In this document: one piece after another, positions 1-64,000 of the stretch
Layout: each line of letters begins with the position of its first letter
Position numbering within the stretch: the first letter of the stretch is position 1
NCBI GenBank assembly: GCA_020027215.1
Contig: JAHRAO010000006.1
Coordinates: forward strand, 1 to 64,000
Direction of reading: 5' to 3'
Length of the DNA: 64,000 bases
Source of the DNA: Gammaproteobacteria bacterium
GTDB taxonomy: Bacteria > Pseudomonadota > Gammaproteobacteria > JABABF01 > JAHRAO01
Program-made: the position numbers and the translations under genes
The notes under the pieces: generated by a model
The model's input: the letters and a program-made list of their open reading frames with translations, nothing else
What the model was told of the DNA's origin: nothing
Databases searched by the model: none

Positions 1-2
1 AG

Positions 3-1361
3 TTAATTGCACTTAAACCAGAATGGCATGATACCGATCATAGAAAAGGTGGTATTAAAGTGGTTATGACTGCATCAGCATCGGATGCAGAGCATTTGCA
101 ACAACATCACACTTCAAAACAACAAAAGAAAGACTTAGAAAAACGATTTAAAGATCCATCCAATGAACTCAAAATAGTGGTTGTAAGAGATATGTGGTTA
201 ACCGGTTTTAATGCACCTTGTCTTGCGACCATGTACATCGACAAACCCATGCAGGGCGCCAACCTTGCTCAAGCAATCGCAAGGGTGAACCGAGTATTTA
301 AGGACAAACCCGGCGGATTGGTGGTTGATTACATCGGTATCGCACCACAACTCAAAGAAGCACTTGCGGCCTACAGTGCGGCAAAAGGGAAAGGTAGACC
401 CACCATCGACTCCAGTGAGGCGCTGAGAATTCTCAAGGAGAAGATTCAAGTTGCACGAGACCTGTTGCATCCAGTGGATTGGAGTGAGTTCAGAACTAAA
501 GCACTGCAATTGATTCCAGAGTGTCTCGATCACGTTCTTGAGCAGGAAGACGGAAAACGGAGATATGCGGATACCGTTTTGCAGATGACCAGGGCATTTG
601 CTCTCTGCGGAACTCTAGATGAAGCACTCGAACTCTCTCCAAAAGTTGCATTCCATCAGGCAGTTCGTGCGCCATTGATCAAGGGAGAGAGTGGAGACAA
701 GAAAAAAAAGGATGTGGACTACGAACTCCGCCAATTGGTCTCTCAAACGGTTGTAGGCGAGGGAGTGGCAGACGTATTCAAACTTGCAGGGTTAAAGTCA
801 CCTGACATCTCAATTCTCTCGGAAGACTTCCTCAAAGAGGTTGTGAAGATGCCCAAGAATCTTGCGGTGGAACTGCTGGAGCGACTGATCAAGGACGAGG
901 TGAAGACCAAGTTCAAAACCAACGTGGTCAAGCAACGCAAGTTCAGTGACCTACTACAAAAGTCGCTTGGGAAGTACCAGAACCGATCGGTAGAGGCGGC
1001 ACAGGTCATTGAGGAACTCATCGCTATGGCGAAGCAGTTCAAAGAAGACCTGGAGAGACGCCAGAGTCACAACCTCAGCGATGAGGAAGAAGCGTTCTAT
1101 GACGCGTTGGCACAAAATGATTCTGCGTCAGAACTCATGGGTGAAGAAGTCTTGGTTGAAATGGCACGAGAAGTTGCTAAGAAACTCCGCGACAATCTTA
1201 CAGTTGATTGGGCGGTAAGAGACAGTGTTAGAGCAAAATTACGCATCTTGATCCGAACATTGTTGAGAAAATACAAGTATCCACCAGACCAGCAGAAAGA
1301 TGCTGTAGATATGGTGCTGAGGCAAGCAGAAGTGATCTCTGAAGATGCAGTAGTGGCGTGA
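3..1361 (+). CDS. hsdR: Type I restriction enzyme subunit R, C-terminal part (cut by window edge)
   Basis: The frame is open from base 3 without a start, so the gene begins upstream of the window. HsdR is the ATP-dependent translocase and nuclease subunit of type I restriction enzymes. About 450 residues are visible. They begin in the second helicase domain with motif V-like GFNAP and motif VI-like QAIARVNRVF, followed by VVDYIGI. A long helical C-terminal region follows, of the kind that joins HsdR to the methylase core (DUF3387-like). The nuclease and Walker A parts would lie outside the window, as would hsdM and hsdS. A 69 bp gap separates it from the next gene on the same strand, which fits one defence operon. 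The family call rests on the helicase motifs and this tail; the exact type I subclass is not determined. Confidence 0.85.
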   Translation, partial: LIALKPEWHDTDHRKGGIKVVMTASASDAEHLQQHHTSKQQKKDLEKRFKDPSNELKIVVVRDMWLTGFNAPCLATMYIDKPMQGANLAQAIARVNRVFKDKPGGLVVDYIGIAPQLKEALAAYSAAKGKGRPTIDSSEALRILKEKIQVARDLLHPVDWSEFRTKALQLIPECLDHVLEQEDGKRRYADTVLQMTRAFALCGTLDEALELSPKVAFHQAVRAPLIKGESGDKKKKDVDYELRQLVSQTVVGEGVADVFKLAGLKSPDISILSEDFLKEVVKMPKNLAVELLERLIKDEVKTKFKTNVVKQRKFSDLLQKSLGKYQNRSVEAAQVIEELIAMAKQFKEDLERRQSHNLSDEEEAFYDALAQNDSASELMGEEVLVEMAREVAKKLRDNLTVDWAVRDSVRAKLRILIRTLLRKYKYPPDQQKDAVDMVLRQAEVISEDAVVA

Positions 1362-1430
1362 GGCATGCCCTAATTACAAAAGTATGAATATATGTAATAA
1401 GAAAATATCGTCCTAGAGAGGTGCGATTTT

Positions 1431-4400
1431 ATGCCAACTATCAAATCATTACTGGAAGACGCAAGGAAACAACTTGTTGAAACGGGGACGCGCAACCGAC
1501 TTATTCATGTGAATAGGAAAGCTTCTCGGGGGAATCTGCTAAACGTTATCAACGAACGATCTGACGATATTTTCAATATCATGCGCGTCAGTGAAAAGAA
1601 AATGAGATTTGCCGGTAAGGGCAAGGATGATGATGCATATTCTGATGATGTTGTATTTACTGAAATACAAGACGAAGAATTCGATGAAGGTAGGTACACC
1701 GATTCTGTCTTAGAGACGCCACTTACTCCTGATGCGTTACAAAAACGTCTCCTCAAATTATTTAGAGATTCTAAAACCGCAGAAGAAGAACAGGGGATCA
1801 ACATCCTTTACCTAGCAATGGGTTTTTTGCAGTGGTACGAGGACAAAAATTCATCGGTACTTCGCGAATCGCCATTAGTATTACTTCCAGTCGCACTGGT
1901 TAGGAACGACAGAACTTCAACATACAATATTGTGTGTAGAGATGATGATATTGTTACCAACCTTCCGCTTCAAGAAAGATTAAAACTTGATTTTGGAATT
2001 TCATTGCCGGAAATAGATGATTCCTCAGAGTGGGCACCCTCTGATTACTTTAGAAAAGTTCAGCAAACAATTGAAGGTAGAGATCGTTGGAACATTGATG
2101 ATGACGGAATGCAACTTGGTTTCTTTTCATTTGCAAAGTTGATGATGTTACACGATCTTGATCCGCATAATTGGGATGAACAATCTCTGTTAAAAAACCA
2201 ACTCATCAGTGGATTATTAGCAGATGGTTTTTCTCCAGAACCTCCCTTGTTTAAAGAGGACGATAAGCTTGATGATAAGTTGTCTCCTTCACAAATTCTT
2301 CATGTAGTAGATGCAGATCCCAGTCAAACCAAAGTCATAGAGGAAGTGCGTGCAGGACGTAATCTAGTTGTGCAGGGACCCCCTGGTACAGGAAAATCTC
2401 AGATAATTACTAATATCCTCGCTGCAGCAGCGCACGATAACAAGAAGGTTTTGTTCGTTGCTGAAAAGATGGCGGCACTTGAGGTTGTTTACAACCGAAT
2501 GTGTAAAGTTGGATTAAAGGATTTGTGTTTGGAGTTGCATTCACGAAGTGCCAATAAGAAGGTTTTTTTTCAAGGTCTCGCAGAGACCATTTCAAATAGT
2601 CGAGGCGTGGAATCACCTGATCTCGACGCTGAAGAATTGATTAAAGTACGTGACGAATTAAACAAAGTTTCGAACCTATTACACACACCACTACCCAACA
2701 GAAACTACACGCCCTATTCCGCTCTTACCAAACTAATTGGATACGTTAGTAAAGATACCTGGGCACCACGTTTTGATGCAACTAACCTTGAATCTATTAC
2801 AAGTGATCAAGAGTCTCTAATATTTGAAGCACTTCAGGACTATTTGGATATAGTTTTCGAATTTGGTTTCGGAAACGACAATCCATTTCGAGGAACGACA
2901 AACTTAGATCTACAACCAACTGACCTTCAGCGACTTTCGGACGAACTGGAGAATGCAATCGAAAACCTAAGTAGTTGGACTTCTTATCAGTCTGAGTTAG
3001 AACAGGAAATAAGTCCTGAGTCACTCCTGACTTTATCTAATGCCGACAGTTGTCGATCAATTTTTGAGCACTTACAACGAGCACCCGATAAGTCAACTCA
3101 ATTCATCGCAATTGTTCTTGAAAATAAAGATATTGCAAGGTTTGAGGATGCTGTTAGTTGCGCGCAATCTTGGGTTTGTTTTAAGGAAGAAATATCTGGA
3201 ACAGTTACCGGCAATATTTGGAAAAATGATATAGAACATCTCAGGGAACCTATTGTTAAAGGTCTGAGTTCGTTGCTTTCGAGGATTTTTGGAAAATATC
3301 GATCTGCCAGCAAAGAGCTGGGGACATATCTAAAAGGGGACTTGCCAAAATCTGCCGTAGATAGATTGAAACTCGTCGATTCGATTATCGAAGGTAAGGC
3401 AAAGAAAAGTCTTTTCGATGAAGAAATCGAATTTCTAAAATTAAAATTAGGTGATGAGTGGCGGGCTAAAAGAACGCCTTTCGATGAAATAGCACGTGTA
3501 CTTGAGTGGTTTCAGCAAACTTCAAAAGAAATCTTAGAATTTTCTTCTGAGAAATTGAAGGGATTAATTGATAACGAGACTACTCGAACTTTTAGTACAC
3601 AGGACTTTGAGGCACGCAAGTCATCTCTTCTTAAATCCTTGGGAAAGATACACCAGAGATTAGGTTTATCTGATCTTAATGAAGAATCCATGAAGGATCT
3701 TTCATTAACAGAATTGCAAACCCGAATGGAGGCAATGACCCAGAATCCTGACGCATATTCTCTGTGGACTAGAACTATTTTTGCATCAAAAAGGTTAATA
3801 GAACTTGATTGTGAACCTTTATTAAAAATGATTACGGAAGATGCCTTAAAGTACGCACAAACTGAATTAGGTTACGCAATTGCAGAGACACGTTGGAACC
3901 ACGCAAGATCAGTCAAACCAGAACTTAATAAACTTTCCAGATTAGATAGACATGCCTTGGTCAAGACTTTCACAAGCCTTGAACTGAGTCGAGTCAAACA
4001 AGTTAAAGAGGCGATTAAAGAAAGTCATCTAAGTCAGATCCCTCAAGGGTCTGCAGGTGAGATGGGATTGATACGCGGTGAAATCGCCAAGAAGCGCAGA
4101 CATCTTTCTATACGTCAGGTTATGACACGCGCTTCCGAGATGGTGCAGAGGATAAAACCGGTTTTCCTTATGAGTCCAATTTCTGTCGCTCAATATCTGC
4201 CTCCGGGAAAAGTCGAATTTGACTTGCTTGTAATTGATGAAGCGAGTCAAGTTAAACCTGTGGATGCCTTTGGTTCTATTGCTCGCGCGAAACAAATCGT
4301 TGTTGTAGGCGATCAAAAACAATTACCTCCGACTTCATTTTTTGATCGTCTTACTGATAACGCGCCTATCGATGGCGACGAGGAAGAAGAGATCGCCGCT

Positions 4401-6086
4401 GCGAAGGCGACAGAGATGGAGAGCATTCTATCTCTTTGCGAAGCAAGGGGATTGAACGAGAGGATGCTTGAATGGCACTACAGATCTCGAGATCCATCGC
4501 TTATTTCTGTTTCAAACGTAGAGTTCTATCGCAATCGTCTCATTCTCCCACCTTGTCCAACAGAATCAGACGACGCGTTTGGTCTTAAACTAGTAAAAGT
4601 CCCCGGTGTTTACTCAACTGCTTCCAAGGGAGGGGGCCGCCCAACCACTAACCGAATTGAAGCAGAGTATATAACGAATCGTTTATGTACTCTGGCAACT
4701 ACAAGACCTCGTTTTTCAGTTGGAATTGTAACCTTTTCGAAATTACAGGCAGATATGGTAACCGAGGTTTTGGAATTGAGAAGACGTGAAGATGAAACCC
4801 TCGATCGGTTTCTGCGGGAAGACAAAATTGAAAATGTCTTTGTAAAGAATATAGAAAATGTTCAAGGAGACGAAAGAGACATCATCTTGATATCAGTGGG
4901 ATATGGTCCTTACGAAGAAAACGGCAAGTTGCGCTCGATGAAATTTGGACCAATCAACTTAGAAGGTGGAGAACGAAGACTAAATGTACTTTTTAGTCGT
5001 TCACGCGTGGCGTGTGAAGTTTTTACTTCCTTTGACCCTAGTGATATTGATGTTACCCGAACTTCAAACGAAGGTCCTGTCGTTCTCAAAAAATTCCTTG
5101 AGTTTGCCAAGACGGGGAAACTAAACGAAACCTATGTTTCGGAGGGTGATGCCGACTCCCCATTTGAAGAAGACGTTGCTGACGTGATTAGGGGTCTGAG
5201 ATACGACGTTGATCATCAGGTGGGTACAGCAGGTTTCAAAATCGACTTGGGGGTCCAGGATCCTGCAAATCCCAACCATCATATTTTGGCAGTTGAGTGT
5301 GATGGGGCAACATACCATAGTGCGCTTTGGGCAAGAGAACGGGATCGAATGAGACAGCAGGTCCTTGAAGGATTTGGTTGGCACTTCCATCGAATTTGGA
5401 GTACTGATTGGTTCTACCAAAGAGATAAAGAAGTTCAACGACTACAAAAAGCATTGAAAGACGCAAAAATGCGTGACCTTGGTCATTCTATTAAGGGGGC
5501 AAATAAAGATATACCCATTAAAAAAGAATCGCAGGTTCCGAACCCAGAACTTAAGCGGTTTATCTTAGAGGAATCCTCTATCAACGTCCCTCTATATAAA
5601 AAAGCAAATGTTAGGGTTGGTACAAATTACGAACCTCACGAGCGCCCAATTAATGATATGATAAATGTACTAAAAGAAATCATTGAAATTGAGGGTCCAA
5701 TTCATATCAACGAGATTGCGAGACGATATGTAGCATCGCATGGAAAGTCCAGAGTAGGGTCACGAATTAGTGATCATGTAAAAAAATCACTCACGATAGC
5801 GAAACGTGATGGACATCTTGAGTGCTATGGACCTTTTTGGGCAACTGCAGATCAATTATCTAATGTTCCAATAAGAGACCGGAGCAAGGAGTCGGTTCCA
5901 ACTACTAATGCGGAAAATATCTCTTACATGGAAATAATTGCTTGTGCAAATCTTATTGAGAAGGATTCAGGGAAAGTTGATGAGGATGAATTAGTCCGAG
6001 TTATTGCTAAAACTCTTGGTTTTAAAAGAGCGGGACCTGATTTCCAAACACACGTGAAAAATTGTCTATCGACAATTAAACGCTAA
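1431..6086 (+). CDS. DUF4011-type SF1 helicase fused to Vsr-like nuclease, with DUF3320
   Basis: This 1551-residue protein has the layout of the DUF4011/helicase/MTES_1575-nuclease/DUF3320 family, commonly found in defence islands. The N-terminus (LLEDARKQLVETGTRNRLI) is DUF4011-like. Walker A GPPGTGKS lies at about 316-323 and Walker B VIDEASQ around residue 936, followed by VVGDQKQLPP and a late SF1 motif with NVQGDERDIILIS. At about 1285-1330 come VECDGATYH (E1289, D1291) and a WSTDWF segment, typical of a Vsr-like endonuclease fold. The C-terminal 150 residues hold a DUF3320-like segment and a winged-helix-like region. The ribosome site is GAGAGGTG upstream of ATG. The predicted role, cleavage or unwinding of foreign nucleic acid, is inferred from domains and context. 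No in-frame defect was seen. Confidence 0.85.
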   Translation: MPTIKSLLEDARKQLVETGTRNRLIHVNRKASRGNLLNVINERSDDIFNIMRVSEKKMRFAGKGKDDDAYSDDVVFTEIQDEEFDEGRYTDSVLETPLTPDALQKRLLKLFRDSKTAEEEQGINILYLAMGFLQWYEDKNSSVLRESPLVLLPVALVRNDRTSTYNIVCRDDDIVTNLPLQERLKLDFGISLPEIDDSSEWAPSDYFRKVQQTIEGRDRWNIDDDGMQLGFFSFAKLMMLHDLDPHNWDEQSLLKNQLISGLLADGFSPEPPLFKEDDKLDDKLSPSQILHVVDADPSQTKVIEEVRAGRNLVVQGPPGTGKSQIITNILAAAAHDNKKVLFVAEKMAALEVVYNRMCKVGLKDLCLELHSRSANKKVFFQGLAETISNSRGVESPDLDAEELIKVRDELNKVSNLLHTPLPNRNYTPYSALTKLIGYVSKDTWAPRFDATNLESITSDQESLIFEALQDYLDIVFEFGFGNDNPFRGTTNLDLQPTDLQRLSDELENAIENLSSWTSYQSELEQEISPESLLTLSNADSCRSIFEHLQRAPDKSTQFIAIVLENKDIARFEDAVSCAQSWVCFKEEISGTVTGNIWKNDIEHLREPIVKGLSSLLSRIFGKYRSASKELGTYLKGDLPKSAVDRLKLVDSIIEGKAKKSLFDEEIEFLKLKLGDEWRAKRTPFDEIARVLEWFQQTSKEILEFSSEKLKGLIDNETTRTFSTQDFEARKSSLLKSLGKIHQRLGLSDLNEESMKDLSLTELQTRMEAMTQNPDAYSLWTRTIFASKRLIELDCEPLLKMITEDALKYAQTELGYAIAETRWNHARSVKPELNKLSRLDRHALVKTFTSLELSRVKQVKEAIKESHLSQIPQGSAGEMGLIRGEIAKKRRHLSIRQVMTRASEMVQRIKPVFLMSPISVAQYLPPGKVEFDLLVIDEASQVKPVDAFGSIARAKQIVVVGDQKQLPPTSFFDRLTDNAPIDGDEEEEIAAAKATEMESILSLCEARGLNERMLEWHYRSRDPSLISVSNVEFYRNRLILPPCPTESDDAFGLKLVKVPGVYSTASKGGGRPTTNRIEAEYITNRLCTLATTRPRFSVGIVTFSKLQADMVTEVLELRRREDETLDRFLREDKIENVFVKNIENVQGDERDIILISVGYGPYEENGKLRSMKFGPINLEGGERRLNVLFSRSRVACEVFTSFDPSDIDVTRTSNEGPVVLKKFLEFAKTGKLNETYVSEGDADSPFEEDVADVIRGLRYDVDHQVGTAGFKIDLGVQDPANPNHHILAVECDGATYHSALWARERDRMRQQVLEGFGWHFHRIWSTDWFYQRDKEVQRLQKALKDAKMRDLGHSIKGANKDIPIKKESQVPNPELKRFILEESSINVPLYKKANVRVGTNYEPHERPINDMINVLKEIIEIEGPIHINEIARRYVASHGKSRVGSRISDHVKKSLTIAKRDGHLECYGPFWATADQLSNVPIRDRSKESVPTTNAENISYMEIIACANLIEKDSGKVDEDELVRVIAKTLGFKRAGPDFQTHVKNCLSTIKR

Positions 6087-6103
6087 TTCAACGGTTACTT
6101 ACT

Positions 6104-7063
6104 ATGCAACTTTTTCAAAACGATAAAAGAGTACTTACTCCTATTGAGAAAGACTCCTTCAAACTCGAGAAGGATATTCAGTCTCTTATTGAGTCAAACA
6201 TGGAGACACTTTTCGGACTTGAATTTGTGAGTTCAGAATTTGCTGTTGCCGAGTTCCGCCTCGATTCGTTAGCATACGATGAACAAAATAATTCATTTGT
6301 GATTGTTGAGTACAAGAAAGGATACAGTTATTCGGTTGTTGATCAAGGTTATTCGTATCTGTCAGTGATGCTGAATAACAAAGCGGATTTTATCCTTGAG
6401 TACAACGAAAAAACGGGTAAGCAGTTAAAACGTAACGATATTGACTGGACTTCCTCTCGAGTGATCTTTGTATCGCCATCTTTCAACACCCACCAGAAGA
6501 ATAGTGTGAACTTTAAGGATGTCCCCTTCGAACTTTGGGAGATAAGGAAGTTTGAAGGAGGTCTAGTTGCCTTGGAACAACAGGTTTCCAACTCAACTGA
6601 GAGCATCGAAAAAATCTCAGGAACCAACCCAAACTCTGTGATCAAGAAGGTTGCAAGTGAAGTTAAGGTTCCTTCAGAAGCACAACTGACGTCTGGTTTG
6701 TCCCCTGATCTTGCGGAAGTTTGGGAAGCGTTCAAGTCACAATTGCTGGAACTGCCCAATACCTCAATACACACGACACAGAACTACGTGGCGATAAAAT
6801 ACGAAGGCACTGCATTTATTTACGTGAGATTCCGGAAGAAGGAACTCTCTTGCCAAATAGTTCAAGGAAATGTCTATGCGGATGGCAAGGTAAGCACGAA
6901 GTTCTTTGATGAGCTTGATGATCCCAAGAGTGTCACTGGTGTTCGTTATTGGACTTTGAGGTCCGGAGTCAAAGGCAGCTTCTACACCTTCCCCATCAAG
7001 TCACTAGACGAATTGGACTACAGAATGTATCTGGTCAAACAAAAGTATGAACACATGAGTTAA
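6104..7063 (+). CDS. DUF5655 domain protein, PD-(D/E)xK nuclease-like
   Basis: A 319-residue protein starting 17 bp after the helicase gene. The N-terminal half resembles DUF5655 proteins. It has a conserved Asp in FRLDSLAYD (D54) followed by a strand with E69-Y-K71 in VIVEYKKG, the spacing expected of a PD-(D/E)xK nuclease core. A central low-complexity Ser/Lys-rich linker (about 160-200) leads to a C-terminal half with alternating strands, which fits the DUF5655 region proper. Nuclease activity is inferred from the motif only. Its position directly behind a helicase-nuclease suggests a shared defence role. There is no signal peptide or membrane segment. Confidence 0.7.
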   Translation: MQLFQNDKRVLTPIEKDSFKLEKDIQSLIESNMETLFGLEFVSSEFAVAEFRLDSLAYDEQNNSFVIVEYKKGYSYSVVDQGYSYLSVMLNNKADFILEYNEKTGKQLKRNDIDWTSSRVIFVSPSFNTHQKNSVNFKDVPFELWEIRKFEGGLVALEQQVSNSTESIEKISGTNPNSVIKKVASEVKVPSEAQLTSGLSPDLAEVWEAFKSQLLELPNTSIHTTQNYVAIKYEGTAFIYVRFRKKELSCQIVQGNVYADGKVSTKFFDELDDPKSVTGVRYWTLRSGVKGSFYTFPIKSLDELDYRMYLVKQKYEHMS

Positions 7064-7074
7064 CAAAGAGATCA

Positions 7075-7448
7075 ATGACCACCAAAGACATTATCAACGA
7101 TAAACTGAACCAACTCGAACAATCACTAATTAACCAAGACCACTTGAACAACCCCATCGAGTTCCTGACCCAACTTGCATCACCCTCAAAGTACTTTCAT
7201 CTGATGTCTGATGAAGATGTAAATCGGTTCTGTGAAGTTTTCTATGCCCCAAAACGAGACGAAGGAATGGTAATAACGCCGAAGACAACAAACGGAACTT
7301 CTTCAAACAACAATTTGAAGGAATGATGATCGACTACATCAATGAAAGGTTCGATTTCTACAAGAAGATGGACGATAACCCGTCAATGAAGAATCTAATC
7401 TTCCAAATGATGTATAAGGATTATCAGAGTCAGAGGGTCCAACCTTGA
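7075..7448 (+). pseudogene. Small ORF in two frames: frameshifted gene or -1 programmed frameshift
   Basis: The first frame runs from ATG 7075 to TGA at 7324-7326 (83 residues). The reading frame one base back (-1) is open across the same point and continues to TGA 7446-7448, encoding a convincing protein tail (KRNFFKQQFEGMMIDYINER, then FDFYKKMDDNP) that the first frame lacks. The two frames join at C CCA AAA (7248-7254), a perfect X XXY YYZ slippery heptamer. The TGA of the second frame overlaps the TTG start of the GIY-YIG gene (TTGA), which argues that the second frame is the natural end. The product would be about 124 residues. The tail faintly recalls the C-terminus of type I R or other large helicase proteins, but I do not recognise the family. 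Whether the shift is programmed, a mutation or a sequence error is undecided. Confidence 0.55.
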
Positions 7449-8062
7449 ACGAGATAGTCTACATACTCACAAACCCCGTCATACCCGATCTTGTAAAAAT
7501 AGGGACAACTACAAATCTTGAAGAACGAGTAAGACATCTATCATCACATTCAGGTGTCCCTGTCCCATTCGAGGTCTACTATGCTTGTGTTGTCTCCGAT
7601 TCATCAAAGGTGGAAAAACGCATCCATGATGCTTTTGGAGACCATAGAGTAAATTCGAAGAGAGAGTTTTTTAGGATCAATCCAGAACGAGTTTTATCAA
7701 TACTTAAGTTAGTTGAAATTCAGAATGTCACTCCAAACAGTGATTTTGTTGAAGACCAAGATGAACAACAATCTCTGAATAAAGAAAGAGGAAGAAGAAG
7801 ATCAAACTTCACGTTTTCGTCGGTTGGAATTCCAGTCGGTTCAATACTTCATTTTGTTCGTGATGAGAATGTGACTGTCAAAGTCGTTGATGATCGAAAT
7901 GTTGAGTTTGAAGGTGAAGTTACATCTCTAACACAATCATCATTGATTTTACTTAATCAAAAGTATGGGTGGAATTCATCATCAGTCGCTGGTCCTTGTT
8001 ATTGGGTGTTCGAGAATGAAACCCTGTCTGAGAGACGATTAAGGTTAGAAAGTGAAAATTAG
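7445..8062 (+). CDS. GIY-YIG nuclease family protein (T5orf172/MUG113-like)
   Basis: A 205-residue protein. The first 95 residues carry the GIY-YIG core of the T5orf172-like subgroup: VYILTNP, then VKIGTTTNLEERV with the conserved Arg, KVEKRIHDAF with the catalytic-type Glu, and the closing NSKREFFRI. The C-terminal part (from about 115) starts with basic RGRRRSNFTF and has a beta-rich segment that could bind DNA; I do not recognise that domain. The only start in place is TTG at 7445, which overlaps the preceding stop (TTGA) and has GAGGG about 8 nt upstream, suggesting translational coupling. It is the last gene of the left defence operon. Its end overlaps the tail of the opposite-strand phage remnant. 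Confidence 0.8.
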   Translation: MNEIVYILTNPVIPDLVKIGTTTNLEERVRHLSSHSGVPVPFEVYYACVVSDSSKVEKRIHDAFGDHRVNSKREFFRINPERVLSILKLVEIQNVTPNSDFVEDQDEQQSLNKERGRRRSNFTFSSVGIPVGSILHFVRDENVTVKVVDDRNVEFEGEVTSLTQSSLILLNQKYGWNSSSVAGPCYWVFENETLSERRLRLESEN

Positions 8063-8314
8063 ACCGTAACAAAAATACAGATGAAGACCGTGATTACATT
8101 CACTACCAGTTGTACCGGGATTGCCTTGTGGGCCTTGTTGTCCGTCTGCCCCTGTGGGTCCCTGTATGCCTTGGAGACCATGAGGTCCCTGCTCACCGCG
8201 TTCCCCTTACGGATCCGCAACACCTCGCTCACCTTGTGCTCCATCAGCACTGGCAGGCCCACTGCGATCTGATAATTGATAAAATGTCAACCCCACCTTA
8301 TTAAATGCCAAGTT
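8045..8314 (-). pseudogene. Collagen-like phage protein remnant with internal TAA and foreign end
   Basis: Directly after the stop of the 200-residue phage protein, the same frame continues with Gly-X-Y repeats (GAQGERG, then GERGEQGPHGLQG and GPTGADGQQGPQG). The repeat is interrupted by TAA at 8207-8209. A parallel repeat in the neighbouring gene reads Asp-Pro-Gln with CAA at the matching place, so this TAA is most simply a CAA-to-TAA change. After the repeat the frame becomes non-repetitive and runs into the 3' end of the GIY-YIG gene on the other strand. That suggests the phage gene was cut there by recombination. A possible own start is a TTG near 8284 behind an AAGGTGG-like site. Not functional as it stands. 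Confidence 0.55.
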
Positions 8315-8917
8315 TCAAAAGCGTGCGGTTGTACGTGGATTTTCGCCCAGCACCGAATATGCGCGTAGCACCAATGAAATTGTGTAAGGAACAGCAGATG
8401 CCAGTAATGAACCGCCGATGGAATCTGCAGTCAATACCACATCGCTTGCGAAAGCAGTCATATTGAAACTATCTTGCCCGTCCGTGAATACTTCGGTTCT
8501 ATGCGCCCTCGCATCTGTGGTCAAATCTGGAATATTAGAGTTAATGTCTGAGAAATGATGAATGACGCGTAGTCGCGCTTCGTAAATTGCATTGACTGCC
8601 GCTTCAAATAAAACGGTTCCTTCTGGTCGGGTCGCAAAATTACGGTGTGCCAATAATCTTCCAGTGGGCACTGTTTTTGGAACCAAAGGAATAACATAAT
8701 CATCTGCCGCCAGTATAGATCCCGAAGTGCTAGCAGGACTAGCGATATCTTTGTGCTGGCTAAAGAAATGATACGGGTTTGCGTCCTGTGTCTCTCTATA
8801 GTCACAACCATCAGCCCCTTGGGGTCCCGTATGGCCTTGCAGGCCTTGTGGATCTGGCGGCCCTTGTGCCACCGTCACCACACTAATTGTGCTGTCTGCT
8901 ACCACTACTTGTGTCAT
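8315..8917 (-). CDS. Phage structural protein with collagen-like N-terminal repeat
   Basis: A 200-residue protein at the downstream end of the Mu-like head cluster. The N-terminal 40 residues hold Gly-X-Y repeats (QGLQGHTGPQGADG), as in phage fibre and tail-tip proteins. The rest looks like a beta-rich structural domain; I do not recognise its family. Its ATG overlaps the stop of the upstream gene by 4 bp (ATGA), so it is translationally coupled to the head and tail genes. It could be a tail or fibre component, or a decoration protein. The frame is intact. The neighbouring in-frame remnant has a similar repeat. Confidence 0.55.
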   Translation of the reverse strand: MTQVVVADSTISVVTVAQGPPDPQGLQGHTGPQGADGCDYRETQDANPYHFFSQHKDIASPASTSGSILAADDYVIPLVPKTVPTGRLLAHRNFATRPEGTVLFEAAVNAIYEARLRVIHHFSDINSNIPDLTTDARAHRTEVFTDGQDSFNMTAFASDVVLTADSIGGSLLASAVPYTISLVLRAYSVLGENPRTTARF

Positions 8918-9264
8918 CGGGTCACCTCTCCACTTACCATGATGTTGCCTTCTAGCAACCGCGTGACCGTCCCATTGTCATCTACTTCAAGGTCATATAC
9001 ATATGTGCCTGGGATAAGCATCTGTGTGTCTGCCGCACTGATGGTAATCGTTGCCGATCCATCATTATTGATCATGATGCCACCCGGTGGATTAACAGAT
9101 GATAACGACAGGATGATCTGTGTATCGCGCTTCGCTACCCTCGCCTGCATACGCACAGATTTTCCTGTAAAAGTGATCGCCACACTATCGGCGGTGCGCC
9201 AGCGAAGGACGCGCGAAAAAGTTGCGCCTTGTTCAATCAATAAATTAAGATTGCCCGCGGCCAT
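8914..9264 (-). CDS. Small phage structural protein
   Basis: A 116-residue protein beginning MAAGNLNLLIEQGATFSRV. This start, followed by a beta-rich body with RMQAR and a C-terminal segment LLEGNIMVSGEVTR, is common in tailed-phage structural proteins placed between the head and tail genes. The start codon lies on the last base of the upstream gene and the stop overlaps the next start (ATGA). Gene order (gp36-like, gp37-like, then this) matches the Mu-like head-to-tail transition. The exact role, head-tail joining or tail baseplate, is not resolved. Confidence 0.6.
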   Translation of the reverse strand: MAAGNLNLLIEQGATFSRVLRWRTADSVAITFTGKSVRMQARVAKRDTQIILSLSSVNPPGGIMINNDGSATITISAADTQMLIPGTYVYDLEVDDNGTVTRLLEGNIMVSGEVTR

Positions 9265-9686
9265 TAAACATTACGCACCCAAAATGGCACATCGTAACTC
9301 AACCGCCAAAAATAAATCCCTCCGCTAATATCTTGCAAAGTACCGTTACTGGCGGTTACAGGTCCCACCGCATCAGTTGGTTGCCAGCCAACCAAGGCGT
9401 TATCAATTTTAGTGATAAACGCTTCAATGGCTTCGGCCGCACTCCCGCCGCGACGGTCGGACAAACTTTTTACAGCAATGGTCACCATCACTTCTCGTGT
9501 ATCGCGCTGTAACACCTGTTCAGTTGCATATTGGTTGGCTTCCATCGTACGCCCCGTGGGAATAACAAAGATCGCGGGAAGTGCACTGGGGTACTTTAGC
9601 ACCCGATCAAACTCCAATGCCGAATGCACCGATTTGATACCATCCACTTGTTTTTTCAATCTGTCTAACCACTGCCTAATATCCAT
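9264..9686 (-). CDS. Mu-like phage gp37-type tail terminator-like protein
   Basis: A 140-residue protein following the gp36-like gene with a one-base overlap. Length, position and the pattern (N-terminal helix, VFVIPTGRTMEAN-like strand-turn, and a final strand with YDVPFWVRNV) fit the gp37 family of Mu-like prophages, thought to act near the head-tail junction. No disruption is visible. Assignment rests mainly on synteny with gpT and gp36 and on general sequence character, so the family name is tentative. Confidence 0.6.
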   Translation of the reverse strand: MDIRQWLDRLKKQVDGIKSVHSALEFDRVLKYPSALPAIFVIPTGRTMEANQYATEQVLQRDTREVMVTIAVKSLSDRRGGSAAEAIEAFITKIDNALVGWQPTDAVGPVTASNGTLQDISGGIYFWRLSYDVPFWVRNV

Positions 9687-10231
9687 TAAAAACCACTGAG
9701 TGAAGGGCGATTAAATACACTCTGCTCACTGCGCACATCGGCCTCCTGCCCGCCGGTAATCGTTTTCCCATCGCTGCCAATCTCAGCGGCACTAATTTTG
9801 CCCATCCCAACATCGCGCAAGAACTGCACCGACATCTTGTAAATATTTGTTTGGTAATCTGTCATATCCACCACAGACAACCCAAGCAGGTGATAAGTCA
9901 CAATACGCATCACATGGATATTCTTTTGAGCATCCACTAATGCACGCCCTTGCAGATAGCCATCTGCTTCGTTGATCGCATTGGTGATTAGCGTATTGAG
10001 CTTACTTTGCCCCGCATGCGCCGCAGCCAAATCAATAGCCGTCAAATCATTCGCTGAAACCGTGCCATTGATAAGCTCTATAAAATCATCGCTGGAAAGA
10101 TTTTCTCCGCCATTTTTTATCAGTGCGTCTTTGAATTCATCCGCGGAGAGATCAACCGACGCAATATAATTCGTTGCCGTAACCGCCACACTTTTACCCT
10201 CCGCAAAAGCTGTAAGGTTTCGCCACGCCAA
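9686..10231 (-). CDS. Mu-like phage gp36-type protein (DUF1320-like)
   Basis: A 181-residue protein next to the major head gene. The central part (NAINEADGYLQGR, then MRIVTYHLLG) matches the DUF1320 pattern, in which an acidic residue, DGYL and R precede a helix. DUF1320 proteins sit after gpT and gp35 in Mu-like phages and are thought to be head-completion proteins. The start used is TTG (10231); an in-frame TAG lies upstream. The N-terminal 70 residues do not look like the usual DUF1320 start, so the 5' end may be rearranged. Otherwise intact. Confidence 0.6.
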   Translation of the reverse strand: MAWRNLTAFAEGKSVAVTATNYIASVDLSADEFKDALIKNGGENLSSDDFIELINGTVSANDLTAIDLAAAHAGQSKLNTLITNAINEADGYLQGRALVDAQKNIHVMRIVTYHLLGLSVVDMTDYQTNIYKMSVQFLRDVGMGKISAAEIGSDGKTITGGQEADVRSEQSVFNRPSLSGF

Positions 10232-10270
10232 AGCGCAAGCGAGACCCTATGCTACGGCAATTGTTGATTG

Positions 10271-11161
10271 TTAAGATAGCCAATTGGTAATGAGCAGATC
10301 TACTGCTTGATAGTTAATATTGCTTTCTCCACCGCTCACATACTCCTTTTGCAACACTTCTTTCGCCTCACTGCGAAGTGAAGGCGGCACGACTAATATG
10401 CTTGGCATAATACCCAAGGGGTTGCCTGCATCCGATTTGAACGACACCATCGTTTCCATCGCAGCGTTAAAGTTAGCCGCATCTAGCGTTTGATTGCTGG
10501 CGTAGGCCTGCTGCCAAAATCCAAACCCTGCATTGCACCGTCCATTGACGCCATACCGATATTCATCACGCATGAATACGCCTTCATCGTGCAAGTCCAT
10601 CAGCGTGGTCAATTCGTATGGACGGCGTTCCTGTAGAATAAGTGGCTTGATAGCACGCATGGCATCCAGCAGATACCAATACGCACCCGATCCGTCACTA
10701 TCCACATTGCTCGTATCCGTTTTTTTATTGCGCCCGACTGGATGGTTAGTGGCAAAAAACGGTTTACCGTCATAACATTTGTCTGTCCTCCCGCGCGCCA
10801 ATAAACGAAACACCAACTGATCAGGATGCCGTTTTGCGCTGAATCCCAACTCCTGCATCAAAGGCATATACACCGAATATTGATCGTTCTCAATATCATC
10901 GCGAGAAACGCCGATCGTCTACTCAAACTTCTTGTTTTCAATCGTATAGTTGTGTTGGGTGATATCGCGTAAAACACGCTCACCAACCCATTCTTGCAAC
11001 TGCGGAAATTGACCTAACCAATTGTAAGATTGCGTTTTGGTGCTTGATGGCATCTTAGTCGCTACCTTATCGTGATCACTTGGCGTATCACGAAACATTT
11101 GGTTGTAGGCAGTTGTGAATGCGGTTTTTAATCCACTAAGATTTTGTTGGTTGATAATCAT
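10271..11161 (-). pseudogene. Mu-like major head protein gpT, interrupted by one amber codon
   Basis: Two pieces of one frame. Residues 1-80 (11161-10922) read MIINQQNLSGLKTAFTTAYN with WLGQFPQLQEWVGER, the classic gpT N-terminus. TAG occupies 10919-10921. The same frame then continues TIGVSRDDIENDQYSVYMPL to the end at 10271, with GKPFFATNHPVG and RYGVNGRCNAGFGFWQ as in gpT. Both halves are clear and no base is gained or lost, so a single substitution made the stop. Without suppression no full capsid subunit (about 296 residues) can be made. Internal restart at GTG 10873 would give only the C-terminal 200 residues. This supports a decaying prophage. Confidence 0.85.
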
Positions 11162-11176
11162 AATTTTGCTCCTCAG

Positions 11177-11581
11177 TTAAATAATTTGTACCCAAACGCC
11201 GTCACTGTCCACCTGCACAATTTTACCCGCGACACTACTGCCAGTGGCGAGTGTGTCAACGGTTTGATCATCTACGATGTAGCAGTTATCACCAATATCT
11301 GTGCGTTCAACGATGTTTGCGCCGGTCACATTATCAAGCTTAAAAACACCGCGACGAACCGTAACTGTAATAGCATCATTCACTCCACCTGTGTTATTTA
11401 CTTGATTTTGGGCAATGCCAACCGTAACCTTATTCGCAGAATCAGTTGCACTTTCGGCATAACCCGCCGCATTCAGTACGACTAGTGAGCCTGCATAAAT
11501 CGTCTGCCCAGCAGCAACACCGTGGGCAAATGTATCGCCCTCACGGTAATCGGTATATCTATCTTGTGTTAATGTAACCAT
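11177..11581 (-). CDS. Phage head decoration-like protein (DUF2190-like)
   Basis: A 134-residue all-beta protein between the gpI and gpT genes. It has GDTFAHGVAAGQTIYAGSLV near the N-terminus and repeated short strands ending VVDSDGVWVQII-like. This resembles DUF2190 or head-fibre and decoration proteins found at this site in Mu-like and other phages. The frame is intact and the start ATG lies 15 bp after the gpI stop. Function is inferred from position and fold type. Confidence 0.6.
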   Translation of the reverse strand: MVTLTQDRYTDYREGDTFAHGVAAGQTIYAGSLVVLNAAGYAESATDSANKVTVGIAQNQVNNTGGVNDAITVTVRRGVFKLDNVTGANIVERTDIGDNCYIVDDQTVDTLATGSSVAGKIVQVDSDGVWVQII

Positions 11582-11596
11582 CTCTACTCCTCCAAT

Positions 11597-12775
11597 TTAA
11601 GCCGCTTGCGCGGGTTTTGTTTCAACTGTTTTGCCCGCCTTGGTTGCGGCAAATGCCTCAGCCGATACGCCAGTGCTTTTGCATATCGCCAATTCATGCG
11701 GCAGCAGCCCATGGGCTTCGTTTATGTCATCAGTAGGTGCTATGCCGCCAGTTTGGGTTTTCAACAATGCACCGATCGGCGGAGTTTTATCCAAATACGC
11801 CTTAAGCGTATCCATATCCGTTTCACCAAGTTTCCGCGCCCAACTTTCTTGCGAAGGCAGTAACTTCCCGCTGGACAATGATGTTTTGACCAACTTATCA
11901 ATCGTGCTCTCTCTCGCAAGAGTTTGTAACTCAATAACCTGTTTTTTCAACGTCTCAAATATTTCTATCGGAACATATTTAGCGGGATCGGGATTAGCAG
12001 CTTGATGATTATTGCTCTCTGATTACAATGCAGCAACGGCGGTTTCGATCTCGTCCGCTTCCGCTTTCTCATCCAACCTCAATGCTTTCAGTGCTTCCAT
12101 ACCTATTTCTGATTTTTTGAGCAACGCCATTACAAAACCATCCTCGCTAGTGCTCTCGGGCAATCCCAACTCACTAACGCAAGTTGCCAATAATGATACT
12201 TTACTCATCGCTTTCTCCTCATCATTTTCAAAATATGAACTCAATAATTCTGCCCGCATGGTTGCAGGAATAATCTTTTCTGGATTGACAATCGCCGGCA
12301 CATTGACCAATGCAGCACTGATAAATTTCCAAATCCGCCCGCTGTGTTTCTCGTGGAGAATAACGGGCGATAGATAGCGATATTCACCCGATTTCAATGC
12401 CTCTTGTGCCCGCTTCGTCCATTCCACATCAGTCGCCACCAAACCCCGACCGGGTTGATATTCCGCGTGCTTAATCCATCCTGCGGTCGGTACAGGACCA
12501 TTGCCGACAGGTTTAATGGATTGGTGTTCGTAATCTATTTGCAGTGGAATATCACTCGCATTGATTTCAGCCGCCATGCGCTCGCCCATCTCATAGGTCA
12601 GCACAAAAGATGCCGCATCCCGCGGGCGACCATCTCGCCCACAAAATTGGCCGTCCGGAATGAGCAGTAAATTATTACTACTTGCACTAACATCAGTGGC
12701 AGCCAGAATAGTAATTTCCATTGCTCGTGCGACAGGGGCAATGGAAGCAGAATTGTCGTGTTTGGATGTATCCAT
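11597..12775 (-). pseudogene. Mu-like gpI protease/scaffold protein, interrupted by TAA
   Basis: The first 250 codons (12775-12026) resemble Mu gpI: an N-terminal protease part with LLLIPDGQFCGRDGRP, DIPLQIDYEHQS, TAGWIKHAEY and GEYRYLSPV. TAA at 12023-12025 is followed in the same frame by SESNNHQAANPDPAKYVPIE and a helical scaffold-like tail (LLPSQESWARKLGET, then HGLLPHELAICKSTG). The two parts together have normal gpI length. The protein normally matures the capsid, and the scaffold Z is made from its C-terminal part, so an internal restart could still yield scaffold. The gene starts at ATG behind AAGGTGG. The upstream gpF and gpG genes of a Mu-like phage are missing; an unrelated cargo block sits there instead. 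Confidence 0.8.
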
Positions 12776-12884
12776 ACCGCCACCTTAACACACAAAGGCA
12801 GACATGAAACAGGGGGATAGATGTCCGCCCTGTTAGATTGTGATATTGAAGGTAATTATGGTTATTTGTACACTGTCGCACACA

Positions 12885-12953
12885 TTATGTGAAAGCAATC
12901 ACTTTCTGAGGCATTGCATCCCAAGTTTTGCCTTGATATTTAAAATTATTTCC
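12885..12953 (-). pseudogene. Duplicate 3' tail of the DUF5131 gene (23 codons)
   Basis: Reading leftward, the frame gives GNNFKYQGKTWDAMPQKVIA, two more residues and TAA. The intact DUF5131 gene 1.5 kb away ends with YQGKTWDAMPQQVIACSY. The DNA also matches well over about 45 bp. Stops (TAG, TGA) lie just upstream in frame, so only this tail remains. The two copies flank the Rex-like gene pair, which looks like cargo placed beside or inside a duplicated DUF5131 end. Confidence 0.75.
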
Positions 12954-12997
12954 TCACTAAATCATCTCCTTCATTTGAAGGGATTACGCAATTATTA

Positions 12998-13486
12998 CTA
13001 TTCAGAATGTAGTAATTCTTCATATCTTTTCTTATCTGCCTGCATGATATTTTTTGACTCTGATATGCCAATCCGAGGTATATACCAAAACAAACGAATA
13101 AAACCAACTAATGCGTATACGCCAATGCCAAATATCAAACAATGATATACCCAAGGCACTTGCTCAAAATAAAAACCACCGATTGACACAATCGCCCATA
13201 ACAATGAAACAAGCGTCGTCTCTCGTACCCAATACATCATAATTATGTAATGACAAGAGTGCTTAAGTATATCGATGACTTTTGATTGAGATGATAACAG
13301 GATGCTAATAGAAGTCCCAGTTAATCCGCATAAAATAGATGCTACCGTTGCCATTGCAGTTAAGTATAAATGACTATCTGGAAAAATAGATAAATTGCCC
13401 ATAATACAACCACCAATAACTCCCGAAAGCACAGGGAAATATTTTTGAAATAATTCTCCTAACTTCACTGACACTTTTTTAGTCAT
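12998..13486 (-). CDS. Four-helix membrane protein, RexB-like candidate effector
   Basis: A 162-residue protein with four predicted membrane helices (about 17-37, 42-66, 90-108, 113-136), a short N-terminus and a charged C-terminal tail. Size, topology and the second-helix pattern (ATVASILCGLTGTSISILLS) resemble lambda RexB, the 144-residue ion channel of the RexAB abortive-infection system. Resemblance is by pattern, not by clear identity. The gene overlaps the upstream RexA-like gene by 8 bp (ATGACTAA), so the two are coupled and in the same order as rexA-rexB. KwaA of Kiwa is another four-helix alternative. Membrane depolarisation as an antiphage act is inference. Confidence 0.45.
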   Translation of the reverse strand: MTKKVSVKLGELFQKYFPVLSGVIGGCIMGNLSIFPDSHLYLTAMATVASILCGLTGTSISILLSSQSKVIDILKHSCHYIIMMYWVRETTLVSLLWAIVSIGGFYFEQVPWVYHCLIFGIGVYALVGFIRLFWYIPRIGISESKNIMQADKKRYEELLHSE

Positions 13487-14333
13487 GTATAACTTGCGCC
13501 TTTAACCACTTTTCATGAGCCTGAAGCAGTATGTTGTACCGAGAATCAAATGAATACATCCTAGTTGTACCGTCCCTAATTAATCCCTCTAATGCGATTT
13601 CTTCTTGGGATTGTAATAAATTAAGCATCTCGATTTTTCGATTATCTTCTTGAGATACCTCTACTTTAAGGGATTGTAACATATTTTTGTTTTTTAATAA
13701 TGATTTGCAGTATTGGAGGCAATTTAGCATGCGATTCACACTACCTCCACGATATTGTTTTAAAGTAACTTCAATTCGTCCAATATTGGTCATTCCTGTC
13801 TTCTGAGCTATATCCCAATTGTGTTTTACTCTAGAATCAATATCCGTGGTAGGTGGGAATTTATTATTAGGGAATTCTATTGCATAAAACACCTGTTTGG
13901 CATATTTATGTGTATTTAATTTCTCTAATTCCCCTTTTTTAAGGACCGGGTCAAAATCTAATGAGCCGCCACCTAAACTTTGATTGAAATATTCACATAT
14001 ACTTGTAGCACGCGGGCCATAATGATTATATTGTACCAATATAAATTGTCGTTTATTATCGTACAAAATAGCCGTCATTTCTCCGAACCCTTCATCAGTT
14101 CGTAGATCAAATCCTTTTGTAATCTCATTCTTGGATGATCGTCCTGGGCCAAATTCTCTATGTTTAGCAAGATCCATAGCGTATAAATCATTTTCTAGGC
14201 ATAGAGAATGTTCTAATTTTATCTCCCTAATTCTTCTTCTCTCGAGATCCATAGACATTAACTTTTTAACAATGGCGAGCAGGGATGCTCCTTTGACTTT
14301 GAAAAGGTGAGTCTTCATTTTTTGATTAGCCAT
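13479..14333 (-). CDS. Cytosolic RexA-like candidate phage sensor
   Basis: A 284-residue soluble protein, close to the 279 residues of lambda RexA. The middle aligns by eye with RexA: DEGFGEMTAILYDN, then a strand pair ending YGPRATSICEYF, a Gly-rich turn, FDPVLKKGEL and a strand QVFYAIEF. In RexA the equivalent run has DESLGF, FGPTTSDLTDFL, IEPLMRG and HMHFIGR. The C-terminal third is helical. Start ATG 14333 follows AGGAAC; MKTHLF five residues later is an alternative. It lies 85 bp after the DUF5131 gene and overlaps the membrane gene. DUF6731-like or KwaB-like membership cannot be excluded. I give the Rex link moderate weight only. Confidence 0.45.
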   Translation of the reverse strand: MANQKMKTHLFKVKGASLLAIVKKLMSMDLERRRIREIKLEHSLCLENDLYAMDLAKHREFGPGRSSKNEITKGFDLRTDEGFGEMTAILYDNKRQFILVQYNHYGPRATSICEYFNQSLGGGSLDFDPVLKKGELEKLNTHKYAKQVFYAIEFPNNKFPPTTDIDSRVKHNWDIAQKTGMTNIGRIEVTLKQYRGGSVNRMLNCLQYCKSLLKNKNMLQSLKVEVSQEDNRKIEMLNLLQSQEEIALEGLIRDGTTRMYSFDSRYNILLQAHEKWLKAQVIHD

Positions 14334-14418
14334 ATAGCAAGTTCCTGTAAGATTTTACTCCGTGGTTAAAGCCACCGCCTGCGCCAGACGATTTCGCCGA
14401 CACTTCTTTTCTAACGAA

Positions 14419-15162
14419 TTAATAGGAACAAGCAATAACCTGCTGAGGCATTGCGTCCCAAGTCTTACCTTGATACGTTCTACCATTCGCTTTTTTATTA
14501 CGCTTAATTCTATCGGCACCCCAAGTGCCCCATTGCTTGAAAAAAAATGCCACTCGATGACTTTGGCATTGCCGATAAATATTGTCAATCCAAGTACTAT
14601 CCATTAGTCTGGCTTTATTGCCACTTTCACCGCCGACAATCACCCAGTGGATGTCGCTTAAATCCACTTTCCCTATGTCTTCCAATAGCGGCTCAACCGA
14701 TAAAAATCTGGTTTTAGCATTAATTTTGCGCAGTACATCAATTCGTGGTACGCCATGTTTTTTATTTTCAACTGAAACGCCAAGCCATGCGTTCTTGGGT
14801 ACGTCGCGGGTAGCAAAATACTTTTGCATCACTTTAGGGCGCTTTGTCAAAATCTGATAAGTGTGCTGTGGACTCTTGCGTATAGTCTCCATAACTTTAT
14901 TGATGAAATCAAATGGCACGCGTGGGTGAAACAAATCGCTCATAGAATTAACAAAGTACATCGTTGGAATTTTGCGTTTTAACGGTTGATTCAGGCGATC
15001 TTCATGACAAGTTATAGCAAAACCGTCCTGGTAACCATTCACCCCCATGGCTTTAAGCCGTTTAGACAGCGTCTCTGCATAACAATACTTGCACCCTGCC
15101 GATATCTTAGTGCATCCCGTCACAGGGTTCCAAGTTTTCTCTGTCCACTCTATATTTGACAT
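14419..15162 (-). CDS. Three-Cys-motif protein, DUF5131 (phage Gp37/Gp68 family)
   Basis: A 247-residue protein. The N-terminus reads WTEKTWNPVTGCTKISAGCK followed by YCYAE, giving the C17-x6-C24-x2-C27 motif that defines this family and resembles radical-SAM cluster ligands. Further family marks are PTMYFVNSMSDLFHP, TKRP, AWLGVSVEN, FLSVEPLLEDIG, WVIVGGESG and the C-terminal FFFKQWGTW. The enzymatic role is unknown; nucleic acid modification is often suspected. Its ATG overlaps the TcmP stop (TAATG), so the two are translationally coupled, as the usual co-occurrence of the families predicts. Such pairs are mobile and often sit on phages and islands. Confidence 0.85.
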   Translation of the reverse strand: MSNIEWTEKTWNPVTGCTKISAGCKYCYAETLSKRLKAMGVNGYQDGFAITCHEDRLNQPLKRKIPTMYFVNSMSDLFHPRVPFDFINKVMETIRKSPQHTYQILTKRPKVMQKYFATRDVPKNAWLGVSVENKKHGVPRIDVLRKINAKTRFLSVEPLLEDIGKVDLSDIHWVIVGGESGNKARLMDSTWIDNIYRQCQSHRVAFFFKQWGTWGADRIKRNKKANGRTYQGKTWDAMPQQVIACSY

Positions 15163-16415
15163 TAACCCATTTTTATTACTAATTGTCGCTCTACAGTAAT
15201 GATCCTTTTATCTGAATTGGCATTACCCTTTATTGTAATAGATTTTTCCTCTTTCAAACTATCTAATGCTTTTTGGATGTCTTGATCGCTTCCCGGCGTG
15301 TGGTTTGTGATCCCTTGTTTCAATTTTTTAACGGTTATGGCAGATCCGGACTGGATATTTTTATATAAATAATTCCCAATTTCTCTATGTAGTGCTTCAT
15401 GTGTTTGTTGTGACGCAGCAACATCAAACCGAAACGATGAGTGAGGTAAAGTAAGTTGTTTAGTATAGTCTTCATCGAATTTTGATCTATAGCCCAGCAT
15501 ATTAATCCCTGAAGTACCATAATGCTGAGATATATTACCTTTATCCCAGTGAAGTCCCACCATCTCTTGACGCGCTCTATAGTGCCTTGATATGTGAATT
15601 AGCCAATATCCTCCTTGTGACTTTGAATTATCACTAATAATAAAAAATGGAGTGAAAAAATAATTAAGACCATAAAAAATACTGGACATCCTATGTTGGA
15701 TTATAGAACGACATTTATCTCGATTAGATTGATTACGTCTGAATTGTTGAAAGTCTTTCTGTGAGAAGCCAATCCTACTCAATGCATTTTGTTTTGATTC
15801 ATCTAAATAAGTAATTAAGGCGTCTACCGCAAAGGTAAGGATGATTTCAGCATTGCTATTGTTCAGGATACATTTAATTTGCTTAATTAACACATCGCTA
15901 TAGCCATACTGATCTAATATAAAAATTGAGCGACCATCTTGACGATTGTTGCTTTTTTTCTTTATTTGGGCAATAATAGTTGGTAAATAATGTCCAAATT
16001 CTCCACACAATACTTGTGATTTATTTTGGAAACCTTCCTTGCGAATTTCACCTTGTAAGTATTGAGCAGTTTGTTGATTTTTCTCAACAAATATAAAATC
16101 TTCTTCAAATTGAATAGGTGTTTTTGGATTTAAAGAGCGAATGCCTGCTTTAGCCTCGGCAACGGTGTTTAATAAAATTAATGGTGATCCATCTACAATA
16201 TTGTCTTGGTATTGATATTTTCCTCCGCCAGCAAAACCATCTACTATTGTGATCTTAAGAGATCTGTTTGGAAAACGATTAAGTGGTTGAGAAACAATTT
16301 CTAAGTATTTAGTCAGATAATCGCGAATTATTTCATGTTTACATTTACTATGGTTATCTAATGTGGGGATTTGACCATCACTCCATAAATATTTTCTCAT
16401 ATCATATCGCCCCAT
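15162..16415 (-). CDS. tcmP: Three-Cys-motif partner protein TcmP
   Basis: About 417 residues if started at ATG 16415 (alternatives ATG 16400 and TTG 16433). Family features are YLWSDG with HSKCKHEIIRDYLTKYL, ITIVDGFAGGGKY, DGSPLILL, FIFVEKN, a conserved FILDQYGY region, and a C-terminal winged-helix-like part. The FAGxG segment is like the SAM-binding loop of methyltransferases. TcmP is by definition encoded beside three-Cys-motif proteins, and here the DUF5131 gene follows with a TAATG overlap. Its 5' end overlaps the truncated methyltransferase frame, so its native promoter region has probably been replaced. The biological role of the pair is not established. Confidence 0.8.
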   Translation of the reverse strand: MGRYDMRKYLWSDGQIPTLDNHSKCKHEIIRDYLTKYLEIVSQPLNRFPNRSLKITIVDGFAGGGKYQYQDNIVDGSPLILLNTVAEAKAGIRSLNPKTPIQFEEDFIFVEKNQQTAQYLQGEIRKEGFQNKSQVLCGEFGHYLPTIIAQIKKKSNNRQDGRSIFILDQYGYSDVLIKQIKCILNNSNAEIILTFAVDALITYLDESKQNALSRIGFSQKDFQQFRRNQSNRDKCRSIIQHRMSSIFYGLNYFFTPFFIISDNSKSQGGYWLIHISRHYRARQEMVGLHWDKGNISQHYGTSGINMLGYRSKFDEDYTKQLTLPHSSFRFDVAASQQTHEALHREIGNYLYKNIQSGSAITVKKLKQGITNHTPGSDQDIQKALDSLKEEKSITIKGNANSDKRIITVERQLVIKMG

Positions 16416-16687
16416 ATAAGTTTGTTGGTCCAACCTGTCATTTGACGACCTGATGCAAAACCAAATGACCCCTGTGCCATTTTGACTTTTTCGTTTCTTG
16501 GTTCGTCTATTTGTTCAATAATTTAGAATGGTAGGACCACATTTGTGACTTCATCAGATTTACCGTTCCAAGTAAGTTCTACTTGCTTTGATTCATCAAA
16601 TAATAAGAAACGATATTTTTCAGGTAAGACCTTGCCTTCCTCAATGAGTTTTACGACATCTCGTTTTTCATTATCTGTGAGTTTCAT
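16397..16687 (-). pseudogene. N-terminal remnant of an adenine DNA methyltransferase gene
   Basis: From ATG 16687 the frame reads MKLTDNEKRDVVKLIEEGKV and LPEKYRFLLF, then NGKSDEVTNVVLPF, a stop TAA (16523-16525), and onward in the same frame IIEQIDEPRNEKVK, then GWTNKLIWGD. This is the opening of site-specific adenine methyltransferases of type III Mod kind. There the stop position is normally Gln (CAA), and WTNKLIWGDN leads into the catalytic domain. Here homology ends exactly at GD, where the TcmP start begins; the catalytic part is absent. It is therefore a remnant marking a recombination join. It is the first gene-like object downstream of glmS. Confidence 0.75.
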
Positions 16688-16792
16688 TATTTTTATTATG
16701 CCATTTACTTGAGGGTTGCTGCCACTGCCTTAAGAAGAAAGTGTGTAACAAAAAACTGTTTTCAAAAAGGTTGTTAAAACCCACATGTAGAA

Positions 16793-18640
16793 CTACTCCA
16801 CCGTCACGGACTTGGCGAGGTTGCGCGGTTGATCGATGTCTGTGCCTTTGAGGACGGCGACGTGATAGGCAAGGAGTTGTAAGGGGATGGTATAGAGAAT
16901 AGGTAATAGGATTTCATGAGTGGTCGGTAATACCAATTCACAAATATTATCGCCACTTATCTTGCTTTTGCGGTCGCTAAAGATGTATAGGTGACCACCA
17001 CGTGCCATGATTTCGCGCAGGTTGGATCGCATTTTGTCGCGCAAACGATTATTGGGCATTAAGGCAATAACCGGCATAGTAGGTTCTACTAATGCTAAAG
17101 GTCCGTGCTTTAGTTCACCAGCGGGAAAGGCTTCGGCATGGATGTAAGAGATTTCTTTCATTTTCAGTGCGCCTTCCAATGCAATCGGGTAATACATTCC
17201 TCTACCGACAAATAAAGCGTTATTCGTATCACGCAAGCCATGTGCCATATTTTGTATGGTTTCATCTAATTGCAGGATGCGCTCTAATAATTGTGGTAGG
17301 CGTTGCAAATCTTTAATCAGTGCCCTTTCCTTTTTGGCGGGAAAATGTTGGTTTCTTACCAGATTAACGACCAATAGCAAAAGAACAATCAATTGCGAGG
17401 TGAATGCCTTGGTGGAAGCAACCCCAAATTCAGGTCCAGCATTCGTCAATAAAAGAATATCGGCTTCGCGCGCCATAGAACTTTCGGCAACATTACATAC
17501 GACTATGCGCGATAAGTAATCTTTTTTCTTGCTATCTCGCAAACAGGCAAGGGTATCGGCTGTTTCCCCCGATTGCGAAACGAGAAGCAATAAGGTGCCT
17601 TCTTGTAATGAATAAGGGCGATAACGATATTCGCTGGCGATTTCCACCGTGCACGGATAATCACTCAATTCTTCTAACCAGTGGCGCGCAACTAACCCCG
17701 CATGATAGCTCGTGCCACAGGACACAATATGGATATGGCGCACCTGCTCTAATAAATCATTTAATGCGTTGTCTGGAGTCGGTAGGGATAATTGCCGATC
17801 GCTGATACGTTTTTGTAGGGTGGCTCTAATCGCCGAGGGCTGTTCAAAGATTTCTTTTACCATATAGTGACGAAAATTACCTTTTCCGCTCGCTCCGTCA
17901 TCCGTAGAAATATGCACGACTGGGCGTTGTAAATCCTGTTCATGCGGGTTAGTAATGGTATAAGCATCGCCTTTAATATGAATGACATCGTCTTCCTCTA
18001 AATAGGTAAAGCGATCGGTTACTTGACGCAGTGCTTGCACATCCGAAGCCAAGTACAGTTCGTTGATGCCATTGCCTAACACTAGCGGGCTCCCTTTGCG
18101 CACGCCGATAATTTGACGGGGATGCTTTGTGCTAATGACCACAAAGGCATAGGCGCCTTTCAGACGCTCAATACATTGATTGACCGCGGTGAATAAATTG
18201 GTATCTGTGCCGCTTTCGCTTTGCTGCCGAAGGTAATAATGAATAAGGTGACCGATCACTTCGCTATCTGTATCCGAAGCAAATTGATAGTGTGCTGCGA
18301 TTAATTCCTTACGCAACACAGCATCATTTTCAATAATGCCGTTATGCACGACCGATATACTATCGTTACTGTGGTGTGGATGGGCGTTCTCTGTGGTGAC
18401 TGCGCCGTGGGTTGCCCAACGCGTGTGGGCAATACCGATTTGACCTGTTAAGGTCTTCTTTTCCAACGCACGCTCTAAATTCGCCACCTTGCCTGTGCGT
18501 TTAATGCACCGCAGCCGTTGACGGGCAGTGAGCACCGCCAATCCCGCTGAATCGTAACCGCGATATTCCAAGCGGTATAAGCCTGCAAGTAAAATATCGG
18601 TTACATTTCGTTCGGCAAGGACTGCAATAATACCGCACAT
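16793..18640 (-). CDS. glmS: Glutamine-fructose-6-phosphate aminotransferase
   Basis: Makes glucosamine-6-phosphate from fructose-6-phosphate and glutamine, the first step to UDP-GlcNAc for peptidoglycan and LPS. The start is set at the ATG giving MCGIIAVLAERN, because the Cys after the initiator Met is the amidotransferase nucleophile; an in-frame start three codons upstream is unlikely. Visible are YRGYDSAGLAV, AHTRWATHG, two SIS domains with SCGTSYHAG and SQSGETADTL, and the C-terminal DQPRNLAKSVTVE. Length is 615 residues, usual for the family. It lies 20 bp after glmU in one operon. Its 3' end is the attTn7-type position, and the accessory island follows. Confidence 0.97.
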   Translation of the reverse strand: MCGIIAVLAERNVTDILLAGLYRLEYRGYDSAGLAVLTARQRLRCIKRTGKVANLERALEKKTLTGQIGIAHTRWATHGAVTTENAHPHHSNDSISVVHNGIIENDAVLRKELIAAHYQFASDTDSEVIGHLIHYYLRQQSESGTDTNLFTAVNQCIERLKGAYAFVVISTKHPRQIIGVRKGSPLVLGNGINELYLASDVQALRQVTDRFTYLEEDDVIHIKGDAYTITNPHEQDLQRPVVHISTDDGASGKGNFRHYMVKEIFEQPSAIRATLQKRISDRQLSLPTPDNALNDLLEQVRHIHIVSCGTSYHAGLVARHWLEELSDYPCTVEIASEYRYRPYSLQEGTLLLLVSQSGETADTLACLRDSKKKDYLSRIVVCNVAESSMAREADILLLTNAGPEFGVASTKAFTSQLIVLLLLVVNLVRNQHFPAKKERALIKDLQRLPQLLERILQLDETIQNMAHGLRDTNNALFVGRGMYYPIALEGALKMKEISYIHAEAFPAGELKHGPLALVEPTMPVIALMPNNRLRDKMRSNLREIMARGGHLYIFSDRKSKISGDNICELVLPTTHEILLPILYTIPLQLLAYHVAVLKGTDIDQPRNLAKSVTVE

Positions 18641-18659
18641 GTCAATCAATCACTCATGG

Positions 18660-20042
18660 TTATTTGGGGGGCCTGTTTTTTTTCTTGTGCCAACCAGCGA
18701 TGTTATGCTGGGCTGCCCGTCCTAAACCCAAAGCATCTGCAGGGACATCTTTTGTAATAGTACACCCCGCACCAATAGTTGAGTGTTTGCCAATTTTAAG
18801 GGGGGCAACTAATGAACAATTTGAACCGACAAAGACTTTTTCTTCAATGATGGTCGGGTTTTTATTGATCCCATCGTAATTGCAAGTAATAGTCCCTGCT
18901 CCGATATTAACACCTTGTCCGACTTGTGCGTCTCCAACATAGCTCAGGTGGTTAATCTTACTGCCGGTTTGGATAGATGATTTTTTTGTCTCCACAAAAT
19001 TGCCGATACGCACTTCTCGCGCAAGTTCTGTGCCCGGTCGTAAGCGGGCAAATGGACCTATGGTGCATTCTTCGCCCACAACACTATCTTCAATAATGGA
19101 ATTGGCATGAATGGTGCTTTTATCAGCAATTTGTGTCGGGCAGGTGTCGCCAATGAGCAGGCAATTCGGTGCAATGTATACTCCATCCCCTAAGTGTACA
19201 TCCCCTTTAATAACCACATTGATATCAATAAAAACATCGCGACCAAAAGTCAAATTGCCGCGCAGGTCAAAACGGTGGGCGTCGGCTAGTTTTAATCCGC
19301 GCTCCATGAATTGATGCGCCATATTGTGCTGCCATTGTCGTTCTATCGCTACTAATTGTCCACGATGATTGACCCCCATGGCTTCATACGCATCTTGTGT
19401 TTGAATGCCGACAATGGCAGTATTCTGCGCATGTGCTTGGGCAATGATATCGGTGAGATAATATTCTTTTTGCTGATTGTGGTTGGTCAACGCCTGCGTC
19501 CATTTGCGTAAAGAGGCGGTAGAAGCGGCGAGTAAACCGGTATTAATTTCTTTTTCCGCCAATTGTGCGGGCGTGGCATCTGCGTGCTCAACAATCCCGC
19601 AAATCGCACCATCCTTATTGCGCATAATCCGTCCATATCCATCTGGGCACTCTACAATTGCAGTCAGTACTGCCAATTGATCATTCTTGGCGCCTGCCGC
19701 AAGGCAATGCAAGGTTTCGGTGCGCACCAATGGGACATCACCGTAGAGCACCATAAGGGTTTTATGATGATCGGGGAGTAATGGTAATACTTGGGCTACC
19801 GCATGCCCTGTTCCGAGTTGTTCGGTTTGTTGCACCCAATGCACCGCGTAATCGGCAAAGGCTGAACGAATGGTGTCTCCTTGATGACCGATCACCGCAT
19901 ACACATGCGGAGAAATGGCAAATGCGCTATCCAAGACATGTGCCAACATGGGTTTATTCCCTATAGTATGGAGCACTTTGGGCGTTGCCGAATGCATGCG
20001 GTTGGATTGTCCCGCAGCTAAGACAATAATTGCCAAACTCAT
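18660..20042 (-). CDS. glmU: Bifunctional UDP-GlcNAc pyrophosphorylase / GlcN-1-P acetyltransferase
   Basis: Makes UDP-GlcNAc in the cytoplasm in two steps. The N-terminal uridyltransferase half has LAAGQSNRMHSATPKVLH, LYGDVPLV and EINTGLLA; the C-terminal half is a left-handed beta-helix of hexapeptide repeats, with RPGTELA, KKSSIQTGSKINHLSYVGDA and ITCNYDG typical of the acetyltransferase site. Total about 460 residues. ATG 20042 (MSLAIIVLAAG) is preferred over the TTG two codons upstream by family alignment. No strong ribosome site is seen. It is transcribed with glmS and divergently from pyrE. Confidence 0.97.
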   Translation of the reverse strand: MSLAIIVLAAGQSNRMHSATPKVLHTIGNKPMLAHVLDSAFAISPHVYAVIGHQGDTIRSAFADYAVHWVQQTEQLGTGHAVAQVLPLLPDHHKTLMVLYGDVPLVRTETLHCLAAGAKNDQLAVLTAIVECPDGYGRIMRNKDGAICGIVEHADATPAQLAEKEINTGLLAASTASLRKWTQALTNHNQQKEYYLTDIIAQAHAQNTAIVGIQTQDAYEAMGVNHRGQLVAIERQWQHNMAHQFMERGLKLADAHRFDLRGNLTFGRDVFIDINVVIKGDVHLGDGVYIAPNCLLIGDTCPTQIADKSTIHANSIIEDSVVGEECTIGPFARLRPGTELAREVRIGNFVETKKSSIQTGSKINHLSYVGDAQVGQGVNIGAGTITCNYDGINKNPTIIEEKVFVGSNCSLVAPLKIGKHSTIGAGCTITKDVPADALGLGRAAQHNIAGWHKKKNRPPK

Positions 20043-20267
20043 AACCAATAAGGATGAGGGGAATACAATGCCTGTGCAGTGTCTGACAGGATTATTGACC
20101 AGCGAGGCGATACGGAATAAATCATGTGCTTATTATGCCATTCATTGAGTGCGGTGAATAGAGAAACTATATTACTTACGTGCGCAGATCAATAAAACAC
20201 AGTAACAAAATGGAGGCGATGCGGCAATTCCCTTGCGCACATATAAATTTGCTACAATAAAATCCCT

Positions 20268-20864
20268 ATGCGTGTTGAAGAAAATTTTTTAGCACTCATT
20301 CAGCAATACGAGGTTCTCCGCTGGGGTGAGTTTACGCTCAAATCTGGGCAACAGAGCACTTACTTTTTTGATATGGGTGCTTTCGTCACCAATCATGCCC
20401 TCGCACAGGTTGGACAATGTTTTGCCCAAATGATTGTGGAACGGCAATTAAAGTTTGATGTGCTGTTCGGTCCAGCCTATAAAGGCATTATATTAGCGAG
20501 TGCGACAGCCACCGCATTAGCCCAACAATACGGGGTGGATTGTGAATGGGCGTGTAACCGCAAAGAAACCAAGACGCATGGCGAAAAAGGAACAACTATT
20601 GGTGCCGATTTGACTGGAAAGCGGGTATTGGTAATAGACGATGTTTTCACCCAAGGAACCGCGTGGCGTGAATCCTCTACAATCATTGCGCACAACGAAG
20701 GAAAAGTCATCGGATTGATAGTGGGCTTAGATAGGCAAGAAAAAGGGAGTCGCGACAAGTGTCCCGACACCTTCGTTACCTTGACCACCCTACACGCCGC
20801 AGTGCAATACCTCCAGCAGTCTAGGAACAGTATTGCTCATAAATTTACCGGCAACTCAATATGA
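20268..20864 (+). CDS. pyrE: Orotate phosphoribosyltransferase
   Basis: Converts orotate and PRPP to OMP in pyrimidine synthesis. The 198-residue protein has FTLKSGQQSTYFFDMGAF near the start, GPAYKGI, RKETKTHGEKG (flexible catalytic loop) and the PRPP-binding VLVIDDVFTQGTA. The gene is monocistronic. A -10-like TACAAT (20253-20258) ends only 9 nt before the ATG and there is no ribosome site, so the mRNA may be nearly leaderless. Its 3' end overlaps the convergent ftsX gene by 28 bp. Confidence 0.96.
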   Translation: MRVEENFLALIQQYEVLRWGEFTLKSGQQSTYFFDMGAFVTNHALAQVGQCFAQMIVERQLKFDVLFGPAYKGIILASATATALAQQYGVDCEWACNRKETKTHGEKGTTIGADLTGKRVLVIDDVFTQGTAWRESSTIIAHNEGKVIGLIVGLDRQEKGSRDKCPDTFVTLTTLHAAVQYLQQSRNSIAHKFTGNSI

Positions 20865-21814
20865 TGGCGTAGATAACGCACCACCGCGATCCAAGATCCG
20901 ACAACTCCCAACAGTGCCGTGCCAAACATCAATTGCAGTCCAAGCAGTGGTGTAATAGTCGCCAGATTATAGGTATGCCCATACAATGCCAATAAATTGT
21001 GTAGCGATGCGCTGATCCAATCTAAAATCAATTTAGCGAATATCCACGCAATACCGCCACCAATAAAACCATACCAAAAACCCGTATAGATAAAGGGTCT
21101 GCGAATAAACGCTCTGCTTGCACCAAATAAATGAATAATTTCTATTTCATCTCGGCGGTTACTAATAATCCAGTGCACCATACTACTAATCACCAACACC
21201 ACTGCTGCTAAAAGTAACAGTGCAATTAAAGTGCCAATGCGCTCAATCAGCATCACTAATTGCTGGAAGCGTTGGAGCCATTCTATGTCTAGCTGCACTT
21301 GCGCTACTTCTTTCAGCGCCAATAGTTTATTTTTGAGTGCGGCGAGCTGTTGATGAGTGGCGGCGTCAGCCGTCGGTTCAATTTCAATGACTTCAGGCAA
21401 CGGATTATACGATAAGGTTTCTATCATATCGGCGAGCCCAGATTGTGCCTTAAACTCCGCTAACGCTTGTTCGGCATCGATGTATTTCACTGTTTTGACT
21501 TCCGGCAATTGCTGTAAATGATGCGCTAAATTTTTGCCATTGCTCTGAGGATGGAGGAATAAAGAGAGGGTGATCGGCTCTCGCCAATAGTGTTCGTTGC
21601 TTTGTAAGGCATCCGTGCAGATATAAAAAATAGTCGGCATCACTATGGCGATAGCAATTAAAAGACAGGTGACCACACTATTGACTGGGGTGCGCACAAT
21701 GCGCAGCAAACTATCGTAACACTGCGTATAGTGATGTCTTATCCACGCGCGTATTCTATCGCCGAAATTTCGGCGCCGACGTTTACGATGAGATGGGTGT
21801 TGGGGGGCTTTCAT
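20837..21814 (-). CDS. ftsX: Cell division protein FtsX
   Basis: Integral membrane partner of the FtsE ATPase at the septum; FtsEX controls cell-wall hydrolases. It has 325 residues: a basic cytosolic N-terminus (about 50 residues), a first membrane helix, an extracytoplasmic domain (about 75-195) with YIDAEQALAEFKAQSGL, and three more helices. SNRRDEIEIIHLFGASRAFI is the conserved coupling segment. Its start overlaps the ftsE stop by 4 bp (ATGA). The last 28 bp overlap pyrE on the other strand. Confidence 0.95.
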   Translation of the reverse strand: MKAPQHPSHRKRRRRNFGDRIRAWIRHHYTQCYDSLLRIVRTPVNSVVTCLLIAIAIVMPTIFYICTDALQSNEHYWREPITLSLFLHPQSNGKNLAHHLQQLPEVKTVKYIDAEQALAEFKAQSGLADMIETLSYNPLPEVIEIEPTADAATHQQLAALKNKLLALKEVAQVQLDIEWLQRFQQLVMLIERIGTLIALLLLAAVVLVISSMVHWIISNRRDEIEIIHLFGASRAFIRRPFIYTGFWYGFIGGGIAWIFAKLILDWISASLHNLLALYGHTYNLATITPLLGLQLMFGTALLGVVGSWIAVVRYLRHHIELPVNL

Positions 21815-22476
21815 CGTAAAGTATCACCGGTTAAGCGACCATTTTTTAAGGTGATGACCCTATGTTGCATTTTTTGTACCAAAGATAAATCATGGCTCAC
21901 AATAAGAATAGTCGTTCCGCTATCGTGTAGGTGGGCAAATAAATTCATAATGCTGTCCGAAAGATCAGGATCTAAATTACCGGTCGGTTCATCTGCGATG
22001 AGCAGTAAAGGATTATTGACAATAGCGCGGGCTATACCGACGCGTTGTTGTTCTCCCGCGGATAATTTCATGGGGTTGCGGGTCGCATAATCATCCAATG
22101 CCACACGCTCTAAAACTGCTTCGACACGGCGAGCAATCTGGGTTTGCGGGTAGCCAGCGATGATTAAAGGCAAGGCGATATTATCGTAGACATTACGGTC
22201 AAAAAGCAACTGATTATTTTGAAAAACCGTCCCAATATTTCTGCGGTAATAACAAGCCCGTTTACTGGTGACGGTGCGTAGATTGCGACCGTGCATCCAA
22301 ATTTGCCCTCGGGTGGCGCGCTCGCTTAATAAAATAAGTTTCAGAATAGTGCTTTTGCCCGCACCCGAATGCCCGGTCAAAAAAACCATCTCATTCTTTT
22401 CAATCGTAAAATTGATATCGTATAATGCTTGGTATCCGTTGGCAAAACGCATAGACACATCATTAAAACGAATCAT
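21811..22476 (-). CDS. ftsE: Cell division ATP-binding protein FtsE
   Basis: ABC-type ATPase that works with FtsX. The Walker A is GHSGAGKST, the signature is LSAGEQQRVGIARAI, the Walker B is LLIADEPTGNLD, and the switch His sits in IVSHD. The Q-loop falls in FQNNQLLFDRNVYDN. ATG 22476 (MIRFNDVSM) is preferred by family alignment; ATG 22482 and TTG 22488 are possible. It is the first gene of ftsE-ftsX and divergent from alr, with a 134 bp AT-rich gap. Confidence 0.96.
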   Translation of the reverse strand: MIRFNDVSMRFANGYQALYDINFTIEKNEMVFLTGHSGAGKSTILKLILLSERATRGQIWMHGRNLRTVTSKRACYYRRNIGTVFQNNQLLFDRNVYDNIALPLIIAGYPQTQIARRVEAVLERVALDDYATRNPMKLSAGEQQRVGIARAIVNNPLLLIADEPTGNLDPDLSDSIMNLFAHLHDSGTTILIVSHDLSLVQKMQHRVITLKNGRLTGDTLR

Positions 22477-22610
22477 TTCCATAATCAATACAGGAAAAAG
22501 AAAAGCGAGCGGATCCTATACTGACGATATAAAATATTGATACGCATAATGAATATTATTATCCGTGCAGACTGTATCACTTCATCAACATCTTGCAAGA
22601 TTAGGTAATC

Positions 22611-23711
22611 ATGGACGTTAGTTTATCATTGTCAAGGTTCGCATGGGCGATAATTGATTTGCCCGCTTTAGCGCACAATGTCAGCATTGCTCAGCGCCTT
22701 GCGGGAGGGAAGAAAATTCTTGCTGTGATCAAAGCTAATGCTTATGGACATGGAATGGTTGAGGTCGGTCAATACCTACAACCACTCGTCAATGGTCTCG
22801 TAGTGGCACGATTGGATGAAGCGGTTGAATTACGGGAAGCCGGCATCACAGCCGATCTCCTCATTCTTTGTCCGCCCATCCAGCGCGAGACTATTCAATG
22901 GGCCGAGGCACACCACTGTGATTTAGTCGTGCACCATCACGATGATGTCGCACAACTGGTCAACAATCCACCGCAACAACCGCTACGAATATGGCTCAAA
23001 ATGGATAGTGGGATGCATAGATTAGGACTATCTCCAGCAGAGTTAGTTGCGGCGCACAATCAACTGTCACAACTCCAATATATTCGCGACATCATACATT
23101 GCACTCATTTAGCGCAAGCCGATCAACCGCAATCAGATTTCACGCAAAAGCAAATTGATGATTTCATCCATGCGTCAAGCCCTTTTCGTGTTGAGCGCAG
23201 TATCGCGAATTCGGGAGGTTTATTCCACTACCCGACAAGCATTGCCGACTGGAATCGCCCCGGCATTATGTTGTATGGGGCAACACCCGCTAATAACGTT
23301 GCTTCTGCACAGCAACACGGATTACAAGTCGTGATGACGCTGCAAGCCACTTTAGTGGCGACACGCTCTATTGCAAGTGGAGAGTCCGTTGGCTACGGGG
23401 CAACATGGCGGGCGACTCGTCCCAGCCGCATCGGCACCATAGCCATCGGCTATGGCGATGGCTATCCACGCTACGGATCCCAACAGTCGCAGGTGAAGTT
23501 GGGCGATCATTTAGTCCCCATCGTGGGGAAAGTATCAATGGATAGTTTAACCGTTGACCTCACCGACTATCCGGATGTCGCCATAGGTGATGTTGCCACA
23601 TTATGGGGGCAAGGGCTGCCTATTAACACGGTTGCCCGTCATGCCGATACCATTGCTTACACCCTCATGACTGGAATACAAAAACGAGTACGCAAACAAT
23701 ACCTGCACTAA
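22611..23711 (+). CDS. alr: Alanine racemase
   Basis: PLP enzyme making D-alanine for peptidoglycan. The 366-residue protein has the PLP lysine in VIKANAYGHGMVEVG, KMDSGMHRLG, a conserved NSGG, RPGIMLYGATP, and the second catalytic Tyr region in ESVGYGATW, followed by IAIGYGDGYPR and GKVSMDSLTVD. Length and motifs are complete. It stands alone between ftsE and the efflux operon. Confidence 0.96.
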   Translation: MDVSLSLSRFAWAIIDLPALAHNVSIAQRLAGGKKILAVIKANAYGHGMVEVGQYLQPLVNGLVVARLDEAVELREAGITADLLILCPPIQRETIQWAEAHHCDLVVHHHDDVAQLVNNPPQQPLRIWLKMDSGMHRLGLSPAELVAAHNQLSQLQYIRDIIHCTHLAQADQPQSDFTQKQIDDFIHASSPFRVERSIANSGGLFHYPTSIADWNRPGIMLYGATPANNVASAQQHGLQVVMTLQATLVATRSIASGESVGYGATWRATRPSRIGTIAIGYGDGYPRYGSQQSQVKLGDHLVPIVGKVSMDSLTVDLTDYPDVAIGDVATLWGQGLPINTVARHADTIAYTLMTGIQKRVRKQYLH

Positions 23712-23741
23712 CCCGCATGAGATGCACTGCGACCATCTAAT

Positions 23742-23769
23742 TTGTTTGCAAATCTATACAAGGTATAAT
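23742..23769 (+). promoter_or_regulatory. Sigma-70 type promoter of the efflux operon
   Basis: TTGTTT (23742-23747), a 16 bp spacer and a perfect TATAAT (23764-23769). The ATG of the adaptor gene begins at 23777, so transcription should start at or next to the start codon. No ribosome site fits between them, which suggests a leaderless mRNA. Confidence 0.55.
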
Positions 23770-23776
23770 AACCACT

Positions 23777-24961
23777 ATGTTCAAAAAATTGACCCTCAAG
23801 ATCAGGCACAATGCTATCGCCCTCTCCATTCTGCTTGTCGGGTTTGTTTTACTTATATTTTTATCGTATGGTAAACCCGCTCCGCAAAAAAAGCCCCTCC
23901 CTCCTCCTTTAGCCGTTACAGCGCAGGTGGTAGAAGTCACGCCACAAAAACGATCACTTAATGTCTATACACAAGGAACGGTGAACCCCCGCCGCGCAAT
24001 TGATCTCACCGTACAGGTGGGCGGCGAGGTCGTGCGTGTAGCGGAACAATTTGTTGCAGGGGGATATTTTGCGCAGGGCGAATTTATCTTACAAGTTGAT
24101 CCGGTCAATTATGAAATTGCTTTAGTGCACGCGGAAGCACAATTAACCGCCGCCGAAGAACGTCTAGCGGTCGTCAAAGGAGCAGTGCGCCAAGCACAAC
24201 GTGAATGGCGCGATTTAGGAGATGAAGAAGCAAACGCCCTCTTCCTGCAAAAACCACAACTAAAAAACGCGCAAACGCAAATTAAAGCCGCCAAAGCCAA
24301 TGTTCGCCAAGCACAAATTAACTTACGCCGCACGACTATTCATGCACCATACCCATTGCGCGTGCAACGCATTCATGTTGATTTAGGACAATATCTCCCG
24401 CCCAACACCCGCATTGCACATGTTCATAGTACCGATATTGCCGAAGTCCGCTTACCACTCACCGACCGACAGGTCGCAATGTTGCAGGTACACGATAATG
24501 TGCACAATCAGCGCCTGCGGGCAAATATCAGCGCGGTCATCGCGAATAAAAAATGGCAATGGCCTGCGGCCATTACACGCACCGAGGCGAGTTTAGATGT
24601 GCGCAATCGCGTTATTTATATGGTTGCCGAAGTGAAACAAACCGCGCACAATGATTTTCCACCTCTTACATCTGGGCGATTTGTGCACGCAGAAATTATC
24701 GGACAAGAACAAGACAATATATTGATATTGCCGCGAGACGCATTACGCACTGGCAATATTATTTGGCGAGTCGACCAGAATGAACAATTGGCGGTAGACC
24801 ATGTAGATTTTTTGCAGCTCACCCCAAAAGGCGTAGCAGTGCGCGGCACATATGACCACCCCATTCAAGTCATTACATCACCTTTATCCCTTGCTATGCC
24901 AGGTATGAAAGTGATCGTAACACAACAAACAGCACGTGATATATCTTTAACGGACAAATGA
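23777..24961 (+). CDS. RND efflux periplasmic adaptor (membrane fusion protein)
   Basis: A 394-residue adaptor linking an inner-membrane RND pump to an outer-membrane channel. An N-terminal membrane anchor (about 16-31) is followed by a Pro-rich linker. The lipoyl-like half has QGTVNPRRAIDLTVQVGGEV; a helical hairpin (about 115-180) is rich in Ala, Gln and Lys; the second lipoyl half has TTIHAPYPLRVQRIHVDLGQ; a beta-barrel domain follows. The stop overlaps the RND gene start (ATGA at 24958-24961). No TolC-like gene is nearby. Substrate unknown. Confidence 0.9.
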   Translation: MFKKLTLKIRHNAIALSILLVGFVLLIFLSYGKPAPQKKPLPPPLAVTAQVVEVTPQKRSLNVYTQGTVNPRRAIDLTVQVGGEVVRVAEQFVAGGYFAQGEFILQVDPVNYEIALVHAEAQLTAAEERLAVVKGAVRQAQREWRDLGDEEANALFLQKPQLKNAQTQIKAAKANVRQAQINLRRTTIHAPYPLRVQRIHVDLGQYLPPNTRIAHVHSTDIAEVRLPLTDRQVAMLQVHDNVHNQRLRANISAVIANKKWQWPAAITRTEASLDVRNRVIYMVAEVKQTAHNDFPPLTSGRFVHAEIIGQEQDNILILPRDALRTGNIIWRVDQNEQLAVDHVDFLQLTPKGVAVRGTYDHPIQVITSPLSLAMPGMKVIVTQQTARDISLTDK

Positions 24962-27900
24962 AAGGGATTATTGCTTGGTTTACCCATAACTCCATTGCCG
25001 CTAATCTACTGATGGTGTTGATTATTGTTGGCGGCATCACCACCATTCCGACCATCAATAAAGAATTTTTTCCCGAGCGCAAAATTAACCTTATATCAAT
25101 TAGCATGGTTTACCCTGGCGCAGGGCCCTTTGAAGTCGAGCAACAGATTTGTCGGCGCATTGAAGATGCCATCGACGGGGTTAACGGCATAAAGGAAGTG
25201 CGCTCAACCGCCTATGAAAGTTATGGCGAGACAACTGTTGAAATTAAACTGGATAGCGATTCTTTAAGTGTTTTTAATGAGGTTAAATCACGCGTCGATG
25301 CTATCACCACATTCCCTAACAGTGCAGAAAATTTAGTCATTCGTGAAATTCAATGGTCATCACAAATAATGAGCATAGGGTTAGCGGGCGCTATTGGCGA
25401 AGCCAACCTCAAAGAATTAGGCGAACAAATTCGCGAAGAGCTACTCACCCTCCCGCATGTGCCCAAAGTGAATCTCAACCGTCCGCGCGCTTACGAAATC
25501 GGTATTGAAATATCCGAAGAAGCTTTGCGGCGATATGGATTGCGCTTTGCGGAGGTCGCCGCTGCTATTCGCGGGCAATCTATTGATCTACCGGCGGGGA
25601 AGTTGCTCTCTACCCACGGTGATGTGCATATTCAAGCGCGGGGGCAAGCCTATACCGCTAATCAATTCGGTAATATTGTTTTATTGAGCGACACAGACGG
25701 CACTATTGTGCGTTTACGTGATGTGGCGACTATTATTGATGGTTTCGAAGAATTGGATATAGACGCCCGTTTTAATGGGTTGCCATCTTTAACTGTAGAT
25801 GTTTATTTGACCAACAATCCCAATATATCTGCGGCGAGTGGCGAAGTGCACGAGTATATTGACCAGCTCAATACTCGTTTACCAGAAGGGGTAGTCGCCG
25901 ATGTGTGGTTTGATATGAATCGCCCCTTCCAAGGGCGATTAGAGACATTATTTAATAACGGATTGAGCGGGTTAATATTAGTATTTATTTTGCTCTTACT
26001 GTTTTTACGCCCTAAAGTAGCCGCATGGGTTGCGGTTGGCATATTAGTGGCTTTCTTAGGAGCAATTTGGTTCCTCCCAGTGATGGATTCGAGCTTCAAC
26101 ATCATCTCCTTATTTGCTTTTATTCTCATTTTAGGCATAGTCGTGGATGATGCGATCATAGTTGGCGAATCCATTTATACCCAGCAACAGAAAGATCCGC
26201 CAGGTCCCGCACAAGCGGTTCGTGGAACCATTGCCGTTATTCGCCCAGTATTTTTTGCGGTCGTCTCAACAATTATCGTGTTCAGTGGTTTCTTTTTAAT
26301 GAGTGAAAACTCTCCCGAAGCACTGCAAATCGCAAAAGTAGTGGTCATTGCACTCGCCTTCTCTCTGCTCGAATCATTACTCATTCTCCCGTGCCATTTA
26401 CGACACATGCCCAAAGAAAAGGAAGCAACCGCATCGTGGCACAAAGCACTCCAAAAGGTACGCTTATTCTTTCACAATGGCATGCAATCCGCCATCCAAC
26501 GATATTACATCCCTCTTCTACAATGGTCTATGCACCACAAATGGGTCACCTTTACTTTCTTTACGCTACTGCTCGCTTTACCGATCAGTTACTTTAATGG
26601 CGGGTGGATTGAAAAGAGCTTTTTCCCTCGGGTTCCGGGAAATATTATCGTAGCGACAGTCAAAATGCCTAAAAATAGCCCGTTTAAGGAAGTATCTGCT
26701 GTTGCACAGCATGTAGAAACGCAGTTAGGGCAATTGCGGAAAGAAACACCGTATAAAGGCTATATTAAAAATGTGCTCGCGTTTGCTTACAGCGATACCG
26801 TGCGCATAATCGCGGCACTCAAAGATACATCTGAGATAGTAGATGCCGATGATCGCCCTTTTAGTAATCAACAATTTGCTGAGCGGTGGAAAGAACTTAT
26901 TGGCGATCTTCCCCAAGCCCGAGATTACGAAGTGCGCGCCACTATATTTTCTCCGGGGAAACCCATTGAGTTAGAAGTGCAGGCACCAACCATTGAAATG
27001 CTCAGCGCAGCAAGCGAGGATATCATTGTATGGTTCAAAGGGTTTAATGGTGTGCATAATGTGCGCAGTGATTTAGATGATCCGAAAGCCGAAATAGAGC
27101 TTTCGCTCAAACCTTATGCCGAAACTTTAGGCATAAGTTTAGCCGATGTGAGTCGAGAAGTAAGGCGTGGATTTTACGGTGAAGAAGTGCAGAAAATCCC
27201 TCGTCTGCGGGAAGATGTACGCGTGATGGTGCGTTATCCGCGAAGCACACGCGAAGATATCGGTCATATCTATGATATGCGTATTCGCACCCTTGATGGA
27301 CGCGAGATTCCTTTTGAAGAAGCCGTGGCGATCAATTATCGCGATAGTTATACTGAAATTAAAAGGATTGATCGCAAGCGGGTCACTAAAGTCACCGCAG
27401 AAGTACTCGCCGGTATATCGCCTTATGAGATTACTCAAGCATTTTTTGCGCAACAAAAAAATGATCTCATTGCCCGCTACCCCGGGCTTGATATAAAATT
27501 AGCGGGCGAACAAGAAGAACAGCAAGAATTTCAAGCCCGCTTGCTCAGCATTTCGCTCGCTATTATTATTATTATTTATGCCTTGATGGCGGTGGTCTTT
27601 CATTCTTATTGGCAACCGCTTCTTATCGTTAGTGCGATCCCTTTCGGTTTTTTAGGCGCCATTATTGGGCACATTCTATTCGGACGAGAATTCAGTTTAT
27701 TCTCTATGCTCGGGTTGTTTGCTTGTGCTGGGGTCGTCATCAATGACAATCTCGTTTTAGTTGACCGCATCAATATACTCCGTAAAGAAAACAAAGGACT
27801 ATGGGACGCCATTGTGCAAGGCGGACGCAGTCGTTTTCGCGCCATTGTCCTCACTTCGTTAACGACTTTTGTCGGCTTACTGCCTATCCTCTTTAACCCT

Positions 27901-28101
27901 TCGATACAAGCAAAATTTCTAATCCCGATGGTGCTCTCTCTCTCCTTTGGCGTGTTATTCGCCAGCGGGGTCACTTTATTTTTTGTCCCATCCATGTACT
28001 TAATAGGGGAAAATTTCAAGCAGCGGATCAGCAATTGGCGTCATCGCCGTCAACAGCACGACCCCTCCATTATATCGCACCCGCAGAGCAAATCACCATA
28101 G
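24958..28101 (+). CDS. RND efflux transporter, inner-membrane pump
   Basis: A 1047-residue proton-driven exporter of the AcrB/MexF type. It has twelve predicted membrane helices in two sets (one after residue 1, about 340-480, about 540, and about 870-1030) and two large periplasmic loops. Visible are EQQICRRIEDAIDGVNGIKE near the N-terminus, LILGIVVDDAIIVGE in the helix 4 region with the proton-relay acidic pair, and GVVINDNLVLVDRIN in the second half. The second half has Asn where the first has Asp, as is normal. The sequence is of the less-studied RND branch often annotated as an AcrB/AcrD/AcrF family protein. Substrate not inferable. Confidence 0.92.
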   Translation: MKGIIAWFTHNSIAANLLMVLIIVGGITTIPTINKEFFPERKINLISISMVYPGAGPFEVEQQICRRIEDAIDGVNGIKEVRSTAYESYGETTVEIKLDSDSLSVFNEVKSRVDAITTFPNSAENLVIREIQWSSQIMSIGLAGAIGEANLKELGEQIREELLTLPHVPKVNLNRPRAYEIGIEISEEALRRYGLRFAEVAAAIRGQSIDLPAGKLLSTHGDVHIQARGQAYTANQFGNIVLLSDTDGTIVRLRDVATIIDGFEELDIDARFNGLPSLTVDVYLTNNPNISAASGEVHEYIDQLNTRLPEGVVADVWFDMNRPFQGRLETLFNNGLSGLILVFILLLLFLRPKVAAWVAVGILVAFLGAIWFLPVMDSSFNIISLFAFILILGIVVDDAIIVGESIYTQQQKDPPGPAQAVRGTIAVIRPVFFAVVSTIIVFSGFFLMSENSPEALQIAKVVVIALAFSLLESLLILPCHLRHMPKEKEATASWHKALQKVRLFFHNGMQSAIQRYYIPLLQWSMHHKWVTFTFFTLLLALPISYFNGGWIEKSFFPRVPGNIIVATVKMPKNSPFKEVSAVAQHVETQLGQLRKETPYKGYIKNVLAFAYSDTVRIIAALKDTSEIVDADDRPFSNQQFAERWKELIGDLPQARDYEVRATIFSPGKPIELEVQAPTIEMLSAASEDIIVWFKGFNGVHNVRSDLDDPKAEIELSLKPYAETLGISLADVSREVRRGFYGEEVQKIPRLREDVRVMVRYPRSTREDIGHIYDMRIRTLDGREIPFEEAVAINYRDSYTEIKRIDRKRVTKVTAEVLAGISPYEITQAFFAQQKNDLIARYPGLDIKLAGEQEEQQEFQARLLSISLAIIIIIYALMAVVFHSYWQPLLIVSAIPFGFLGAIIGHILFGREFSLFSMLGLFACAGVVINDNLVLVDRINILRKENKGLWDAIVQGGRSRFRAIVLTSLTTFVGLLPILFNPSIQAKFLIPMVLSLSFGVLFASGVTLFFVPSMYLIGENFKQRISNWRHRRQQHDPSIISHPQSKSP

Positions 28102-28106
28102 GTATA

Positions 28107-29858
28107 ATGCGCTATTCGTCGTTATTAGGGCTCACAACAGTTGAACACCAAACGATTCCCTATCATCAAATAGAACCTAAAATTAATCCTAAAAAATCTC
28201 GCTGGCGGCGATCACGGCATAAGAAAGTCAAACTGCCCTTACCAGAAATTTTTGCCTTGTGGCTCCCTTATTGCTATACACGCATACTGGAACAAATTAA
28301 AAATGTTGTGCCGCTGGCGATGTATTTACTGATGTTTCAAATATTCATTTTACGTCAGCCCATTAACAATGCTTTCTCGTTGACGCTTGGACTCGTTGCA
28401 GTCATTATTGGATTGGCAATTTTTATGGAAGGACTGCATAAAGGGCTGATGCCATTTAGCACCCGCATAGGCGATCACTTACCGCAAAAGGTCAATATAT
28501 TGGTTGTATTTATCATCATCGGTATTTTAGGAGTCGGTGTCACTTTTGCCGAGCCGGCAATTGGCGCATTACAAGCATTTGGTGCCTCATTGGATATCAA
28601 TAAAGTCCCTTATTTATACGAAATGCTCAATAACCGAGTGTTATTACTCGTTATATTCGTGGGATGCGGTGTCGGGATTGCCGCTATACTCGGCACGATG
28701 CGTTTGATCTATGGGTGGTCGCTTAAAACAATGATTTATCCCACTGTAGGGATTGTGATGGCGCTGAGTATTTATGTGTGGTGGCAACCCGATCTGCGCA
28801 GTGTATTAGGCTTGGCATGGGATTGCGGTGCGGTGACCACAGGTCCGGTCACTGTGCCTTTGGTTCTCGCCTTAGGCATAGGTCTATCTAATGCAACACA
28901 ACACGATGGGCAATCATCCCTATCGGGTTTTGGCATTGTCACCATGGCATCTCTATTGCCGATTATTGCTGTTTTACTCATGGCGATATGGTTATCATTC
29001 ACCATGACTCCAGAACAAATTATCGCACAAGCCAGTGTGCACAAAAGTATTGCTCTTGCCCCATCTTTGTGGTCAACGACACCTTTCAATGAAATTATTA
29101 TGGGACTACGCGCCATTATCCCCCTAGTATTATTCTTATTATTTGTTTTATTAGTAATTATTCGCTCTACTCTCGTCGATAGAATAGAAACTATTTATGG
29201 CTTGGTGCTGCTCGCTATAGGAATGTGTATATTTAACATTGGGCTCTCTTACGGCTTAGGCGCTATTGGCACCCAAGTTGGGAACAACCTTTCCGCTGCA
29301 TTTATGGAATCATCCAGCCTCCAACAGTCCCCTATTTATACCGCAAGTGTGGGTTTATTTTTAGTAATTTTGTTTGCCTTCATACTCGGTTTTGGCGCAA
29401 CTATAGCTGAACCCGCACTGAATGCACTCGGGCACACAGTGCAGAACCTCACTAATGGCGCATTCAAAAAAACGATGTTGATGTATAGTGTGGCAGTCGG
29501 GGTGGCAATTGGTATGTCCCTCGGAATTGTTAAATTGATTTTTAATTTTAACTTGCTAGCCTTACTCTTGCCTTTGTACATGCTTGGGGTTGGATTTACT
29601 ATTTTTTCATCCGAAGAATTTGTCAATGTCGCGTGGGACAGTGCGGGAGTGACCACAGGCCCCGTCACTGTGCCTTTGGTATTGGCGATGGGATTGGGAT
29701 TAGGGGATGCGATTTCATTATTAGAAGGGTTTGGCATTCTATCACTTGCCAGTATATGCCCTATTATCTCAGTGTTATTCATGGGGCTTTATATTCAATT
29801 CAAGGAAAAATTGTCTGCAAATATAGAAAGCCATATGCACTTGGTCACTCAAAGATAA
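28107..29858 (+). CDS. DUF1538 membrane protein
   Basis: About 583 residues from ATG 28107 (AGGT upstream). Longer in-frame starts would overlap the RND gene. After a basic N-terminal stretch it has about twelve membrane helices in two homologous halves. Each half carries the DUF1538 signature: GVTFAEPAIGAL with WDCGAVTTGPVTVPLVLALG in the first, and GATIAEPALNALG with WDSAGVTTGPVTVPLVLAMG in the second. Such proteins are presumed transporters of unknown substrate and are typically encoded beside P-II-like genes, as here. The inverted duplicated GPVTVPLVLA segment likely forms the transport core. Confidence 0.88.
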   Translation: MRYSSLLGLTTVEHQTIPYHQIEPKINPKKSRWRRSRHKKVKLPLPEIFALWLPYCYTRILEQIKNVVPLAMYLLMFQIFILRQPINNAFSLTLGLVAVIIGLAIFMEGLHKGLMPFSTRIGDHLPQKVNILVVFIIIGILGVGVTFAEPAIGALQAFGASLDINKVPYLYEMLNNRVLLLVIFVGCGVGIAAILGTMRLIYGWSLKTMIYPTVGIVMALSIYVWWQPDLRSVLGLAWDCGAVTTGPVTVPLVLALGIGLSNATQHDGQSSLSGFGIVTMASLLPIIAVLLMAIWLSFTMTPEQIIAQASVHKSIALAPSLWSTTPFNEIIMGLRAIIPLVLFLLFVLLVIIRSTLVDRIETIYGLVLLAIGMCIFNIGLSYGLGAIGTQVGNNLSAAFMESSSLQQSPIYTASVGLFLVILFAFILGFGATIAEPALNALGHTVQNLTNGAFKKTMLMYSVAVGVAIGMSLGIVKLIFNFNLLALLLPLYMLGVGFTIFSSEEFVNVAWDSAGVTTGPVTVPLVLAMGLGLGDAISLLEGFGILSLASICPIISVLFMGLYIQFKEKLSANIESHMHLVTQR

Positions 29859-29864
29859 AGTATT

Positions 29865-30227
29865 ATGGCGGATAGAAATATTACTTACCTCACCAATGTC
29901 AATTTAATTACTTGCGTTTTGCAAAGTAATTCAGCAGAATCCGTATTAGAAATTGCTAAACATGCCGGCGTACAAGGAGCAACGATTACTTACGCCCAAG
30001 GAACAGGAATACGGGAACGCATGGGGCTCACTGGAATGGCAATTGACAAGCACAAAGAAGTGGTGCGCATGATCGTCTCCGAAGAGCAAACCGAACATGT
30101 GTTTGAGAGCCTTTATTTAGCGGGAGAATTAGATAAGCCGGGGAATGGCATCATGTTTGTCACGGCATTAGAAAAGATTGCCACCTATATTCCTAAAAAT
30201 GTATTAAAAAAACTCAGCAAAGCGTAA
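29865..30227 (+). CDS. P-II family regulator linked to DUF1538
   Basis: A 120-residue P-II-like trimeric regulator, 6 bp after DUF1538. The pattern strand (VNLITCVLQ), helix (VLEIAKHAGVQGATITYAQG), T-loop region (GTGIRERMGLTGM), strand (KEVVRMIV), helix (EHVFESLYLAGEL) and GNGIMFVTALE matches P-II folds. The T-loop lacks the RGAEY motif with the Tyr that GlnD uridylylates, so control by GlnD encoded at 58.4-61.1 kb is unlikely. It probably gates the membrane protein in response to a nucleotide; this is inference. Confidence 0.8.
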   Translation: MADRNITYLTNVNLITCVLQSNSAESVLEIAKHAGVQGATITYAQGTGIRERMGLTGMAIDKHKEVVRMIVSEEQTEHVFESLYLAGELDKPGNGIMFVTALEKIATYIPKNVLKKLSKA

Positions 30228-30233
30228 AACTAT

Positions 30234-30539
30234 ATGTTTATTGAAATAGGTGGTATGTTGGAAAAAAGAATTGGCGATAGAGCGTTCCAAGCACTAAAAA
30301 ATAATGCGCATATTGAGGCTATTTTTATTGAACACGGGAGATCCAGTGACTTATTTGAACATAAGCAATTCGGCTATTTTGGCGAAGCGACAATTCTTTC
30401 CATTATTATTCAAGCACAGCACAAAGAAAAGATTTTTCAAAAATTATATAAACTATGCGAATTAGATACTGCGCACAATGGCATTATCTATATCAATAAG
30501 CCTGTAGCCACAATTTCTATGGACAAAACAACCGATTAG
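30234..30539 (+). CDS. Second, shorter P-II-like protein
   Basis: A 101-residue protein, 6 bp after the first P-II-like gene and similar in layout: LEKRIGDRAFQALKNNAHIE, a loop, an ILSIIIQAQHKEKIF strand-helix, and HNGIIYINKPVATISM replacing the GNGIMFVT segment. It is more divergent and lacks a typical T-loop. It may form hetero-oligomers with the first protein or bind the second half of DUF1538. Two P-II-like genes after one DUF1538 gene parallel the two halves of the membrane protein. Confidence 0.7.
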   Translation: MFIEIGGMLEKRIGDRAFQALKNNAHIEAIFIEHGRSSDLFEHKQFGYFGEATILSIIIQAQHKEKIFQKLYKLCELDTAHNGIIYINKPVATISMDKTTD

Positions 30540-30547
30540 CGAAGAGT

Positions 30548-31576
30548 ATGGAGGCATCATCAAACAACGCCCTCAATAAGATTTTTGCGCGGGTGACATT
30601 AAACATAACCACCACACCCACCCCAGAAAAATTCGGTATCCGCTTGAGTTCTAAGGGAGGACGTTTCAAGGCATATATGCCCCCCGAAAAGATCAGCAAT
30701 AGCATTCAGCCATATGCCAATCGGGTACGCGGCGATGTCACTTTTAGCACATACATTGATGATTTTTTCCAGCAATACGGCGCAGTTACCGATAAGACAA
30801 TCATTGAGGGCATCACAACTGCTTTTGCCCATCCTGAAAAATATTCTGCTACCGTCGTCATTAGTCGTGGGTGTGCGGCAGGAGATTTTTTATTGGTCAC
30901 GACTCGTGAATGCATCGATAAGAAAGAATGGGAAACAATCCAAGGGCGTTTAGTGCGCATTAGAGATATGCGCTCCATATTCATTTCAGAAAAGGGACTG
31001 CAATTAGATGGCGGAACAGACATTGCCGATTTAGATGCCCACATTAACCAAACATGCCAACAGTACAATGCAAGAGAATGGCAACAACCGCAGCCCGAAG
31101 CCGCCGAGACGACAAAACAACCCGAAGATGCACCAATAAGCCCTACAACAGAGAAAACACTGCTTTCAGAAGCATTCTCGCAAAATCCTGCGATGAAAAA
31201 CCAATTGTATCGGGGAAAAATAAGCGAAAAATATCTGAAGATTATGAAATGGCTAGATATTTATATGAAAGAAAATAATATAGTGCTGGCACAAAACATT
31301 AAGGATAGCGATAAAATTAAAGAATATAAGCAACATCAATTACGTAAAGCATTGTTGGGTAAAGCAAAACGTACTATAACGCTACAGATAGAAGATCGAA
31401 TGCATCGGTGCCGAAAAATACGTAATAAGGTGATGCATAATCAAATCAATAATATAGAGGAAGAACATAAACTTTTTACTAAGCATTTCAATGAATTGAA
31501 GCAGTGGGTGGCAAAAGATACAGTTTTTACCGCAATTATGCAAAAAGAAGAGAGGGCGGAAAACCCCAGTGAATAA
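30548..31576 (+). CDS. Unknown protein with FapA_N-like start and HEPN-like C-terminal motif
   Basis: A 342-residue soluble protein, last gene of the DUF1538 operon (8 bp gap). Residues 20-150 (GIRLSSKGGRFKAYMPPEK and later VVISRGCAAGD) recall the FapA N-terminal domain (DUF342-like), but weakly. A Pro/Glu/Thr-rich linker spans about 180-205. The C-terminal 130 residues are helical and basic and contain RNKVMH (292-297), the Rx4H pattern of HEPN RNases, set in RCRKIRNKVMHN. This could be a structural HEPN or DUF4145-like helix bundle without RNase activity. I do not assign a function. Confidence 0.5.
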   Translation: MEASSNNALNKIFARVTLNITTTPTPEKFGIRLSSKGGRFKAYMPPEKISNSIQPYANRVRGDVTFSTYIDDFFQQYGAVTDKTIIEGITTAFAHPEKYSATVVISRGCAAGDFLLVTTRECIDKKEWETIQGRLVRIRDMRSIFISEKGLQLDGGTDIADLDAHINQTCQQYNAREWQQPQPEAAETTKQPEDAPISPTTEKTLLSEAFSQNPAMKNQLYRGKISEKYLKIMKWLDIYMKENNIVLAQNIKDSDKIKEYKQHQLRKALLGKAKRTITLQIEDRMHRCRKIRNKVMHNQINNIEEEHKLFTKHFNELKQWVAKDTVFTAIMQKEERAENPSE

Positions 31577-31589
31577 TTCTCTCCATTGC

Positions 31590-31619
31590 CCCTTCTCAGG
31601 GTAACTATAAGGAGAAGGG
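31590..31619. terminator. Hairpin between convergent genes
   Basis: Inverted repeat CCCTTCTC (31590-31597) and GAGAAGGG (31612-31619) in the 44 bp between the convergent ends of the unknown gene and apbE. The loop is 14 nt and the T-run is poor on both strands, so it is a weak intrinsic terminator at best. Confidence 0.4.
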
Positions 31620-31620
31620 T

Positions 31621-32679
31621 TTAGTCCATATAATGCTGAAAAGCGTGGCTAGAATGCGTTTCTAATTTTCCGTTGTTTTTAATAATAAAATAAACGGGAA
31701 GTGCGTTGTGATTGGCAAATTGAAGCCCTTTTTCCAAGCCCATCACAAATAAGGCAGTGGCAAAAGCATCGGCTTGGGCACAGGATTCGTCTAATACAGT
31801 AACTGAACGCAGGGTGTGATTCACCGGAAGACCGCTTTGCGGGTTAATGATATGTGCGTAGCGTTTATCGTGCACTTGCACAAAATTGCGATAATCACCC
31901 GAAGTGGCTAAGGCAATATTCGTCATTGCTAAACGGCGGTGCAGTTGCGCTAAATTAACTGATGGTTGTTCTATACCGATCCGCCATGGATTACCATGAA
32001 TATTCTGACCGCGAACACGAATTTCACCACCAATTTCGACCATATAGTGTTTACAGAGCAGTTCATCTAAATATTCAGCGACTCTATCCACTGCATAACC
32101 TTTAGCAATAGCGGATAAATCAATTTGTAACGGGCGTTTTTTGCGTAATTGTGGTGGATCCATGCGCACTTCTAATTGGTGGTAATCCACTTGCTGACGA
32201 CTACGCTGTATTTGCTTTTTATTGGGCACGGTGGTGATAGGCGAACTAGGACCAAAGCCCCATAAATCAACCAATGGTGCTATAGTGATGTCAAAAGAAC
32301 CATTGGTCACAAGGCTTAAGTACAAACTGATACTCACCACTTCAACAACTTGGGCGGAGACATTGACCCAATCCTGCGGGTGCGTGCGATTAAATCGCGA
32401 TACATCGGATTCCGGTTTATAGGTCGACATCTCCCGATCAATGGAATGAATAATTTCGTGAATGCCCTGTTCAAGTTTACTGTGAGCAATAGAGAGAGGA
32501 AGTGTCGGGAGCACGATGCGATAAGTCGTGCCCATTGCACTTCCTTTTAATTCATGTGCTTGTTTTTGGTTGTCTTGGCACGCGATGAGCATAGGAAGCG
32601 CTACAGTGCAACCTAGCAACAAACGCCAAAAAAGTAAAGAAAGAGTGGACAAAATGGGCGAACTAGCCGCCGAAATCAT
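31621..32679 (-). CDS. apbE: FAD:protein FMN transferase
   Basis: Attaches FMN covalently to threonines of NqrB and NqrC on the periplasmic side. A 352-residue lipoprotein: an N-terminal hydrophobic stretch ends in a lipobox LIAC. It has [60 protein letters not shown], and the metal-site segment [12 protein letters not shown] followed by [15 protein letters not shown]. The gene overlaps the end of nqrF by 17 bp and closes the nqr operon, which fits its job as maturase of the complex. Confidence 0.95.
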
Positions 32680-33886
32680 CCAATAGGATATTATCGGGCT
32701 CCACGCCTAAATGATCGAGCATATTTAATACGGCTTCATTCATCATGGGCGGGCCACAGAGATAGTATTCGCAGTCTTCGGGTGATGGGTGCTTGCTCAA
32801 ATATTCATCCAGTAATACTTGGTGAATAAACCCGACCAAGCCTTGCCAATTATCTTCTGGCTGGGGGTCGGATAAGGCAACATACCAATCAAAGTTATCG
32901 TTTTTCTCCGCCAGTTCATCAAATTCTTCGGTATAAAACATCTCCCGTAGACTCCGTGCTCCATACCAAAAAGTTATTTTACGCTTGCTATTGATGCGTT
33001 TGAGTTGGTCAAAGATATGTGAACGCATCGGCGCCATACCCGCACCACCGCCAATGAATACCATCTCGGCAGATGTTTCTTTAGCAAAAAATTCACCAAA
33101 TGGGCCATACACCACCGCTTTGTCGCCCGGTTTGAGATCAAATACCCATGAAGACATTTTGCCCGGTACGACATTCGGCATACTCGGCGGAGGAGTCGCC
33201 ACGCGGATGTTAAACTTGACTATTCCCCGCTCTTCTGGATAATTTGCCATAGAATAAGCGCGAATAACCGTTTCATCTACTTTTGATTCATAGCGGAATA
33301 GATTATGCCTCTCCCATTCATCCCTATATTCAGATTCAATCTCAAAATCAGAATACTTCGCATGATGTGGCGGGCATTCTAACTGCACATAACCCCCAGC
33401 GCGAAAATCAACATTTTCACCCTCGGGCAAGCGTAAAGTCAATTCTTTAATAAAAGTAGCCACATTGGGGTTGGATTCCACATCACATTCCCATCGTTTC
33501 ACTCCGAAGACTTCCTCTGGGACTTGGATTTTCATATCGTGCTTCACCGACACTTGACACGATAAGCGATATCCTTCCCGTGCCTCTGCTTTAGTAAAAT
33601 ACCCTTCTTCAGTCGGGAGCATTGCCCCCCCTCCTTCACTAATGATACATTTGCATTGGGCACACGTGCCACCACCGCCGCATGCAGATGACAGAAATAT
33701 ACCATTTGCGCTGAGCGCTAATAATAATTTATCACCCGTAGGCATCACTAATTGTTTTTCGTTATTGATATCAATGGTCACATCACCGCTACCCACAAGC
33801 CAATCGCGCGCCGCTATAATCACCATCACGAGGAGCAACACCACGCCGGTGAACATCGCAACGCCGAGGATAATTTCTAAAATCAC
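32663..33886 (-). CDS. nqrF: Na+-NQR subunit F, NADH dehydrogenase subunit
   Basis: Electron entry subunit of the sodium-pumping NADH:ubiquinone reductase. One N-terminal membrane helix, a 2Fe-2S domain with [14 protein letters not shown] (C69, C75, C78) and a fourth Cys in YRLSCQVS, then an FAD domain ([12 protein letters not shown]) and an NADH-binding domain ([32 protein letters not shown]). 407 residues, full length. The start overlaps the nqrE stop by 4 bp. Confidence 0.97.
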
Positions 33887-34491
33887 AGCGATATGCCACC
33901 AAAAGACATGAAGCCCAATGACATGAGTCCGACAACGATGAATGCAATCCCTAACCCACGCAATCCTTCTGGTACATCACTATACTTCATCTTTTCACGA
34001 ATACCCGCCAAAGCGACTATGGCTAACGCCCAGCCAAAACCAGCGCCTACGCCAAATACAATGCTCTCGCTAAAATTATAATCGCGCTCGACCATGAATA
34101 AAGACGCACCCAATATAGCGCAATTTACCGTAATCAGCGGCAAAAATACCCCCAATGCATTGTATAGAGCGGGAACATACTTATCAAGGAACATCTCCAA
34201 GATCTGTACACTCGCCGCAATCACGCCGATATAACTGATAAAACCGAGAAAACTGAGATCAACACCGGGCAAGCCAGCCCAACTGAGCCCGCCACCGACC
34301 AGCAGATAATTAAAGATGATATTATTGAGCGGCACTGTAATCGCCAACACGACAATCACCGCTATCCCTAAGCCCACTGCCGTTTGTATTTTCTTGGATA
34401 CTGCTAAAAATGTGCACATACCGAGGAAAAAGCTCAGTGCCATATTTTCAATGAATACGGCACGAATAAATAAATTAAGTAATTGTTCCAT
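33883..34491 (-). CDS. nqrE: Na+-NQR subunit E
   Basis: A 202-residue integral membrane subunit with six predicted helices, part of the Na+ and electron path together with NqrD. Family marks are [19 protein letters not shown] near the N-terminus (with a conserved Cys) and [15 protein letters not shown] with [20 protein letters not shown]. The one-base overlap with nqrD and 4 bp overlap with nqrF show tight operon packing. Confidence 0.96.
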
Positions 34492-35153
34492 TAGGACATC
34501 TCCGATACAGGTGTCCGTGAGTTCGGGGCAATTTTATATTCGGGAGCCTCAATCTGATCGGGTTTCCAGCTACGCAGCGCCCAAATAAATAGCCCTATCA
34601 AGAAAAAGGCAATCGGGGGTAAAAGGAATATATTCGCGGGCACATACCACCCACCTTCGGTGACCAAAGGCATAATCTCGACACCATATAATTTGCCACT
34701 GCCAAATAGTTCGCGGAAAAACGCAACAAAAACAAGCACAATACTATAGCCCAAGCCATTACCAATGCCATCCATTAAGCTGGGTATTGGGCGGTTTTGC
34801 ATGGCGAAAGCTTCGGCACGCCCCATTACGATACAGTTAGTAATGATTAAACCGACAAAGACAGAAAGTTGTTTGCTCGTATCATACGCGACCGCTTTGA
34901 GCACTTGGTCTACCAGAATCACCAGCGATGAAATCACTGTCATTTGCACGATGATACGGATATTATTGGGGATGAAACTGCGGATCAACGAAATACACCA
35001 GTTAGAGAGCGCACACACTATGGTCAGTGCAATACACATCACCATAGTCACTTCCATACTGGTCGTTACGGCAAGTGCCGAACAAATACCGAGTATCTGT
35101 AAAGCGATCGGGTTATTGTCAAATATCGGTTCTATTAGTGCTTCTCGTAACAT
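34491..35153 (-). CDS. nqrD: Na+-NQR subunit D
   Basis: A 220-residue membrane subunit homologous to NqrE. It has [48 protein letters not shown], and [20 protein letters not shown], in which the Cys is one of the residues proposed to hold an inter-subunit iron centre, followed by [12 protein letters not shown]. Complete and in the usual place between nqrC and nqrE. Confidence 0.96.
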
Positions 35154-35154
35154 A

Positions 35155-35931
35155 TTACAAACCTTCTTTTTTTAGGCGAGTCAAAAATGGTGCAAATCCA
35201 TCCTTGCCCAACCAATACTTAATCATATTGTCCACGCCCTTAACGGTGAGAGTTGCCCCAGCAATGCCATCAACGAGGTATTCACTCCCCGCGGTGCCGG
35301 GCTGAACATTGCCTTTTATAACGGTAAATCCAACATTCTGTTCATCGCGATAAATCTTTTTACCGATCCATAACTTTTTCCAGTTCGGGTTATCAATTTC
35401 TCCGCCTAAACCCGGTGTTTCGGCGTGTTCGTAAAAACCAATACCGGCAATGGTATTGAAATCACTTTCTAATGCCAAAAAGCCATACATAGTAGACCAT
35501 AATCCGTAACCATGCACCGGCAGAATAATCTTATCAACTTTATCGCCATCCATAAGCATATAAGAAACGGCATATCGGGATCGGCGGGAAATTTTTGCCA
35601 CATCTTCTTCTGATGATAAGGACACCGATAATTGAGGATCATTTGCTGCCGCCCGTTGATCGTACTCTGCCGCCACATAGGCATCACTCAATTGCCCGTC
35701 TCCGACATCTACTAACTGTGGGGTAATATTAGCAAACTGGCTTTCAATATCTTTATCTGCCTGTAACAATCCTGCTGCGGCGAGAATATTGCGTTTTTTA
35801 TCTAGTAATTTGTTCTCTTGCTGTGTAGGGCGCAATAATACGGCGGCGGTAGAAACGATGATCGAACAGACGATACACACCGACACAGCAACAATAACGG
35901 TGCGCCCTATAGTATCGTTAGACACGGGCAA
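35155..35931 (-). CDS. nqrC: Na+-NQR subunit C, FMN-bearing
   Basis: A 258-residue subunit with one N-terminal membrane helix ([20 protein letters not shown]) and a periplasmic flavin domain. The flavinylation motif is DGIAGATLT, with the FMN-acceptor Thr at about 227. [15 protein letters not shown] and [16 protein letters not shown] are family marks. The gene overlaps nqrB by 14 bp. Confidence 0.96.
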
Positions 35932-37111
35932 TCCTCCGTTTAATATTTGCCTCTATGACATAGTGATCGATCACAGGGGCGAAACAATTGGCGAGAAGTA
36001 TGGCGAGCATCATCCCTTCCGGAAAAGCGGGATTCACCACACGGATTAACACGGCTAAAACACCGATCACAATTCCATATATCCACCGTCCCGTATCGGT
36101 CATGGCAGCAGATACCGGTTCCGTTGCCATAAAGATTAAGCCAAAAGCAAATCCACCCACCACTAAATGCCAATACCACGGCATAGCAAACATAGGGTTA
36201 TTACTATCCACTAAATTGAGCAAACTGGATAAGACAATCATCCCTATCATCACGCCCGCAATGATCCGCCACGAAGCGATACGGGTCAGCACTAATATTA
36301 ATCCGCCTATTAAAATAGCGACAGTCGACGTTTCGCCGATTGAACCATGCATATTCCCAAAAAATGCTTGCATCCAACTGATTTGGCTCTCCAACGCTGC
36401 CATACCATCCGACGCGGCAATGGATAGGGCTGTTGCCCCCGTATAACCATCCACAGCGGTCCATACGGCATCACCCGAAATTTGAGCAGGGTAAGTAAAG
36501 TATAAAAATGCACGACCAGTTAAAGCGGGGTTGAGGAAATTTTTACCCGTCCCACCGAACACTTCTTTACCAATGACCACACCAAAACTAATTCCGATTG
36601 CCACTTGCCACAATGGGAGATTGGGCGGGCAACAGAGTGCAAATAAAACAGAAGTAACGAAAAAGCCTTCATTAACTTCGTGTCCGCGTTTGACAGCAAA
36701 CCATACTTCCCAAAATCCGCCGGCCACAAAAGTAACGATATAAATCGGTAAGAAATAAACAGCACCATGCCAAAAACAATGCCAAAAGTTTTGAGGGTCA
36801 TATCCACCGATCAGATTATTCAACCAGCCATGCCAACCTGCAGCGGTGGTCAGACCCATATCTGCCATAATGAGATTGGCATGAAATCCCACATTGTACA
36901 TGCCATAAAACATAGCGGGAAATGTCGCCATCCACACAGTGATCATAATGCGTTTCAAATCAACGCCATCACGGACAAATGATGCTTGGCGGGTTATTTT
37001 ACCAGGTGTATAGAAAATGGTATCCACTGCTTCATACAGCGGATACCATTTTTCCAATTTCCCCCCAGATGTAAAGTGCGGTTCTAATTTATCTAAAAAT
37101 TCTCGCAGCAT
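35918..37111 (-). CDS. nqrB: Na+-NQR subunit B, FMN-bearing
   Basis: A 397-residue membrane subunit with about ten helices that carries the sodium channel and a covalent FMN. The acceptor motif is [10 protein letters not shown] (Thr 227). [22 protein letters not shown] (cut here into its recognisable parts [11 protein letters not shown] and [10 protein letters not shown]) is a strong family mark. The C-terminal helices end with [17 protein letters not shown]. Starts 4 bp after nqrA. Confidence 0.96.
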
Positions 37112-37115
37112 GAAT

Positions 37116-38486
37116 CTACCCTTCTTTTTCTATATGCTCTAAACAATCCTGCAACAAGGGCGCATATTCATATTTACCTGAGCACACATAGGCGCACAGG
37201 GCAAGATCTTCGGCATCTAATTCCAAACATCCCAGTTGTTGGGCGGTGTCAATATCGCCTACAATTAAAGCGCGCAATAATTGTGTGGGCAAAATATCCA
37301 AAGGCATCACGCGTTCGTAATTACCGGTAGGTACCATTGCTCTTTCGCTACCGTTGGTTGTCGTTGTCATTGCATAACGCGTCTCTTTACTCCGAAAAAA
37401 AGATGATAAATAAATGCCCATAGTAGAATGAGCTTTCCATCCCGGCGACAGCCAGCCAAATATTTCTCGCTGACGTCCCGCTTGCAGTACTGAAATTTGA
37501 TTGTGAAAGCGCCCTAAGTAAGAGAGTGAACCGTTTGCATCGTGGCCAGAAAGTATCGACCCCGAAATAATGCGATTATCACCTTCCTTGAGTCGCCCTG
37601 CACAAATTTCATTGATATCCATTCCCACGCCGACCCGCAAGAGCAATGGATTATCGACTTGTGGACCCGCCAAAGAAATGACCCGTTCGGTCCATAAACG
37701 ACCAGTAGAAAATAATTTACCGATAGCAATAACATCTTGATAACCAATCGTCCATACTGTTTTACGTGAGCCAACTGGATCTAAAAAATGGATGTGTGTT
37801 CCCGCAAGTCCTGCCGGATGAGGTCCATCAAAGGATTTAACAACTACATTATCTTTTTGTGGGATGTCTAATCTAACCTTGGGCGCAGTACAAACATAAA
37901 CCATGCCTTCAATTAAACGGGATAAGACTAAGATACCGTTAGAAAAATCTTTTTCGTATTCATCAATAACAACGCGTGGATCAGCCGCCAATGGATTGGT
38001 ATCCATTGCCGTGACAAAAATAGCGTGCGGTATATCGTCGGGGTCGGGAGTTTTACTAAATGGGCGGGTGCGGAAGGCAACCCACATGCCCGAGTTCAAA
38101 AGCATATCGTGAATTTGTTGGGGCGTAACACGCGCTAAGGCTTGGTCAGATAAAGCAGTAAATGGAGGAGTGCCTTCATTGGGGTTCGTGTTGGCATCTA
38201 CATCTATGACGACAGAAAGGAGGGTGCGTTTATAGCCGCGGTTAATGGTCGCAACAGTACCATGAGCGGGCGATACATATTTAATTTGCGGGATGTTCTT
38301 ATTGGTGAATAAAACTTGTCCGCAAGTGACTTTATCGCCTTCAGCAACCTGCATTGTCGGGCGCATACCTATATGATCCGTCCCTAACAATGCGACTCGG
38401 CGGGGCGAAGACTGTAGAGCCATAACGCCCTGTTGATTGGGGGATCCACTAATAGGAATATCAAGTCCGCGCTTTATCCTAATCAT
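37116..38486 (-). CDS. nqrA: Na+-NQR subunit A
   Basis: Peripheral cytosolic subunit of the Na+-NQR, first gene of the operon. Start ATG 38486 ([16 protein letters not shown]) matches the family N-terminus; ATG 38498 four codons upstream is possible. The protein is about 456 residues, with [38 protein letters not shown] and [20 protein letters not shown]. Divergent from the phosphatidyltransferase gene. Confidence 0.95.
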
Positions 38487-38496
38487 ATTGTCGCTC

Positions 38497-38524
38497 ATTA
38501 TAATATAATTTGCGTATAAGTCAT
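38497..38524 (-). promoter_or_regulatory. Probable nqr operon promoter
   Basis: On the minus strand ATGACT (38524-38519), a 16 bp spacer and a perfect TATAAT (38502-38497). Only 10 nt separate the -10 box from the preferred ATG 38486, so the transcript would have a leader of a few bases and no ribosome site. The same box overlaps the alternative ATG 38498, which argues against that start. Confidence 0.4.
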
Positions 38525-38628
38525 AAAAAAACTTTACTCGCCCGCAATTTGTTTAATGCGCCATAAAGAGATACTATAATTTCATTCATATTACGCTTTT
38601 GCATCCAATAAGGCATAAATACCAACCC

Positions 38629-39171
38629 ATGAAATATATACCCAATATCCTGACCATTGCCCGTATGGTCAGTGCGCCAATATTGTTTTTTCTCATCATA
38701 CAGGAGCAGTTTTTATACGCATTGATCTTAGCGAGTGTATTGAGTATTTCAGATGCATTGGACGGATTTCTTTCCAAACATTTTTCTTGGAGCAGCCGTT
38801 TTGGCGAACTCGCCGATCCTATCGCCGATAAAATTATGCTCTCGGGATCATTTGTGACCCTTGGATTGGTCGGCATAATTCCCTTGTGGTTGATGGCATT
38901 GCTGGTCGGGCGAGATATTCTTATTGTCACCGGCGTGATCGGATTACAATGGCGATTGGGGAGTATACCCATGTCGCCGACCAAACTGAGCAAACTGAAT
39001 ACATTTTTACAATTATTCTTACTTTTATGGATCCTGCTCAATGAATTGACCCCGCTGAGCACACTCGTCACAGCGTTCTTGACTTACACCGTTGCCACAC
39101 TCATTGTGCTCACCGCTAGTGAGTATATTATTATTGGCATTCGTCATTTAAGAATGCGCCGCCAGCAATAA
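38629..39171 (+). CDS. pgsA: CDP-diacylglycerol-glycerol-3-phosphate phosphatidyltransferase
   Basis: Membrane enzyme of phosphatidylglycerol synthesis. About 180 residues from ATG 38629 (MKYIPNILTIARM); a longer in-frame start adds ten unlikely residues. The CDP-alcohol phosphotransferase motif is present as SDALDGFLSKHFSW followed by SRFGELADPIADK, with the four catalytic Asp. Helices follow at the expected places. The motif has SKHF where AR is usual after the first DG, as in many PgsA proteins. Another CDP-alcohol transferase specificity cannot be excluded. Confidence 0.85.
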   Translation: MKYIPNILTIARMVSAPILFFLIIQEQFLYALILASVLSISDALDGFLSKHFSWSSRFGELADPIADKIMLSGSFVTLGLVGIIPLWLMALLVGRDILIVTGVIGLQWRLGSIPMSPTKLSKLNTFLQLFLLLWILLNELTPLSTLVTAFLTYTVATLIVLTASEYIIIGIRHLRMRRQQ

Positions 39172-39364
39172 GGCTTCATCACAGGAGTATAGCAGCGCAA
39201 CAAGACAACTTCTAGGCACCATGGTTCACTTGCCAAAAATATAAAAGATGGTGGAGCGGCGCATTGAATTGAGAAACCTCACGCGGTGAAATGGTGTGCG
39301 CATGGGGAACACAATCCACTTCGCATAAGCACGATTAAGTTGCTCATGCAACAGAGGAAGCAGA

Positions 39365-39685
39365 TTAATCGGCTGGCGTTGCCCGCAAGATAGCCTGTCC
39401 CTTATTCAGCAAATAGTATGTCATACCAGCAATGAGCAATGAATCACACGCCACAATATGCGTGAGGGTATACCATTCTTGTTCAGCGCCGTATGCCACA
39501 ACAATCCCCACTAACCAAGCGACAATTGCTATTAAAGAAATGCTATTCGATTGATCAATTCTTTCTAAATTATATTGTCCTTTGTGCACAATAAAAAAAT
39601 CTATCACATAAATAGCAAAAATGGGATTAAAGACAATACCAAGGGAAAAAATAAAATCAAAGCTTAGAAAGTGAACCGAATTCAT
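39365..39685 (-). pseudogene. C-terminal remnant of an NCS1-type permease
   Basis: A 106-residue frame with three to four hydrophobic segments. The start contains FNPIFAIYVIDFFIVHKGQY, the late-helix motif of nucleobase-cation-symport-1 transporters (cytosine, allantoin and hydantoin permeases, normally about 400-500 residues). The first ten helices are missing. The upstream 64 bp and the 190 bp beyond show no further homology that I recognise. It lies 1.5 kb from hydantoinase genes, for which an NCS1 permease would be a natural partner. Read as a deletion remnant; an independent small membrane protein is less likely. Confidence 0.5.
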
Positions 39686-39749
39686 ACTTTAATCCACTTT
39701 TTAGTATATATCGCACATTGCTATAACACATTGAACACATTTTACCCAC

Positions 39750-41012
39750 TCAATAGCTTGAATGCACACAATCAAAACCAGCAACACTGCTCCCCTCGAC
39801 CTTTAAGTTGAGGTACATATTGCCTTGCGTCAATACACCATTCGTATAGTTATACTCAAAACGAGTGTGGATATAATCCATTAATGTTGCACCAACTAAC
39901 AACCCACCAATCCCATCGAGGCGATGGACAGCAACGACTCTTTTCCCCACACGATCACCCTGTTCAACCACATAAGAATATTGCTGCGCATTTAGTGCAA
40001 TTTCTGTCGCCACACCAGATGCACCCCCGCAAGATTGACCAAGCGTTAATCGCAACAGGGGTAATTTATCTAAAGGAATATTTGCATTGATAAATTGCAA
40101 TCCCACCCATATTTCTTGCCCACTTTTGGGATCTATTTCCATTATTTTTTCAAAAATAGCATTGCCACTACTATCTTTTGTATCAAGTAGTGTCTGCAAC
40201 ATAGGGTAAATGTATTTAGCATCACCCTTAAAACGAGAAGACCCACTATCCATATAAAAAACAATATTTTGCAAATCTGGCAACTCCGTCTCGCCGATTT
40301 TGACATGATAGAGTGGAGTGCCCCAAGTATCAGGGTAAGGAGAAGAAGTTGCCGGCGTTAGAATGGTCTCATTGTCCGGGATATAATCGGTTGGATCATC
40401 ACCTCCTAAAATTGCATAGCCATAAGGTTGGCTAAACGTTGGGTAAGTAACCATTGAAAATACGGGCTTATCAATGATGCCATTTTTTAAGAGTTCTAAG
40501 AAGAAAAATGTTGATCCTTCTGTGACATCGATACTGCGTGCTGGAAAACCAATACCGCCATCCCAAGCCAAGTTTTGAAAGTTATCGCCACTATAGTTAA
40601 CGGCGGGAAAAAATTGTGTGGGAACTTGACGTGCCCCATCAAAAAGAAAAACAGTCCATGGAATCTGAGCCGTATAAGTGGTCATAGAACCCCAGGGTCC
40701 AAAATCCCGTTGACGAGGCGTTTTATCCACCCACATCCAACCAGGTTGCGTGGTAACGACCCGCAGATGTGCTTGACAGGCAGGTGTTGTACATAAATCA
40801 GATGTCACCCATATAAAATCTGATCCGGTGTCTAAAGCTAGTGCAATTTGACTCGCTCCAACACGTATGTCACCAGTCACCCATGGAGTCGCACCATTAT
40901 CAGCGATAGGGCCTTTTTGTAATTGTAATACGAGAGGGACTTTCGGTTGTGCTTGTGCGAACCACGACACATTGCATAAAACAAGGCAGAACAAAATAAG
41001 TATATACGGCAT
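39750..41012 (-). CDS. Secreted pepsin-like aspartic protease (family A1)
   Basis: A 420-residue protein with a signal peptide (MPYILILFCLVLCNVSWFAQ, cleavage after AQA). It has the two catalytic motifs of bilobal aspartic proteases: ALDTGSDFIWV (DTGS at 61-64) and FYMDSGSSRF (DSGS at 255-258), about 194 residues apart as in pepsins. Cys residues in DLCTTPAC, GQSCGG and GFDC could form disulfides. The ATG follows AAGGAG. Prokaryotic A1 homologues are known but uncommon. It is likely periplasmic or exported. The mature start and substrate are not inferable. Monocistronic. Confidence 0.85.
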   Translation of the reverse strand: MPYILILFCLVLCNVSWFAQAQPKVPLVLQLQKGPIADNGATPWVTGDIRVGASQIALALDTGSDFIWVTSDLCTTPACQAHLRVVTTQPGWMWVDKTPRQRDFGPWGSMTTYTAQIPWTVFLFDGARQVPTQFFPAVNYSGDNFQNLAWDGGIGFPARSIDVTEGSTFFFLELLKNGIIDKPVFSMVTYPTFSQPYGYAILGGDDPTDYIPDNETILTPATSSPYPDTWGTPLYHVKIGETELPDLQNIVFYMDSGSSRFKGDAKYIYPMLQTLLDTKDSSGNAIFEKIMEIDPKSGQEIWVGLQFINANIPLDKLPLLRLTLGQSCGGASGVATEIALNAQQYSYVVEQGDRVGKRVVAVHRLDGIGGLLVGATLMDYIHTRFEYNYTNGVLTQGNMYLNLKVEGSSVAGFDCVHSSY

Positions 41013-41205
41013 GACGAACTCCTTACCATTTAATAGCTTGATTTATCATCGTTATATGTGCATAAGTATATCACACGATAAATCACATCATAAAGGTAGC
41101 GGCTCGTATATAATATATTTTGCCCTAAAATGAGAAAAATATCACCTTCATGAAAACGCCTCATCATTTAGTTGTGTTGCGAAATAAAAAGTATAGTTGC
41201 CACTC

Positions 41206-43263
41206 ATGCTAAGAGTGGCAACAGATATTGGCGGCACTTTTACCGATGTGGTCTATATTCGCAACAACTCAATTCATCAAGCAAAGTGCGATACTGTTTA
41301 TCCCCATTTCGAACAGGGAGTGATCAATGCACTTGTAAAAACTAATCTCACTTGTTCCGATATTGATTTTTTTGCTCATGGGACGACAATTGTCATCAAC
41401 ACCTTGACCGAGCGCACAGGAGCGGTTACTGGCCTTATTACTACGCGCGGTTTCCGTGATGTGTTAGAAATTGCCCGCGGAGACACCCCAGATATCTACA
41501 ACGTGTATTACCAAAAACCCAAACCATTTGTCCCACGTTACCTGCGCTGCGAAATCACCGAACGCGTTAATCACAAAGGAGAAATCATTACCCCACTTGC
41601 CGAAAATGAAATAGAGCCCATTATTGACCAATTCCAAGCAGAAGGCGTCACCGCCATTGCCATCTGTTTTTTACATTCCTACGCTAACCCTGAGCATGAA
41701 CGCACCGCAATGGCATTGATTAAGAAAAAATGGCCTACAGTAGCGGTTGTAACGTCTTATCAAGTTTGTCGTGAACAAAGAGAATATGAACGCACCAATA
41801 CCGCTGCCCTATCTGCGTATGTACTCCCACAAACTGACGCATATATTGAAAAATTAGTGAGCAAATTATCCAAACGGGGGTTGCGCTGTACACCCTACAT
41901 TATGCAATCCAACGGCGGAATCACAACGGCAGCACATGCGCGAACTCACCCAATCGCCTTAATTGAGTCCGGTCCTGTGGGCGGTATTTTAGGCGCTGCC
42001 TCCTATGCCAAACTCATCGGAGTCCCTGATATCATTGCATTAGACATTGGCGGCACCACAGCCAAATGCGCGCTCATTCAGGATGGGCATATACCCATTA
42101 CGACAGAGTATGTCATAGAAAAAACTCCGACAAGTAGCGGTTACCCTATCAAAACACCGGTGATCGATCTCGTTGAAATTGGAAATGGCGGAGGAAGCAT
42201 TGCATGGATAGATAGTGCTCATGCCTTGCATGTCGGCCCGCACAGTGCCGGCTCAAACCCCGGACCAGTTGCCTATGGGCGCGGCGGAGAAAAACCCACA
42301 ACCACCGATGCCAATTTATACACCGGATGTATCAATGCCGACAACTTTGTTGGTGGCACTGTTCGTCCCGATAGAGAGAGAATAGAACAAGCATTTCAGT
42401 CTTTAGGTGATCAATTAGGCGTAAGCGCAATGGAGGCTGCTCAAGGCGTTATTCAGATTGCAAATGCGAATATGGTCAACGCATTAAAATTAGTTTCAGT
42501 CAATCGTGGATATGATCCACGTGATTTTGTGTTAATCGCATTTGGAGGTGGTGGAGCAATGCACGCTACGGCATTAGCGAGTGAATTGAGTATCCCCAAA
42601 GTCATTATTCCGCCACATGCAGGCGTGTTCTCAGCGTGGGGAATGCTCATGTTGGATCTGCGGCGTGATTATATCTTGGCGATGCAAGCACAATTAACCC
42701 CTGCAAATCTCCCAGTATTGGCACAACATTACCAACAATTAACACATGAAGCGCGCGATGATTTCAAACGGGATGGTTTCAGCGATCATCAAATTCGCGA
42801 CGAACGTTATATTGATGCGCGTTATATTGGGCAAGGACATACAGTGCGCATTGCAGTGAATACGGGAGAGATCAACGATGGTTGGTTGACACAAAGTATC
42901 GCCACCTTCCACAGCGAACATGAAAAAGCATTCACATTTCGTTTAGATAGTATTATTGAAGTTGTGAATATTCATTTAGTGTCCTTTGGGTTAGTCGATA
43001 AATCCGAGTGCCCCGAGATCGCGCGGGTGACTTCTGCACAAGCAACACCCTTTAGCGAGCGCAGAGTCGATTTTGCACAATACGGGGTCTATTCAACATC
43101 CATATATAAGCGCACTGATTTATCTCCTGGTATGGTCATCAATGGGCCAGCCATTATTGAAGAAGAAACCACCACCACTGCTGTCTTGCCGCACAATCAA
43201 TTGGAACTCGATAGGTTTGGTGGGTTACATATTTCCATCAATTCACCTGACATCACAAATTAG
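41206..43263 (+). CDS. hyuA: Hydantoinase/oxoprolinase subunit A
   Basis: ATP-dependent hydantoinase or 5-oxoprolinase large subunit of the actin-like ATPase fold, about 685 residues. MLRVATDIGGTFTDVVY is the N-terminal phosphate loop, FFAHGTTIVINTL the next motif, YIMQSNGGITTA and ESGPVGGILGA the following, LDIGGTTAKCALI the second nucleotide motif, then HSAGSNPGPVAYGRGG and HAGVFSAWGML. ATG 41206 is preferred over TTG 41197. A TATAGT box lies 8 nt upstream, so the mRNA may be nearly leaderless. Substrate (N-methylhydantoin, allantoin derivative or oxoproline) not decided. Confidence 0.9.
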   Translation: MLRVATDIGGTFTDVVYIRNNSIHQAKCDTVYPHFEQGVINALVKTNLTCSDIDFFAHGTTIVINTLTERTGAVTGLITTRGFRDVLEIARGDTPDIYNVYYQKPKPFVPRYLRCEITERVNHKGEIITPLAENEIEPIIDQFQAEGVTAIAICFLHSYANPEHERTAMALIKKKWPTVAVVTSYQVCREQREYERTNTAALSAYVLPQTDAYIEKLVSKLSKRGLRCTPYIMQSNGGITTAAHARTHPIALIESGPVGGILGAASYAKLIGVPDIIALDIGGTTAKCALIQDGHIPITTEYVIEKTPTSSGYPIKTPVIDLVEIGNGGGSIAWIDSAHALHVGPHSAGSNPGPVAYGRGGEKPTTTDANLYTGCINADNFVGGTVRPDRERIEQAFQSLGDQLGVSAMEAAQGVIQIANANMVNALKLVSVNRGYDPRDFVLIAFGGGGAMHATALASELSIPKVIIPPHAGVFSAWGMLMLDLRRDYILAMQAQLTPANLPVLAQHYQQLTHEARDDFKRDGFSDHQIRDERYIDARYIGQGHTVRIAVNTGEINDGWLTQSIATFHSEHEKAFTFRLDSIIEVVNIHLVSFGLVDKSECPEIARVTSAQATPFSERRVDFAQYGVYSTSIYKRTDLSPGMVINGPAIIEEETTTTAVLPHNQLELDRFGGLHISINSPDITN

Positions 43264-43267
43264 GAGG
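43262..43267 (+). promoter_or_regulatory. Strong ribosome site that sets an ATT start for hyuB
   Basis: AGGAGG (43262-43267) overlaps the hyuA stop TAG. It lies 5 nt before an in-frame ATT at 43273, the ideal spacing, while the first in-frame ATG/GTG/TTG is 42 bp further on, inside conserved sequence. Confidence 0.7.
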
Positions 43268-43272
43268 GGGCT

Positions 43273-44952
43273 ATTAAAAGCAATATTTTTACCAACGAGA
43301 TCATCAAGAGCACATTGGTTGCCTTAGGTGAAGAAATGTTTATCGCCCTTAAACGCTCAAGTATGAGTCCAGTGATTTACGAAGCTCTGGATTACGGAAT
43401 CGGTATCACCGATGCTCAAGGACGTTTAATTGCTCAAGGTAATGGAATCCCTGCTTTTATCGGCACCTTAGATGGTGCCGTCCAATCCATTATTAACAAA
43501 CACGGGTTAGAAGCGATACACCCTGACGATATTTTTATCCAAAACAGCCCTTACGAGGGTGGCGGAACACATTTGTCAGATGTTTGTATGCTTAAACCCG
43601 TATTTTATCATCAGCAACTGGTGGCATGGACAGCCTGTAAAGCACATTGGACTGAGATCGGTGGCAAAGATGCTGGGAGTGTCAGTGCAGATACAACTGA
43701 AATTTTTCAAGAAGGATTGTTTTTCCCGGGAATTAAAATCTTTGAACGGAAGCAACCCAATCAAGCACTCATTGATTTAATTCGTGCGAATGTTCGCCTT
43801 CCCGATATGACATTAGGTGACATGTGGTCTAGTATCGCCGCACTGCAAGTGGGTGAACGGCGCTTCATAGAGTTGCTCAATAAATACAGCCTAGACGTAG
43901 TGCTCGCGGCAATAGAGACAATGTTAGATCACGCTGAAGCAATGGTGGTCAAAAAATTGAAACAACTACCAAAGGGGACATTTAAGGCAGAAGATATTAT
44001 CGATAGTGATGGCATAGGCAACGGTCCATTTCGTATTGCGGTCACAGTCACCATTAGTGACGATTATGTCACTATGGATTATACTGGGACAGACGCACAA
44101 GTACCGGGTCCAATCAATATGTCTTATGGTGGATTAATATCGGCTGCACGCGAAGTTTTTATGGGAATAGTCGATCCCGGCGTCCCCGCAAACGATGGTT
44201 GTTTTAGGCGCATTCAATTAATATGCCCTCCCCATACACTCTGTTCGGCAACTCATCCAGCAGCGGTTTCTTCGTATTACGATGTGATGGTTTACGCTGC
44301 TGATGTTGTGCGCAAAGCATTAGCTAACGCCCTGCCCGGAAAACTCCTTGCTGGGCAATACGGTGCAGTATGTACTGTTATTATCGCTGGACACCACACA
44401 AAAAATCAGCACGATACACCTTTTATTCTCGTCCAACCGCTCGCCGGTGGATGGGGTGGTGGTGCAGATAAAGATGGCGAAAGTGGACAGTTTTGTCTCG
44501 GGAACGGCGAAACGCGCAATATCCCAGTAGAAGTCACCGAGTCCTGCTACGATGTTTTAGTACAACAGTATGCACTTCACTACCCCGGACAAGGAATTGG
44601 CGCCGGTCAGCAACGGGGTGGGCGGGGAATCGTATTAGATTATCTTGCGCTCAGCGATATCAGCGCATCAATCTTATTTAGTCGGGAAGAAACGCCGCCT
44701 TGGCCTATTCAGGGTGCACACAGCGGATCTTGTAATTATGCCTGTGTCATCAATCAAAAAGGGGAACAAGAACATTTTACCCGCAAACAAGTGCACATCA
44801 AAAAAGGCGAGACCATTCGTATGGTAACCGGAAGCGGTGCTGGATGGGGCATGCCAAACAAACGCCCGCACGACCTCATTAAATCAGATATTAAAAATGA
44901 ATGGATTACTCGCGAAGAAGCGCACAATATTTATCATTATCCGCTCCAATAA
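43273..44952 (+). CDS. hyuB: Hydantoinase/oxoprolinase subunit B, apparent ATT start
   Basis: Partner of HyuA, about 559 residues. From ATT 43273 the frame gives an N-terminus IFTNEIIKSTLVALGEEMFI that matches the family, where a helix with EEM precedes SSMSPVIYEALDYGIGITD. Starting at TTG 43315 would cut this helix. Other family marks are NSPYEGGGTHLSDV, AHWTEIGGKDAGS, PFRIAVTV, TDAQVPGPINMSYGG and GSGAGWGMP near the end. AGGAGG lies 5 nt before the ATT. Translation may be coupled to hyuA. Whether ATT is real or a substituted ATG is open. Confidence 0.85.
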   Translation: MKSNIFTNEIIKSTLVALGEEMFIALKRSSMSPVIYEALDYGIGITDAQGRLIAQGNGIPAFIGTLDGAVQSIINKHGLEAIHPDDIFIQNSPYEGGGTHLSDVCMLKPVFYHQQLVAWTACKAHWTEIGGKDAGSVSADTTEIFQEGLFFPGIKIFERKQPNQALIDLIRANVRLPDMTLGDMWSSIAALQVGERRFIELLNKYSLDVVLAAIETMLDHAEAMVVKKLKQLPKGTFKAEDIIDSDGIGNGPFRIAVTVTISDDYVTMDYTGTDAQVPGPINMSYGGLISAAREVFMGIVDPGVPANDGCFRRIQLICPPHTLCSATHPAAVSSYYDVMVYAADVVRKALANALPGKLLAGQYGAVCTVIIAGHHTKNQHDTPFILVQPLAGGWGGGADKDGESGQFCLGNGETRNIPVEVTESCYDVLVQQYALHYPGQGIGAGQQRGGRGIVLDYLALSDISASILFSREETPPWPIQGAHSGSCNYACVINQKGEQEHFTRKQVHIKKGETIRMVTGSGAGWGMPNKRPHDLIKSDIKNEWITREEAHNIYHYPLQ

Positions 44953-44957
44953 CCCGC

Positions 44958-46394
44958 TCATCGATCATCATCCACAAGCCATTGCTGTGCATAAGAACGC
45001 AAATCATTTAATATATTGTGCTCATCCACAGAAGCAGTTTTTTGCATGGTTTCTATCTGTGATAAATATTGCTCCAAATTGACCGCTTTGTCGTAAGGCG
45101 GTTTCGTAATGCGTTGAGCACAATCTTGTCGCCAACGCTGTGCTTCACTATCACTGAGGCTTTGTGGGAAATTGCGCGCCCGATAGCGAAACAGCATTTC
45201 AGGCAAGCGCTGATCCTCGAATTGCCATTGGGCGGTACGCAATTCATCGGCAGACGCCGCACGGATTTTCTTTAATGCCCGCTGATCCTGATAAGACCAC
45301 CCTAAACTTGAATACAACATTAAGTCGGGATCATTTTTTTCAGGATACAAATGCTGATAAATTGCCTGCACTTTTTCTGTTAACTTCTTAATTGACATAA
45401 GTTTATCCGACTTAACACAGCATTCATCATAAGACAGGTTGAGTCGTTTTAATATCTGTTCGTCTTGGCAATATTGTTCGGGCGCCAGCATAGGGGATTG
45501 ATTGAGTTTAATGACTTTTAAGCCAAGATGACGAGGCGATATTTCCGACTGCGGAGAGGAAAATAAAATTGCACGACACTCTTCCACCGACGATGTCAAT
45601 AACAATTCAGGATCTTGTCGTAAATCATACGTGATATATTGATTTTTTATGGTTGGATGCTGCATTAAATACAAAAGCATAGTCGCACAGGCTTCTTCTT
45701 TTGGATAATAATAATCAAAGTGCAGTACGCGAGGTTGTGCAGGTGAGATAAACTTACACACACCCTGTCTATTGCGCAACGATAGAGCATGATCAAATAA
45801 CCTAAGTTGTTTTTCTTTAAGCAGGCGGACAAGGGCAATCGTTGCCCGCACGTCGGCTAAAGCATCGTGTGCGTGGTAATTGATGCCATTGGCATGCGCC
45901 AAATCCAAGAGGCGAAACGAAGGTTGTCCTTCTTCATTGAGTGCCCATTGCAATCCATCTGGGCGGAGTGCGTATGTCATTCGGAACATATCAATCACGT
46001 CCCACCGCGAACAGGGGTTAATTTCATGTCTATAGGGATTGTAAAAATTGCGGTAAAACAAATGGCGGGTAATTTCATGGTCAAAGCGCATGCTGTTGTA
46101 GCCCACCGCACAAGTATCTGGACGATTGAGTTGTGCATAAACCCGATGCGCTAATTCACATTCCGCAATGCCCTTTTCTTGCGCAACAATGGGAGAAATG
46201 CCATGCACCAAGCAACTCGCGGGATCAGGGAGAATATCTGCCTGTGGGCGGCAATAATAATTCAGTGGGGAGTCTATTTCATTAAGTTCAGTATCGGTGC
46301 GGACACCGGCAATCTGCGCAATGCGACTCCATTGAGGGTATGCGCCAAAAGTCTCGTAATCGTACCAATAAAAGGTTCTACCATTCGTCGTCAC
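44958..46394 (-). CDS. sbcB: Exonuclease I
   Basis: A 478-residue 3'-5' single-strand DNA exonuclease used in mismatch repair and recombination. The DEDDh motifs are visible: FYWYDYETFGAYP (DxE), YNSMRFDHEITR, and NYHAHDALADVRATIALVRL (HxxxxxD). FRMTYALRPDGLQW and NEEGQPSFRLLDLA are family features. The C-terminal ExoI region is complete. It starts on the last 4 bases of the fumarase gene (ATGA) and ends 5 bp from hyuB on the other strand. Confidence 0.95.
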   Translation of the reverse strand: MTTNGRTFYWYDYETFGAYPQWSRIAQIAGVRTDTELNEIDSPLNYYCRPQADILPDPASCLVHGISPIVAQEKGIAECELAHRVYAQLNRPDTCAVGYNSMRFDHEITRHLFYRNFYNPYRHEINPCSRWDVIDMFRMTYALRPDGLQWALNEEGQPSFRLLDLAHANGINYHAHDALADVRATIALVRLLKEKQLRLFDHALSLRNRQGVCKFISPAQPRVLHFDYYYPKEEACATMLLYLMQHPTIKNQYITYDLRQDPELLLTSSVEECRAILFSSPQSEISPRHLGLKVIKLNQSPMLAPEQYCQDEQILKRLNLSYDECCVKSDKLMSIKKLTEKVQAIYQHLYPEKNDPDLMLYSSLGWSYQDQRALKKIRAASADELRTAQWQFEDQRLPEMLFRYRARNFPQSLSDSEAQRWRQDCAQRITKPPYDKAVNLEQYLSQIETMQKTASVDEHNILNDLRSYAQQWLVDDDR

Positions 46395-47920
46395 TGGACG
46401 TCTGGTAAACGAATTTTTTCGGCAATAATTTCACGCCATTGGGCTGGGCCAGATTGATGCACCGATTGCCCGTGCGTATCGACCGCTAAAGTCACCGGCA
46501 TATCGCGCACTTCAAATTCATAAATAGCCTCCATACCCATATCGGCAAAGGCGACAACTTTGGCAGATTTGATCGCTTTAGAAACAAGGTATGCTGCCCC
46601 GCCCACAGAAATTAAATACACTGCCCGATGTTTTTTAATGGATTCAATCGCCGCAGGACCGCGCTCGGCTTTACCGATCATACCGATGAGTCCGGTATGC
46701 TCTAAAATTGTATCGGTGTACTTATCCATACGCGTTGCAGTGGTCGGACCGGCAGGGCCAACCACCTCGTCGCGAACTGGATCAACCGGCCCCACATAAT
46801 AGATAAAGCGATTATTGAAATCCACCCCAGAAGGCAAGGGTTCGTCTTGGGCAATCATTTGTGTTAAACGCTTATGTGTTGCATCACGTCCCGTCAATAT
46901 CTTGCCCGAAAGGAGCAAAGTTTCGCCTACTTTCCAATTTTGAATGGATTCACGAGTCAATTCATCTAAATTGACTCGCCGGGATCCCTCACCCGCCGTC
47001 CAATTGACCTGTGGCCATTGCTCTAAATCGGGAGGTGTCTGGTATACGGGTCCTGATCCATCCAACACAAAATGGGCATGACGAGTCGCAGCACAATTAG
47101 GAATGATCGCCACTGGGCAGGAGGCAGCGTGAGTGGGATAATCTTTAATTTTTACATCCACAACGGTGGTTAAGCCCCCGAGTCCCTGTGCCCCTATTCC
47201 CAATTTATTCACTTCGTCCATAATTTCAATACGTAATTCTTCAATGCGGTTTTGGGCACCACGTTGACGTAATTCACCGATATCAATGGGATCCATTAAG
47301 GATTCTTTTGCTAACAAAGTTGCTTTTTCTGCCGAGCCGCCTATGCCAATACCCAACATTCCGGGCGGACACCATCCAGCGCCTAAAGTCGGCACAGTTT
47401 CTACCACCCATTGCACGATATCATCACCTGGATTGAGCATAGCCAATTTGGATTTATTTTCCGAACCGCCACCTTTTGCTGCTAAGCGCACATCTACTTT
47501 ATCGCCGGGGACAAGTTCGGTGTGAATCACTGCTGGAGTGTTATCCTTTGTATTCTGGCGTTTTCCTGCCGGATCAGAGACGATTGACGCGCGTAGAATA
47601 TTGTCTGGATGAAGATATGCCTGACGTACACCTTCATTGATCATATCATTGAGGGACATGGTCGTGTTCCACCGCACATCCATTCCCACTGAGACAAATA
47701 TGACCACAATCCCTGTATCTTGACAAATTGGACGTTTGCCCTCGGCACACATTCGCGAATTGACTAAAATTTGTGCCATAGCATCCCGTGCTGACTTTGA
47801 TTCTTCTTTTTTCCACGCCTCATAGACAGCAGTAATAAAATCCAACGGATGATAATAGGACATAAACTGCAATGCATCTTTGACGCTCTCAATAAGGTGA
47901 TCGTGCTGAATTGTGGTCAT
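46391..47920 (-). CDS. Fumarate hydratase, class I (iron-sulfur)
   Basis: A 509-residue [4Fe-4S] fumarase of the FumA/FumB type, converting fumarate and malate. Features: RPICQDTGIVVIFVSVG, GGGSENKSKLAMLNPGD, GWCPPGMLGIGIGGS, a central AAKGGG, PVAIIPNCAATRHAHFVLDG, and the C-terminal beta part with GPTTATRMDKYTD, IGMIGKAERG and VGGAAYLVSKAI. Cluster Cys are expected in QDTG-C, CPPG and NCAA contexts. It is oxygen-labile by family. Coupled to sbcB by a 4 bp overlap. Confidence 0.93.
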   Translation of the reverse strand: MTTIQHDHLIESVKDALQFMSYYHPLDFITAVYEAWKKEESKSARDAMAQILVNSRMCAEGKRPICQDTGIVVIFVSVGMDVRWNTTMSLNDMINEGVRQAYLHPDNILRASIVSDPAGKRQNTKDNTPAVIHTELVPGDKVDVRLAAKGGGSENKSKLAMLNPGDDIVQWVVETVPTLGAGWCPPGMLGIGIGGSAEKATLLAKESLMDPIDIGELRQRGAQNRIEELRIEIMDEVNKLGIGAQGLGGLTTVVDVKIKDYPTHAASCPVAIIPNCAATRHAHFVLDGSGPVYQTPPDLEQWPQVNWTAGEGSRRVNLDELTRESIQNWKVGETLLLSGKILTGRDATHKRLTQMIAQDEPLPSGVDFNNRFIYYVGPVDPVRDEVVGPAGPTTATRMDKYTDTILEHTGLIGMIGKAERGPAAIESIKKHRAVYLISVGGAAYLVSKAIKSAKVVAFADMGMEAIYEFEVRDMPVTLAVDTHGQSVHQSGPAQWREIIAEKIRLPDVQ

Positions 47921-47950
47921 GAAAGTATCCTCTCCATTATATTGTTGGCT

Positions 47951-48634
47951 CTATTGATTGCTCGCGGGAATGAAAGTAGCATTACGTATTTCGGTTAAAC
48001 GCCGATTGATATCTCGCCGATAAGTATCCACTGATTTTTTCCATTGCTCCATCTCTACTAATTTCCGATTAATGAGTTGTAGCTCATTTTGATTGCGCTT
48101 GTCGGTTGATTGTAGATTGCGGATATCGGCAATCGTTTTATTCAATGTGTTTTGAAGGGAACGCATTGCCACAATGTCTTCTACCAATTTTTGTTGGGCA
48201 CTGCTGATCGATTGGAGCTGTTTATTAATCGCACTCAAATGTGCAGTGACCTTTTTATCCAATGTGCTGATTTGATTGTTCATTGACCGACGATTTTTTT
48301 TCTCTGCCGATATCCCTGCGTTGCGCACACGTTCCACATCACGCGTAATATTACGCACATCGGTGCGGAATTGACTGTGCATTTCTTCCATGGATTGGTT
48401 GACCTGTACCACCTGCTCTTCTAAAGACCTCATGCGGTCAACTGAATCAATGAGCACCGCTTCTTTGACTTGATCTTTCTCCCATAACAGTAGCGTTGCC
48501 CCGCCTATGAGCGTGATCGGTACAATCGCCATCAAAATAATAGTAAAAGTTCGTGAAAGGTTGCTCGCTTGGCGGCGGCGCGCCATGTATTCAGGATCTG
48601 CTGTGGGGCGTGAAAGTGAGCGATTAACAGCCAT
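47951..48634 (-). CDS. Single-pass membrane coiled-coil protein of unknown function
   Basis: A 227-residue protein. A basic N-terminus (residues 1-28) is followed by one membrane helix (FTIILMAIVPITLIGGATLL, about 30-50) and about 150 residues of heptad-patterned coiled coil on the far side, including a long stretch with SSAQQKLVEDIVAMRSLQNT. The topology suggests a periplasmic coil anchored in the inner membrane. No enzymatic motif. Monocistronic, 30 bp after the fumarase start in opposite reading order; family not recognised. Confidence 0.6.
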   Translation of the reverse strand: MAVNRSLSRPTADPEYMARRRQASNLSRTFTIILMAIVPITLIGGATLLLWEKDQVKEAVLIDSVDRMRSLEEQVVQVNQSMEEMHSQFRTDVRNITRDVERVRNAGISAEKKNRRSMNNQISTLDKKVTAHLSAINKQLQSISSAQQKLVEDIVAMRSLQNTLNKTIADIRNLQSTDKRNQNELQLINRKLVEMEQWKKSVDTYRRDINRRLTEIRNATFIPASNQ

Positions 48635-48711
48635 GACTAATCACCCTTCATCACTTCACCCTTCTACAAAAAGGAAAAGTGGAGAGAGAAGATAATAAAA
48701 AATGAATGTTT

Positions 48712-49410
48712 TTACAATAAATCAGCAACAAGATAGAGTACGATCGTCAAAATAATCCCGCCATGAATGACCCCATTGACTGTCGTAATTTTAATATAGT
48801 CCACTTTACCAAATATCGCATTCAATTCCAGTGCAGCAATGATCACTAAGCCGACAATCATGCTGAGCACATTATCGGTAAAGGAATAGGCGCCACTCCC
48901 CGCCATGTGCGCTGAGCTCACCATGAATAAAAGCATAGGAATCGAAAATAAAGTATTGTGTCGCGATGCACAACCCGCACGGGCAAGTGCCGTTGCCGCA
49001 GTGGGTAAAGGGTCATTTCATTGCGCCACATGCCGAGCATTTTCAATGACTATTTGCTGGTTAGGCCAAATAATGAGCCATACATTGAGGAACATTAAAG
49101 TTCCTAAAATCGCCCCAAAGACGATATAACCCTTGAGGACGGTGAGATCAAATCCTGGGAGGATCAATAAGATTAATAAGATGACCCCAGTTAAAAAAGT
49201 AAACATTGCTCCCCAACGAAACCACCATAGGGCGCGCGGGGCAAGTTTTTGCAAAACATCTGATTTGACTGTGGCATCGGTTTCTTTAAAATATTCAGTC
49301 TGCACAAAATTAAAGTAGTACAACATACCGATCCACACAATACCAAAAAGAACATGCAACCAGCGCCATAGTTCATTGGCGTGATTATAAAAAATTGCTA
49401 GATCACCCAT
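48712..49410 (-). pseudogene. PuuD-like membrane protein, split by an in-frame TGA
   Basis: From ATG 49410 the frame encodes NHANELWRWLHVLFGIVWIG, LAPRALWWFRWGAMFTFLTG and VLKGYIVFGAILGTLMF, as in the membrane part of PuuD-like (urate hydroxylase or cytochrome-like) proteins. TGA at 49018-49020 follows IENARHVAQ. The same frame then runs NDPLPTAATALARAGCASRH into NTLFSIPMLLFMVSS and three more helices to 48712. Both halves are well conserved, with no indel. Total 233 codons with about six to seven helices. A single substitution (GGA or CGA to TGA) would explain it. The downstream half could also restart at ATG 48936 as a 74-residue peptide. Recoding is unlikely. Confidence 0.7.
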
Positions 49411-49492
49411 ATTGTTACCCTCTCTATTCAGTTCACAAAATTAAGTATGCATCACTCCTTGCTTATTTTAACCGATTTTTCCCAATAAAAAT

Positions 49493-49522
49493 AAAAAAGC
49501 CCTCAATAAATGAGGGCTTTTT
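49493..49522 (-). terminator. Strong intrinsic terminator after groEL
   Basis: Stem GCCCTCA (49499-49505), loop ATAAA, stem TGAGGGC (49511-49517). T-runs flank it on both strands, so it terminates groEL transcription on the minus strand and would also work in the opposite direction. Confidence 0.9.
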
Positions 49523-49545
49523 ATAGTGCTTCACGACAAAATGCG

Positions 49546-51189
<1,644 letters not shown>

Positions 51190-51265
51190 TCAATCTCCTT
51201 AGTTCAAATAAGAATAGTGTATAAATTAAAATGAATCGGTAATTTTTTAGTAGTAAAAGTGTCTT

Positions 51266-51559
51266 TTATCCCTCTATACGGGCATAAATTTCATCTTCAC
51301 GCATAATAATCAGCTCTTCACCATCTAGCTTGACAGTGTTACTGCCGGCATATTGGCCGAAGACGACTTTATCGCCGACTTTAAGCGCTAAAGGACGACG
51401 ACCACCATCATCTAATACAGCACCATCTCCCACAGCAACGACTTCACCTTGATTAGGTTTTTCTTGAGCGCCACTCGGTAATACAATACCACCTGTAGAT
51501 TTTTCTTCTTCATCATTACGGCGGACAACAACACGATCGTAAAGTGGGCATATTTTCAT
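51266..51559 (-). CDS. groES: 10 kDa chaperonin GroES
   Basis: Co-chaperonin lid of GroEL. About 97 residues from the second Met ([14 protein letters not shown]); the preceding in-frame Met adds one residue. It has the mobile loop [20 protein letters not shown] and [20 protein letters not shown]. Complete. Driven by a sigma-32 promoter 75-110 bp upstream. Confidence 0.97.
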
Positions 51560-51596
51560 CAATAAACTCTACCTTAAATATGTATAAATTGGGTCA

Positions 51597-51624
51597 ATAA
51601 AAAGCCTAACAATGCTCATTAGGC
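51597..51624 (-). terminator. Terminator-like hairpin in the groES leader / apaH 3' end
   Basis: On the minus strand GCCTAA (51624-51619), a 9-nt loop and TTAGGC (51609-51604) followed by TTTTTAT. It would end apaH transcripts, but it also lies about 10 nt after the predicted start of the heat-shock groES transcript, so it may act inside that leader. Confidence 0.6.
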
Positions 51625-51639
51625 ATAATCTTATTCAAC

Positions 51640-51668
51640 AATATGGGGATAGTAAATATTTTTTCAAG
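51640..51668 (-). promoter_or_regulatory. Sigma-32 heat-shock promoter of groESL
   Basis: On the minus strand CTTGAA (51668-51663, preceded by CC), a 14 bp spacer and CCCCATATT (51648-51640). This is essentially the gammaproteobacterial sigma-32 consensus. The upstream box overlaps the region just after the apaH stop. Confidence 0.85.
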
Positions 51669-51679
51669 GGTAAAAAATA

Positions 51680-52477
51680 TTAAGCACAAACACAGTGCGT
51701 TTTTTCCATATTATCCAAACATAAAGCCACCAACGCCCCCCCCCAAACACACCCGCCATCTAACGCGTACACATGCGGCGTATCGCATTTGCCGCGCAAC
51801 GCCGCCCAATGTCCGAAAATAATGATATCATCGCGAGTGCGTCTATGCGGATGAGCAAACCATGGACGCATAGTGATATTCGGATGAGTGGAATCGGTCA
51901 CCGTAAAATCACATGAGCCCGCGGCATTACAAAACCTTATTTGGGTTAAAGAGCGGATAGTCGTGCGGCATTGATCCACAACGCTTTCCGATATTCTTTG
52001 TGATGTATCGGAGTACAATCTGTGCAATAGTTGCCGACAGTGGGGCGGATGACGTAACCGCTGTCCAGCTTGGTCTGCATATATTTGGGCATCGGCAATA
52101 CTCCATTGCGGAGGAATCCCAGCGTGTACTAACGTGTAGTTATGTTCCCTATACAACAAAGGACATGTTACCAACCATTGCAATAATTCAGCACAATCAG
52201 GAGCGGTGACCACCGCCTGCAATGCAGAATTATCCGATGAGTCCACGATACCGTTTGCAGCGGCAAGTAAATATATATCATGGTTTCCTAATACAATGCG
52301 TAACGAATCGCGAATAGTATATAAATAACGCAATACGCCGAGTGAATCCGGACCACGATTAACCAAATCCCCAGTGAGCCATAAGGTGTCGCTTTTAGGG
52401 TTAAAGTGCAATTGTCCCAATAATCGCCTCAATGGCTCATAACAACCTTGAATATCGCCAATGACATAAGTTTTCAC
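51680..52477 (-). CDS. apaH: Symmetrical diadenosine tetraphosphatase
   Basis: A 265-residue metallophosphatase that hydrolyses Ap4A to ADP. Motifs: YVIGDIQGCYEPLRRLL, LWLTGDLVNRGPDSL, IVLGNHDIYLL, TLVHAGIPPQW, and a late GHWAAL with YALDGGCVWGG. All metal-binding Asp, Asn and His positions are present. Last gene of the pdxA-rsmA-apaG-apaH cluster, 3 bp after apaG. Ends in the hairpin at 51597-51624. Confidence 0.95.
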   Translation of the reverse strand: MKTYVIGDIQGCYEPLRRLLGQLHFNPKSDTLWLTGDLVNRGPDSLGVLRYLYTIRDSLRIVLGNHDIYLLAAANGIVDSSDNSALQAVVTAPDCAELLQWLVTCPLLYREHNYTLVHAGIPPQWSIADAQIYADQAGQRLRHPPHCRQLLHRLYSDTSQRISESVVDQCRTTIRSLTQIRFCNAAGSCDFTVTDSTHPNITMRPWFAHPHRRTRDDIIIFGHWAALRGKCDTPHVYALDGGCVWGGALVALCLDNMEKTHCVCA

Positions 52478-52480
52478 CGA

Positions 52481-52861
52481 TCAATGATAAGGTTTAGAAG
52501 TCAATATAAAAGGCGCAATAGGGACGTTAAATAATGTCCCATCCACAGTAGTCATCTGGTAAAAACCGTGCATTTCTCCTTCGGGAACTTCTAAAATCAC
52601 GCCGCTCGTGTAAGCAAATACCTGCCCTGCAGGGATAAAAGGTTGTTGACCGATGACGCCCTCGCCATCTACCTCTTGTAATATTTCGCCACTCGCTTTT
52701 GTAATCGTCCAATGACGGCGAAGCAAGCGAATAGTTTCCTTTCTTTTATTAGCAATCCGAATGTGGTAGGCCCACACATAGTAATCATCGGTAGTGGAGG
52801 AATGTGGCGAGAGGTATTCGACAACGACATCCACTACAACATTGGGTGAGGGCTTATTCAT
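52481..52861 (-). CDS. apaG: ApaG protein
   Basis: A 126-residue fibronectin-III-like protein of unclear function, usual neighbour of apaH and rsmA. It has YYVWAYHIRIANK, LLRRHWTITKASG, VDGEGVIGQQPFIPAGQVFA and GEMHGFYQM. The start overlaps the rsmA stop by one base (TAATG). Confidence 0.93.
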   Translation of the reverse strand: MNKPSPNVVVDVVVEYLSPHSSTTDDYYVWAYHIRIANKRKETIRLLRRHWTITKASGEILQEVDGEGVIGQQPFIPAGQVFAYTSGVILEVPEGEMHGFYQMTTVDGTLFNVPIAPFILTSKPYH

Positions 52862-53634
52862 TATTGGGTCAAACTATTACTCAATTGCACAAATTGTGCA
52901 ATTGTCAACTGTTCAGGGCGCAATGAGGGATCGATTTCCAAATCGGTTAACTGGGCTGCACTTATATGATTGATTAACGAGCGGCGGAGAGTTTTGCGTC
53001 GGCGAGAAAAAAGTAAGCGCAACAATTCTTGAAAATGGGCACAATTATTCGCTATGACCGGAGGCGTTTGATGGAGGGAGAGGCGTACGAACGATGAATG
53101 CACTGCAGGGGGAGGTGTAAATGCCTCAGGTCCAATGGTAAAACATTTTTCTGTCTGACAATAATAGCCTGCGGTCACCGTGAGCCTCCCGTAATCTTTC
53201 CCACCTACTCCGGCGGTAAGACGATTAGCGACTTCGCGCTGAATCATAAAATGCATATCCTGAATACATTGACGCACCGCAAACAGCTTAAATAATAATG
53301 GCGTAGTAATGCTATAGGGTAAGTTTCCCACCACACGCACCTTGTTGCCTAAAGCCGTAAAATCAAATTGCACCGCATCGGTACAATGGACGGTGCACGC
53401 GGTACCGGCAAAACGTTTGCGCAAAGTTTTCGCCCAATCACGATCTATTTCTACAGCATGCACATGGCGAGCGGTACGCACTAACTGAGTCGTCAGCACA
53501 CCATTTCCTGCACCAATTTCAATGAAACATTGGTCAGAGGTCGGTTTCACCAATGAAATGATCTGCTGGATGATGTGCCGATCGTGTAAAAAATGTTGCG
53601 CAAAACGTTTGCGGTGAGGATGGTGCGTTAACAT
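52861..53634 (-). CDS. rsmA: 16S rRNA dimethyladenosine transferase
   Basis: Dimethylates two adenosines near the 3' end of 16S rRNA (KsgA). 257 residues with RFAQHFLHD, CFIEIGAGNGVLTTQLV (SAM loop), VVGNLPYSITTPLLF (the NxPY catalytic motif) and RREVANRLTAGVGGKDYGRL-type segment. The start overlaps the pdxA stop by 7 bp. Confidence 0.95.
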   Translation of the reverse strand: MLTHHPHRKRFAQHFLHDRHIIQQIISLVKPTSDQCFIEIGAGNGVLTTQLVRTARHVHAVEIDRDWAKTLRKRFAGTACTVHCTDAVQFDFTALGNKVRVVGNLPYSITTPLLFKLFAVRQCIQDMHFMIQREVANRLTAGVGGKDYGRLTVTAGYYCQTEKCFTIGPEAFTPPPAVHSSFVRLSLHQTPPVIANNCAHFQELLRLLFSRRRKTLRRSLINHISAAQLTDLEIDPSLRPEQLTIAQFVQLSNSLTQ

Positions 53635-54611
53635 GCGGCATGCACCATATCCTGTGCACAGGTCAGTGCTGCATGCAAACTATTCCAATCACTTTTACCG
53701 CTCCCCGCTAATTGTAACGCACTACCGTGATCGACAGAAGTTCTCACAAACGGCAACCCCAATGTCACATTGACTGCTCGACCAAAATAGCGATGCTTGA
53801 GGACTGGTAATCCTTGATCATGATACATTGCCAGTACCGCATCCGCTTGACGCAGATCTTTTGGATTAAATAAAGTATCCGCTGGTAAAGGGCCTCTAAG
53901 ATTTAACCCTTGTTTGCGTAATTCTTGCAAACAGGGTGAGATAATTTCCACTTCCTCTCGGCCAATATGTCCGCCCTCCCCCGCATGAGGATTGAGCCCA
54001 GACACAAGAATGCGCGGAGCACGGATGGCAAAGTAGCGCTGTAATCCCTGTTCAAGTATGAGCACAGTACGCCGGAGGCGATCGCAAGTAATGTAATCTG
54101 CCACTTCCCGCAAAGGCACATGGGTGGTCAGTAATGCCACCCGTAAATTGCACGCAACGAGCAACATGACCACGTGATCGGTGTGAGTCATTTCTGCCAA
54201 CCATTCGGTATGTCCGCTAAATGCTATGCCGGCATCATTCATAATACTTTTTTGTACAGGAGCAGTGACCATTGCGTGCACTGCTCCTTCTTGGCAACAC
54301 TGCACGGCAACTCGCAAACATTCTAAAACGTAATGTGCGTTTTCGACACTGAGTTGCCCTGGAACACAACGAGTAGTAAGCGATACTGGCAAAATTGAAA
54401 GATGTGATGCCGATCGGTGACATTCATCGGTGGGCTGTGATAATAAATCGATGTGTAAAGGTAGCCCTAGTTGTCGCGCTCTTTCGGTGAGTAGTTCGGG
54501 ATCGGCAATGGCAAAAAATTGTTGCGCCCGCTCATGTTGAACGAGTTGAATAACAATATCTGGGCCTATGCCGGCGGGTTCGCCTACCGTCAGTGCAGAA
54601 CGCACCTCCAT
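53628..54611 (-). CDS. pdxA: 4-hydroxythreonine-4-phosphate dehydrogenase
   Basis: Pyridoxal phosphate synthesis enzyme, 327 residues. Features: TVGEPAGIGPDIVIQL, FSGHTEWLAE (metal His), VALLTTHVPLREV, ILVSGLNPHAGEGGHIG (metal His), ADTLFNPK, LAMYHDQGLPVLKH (metal His) and LGLPFVRTSVDHGSA. First gene of the cluster running through apaH. Confidence 0.95.
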   Translation of the reverse strand: MEVRSALTVGEPAGIGPDIVIQLVQHERAQQFFAIADPELLTERARQLGLPLHIDLLSQPTDECHRSASHLSILPVSLTTRCVPGQLSVENAHYVLECLRVAVQCCQEGAVHAMVTAPVQKSIMNDAGIAFSGHTEWLAEMTHTDHVVMLLVACNLRVALLTTHVPLREVADYITCDRLRRTVLILEQGLQRYFAIRAPRILVSGLNPHAGEGGHIGREEVEIISPCLQELRKQGLNLRGPLPADTLFNPKDLRQADAVLAMYHDQGLPVLKHRYFGRAVNVTLGLPFVRTSVDHGSALQLAGSGKSDWNSLHAALTCAQDMVHAAC

Positions 54612-54649
54612 GACCTTTGCGTATTAATTAACCGCTATAAAAAGCTTGA

Positions 54650-55009
54650 TTAGTCCGCATCAGTGGGGGAAGCACCGATTGGTTGGGGGGGAGACACCCA
54701 TAGTGTTTTTTTACCATTGCCATCTATGGATAGAATATTCCCTGCACCGCTTTTCTCCACTTCATCAATGCGCACAATCATATGCATGGGGATATAACTT
54801 CGTTTCACCCCTTCAAACTCGCTTTTTAATTTTTCCACTGCCGGATCCACCACGCTACTCGAACGGGGATTAAAAATGCACTCTTCCATTTCAATAAAAC
54901 CGTGCAAATCACTCTGGTAAATGTGCTTCGCATACATTTCATAAAATTTATTTTGGTTTTGGAAAATAATTTTATATACGGATCGCTCTGCCATTGGTTG
55001 TGCTCTCAT
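54650..55009 (-). CDS. DUF1820 family protein
   Basis: A 119-residue protein. MAERSVYKIIFQNQNKFYEM, HIYQSDLHGFIEMEECIF, then VDPAVEKLKSEFEGVKRSYI and a final HMIVRIDEVEKSG are typical of DUF1820, a small family of gammaproteobacteria and relatives with unknown role. ATG at 54994 would give the family-like MAER start; ATG 55009 adds five residues. It has a Pro-rich C-terminal tail. Monocistronic, upstream of pdxA. Confidence 0.85.
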   Translation of the reverse strand: MRAQPMAERSVYKIIFQNQNKFYEMYAKHIYQSDLHGFIEMEECIFNPRSSSVVDPAVEKLKSEFEGVKRSYIPMHMIVRIDEVEKSGAGNILSIDGNGKKTLWVSPPQPIGASPTDAD

Positions 55010-55074
55010 AACAAGGTTAGTCTATGCCTATTATATAACACAATCATTATGTCTACTAAAAATGAGTTGCCCAG

Positions 55075-56433
55075 TTAGGATGTGTGGCGCAAGGCATATA
55101 GTGAAGAAGAAGTACGTTGGAGCAGGTAAATCAATAAAAAAGCAACCACGACCAAAGTACAGGCTTCGGCAATAGGAATGGCGACAAAAATACCGATTTC
55201 AGCAAACCACATGGGTAAAATCAATACGAATAAGCCCGGTAAAATAAGGCTACGCAATGATGCAACTAAAATAGATTCGCGTGGTAAAAGTATTGCAGTA
55301 AAGAAAAGCGATATGCAAATATTAATTCCACTCAATAGCAATGCTGGCGCATACCACAATAAATAATCATGCACAAATTGTGTTATATGGCGATCGCTCT
55401 CAGCGAGAAAGATAGCGGATAATGTTTCTGGAAATAATAATACGCTCGTCAGAGCCAGCATACCGATCGCCAATGTCGTCAATAAATTGATGGATAAAAA
55501 TTGTCGGACACGTTGCGGTTGATTGGCACCCATATTTTTGCTGACTAAAGGTTGCATCGCTTCGCTACAGCCAAAATAAACCATTAAAGCAACCATAGCG
55601 AGGTATTCCACAATCGCATACGCAGCAACACCCATTGTCCCGATACGGGTGACCAACACCCAATTAAATATTAAAGTCGTAATGCCAACCGATGATTCGT
55701 TAATGAGCTCCGAAACGCCATTGTATGCCGCCTGTATTACAGTACGCCATTTCCAGTGGATAATGCGAAAAGGTATGCGCCTCTGTTGCCAATAGCGGGC
55801 AACGACAATAATCACTCCAAGAGTAGATAAAGCAATGCCGGTCGCAATTGCCGCCCCAGCTGTCCCCATATCCAACCCCACGATCAACACAGCATCTAAA
55901 GCAATATTGATGAGTGCACTCACCCCGATTGCCGTTGCACTCAGGATAGGGCGATTATCTAAAATGGCATAATAATAAAGACAAATACTCACCGCAATAG
56001 CGGGAAAACAATACAGATAAAAACGCAAATAATCACCGACCAATTCATACAAATCAGGCGGCGTACCCAGTGCAATCACAATCCACGGTTGGAATGCATT
56101 CACTATGATGACGAGTATGATGGCTAATGCTCCATTGACAAACAGAGTTTTGATACATAAATCGCCTGCAGCGGAGATATTATTCTTTCCAATAAGGGTG
56201 CCGGCAACTGCACTGCTCCCGACCGCACACATCACCGGCAAAGCCCAACAAAAAGCAATGGCAGGAAGAGCTAAATTAACCGCCGCCAGAGCATGGGTGC
56301 CGACAAATTGACCTAAAAAAATAGCGTCAATAATTTGTGCAGACGAAAAGACCACCAATCCTGTTACGGAGGGCACAGCATAGCGAATGTATACAGATAG
56401 CGGTCGCCCTTTGAGCGGATCATAATGACTCAT
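55075..56433 (-). CDS. MATE family multidrug/cation exporter
   Basis: A 452-residue inner-membrane antiporter with twelve predicted helices in two halves. N-terminal signature YVAVPSV-type region is IRYAVPSVTGLVVFSSAQII, with AALNLALPAIAF-like AAVNLALPAIAFCWALPVM and a second-half EAMQPLVSKNMGAN. Substrate (drug or metabolite) is not inferable. Same strand as prfB and its likely co-transcript, 25 bp downstream. Confidence 0.88.
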   Translation of the reverse strand: MSHYDPLKGRPLSVYIRYAVPSVTGLVVFSSAQIIDAIFLGQFVGTHALAAVNLALPAIAFCWALPVMCAVGSSAVAGTLIGKNNISAAGDLCIKTLFVNGALAIILVIIVNAFQPWIVIALGTPPDLYELVGDYLRFYLYCFPAIAVSICLYYYAILDNRPILSATAIGVSALINIALDAVLIVGLDMGTAGAAIATGIALSTLGVIIVVARYWQQRRIPFRIIHWKWRTVIQAAYNGVSELINESSVGITTLIFNWVLVTRIGTMGVAAYAIVEYLAMVALMVYFGCSEAMQPLVSKNMGANQPQRVRQFLSINLLTTLAIGMLALTSVLLFPETLSAIFLAESDRHITQFVHDYLLWYAPALLLSGINICISLFFTAILLPRESILVASLRSLILPGLFVLILPMWFAEIGIFVAIPIAEACTLVVVAFLLIYLLQRTSSSLYALRHTS

Positions 56434-56458
56434 GGTAATGCTTGTGCTAGTAGTATGA

Positions 56459-57559
56459 TTACAGCCGTTGCTTGAGGCTTGCTTCTAAAAACATACCAAT
56501 ATCCCCATCCAGCACTTTGCTACAGTGCGTTGTTTTGACCCCCGTACGTAAATCTTTAATCATCGCAGAATCTAATACATAGGATCGGATTTGATTTCCC
56601 CAGCCGATAGCCGTTTTTTCGTTTTCTCGTGCTTCGCGTTCACTAGTGCGCTTTTGTATTTCTAAGTCATATAACTTAGCGCGCAACTGACGCATAGCAT
56701 TTTCGCGATTTTGATGTTGCGAGCGCTGATTTTGGCATTGCACCACCAACCCAGTCGGTAGATGCGTCACGCGTACTGCCGAATCCGTTTTATTGACATG
56801 TTGACCACCCGCCCCCGATGCACGATAAGTATCTATTCGTAAATCATTCGTATCAATATGAATTTCCACTTTATCGTCTATTTCTGGCACAACCGATACC
56901 GCAGCAAATGATGTATGGCGGCGATTCCCCGAATCAAAAGGCGATTTACGCACCAGACGATGAACGCCCGCTTCAGTACGCATCCACCCGTAGACATATT
57001 TGCCATCAATTTTAATAGTCGTATGTTTGACTCCCGCAACTTCACCCGGAGAGAGCGAGAGTATTTCGCTGTCAAAATTGCGTTGCTCACAATAGCGCAA
57101 ATACATACGCAATAACATTTCAGCCCAATCTTGCGCTTCGGTTCCGCCCGAACCCGCTTGAATAGTTAGAAAAGCGTTATTTGCATCCATTTCGCCAGAG
57201 AACATGCACTGAAATTCTAAATAGCTCATTCGGCGGCTCCATTGCGTTAAATCAGATGCTATACTGTTCATGGTTTCATCGCAATGTTCCTCTTCCATCG
57301 CCAAATCAAATAACATTTTTATATCGGTAAAATCATGTACGAGTTGGTCTACTTCCATCAATTCTTCTTGTAATACCGAATGTTCCTGCCCAATACGCGC
57401 AGCATTTTCTGGGTCATCCCATAATGTCGGGAGAGCTAATTGTTGTGCAAGTGATTGAAGGCGCGTATTTTTATCTTCATACTGGGATGTCACTTTCAAA
57501 TCATCGCAGCGCCGCGACCCTTCTTCTATTGAAGATCTTAATTCGTTAGTTATATTCAT
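56459..57559 (-). CDS. prfB: Peptide chain release factor 2, no frameshift site
   Basis: Reads UAA and UGA stops. 366 residues in one frame. It has the GGQ motif (GAGGQHVNKTDSAVR) for peptide release and the stop-reading SPF (RKSPFDSGNRRHTSFA). In E. coli and most bacteria prfB needs a +1 shift at an early CUU UGA; here the corresponding region (DDLKVTSQYEDKNTRLQ) reads straight through with no TGA, so the autoregulatory shift is absent. Start ATG 57559; divergent from map. Confidence 0.95.
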   Translation of the reverse strand: MNITNELRSSIEEGSRRCDDLKVTSQYEDKNTRLQSLAQQLALPTLWDDPENAARIGQEHSVLQEELMEVDQLVHDFTDIKMLFDLAMEEEHCDETMNSIASDLTQWSRRMSYLEFQCMFSGEMDANNAFLTIQAGSGGTEAQDWAEMLLRMYLRYCEQRNFDSEILSLSPGEVAGVKHTTIKIDGKYVYGWMRTEAGVHRLVRKSPFDSGNRRHTSFAAVSVVPEIDDKVEIHIDTNDLRIDTYRASGAGGQHVNKTDSAVRVTHLPTGLVVQCQNQRSQHQNRENAMRQLRAKLYDLEIQKRTSEREARENEKTAIGWGNQIRSYVLDSAMIKDLRTGVKTTHCSKVLDGDIGMFLEASLKQRL

Positions 57560-57643
57560 TGGTAATTAATATTAGTCTGCTGGGAGAATTATTATAATAA
57601 CAGTATATGGGCATATTAAAATTTATGATACCGACGACAAGAA

Positions 57644-58429
57644 ATGACTATCTCCATTAAAACCGCTGACGAAATTAAACACATGCGCCAAGCAGGGAAG
57701 TTAGCCGCAGAAGTTTTAGAAATGATAGAACCTTATGTCAAGCCGGGCATGAGCACAGGAGAACTCGATCAAATTTGTCACAACTATATTATCAATACCC
57801 AACATGCGATTCCCGCCCCACTCAACTATCGCGGTTTTCCCCGCTCTATATGCACTTCTGTCAATCAAGTGGTGTGCCATGGTATTCCTTCCGAGAAAAA
57901 AATCCTCAAAGGCGGAGATATTATTAACATTGATGTGACGGTCATTAAAGATGGTTATCACGGCGATACCAGCAAAATGTTTTGTGTCGGCGAGTGCAAA
58001 CCACATGCCCTCAATTTAATGCGGGTGACTCAAGAATGCCTTTACCGAGCAATTCACATCGTTCAACCCGGTTTAACTCTCAACAAGATCGGGCACATCA
58101 TCCAACAGCATGCGGAAGCGAATCATTATTCAATTGTCCGTGATTACTGCGGACACGGTATCGGTAAAGAGTTTCACGAACCACCACAAGTATTACATTA
58201 TTATGACCCGCGCGCCAACACAACATTGCAAACGGGAATGACTTTTACTATTGAACCGATGCTCAATGCAGGTGGCTATAAAGTCAAATTAAACAAGGGC
58301 GATGGATGGACGGTCACCACTCGCGATGGGAGACTATCTGCCCAATGGGAGCACACTCTTGTCGTGACGGATGCAGGATGTGAAGTCCTCACGCAACGCA
58401 GTGAAGAATCCTTTTTCAATAATCCATGA
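57644..58429 (+). CDS. map: Methionine aminopeptidase, type I
   Basis: Removes the initiator Met. 261 residues with the five metal ligands: a D in NIDVTVIKDGYHGDTSKMF (two Asp), H in CGHGIGKEFHEPP, E in FTIEPMLNAGG and E in QWEHTLVVTD. N-terminal IKTADEIKHMRQAGKLAAEV is type I-like. The stop overlaps the glnD start (ATGA, 58426-58429). A TATAAT (57593-57598) lies about 45 bp upstream. Confidence 0.96.
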   Translation: MTISIKTADEIKHMRQAGKLAAEVLEMIEPYVKPGMSTGELDQICHNYIINTQHAIPAPLNYRGFPRSICTSVNQVVCHGIPSEKKILKGGDIINIDVTVIKDGYHGDTSKMFCVGECKPHALNLMRVTQECLYRAIHIVQPGLTLNKIGHIIQQHAEANHYSIVRDYCGHGIGKEFHEPPQVLHYYDPRANTTLQTGMTFTIEPMLNAGGYKVKLNKGDGWTVTTRDGRLSAQWEHTLVVTDAGCEVLTQRSEESFFNNP

Positions 58430-61059
58430 TTGAGCTTTCTGCCAATGCTTACGCACAATCACTGCGTCATATGTCCCAGCAAATGGACGAGCGCTTTCGT
58501 GAAAATGCACCCATTGCTCCCCTCATTGTTCAACGCGCCCGTTTTATTGACGGACTACTCCGTAAGGTATGGGATAAATTTCCGTGGCCCGAACAGAAAC
58601 ACATTAGTTTAGTGGCAGTCGGTGGTTATGGTCGCCAAGAATTACACCCCTATTCTGATATTGATTTGATGATATTGTTGGATGATTATTACGATACCTA
58701 CTATCACGAAATAATTGAAAAATTTCTCACTCATTTATGGGATAGCAATTTACCTATCGGGCATAGTGTGCGCTCAATGTCCGAGACGCGACAACAGGCA
58801 AACGATGATATTACCGTCATTACGAATCTAATGGAATCTCGGCTCCTTGCTGGATCTGCTCATTTGCATAGCAGAATGCTACAAGCCATTAGCCCGCAGA
58901 ATACATGGCCGTGTGATAAATTTTTTTTAGAAAAATGGTTTGAACAAAATGAACGTCATCGCCGTTATGCGAATACCGAATACAACCTTGAACCCGATGT
59001 CAAGGATTCTCCGGGAGGATTGCGCGATTTACAGACACTCGGCTGGATTGCCAAGCGGCTTTACGGCACTGCAAACTTGCAAGATTTAATGAACTGTGGG
59101 TTTTTAACCTCCGATATGGGATCGCGCATAAAAAGTGGGCGAGATTTCTTATGGCGTGTTCGCTACGGTTTGCACATGATCAGCCAACGTGCCGAAGACC
59201 GCCTACTCTTCCAACATCAACTCGTCTTAGCGAAGCTATTTCGATACGATGATGATGATGAGCAGTATCGCAATTTAGGTGTGGAGCGTTTTATGCAACA
59301 ATATTACCGTTGCGCAATGACCTTGGGTGAGATCAACGAAGTACTCTTGCAACGCACCAACGAACAGATCATCCATGCCAATATTAAACCCAATATTTGC
59401 CCCATCAACGAACGATTTGAAATTTACAACAACTATATTCGCGTGACCAACAAGAATATTTTTCACGAACACCCTTCTGCGCTCTTGGAAATTTTTCTCT
59501 TACTGGCACAAAATAAAGATATTGAAGGTATTGCCGCCGAAACCTTAATTATGCTACGCGATGCTCGCCATTTGATTGACGATCGCTTTCGCACAGATCC
59601 CATCAACACCGCATTATTTATAGATTTTTTGCGTGCACCGCACAATATGGCGCAACATCTCAATCGCATGAAACGACAAGGTATTTTAGAAAAGTATATC
59701 CCCGAAGTGGGCGATATTATTGGCATGATGCAATATGATTTGTTCCATGTTTATACGGTAGATGCACACACCATAAAAGTCATCAACAATATGTGTCACT
59801 TCTGCCAAGGGCTTGAACGCAAAAAATTCTCATTGGCAACTATTATTGCACAGCGATTAGATACCCCCGAACTACTCTATATTGCCGGTCTATTTCACGA
59901 TATTGGCAAAGGGCGTAAAGGCGACCACTCGCAATTGGGAGCTCAAGATGCTGACCGATTTTGTCGCCGGCATGGCTTAACTGAACGGGATACCCAGCTC
60001 GTGGTGTGGCTAGTCGAAAATCATCTGACAATGTCTCGGTTCATCAAACGCAAAGATATTTCTGAGCCCACAGTCATCCAAGAATTTTCCTCACTGGTAC
60101 AAGATATTCGCCATCTCAATTACTTATATGTTTTGACGATTGCCGACATCAATGCCACGAACCCGCAGCTCTGGACCAATTGGACGGCAACGCTACTGCG
60201 GCATCTCTATCTGCGCACTTATCGTGCTTTAAGGCGCGGTTTGACCCATCACATTGATCGTCAAGATATCATTACTGCCAATAAAGGTGCCTCTTATAAA
60301 AAATTAATCGCCATGAATTATACAAAGAGTGATATCCACAAATTATGGCAGAATATTGACAGCGAGTATTTTCTCAATACATCAAAAGAGGATGTCATTT
60401 GGCATACGACCGCTATTGTTGATCATCTTAACAATGATCAACCGCTCATTTTGGTCAAGGAAAGCACTCGGCGTGCATTTGAAGGTGCCACCCAAATTTT
60501 TACCTATTGTGCCGATGCCGATAATTTTTTTATCACTCTCACCAGCGTTTTGGATAAACTGCGCCTGAATATCCAAGACGCGCGTATTTTCCATACCGAC
60601 CACCACATGCAGTTGAGCACATTTTATGTACTCGATATTGATAATCAACCCTTACACGAAGAAGCAAAACACGAAATGATTCGCCAGTATCTGTCAGAAG
60701 CACTCCTCAAAATGTCGCCTAAACCATCTTCCACTTCTTCTTATATATTCCCCAGACGTATCCAAAACTTTAAGATCCCGACGCGGGTAAAAATGAATAT
60801 TTCTGAGACCGGCAAATACAATGTATTAGAAATTGTCGCCCTTGACCAGCCCGGAATTTTAGTGCGCGTCGCACATGTACTCTCCCAATATAAACTAAAA
60901 GCCAAAAGTGCGCACATTACAACATTAGGTGAGCGTGTAGAGGATATCTTTTACCTCAGCGATAGGCAAAATTCACCTGTGCGCGACCGAAAGATTTGTG
61001 CGGCAATAGAAAATACTCTTTTTGATCAGCTGAAATTAGAATACGAAAGTCCGGCATGA
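58426..61059 (+). CDS. glnD: Bifunctional uridylyltransferase/uridylyl-removing enzyme
   Basis: Modifies P-II proteins according to glutamine level and so sets nitrogen status. 877 residues. Nucleotidyltransferase: VGGYGRQELHPYSDIDLMIL. HD domain for deuridylylation: YIAGLFHDIGKGRKGDHSQL. Two C-terminal ACT domains: the first from about FFITLTSVLDKLRLNIQDAR, the second VLEIVALDQPGILVRVAHVL. Translationally coupled to map and to nth by 4 bp overlaps. Classic GlnB or GlnK is not in the window. Confidence 0.95.
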   Translation: MIELSANAYAQSLRHMSQQMDERFRENAPIAPLIVQRARFIDGLLRKVWDKFPWPEQKHISLVAVGGYGRQELHPYSDIDLMILLDDYYDTYYHEIIEKFLTHLWDSNLPIGHSVRSMSETRQQANDDITVITNLMESRLLAGSAHLHSRMLQAISPQNTWPCDKFFLEKWFEQNERHRRYANTEYNLEPDVKDSPGGLRDLQTLGWIAKRLYGTANLQDLMNCGFLTSDMGSRIKSGRDFLWRVRYGLHMISQRAEDRLLFQHQLVLAKLFRYDDDDEQYRNLGVERFMQQYYRCAMTLGEINEVLLQRTNEQIIHANIKPNICPINERFEIYNNYIRVTNKNIFHEHPSALLEIFLLLAQNKDIEGIAAETLIMLRDARHLIDDRFRTDPINTALFIDFLRAPHNMAQHLNRMKRQGILEKYIPEVGDIIGMMQYDLFHVYTVDAHTIKVINNMCHFCQGLERKKFSLATIIAQRLDTPELLYIAGLFHDIGKGRKGDHSQLGAQDADRFCRRHGLTERDTQLVVWLVENHLTMSRFIKRKDISEPTVIQEFSSLVQDIRHLNYLYVLTIADINATNPQLWTNWTATLLRHLYLRTYRALRRGLTHHIDRQDIITANKGASYKKLIAMNYTKSDIHKLWQNIDSEYFLNTSKEDVIWHTTAIVDHLNNDQPLILVKESTRRAFEGATQIFTYCADADNFFITLTSVLDKLRLNIQDARIFHTDHHMQLSTFYVLDIDNQPLHEEAKHEMIRQYLSEALLKMSPKPSSTSSYIFPRRIQNFKIPTRVKMNISETGKYNVLEIVALDQPGILVRVAHVLSQYKLKAKSAHITTLGERVEDIFYLSDRQNSPVRDRKICAAIENTLFDQLKLEYESPA

Positions 61060-61685
61060 ATATTACCGCACGCGCGGAGTATGTGCGTAATCATCTTGCG
61101 GCACTTTACCCTCACCCCCCTATTCCACTGCACCATCAAGATCCATATACCCTACTCATCGCTGTTATATTATCGGCACAATGCACCGATGCACGCGTCA
61201 ATAAAGTGACTCCTGCTCTTTTTAAGGTTGCGCATACGCCAGCACAAATGGCGCAATTGTCTGTGCAGCAGATCCACGCACTCATCGCGACCTGTGGATT
61301 AGCACCGACTAAATCGCGCTCAATATCTACTCTCTCCCAACTATTAGTTTCTCGTCATGCAGGGCACGTGCCGCGCACGCGTGCAGAATTAGAAGCCCTT
61401 CCCGGTGTTGGACGCAAAACCGCATCAGTGGTGTTGAGTCAGGCATTCGGGGAAGAAACTTTTCCGGTAGACACCCACATTTATCGGCTTGCTCGCCGGT
61501 GGAAGCTGAGCTGCGGCAAAAATACCGTGCACGTTGAAAACGATCTAAAACAATTATTTCCTTCTGTGCAATGGCGCGATTTGCATTTACAATTTATTTA
61601 CTACGGGCGCGAACATTGCACGGCACGTGGCTGTAATGGGCGTCAGTGTCCTATTTGTCATTATTTATCCCGAGAAAAAAATTAA
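61056..61685 (+). CDS. nth: Endonuclease III, variant cluster spacing
   Basis: DNA glycosylase/AP lyase for oxidised pyrimidines, 209 residues. VILSAQCTDARVNKVTP is the family motif; the helix-hairpin-helix with catalytic Lys and Asp is LEALPGVGRKTASVVLSQAF and FPVDTHIYRLARR. The C-terminal iron-sulfur Cys read EHCTARGCNGRQCPICHYLS, giving C-x4-C-x4-C-x2-C rather than C-x6-C-x2-C-x5-C of E. coli, as in a distinct Nth subgroup. Starts on the glnD stop (ATGA); stop overlaps tadA convergently by 4 bp. Confidence 0.93.
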   Translation: MNITARAEYVRNHLAALYPHPPIPLHHQDPYTLLIAVILSAQCTDARVNKVTPALFKVAHTPAQMAQLSVQQIHALIATCGLAPTKSRSISTLSQLLVSRHAGHVPRTRAELEALPGVGRKTASVVLSQAFGEETFPVDTHIYRLARRWKLSCGKNTVHVENDLKQLFPSVQWRDLHLQFIYYGREHCTARGCNGRQCPICHYLSREKN

Positions 61686-62152
61686 ATATTCACTTTTTTG
61701 CGTTTGTGGCGAAAGAATTCTTGCACCAATAATGCGCATTCGTCCGCTAATACCCCTTCCTCCCATTCAACACGATGGTTGCCATAGGCTCCATTGAGTA
61801 ATTGACAACAGCTGACAACAGCACCCGTTTTAGATTCACGGGCACCAAAAACTAAACGGGCAATACGCGCATGAATAAGCGCCGCCGCACACATTGCACA
61901 AGGTTCCAGCGTCACATAAAGTATGCTCTCGTTGAGACGATAATTACCCATATGCTGGGCGGCAACGCGAAGAGCAATAATTTCAGCATGTGCAGAAGGG
62001 TCTATTTTTCCAATGGGCTGGTTATAACCCTCCCCAATGCAGGTTCCATTGTGCACGACCAGTGCGCCAATGGGAACTTCTCCCGCACAGGGTGATTGTG
62101 CTGCCACGCGCAAGGCGTGGCGCATCCACAATTGATCATTATAGTGTTGCAT
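61682..62152 (-). CDS. tadA: tRNA-specific adenosine deaminase
   Basis: Deaminates A34 to inosine in tRNA-Arg. 156 residues with the zinc site HAEIIALRVAA (His, catalytic Glu) and PCAMCAAALIHARIARLVF (two Cys), GEVPIGALVV and FGARESKTGAVVS. Complete. Confidence 0.94.
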   Translation of the reverse strand: MQHYNDQLWMRHALRVAAQSPCAGEVPIGALVVHNGTCIGEGYNQPIGKIDPSAHAEIIALRVAAQHMGNYRLNESILYVTLEPCAMCAAALIHARIARLVFGARESKTGAVVSCCQLLNGAYGNHRVEWEEGVLADECALLVQEFFRHKRKKVNI

Positions 62153-62191
62153 GCGGGTCAGTACTGGCGATATATTGGTAGAGAGTCAAGT

Positions 62192-62863
62192 TTAATTATT
62201 TTTTACGGCAAATAATGCTAAGCTGTGTGCACTACGGTAAGCATGCAATCCATCACCATCTAAATTGAGCACGTGAATATGCGTGCAGTGCCTACGCAAA
62301 TACCGATAACTATCATAGAGAGAGTAAGTATAAACCCGCCCATCTGTTGCCGTATCGCGATATCGTTTGCCGCCGGTCAATACCCAATCAGTCGCCCGCC
62401 ATAATCCGCTCATATGCAGTAATTGTTTTATGGTGCGGGCAAGGCGATTGCCATGAGCATAGCAGTTCGCATCCGAAATAAATACGGCACGATTTGCGAC
62501 GCGCAACATCTCATTCACCGCACGGTAAGGTTGAGGAAGGTGATGCAGTAAGCCACAAGCACACACGACATCAAAAGAGCGGTTGGCGAAGGTTAAATTC
62601 ATTGCGTCACCTATAGCGATATCAGCTAATTTTTTCTGATCGCTCACCGTTTGTTGGCGGGGGTCACTGTCTATGGTGGATACGGTTAGATCCAGATCGG
62701 TTTGCTGAAGATATTGCGCTAATTCACCGCTCCCTCCACCAATATCCAATAAAGAATGCACTGGATAACTACGCAGCATTGCGTAGAGAAAACACAGCGT
62801 CATATAACCATCACCAAAATGTTGTGCGGTTGAAAAATCAGCCGCAGTACCCTTGCCTAACAT
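62192..62863 (-). CDS. SAM-dependent class I methyltransferase
   Basis: A 223-residue Rossmann methyltransferase. Motif I is LLDIGGGSGELAQYL, an acidic end of strand 2 in STIDSD, then AIGDAMNLTFANRSFDVVCA and CGLLHHL. Resembles UbiE-type small-molecule methyltransferases. Substrate unknown. Stands alone on the minus strand; starts ATG 62863. Confidence 0.8.
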   Translation of the reverse strand: MLGKGTAADFSTAQHFGDGYMTLCFLYAMLRSYPVHSLLDIGGGSGELAQYLQQTDLDLTVSTIDSDPRQQTVSDQKKLADIAIGDAMNLTFANRSFDVVCACGLLHHLPQPYRAVNEMLRVANRAVFISDANCYAHGNRLARTIKQLLHMSGLWRATDWVLTGGKRYRDTATDGRVYTYSLYDSYRYLRRHCTHIHVLNLDGDGLHAYRSAHSLALFAVKNN

Positions 62864-62988
62864 ATGCGCGTATTTATCGTCGATTCACAATCTGTCTATT
62901 CATCATTGTGGATGATGGCGTATAAACTCTGCTCGTATTCTCGCTCATTCAATGAAACTATATTTTTCGGTGCGACCAGTCCCAAATG

Positions 62989-63037
62989 AAGACCATTGCA
63001 TAGTGCATGTAACAAGACCATTGCATAGTGCATGTAA
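62989..63037. repeat. Two tandem copies of a 24-bp motif
   Basis: The 24-base motif AAGACCATTGCATAGTGCAT-GTAA occurs at 62989-63012 and again at 63014-63037 without change. Each copy contains the imperfect palindrome TGCATAGTGCA. The pair lies in the 267 bp gap between the methyltransferase start and the receptor end, about 130 bp upstream of the methyltransferase ATG. It could be an operator. Confidence 0.8.
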
Positions 63038-63130
63038 TTATAATGTGGCAACGCCCACAATCAATGCAAGCACAAGCATAAAAGAGGTTTAACTGCTAGT
63101 TTATTAAGTTTTTAGTATTATGAACCAATA

Positions 63131-64000
63131 CTAAAATTTAAAATTCAATTTTACTCCGTAATTTCGTCCGGGCAAAGGGAGATGATCTTTGACAAAAGAG
63201 GTATGATTGCGTGCAATTTCATTGAGTAGGTTTTTCCCATATACCGATAAAGTCATACCGACACTATCTTCTCTTAATAAAAATACTTTGGAAAACCTTA
63301 TATCCAACATTTCATAGCCACGCGTTGGGTTTTCTGTCGATGCGACTTTGTTTTGGTGCCCCACATCTTTTAAGCTGATGAGGAATTTCAGCCCCGCTTG
63401 CTTATAGTGATAGGCGACCTTGTAAAAATTGCGTGCTGCCACTAGCCGAGGGATATACCCACCATCGGCAAATGTGCCCGATACATCATCCCTTCCATAA
63501 GAAAGGGTCAGTTCACCTTTCGCAAGATGAAGTATTTGACCCAATTCAAATTCGTATCCTCGCAAACGAGCATTTTGCTGCCGATACGACGCTGGAATGA
63601 ACAAAGGGTGAATATTGGCATCTACAGGACCTTCATCCATGAGATATATATAATTATCTACCTCATTATTGAAGAATGTAATGGTGGTAAAAAAATCATT
63701 CACAATGACATCCACAGTCAAATCAACATTGTGTGCGCGTTCTGCGTGCAAGTGAGGGTGGCCTCTTTCAAATCGTTGCGTGGATAGATGTGGTCCATTG
63801 ATAAATAGCTCAACCGCTGCCGGCGCTCGCTCTACAAGCGACACGCCTAAAGTTGCTGTAAGATGATCGGTTATGTTGCGCCTTAAACCTAAGGCAACAC
63901 TCGTATTATTGTGTTGGCTCCTAAAATCCTGTTGATCGATCATTCCCTTTCGGGTCACGCGATCATGGCGCACTGCTCCATCAATGTGAATAGATGGGAA
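63131..64000 (-). CDS. TonB-dependent outer-membrane receptor, C-terminal part (cut by window edge)
   Basis: The frame is open to the window edge, so the plug and first strands lie beyond 64000. About 290 residues of beta-barrel are visible, with alternating aromatic strands, SLVERAPAAVELFINGPHL, RLRGYEFELGQILHL and the C-terminal phenylalanine (KLNFKF) needed for BAM assembly. The end RNHTSFVKDHLPLPGRNYGV is like a group that includes ZnuD zinc receptors, but the substrate is not certain (zinc, heme or siderophore). Confidence 0.88.
   Translation of the reverse strand, partial: FPSIHIDGAVRHDRVTRKGMIDQQDFRSQHNNTSVALGLRRNITDHLTATLGVSLVERAPAAVELFINGPHLSTQRFERGHPHLHAERAHNVDLTVDVIVNDFFTTITFFNNEVDNYIYLMDEGPVDANIHPLFIPASYRQQNARLRGYEFELGQILHLAKGELTLSYGRDDVSGTFADGGYIPRLVAARNFYKVAYHYKQAGLKFLISLKDVGHQNKVASTENPTRGYEMLDIRFSKVFLLREDSVGMTLSVYGKNLLNEIARNHTSFVKDHLPLPGRNYGVKLNFKF

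Follow-up and report, generated by a model that had tools for sequence, protein, structure and literature searches.

The row of defence genes at the start of the window, as the whole 64,000-nucleotide stretch of DNA analysed is called here, is very probably a stack of defence modules: the end of one type I restriction-modification (RM) operon, a giant helicase-nuclease embedded in it, the presumed accessory nuclease of that operon, and a broken second RM system followed by an accessory nuclease of its own (Table 1). The row appears mostly as ordinary defence-island stacking, with no new composite machine. The gene content, the intact motifs, the separability of the modules and the deletion in the second hsdR can be read directly from the compared sequences.

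Table 1. Features at the beginning of the window.
Feature	Coordinates	Strand	Evidence
hsdR1, 3' part (type I restriction subunit, T1RH/HindI-like C-terminus)	3..1361	+	PADLOC REase_I E=9e-136; Pfam T1RH-like_C
Intact helicase-nuclease giant: DUF4011, SF1 motor, MTES_1575 (Vsr-like) nuclease, DUF3320	1431..6086	+	PADLOC, Pfam
NucS/EndoMS-like PD-(D/E)xK nuclease with C-terminal DUF5655 (PDC-S18)	6104..7063	+	PADLOC; predicted structure; conserved residues
27-bp repeat, module junction	7064..7090	+	Second copy on contig C23
hsdR2 remnant	7195..7448	+	Two pieces aligned to L119 HsdR
Intact GIY-YIG (T5orf172) nuclease, probable C-terminal RAMA (PDC-S57)	7445..8062	+	PADLOC, Pfam

The reading frames listed in an earlier note on this DNA were all recovered on the plus strand with the domains described there: the hsdR end, the 1551-aa giant, the 319-aa DUF5655 protein, a short ORF (7075-7326, carried on in the -1 frame to 7448) and the 205-aa GIY-YIG protein. 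The intergenic gaps are 69 bp (hsdR1-giant), 17 bp (giant-DUF5655) and 11 bp (DUF5655-short ORF). PADLOC names hsdR1, the giant, the DUF5655 and the GIY-YIG proteins REase_I, PDC-S37 (also Hhe), PDC-S18 and PDC-S57, respectively. The hsdR which the note had placed in the row is indeed present, although it lies outside the span of 1431-8062 given for the row and is incomplete, since contig C40 begins with base 1 of the window. As the first two gaps are short and free of promoter-like or terminator-like sites, co-transcription of hsdR1, the giant and the DUF5655 gene is suggested.

The short ORF, previously taken for a small two-frame gene, is by its alignments a pseudogene, the remnant of a second hsdR (hsdR2) with a 481-bp internal deletion. 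A contig from the viral collection (L119), found by a profile search built on relatives of the GIY-YIG protein, carries hsdM, hsdS, a 979-aa hsdR and a GIY-YIG gene as a single overlapping operon. The first frame of the short ORF encodes 24 aa with 75% identity to residues 736-759 of this HsdR, and the -1 frame encodes its last 60 aa (920-979, 93% identical). The DNA alignments to L119 converge at a GAA (window 7265-7267), a 3-bp microhomology common to both sides; the 481 bp absent relative to L119 are not a multiple of three, hence the two reading frames. With two short pieces left and the frame changed, there is no functional hsdR in RM system 2. The remnant and the GIY-YIG gene together are 86% identical to L119 DNA across 793 bp, and both the hsdR2 tail and the GIY-YIG gene have a dN/dS of ~0.06, from which it follows that the deletion is recent and that the GIY-YIG gene has been under selection.

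There is next to no chance that the short ORF is a genuine gene whose expression depends on a programmed -1 frameshift at the heptamer C CCA AAA (7248-7254). The heptamer is a formally correct slippery sequence within the frame overlap, and the stop of the -1 frame overlaps the GIY-YIG start; yet the frame change coincides with the deletion point relative to intact hsdR2, the downstream stem is unremarkable (z=-0.44) and the joined product has no relatives in 369 genomes or plasmids. Programmed frameshifting was rejected on the ground of the deletion junction, and a conserved short protein on the ground that no homologues of the ORF were found in the 369 genomes, plasmids, Pfam or PADLOC.

By the same comparison the GIY-YIG gene is apparently the last gene of RM system 2: its product is 91% identical to the L119 protein, and the TTGA overlap of the hsdR stop and the GIY-YIG start is identical in the window and in L119. 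The catalytic-type residues of its T5orf172 domain (Y6, K18, G20, R28, E57 and E74) are conserved. The C-terminal half resembles CcrM (Foldseek E=2.4e-3, probability 1.0) and, as a match that is weak by E-value, MPND; going by the protein names, we take both matches to fall on RAMA domains. The Pfam RAMA profile matches 1 of 11 family members (5e-4) and gives no match to the window protein, which on the predicted fold probably ends in a RAMA domain. A search of solved structures by sequence gave nothing significant for this protein. In the family as a whole, 8 of 29 full-length loci lie in type I or type III-like RM operons; elsewhere many members are stand-alone and several are next to housekeeping genes.

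The first module is built from hsdR1, whose product is 69-70% identical to the HsdR of genome G046, and from the DUF5655 gene. The other part of hsdR1, hsdM and hsdS were not found elsewhere in the assembly, where the one type I system detected, on C23, is unrelated. The earlier assignment of the DUF5655 protein as PD-(D/E)xK-like is borne out: in the predicted model (pLDDT 87) its N-terminal half matches the EndoMS/NucS fold, D54 and Y70-K71 are invariant and E69 is near-invariant. Within this family, 17 of 32 loci lie within or next to hsd operons, a count which, like the other family locus counts, contains near-duplicate contigs (e.g., L099/L100 and L107/L108) and does therefore not represent independent samples. 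The gene order hsdM-hsdS-DUF5655-hsdR occurs in plasmids of Acinetobacter and Cupriavidus, and on a viral contig (L105) a window-type hsdR (46% HsdR identity) is followed after 83 bp by DUF5655, with no giant. Such neighbourhoods suggest that the DUF5655 nuclease frequently serves type I RM operons as an accessory and that the one in the window belongs to RM system 1. The viral-contig relatives of both the DUF5655 and the GIY-YIG proteins were recovered with alignment queries, the single DUF5655 sequence finding none among the viral contigs; searching solved structures with its sequence gave nothing significant, and none of the papers in the collection searched mentions DUF5655. Elsewhere in the genome of the window, L204 (G000:C11:44000-48913) holds another decayed hsdR tail, followed by a DUF5655 fragment which runs in frame into the next gene (CTP synthase-like by eye).

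An important question is whether the giant belongs with the genes around it. Locus L067 of genome G046 has hsdR, DUF5655 and GIY-YIG genes in the order and strand of the window (HsdR 69%, DUF5655 55% and GIY-YIG 55% identical) without a giant, and the nearest giant of that genome is on a separate contig. This is direct evidence that the giant and hsdR-DUF5655 can occur apart. Both intervals of this locus, hsdR-DUF5655 and DUF5655-GIY, are filled by opposite-strand MORN-repeat genes (L067:6032-11343). Since L067 keeps this order, DUF5655 and GIY-YIG may have been adjacent before the giant arrived.

The giant itself matches the PADLOC profile PDC-S37 over its full length (E=0, residues 5-1532 of 1550) and that of Hhe at E=3e-191, the SF1 motor being split and all Pfam domains lying in a single chain. 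Because its Walker A motif (GPPGTGKS, 316-323), its DEASQ box (936-940) and the nuclease residues E1246, E1247, D1272 and E1289-G1292 are invariant among 12 aligned sequences, it looks active. It shares the domain order of the single-gene Hhe/PDC-S37 family and keeps every helicase and nuclease motif, whereas the Hhe model, with its 1911 positions, is longer and gives only a partial match. A further difference is the placement of the window gene between an hsdR and an accessory nuclease. Protection against phage by Hhe was reportedly demonstrated by experiment by Gao and co-workers in 2020. In the papers retrieved on DUF4011 no mechanism was given.

Related giant loci, 20 in number, were collected from genomes and plasmids and screened with DUF5655, GIY-YIG and hsd profiles; a search of the viral contigs with the single giant sequence found no relatives. 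A recurring neighbourhood of the giant with DUF5655 and GIY-YIG genes, by which the earlier note had proposed to check its reading, did not emerge: 19 of the 20 loci, a set including L022, L025 and L057 with short flanks, have neither. Among these is the closest relative (L021, 66% identical), which is flanked by integrases. A hsd gene occurs within ~8 kb of the giant in two other loci (L083 and L085). With so few DUF5655 or hsd neighbours, the giant is judged to be mostly a stand-alone gene family.

The only one of the 20 loci with DUF5655 beside a giant-like gene is L082 (G046:C165). Here, a DUF5655 gene lies 52 bp upstream of the giant-like gene, which has no DUF3320 match, and a GIY-ResIII gene lies downstream; the order in L082:7426-19361 is DUF5655, giant-like helicase-nuclease, a 106-aa ORF, a second DUF5655, split methylase genes and a GIY-YIG-ResIII fusion. 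This is by its gene content a different RM-type system built from like ingredients, although its neighbours make some functional link between the giant and DUF5655 or GIY-YIG conceivable. That the giant and the NucS-DUF5655 protein form a working pair, in which the second nuclease processes what the motor produces and the RM genes are incidental, would agree with their adjacency both in the window and, at only ~35% identity, in L082; we consider it unlikely in view of the 19 giant loci that lack DUF5655, the frequent placement of DUF5655 in or beside hsd operons and the absence of the giant from all 20 viral-collection DUF5655 loci.

Even less probable, and in our opinion barely tenable, is a composite restriction system in which the giant, NucS-DUF5655, the small protein, GIY-YIG and hsdR are a single functional unit. 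The genes do share a strand, with short gaps and no promoter-like site in between, but the small "gene" is a deletion remnant, each part is found in other company, and among the loci read no other one has the giant, DUF5655 and a separate GIY-YIG gene together. Of the two possibilities that the earlier note had left open, composite or stacked, comparative evidence thus favors the stacked one, and its leaning towards one unit does not hold. Several nuclease folds do follow each other, as it said, but their origins are three separate ones, and the five "genes" include a pseudogene. That the last genes are packed so closely, read at the time as a sign of one unit, is due to the hsdR2 deletion and to the overlap of hsdR2 with GIY-YIG that RM system 2 already had.

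For the stack of modules we infer the biochemical roles and the direction of insertion as follows. Module 1 would be the end of a type I RM operon in which hsdR1 is normally followed by NucS-DUF5655, the stand-alone Hhe/PDC-S37 giant having been inserted between the two, an order of events drawn from two comparison loci. Module 2 would be the 3' end of another, unrelated type I RM operon which lost most of the length of its hsdR and kept GIY-YIG intact. Acting alone, the giant might engage invading or replicating phage DNA with its SF1 motor and cut it with its Vsr/MTES-type nuclease. NucS-DUF5655 would serve RM system 1, provided that hsdM and hsdS are present past the contig edge, and the GIY-YIG protein would either have lost its partner RM system or act by itself. 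More speculatively, NucS-DUF5655 and GIY-YIG-RAMA could be a recurring accessory-nuclease kit of type I/III RM systems, the RAMA domain letting the GIY-YIG enzyme read the adenine methylation made by the partner methylase and so extend the cutting of DNA flagged by the RM motor; we regard this as possible but rather doubtful.

The 27-bp repeat at the module junction has a sole other copy in the genome (G000:C23:12929-12955; L205:4930-4956), ~0.9 kb downstream of another type I RM operon, and a scan of the viral contigs gave none. The repeat could mark the border of an island or a site of recombination, which fits module assembly by recombination, short of proof. Related genes for large serine recombinases ('LHIYTRVST') are found near RM genes (L119:11058-12575, L120:2-1378 and L205:11528-11848), suggesting that RM islands are mobilised by such a recombinase. 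Directly 5' of the hsd operon of L119, an asparagine-synthase/QueC-like domain is fused to a C5-cytosine DNA methylase (L119:84-2072). Further along the window, a minus-strand cluster of Mu-like head genes with no recognised tail region (8315-12775 and 16793-18649) lies between the defence genes and glmS, the island being on the downstream side of glmS, which is the Tn7 insertion side. A DUF5131 protein paired with a 423-aa protein (weak GMT-like wHTH match) is encoded at 14419-16433, downstream of glmS and adjoining a DUF6731 protein.

Known type I RM operons, the Acinetobacter hsdM-hsdS-DUF5655-hsdR and the L119 hsdM-hsdS-hsdR-GIY ones, match the window in the hsdR, DUF5655 and GIY-YIG families and in their order; in comparison, the hsdR1 of the window is cut by the contig edge, its hsdR2 is deleted and the giant lies in between. 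TgvAB, a two-gene GmrSD-like type IV enzyme, is an independent defence system that acts on its own inside a type I RM cluster, that on VPI-2 of V. cholerae (PMC11411939). Like the giant, it is an unrelated defence system nested within type I RM genes, but it is a GmrSD-like type IV pair as opposed to the Hhe-like helicase-nuclease of the window, which adds a further case of a defence gene nested among type I RM genes.

Overall, tight spacing on the same strand is insufficient to declare a new multi-gene system, as an apparent four-nuclease operon arose here from a deletion in a restriction gene and an embedded stand-alone helicase-nuclease. Moreover, PDC-S18 and PDC-S57, until now unexplained PADLOC candidates, appear to reside often in RM operons of type I or III and thereby gain a testable context as putative accessory nucleases of these operons.
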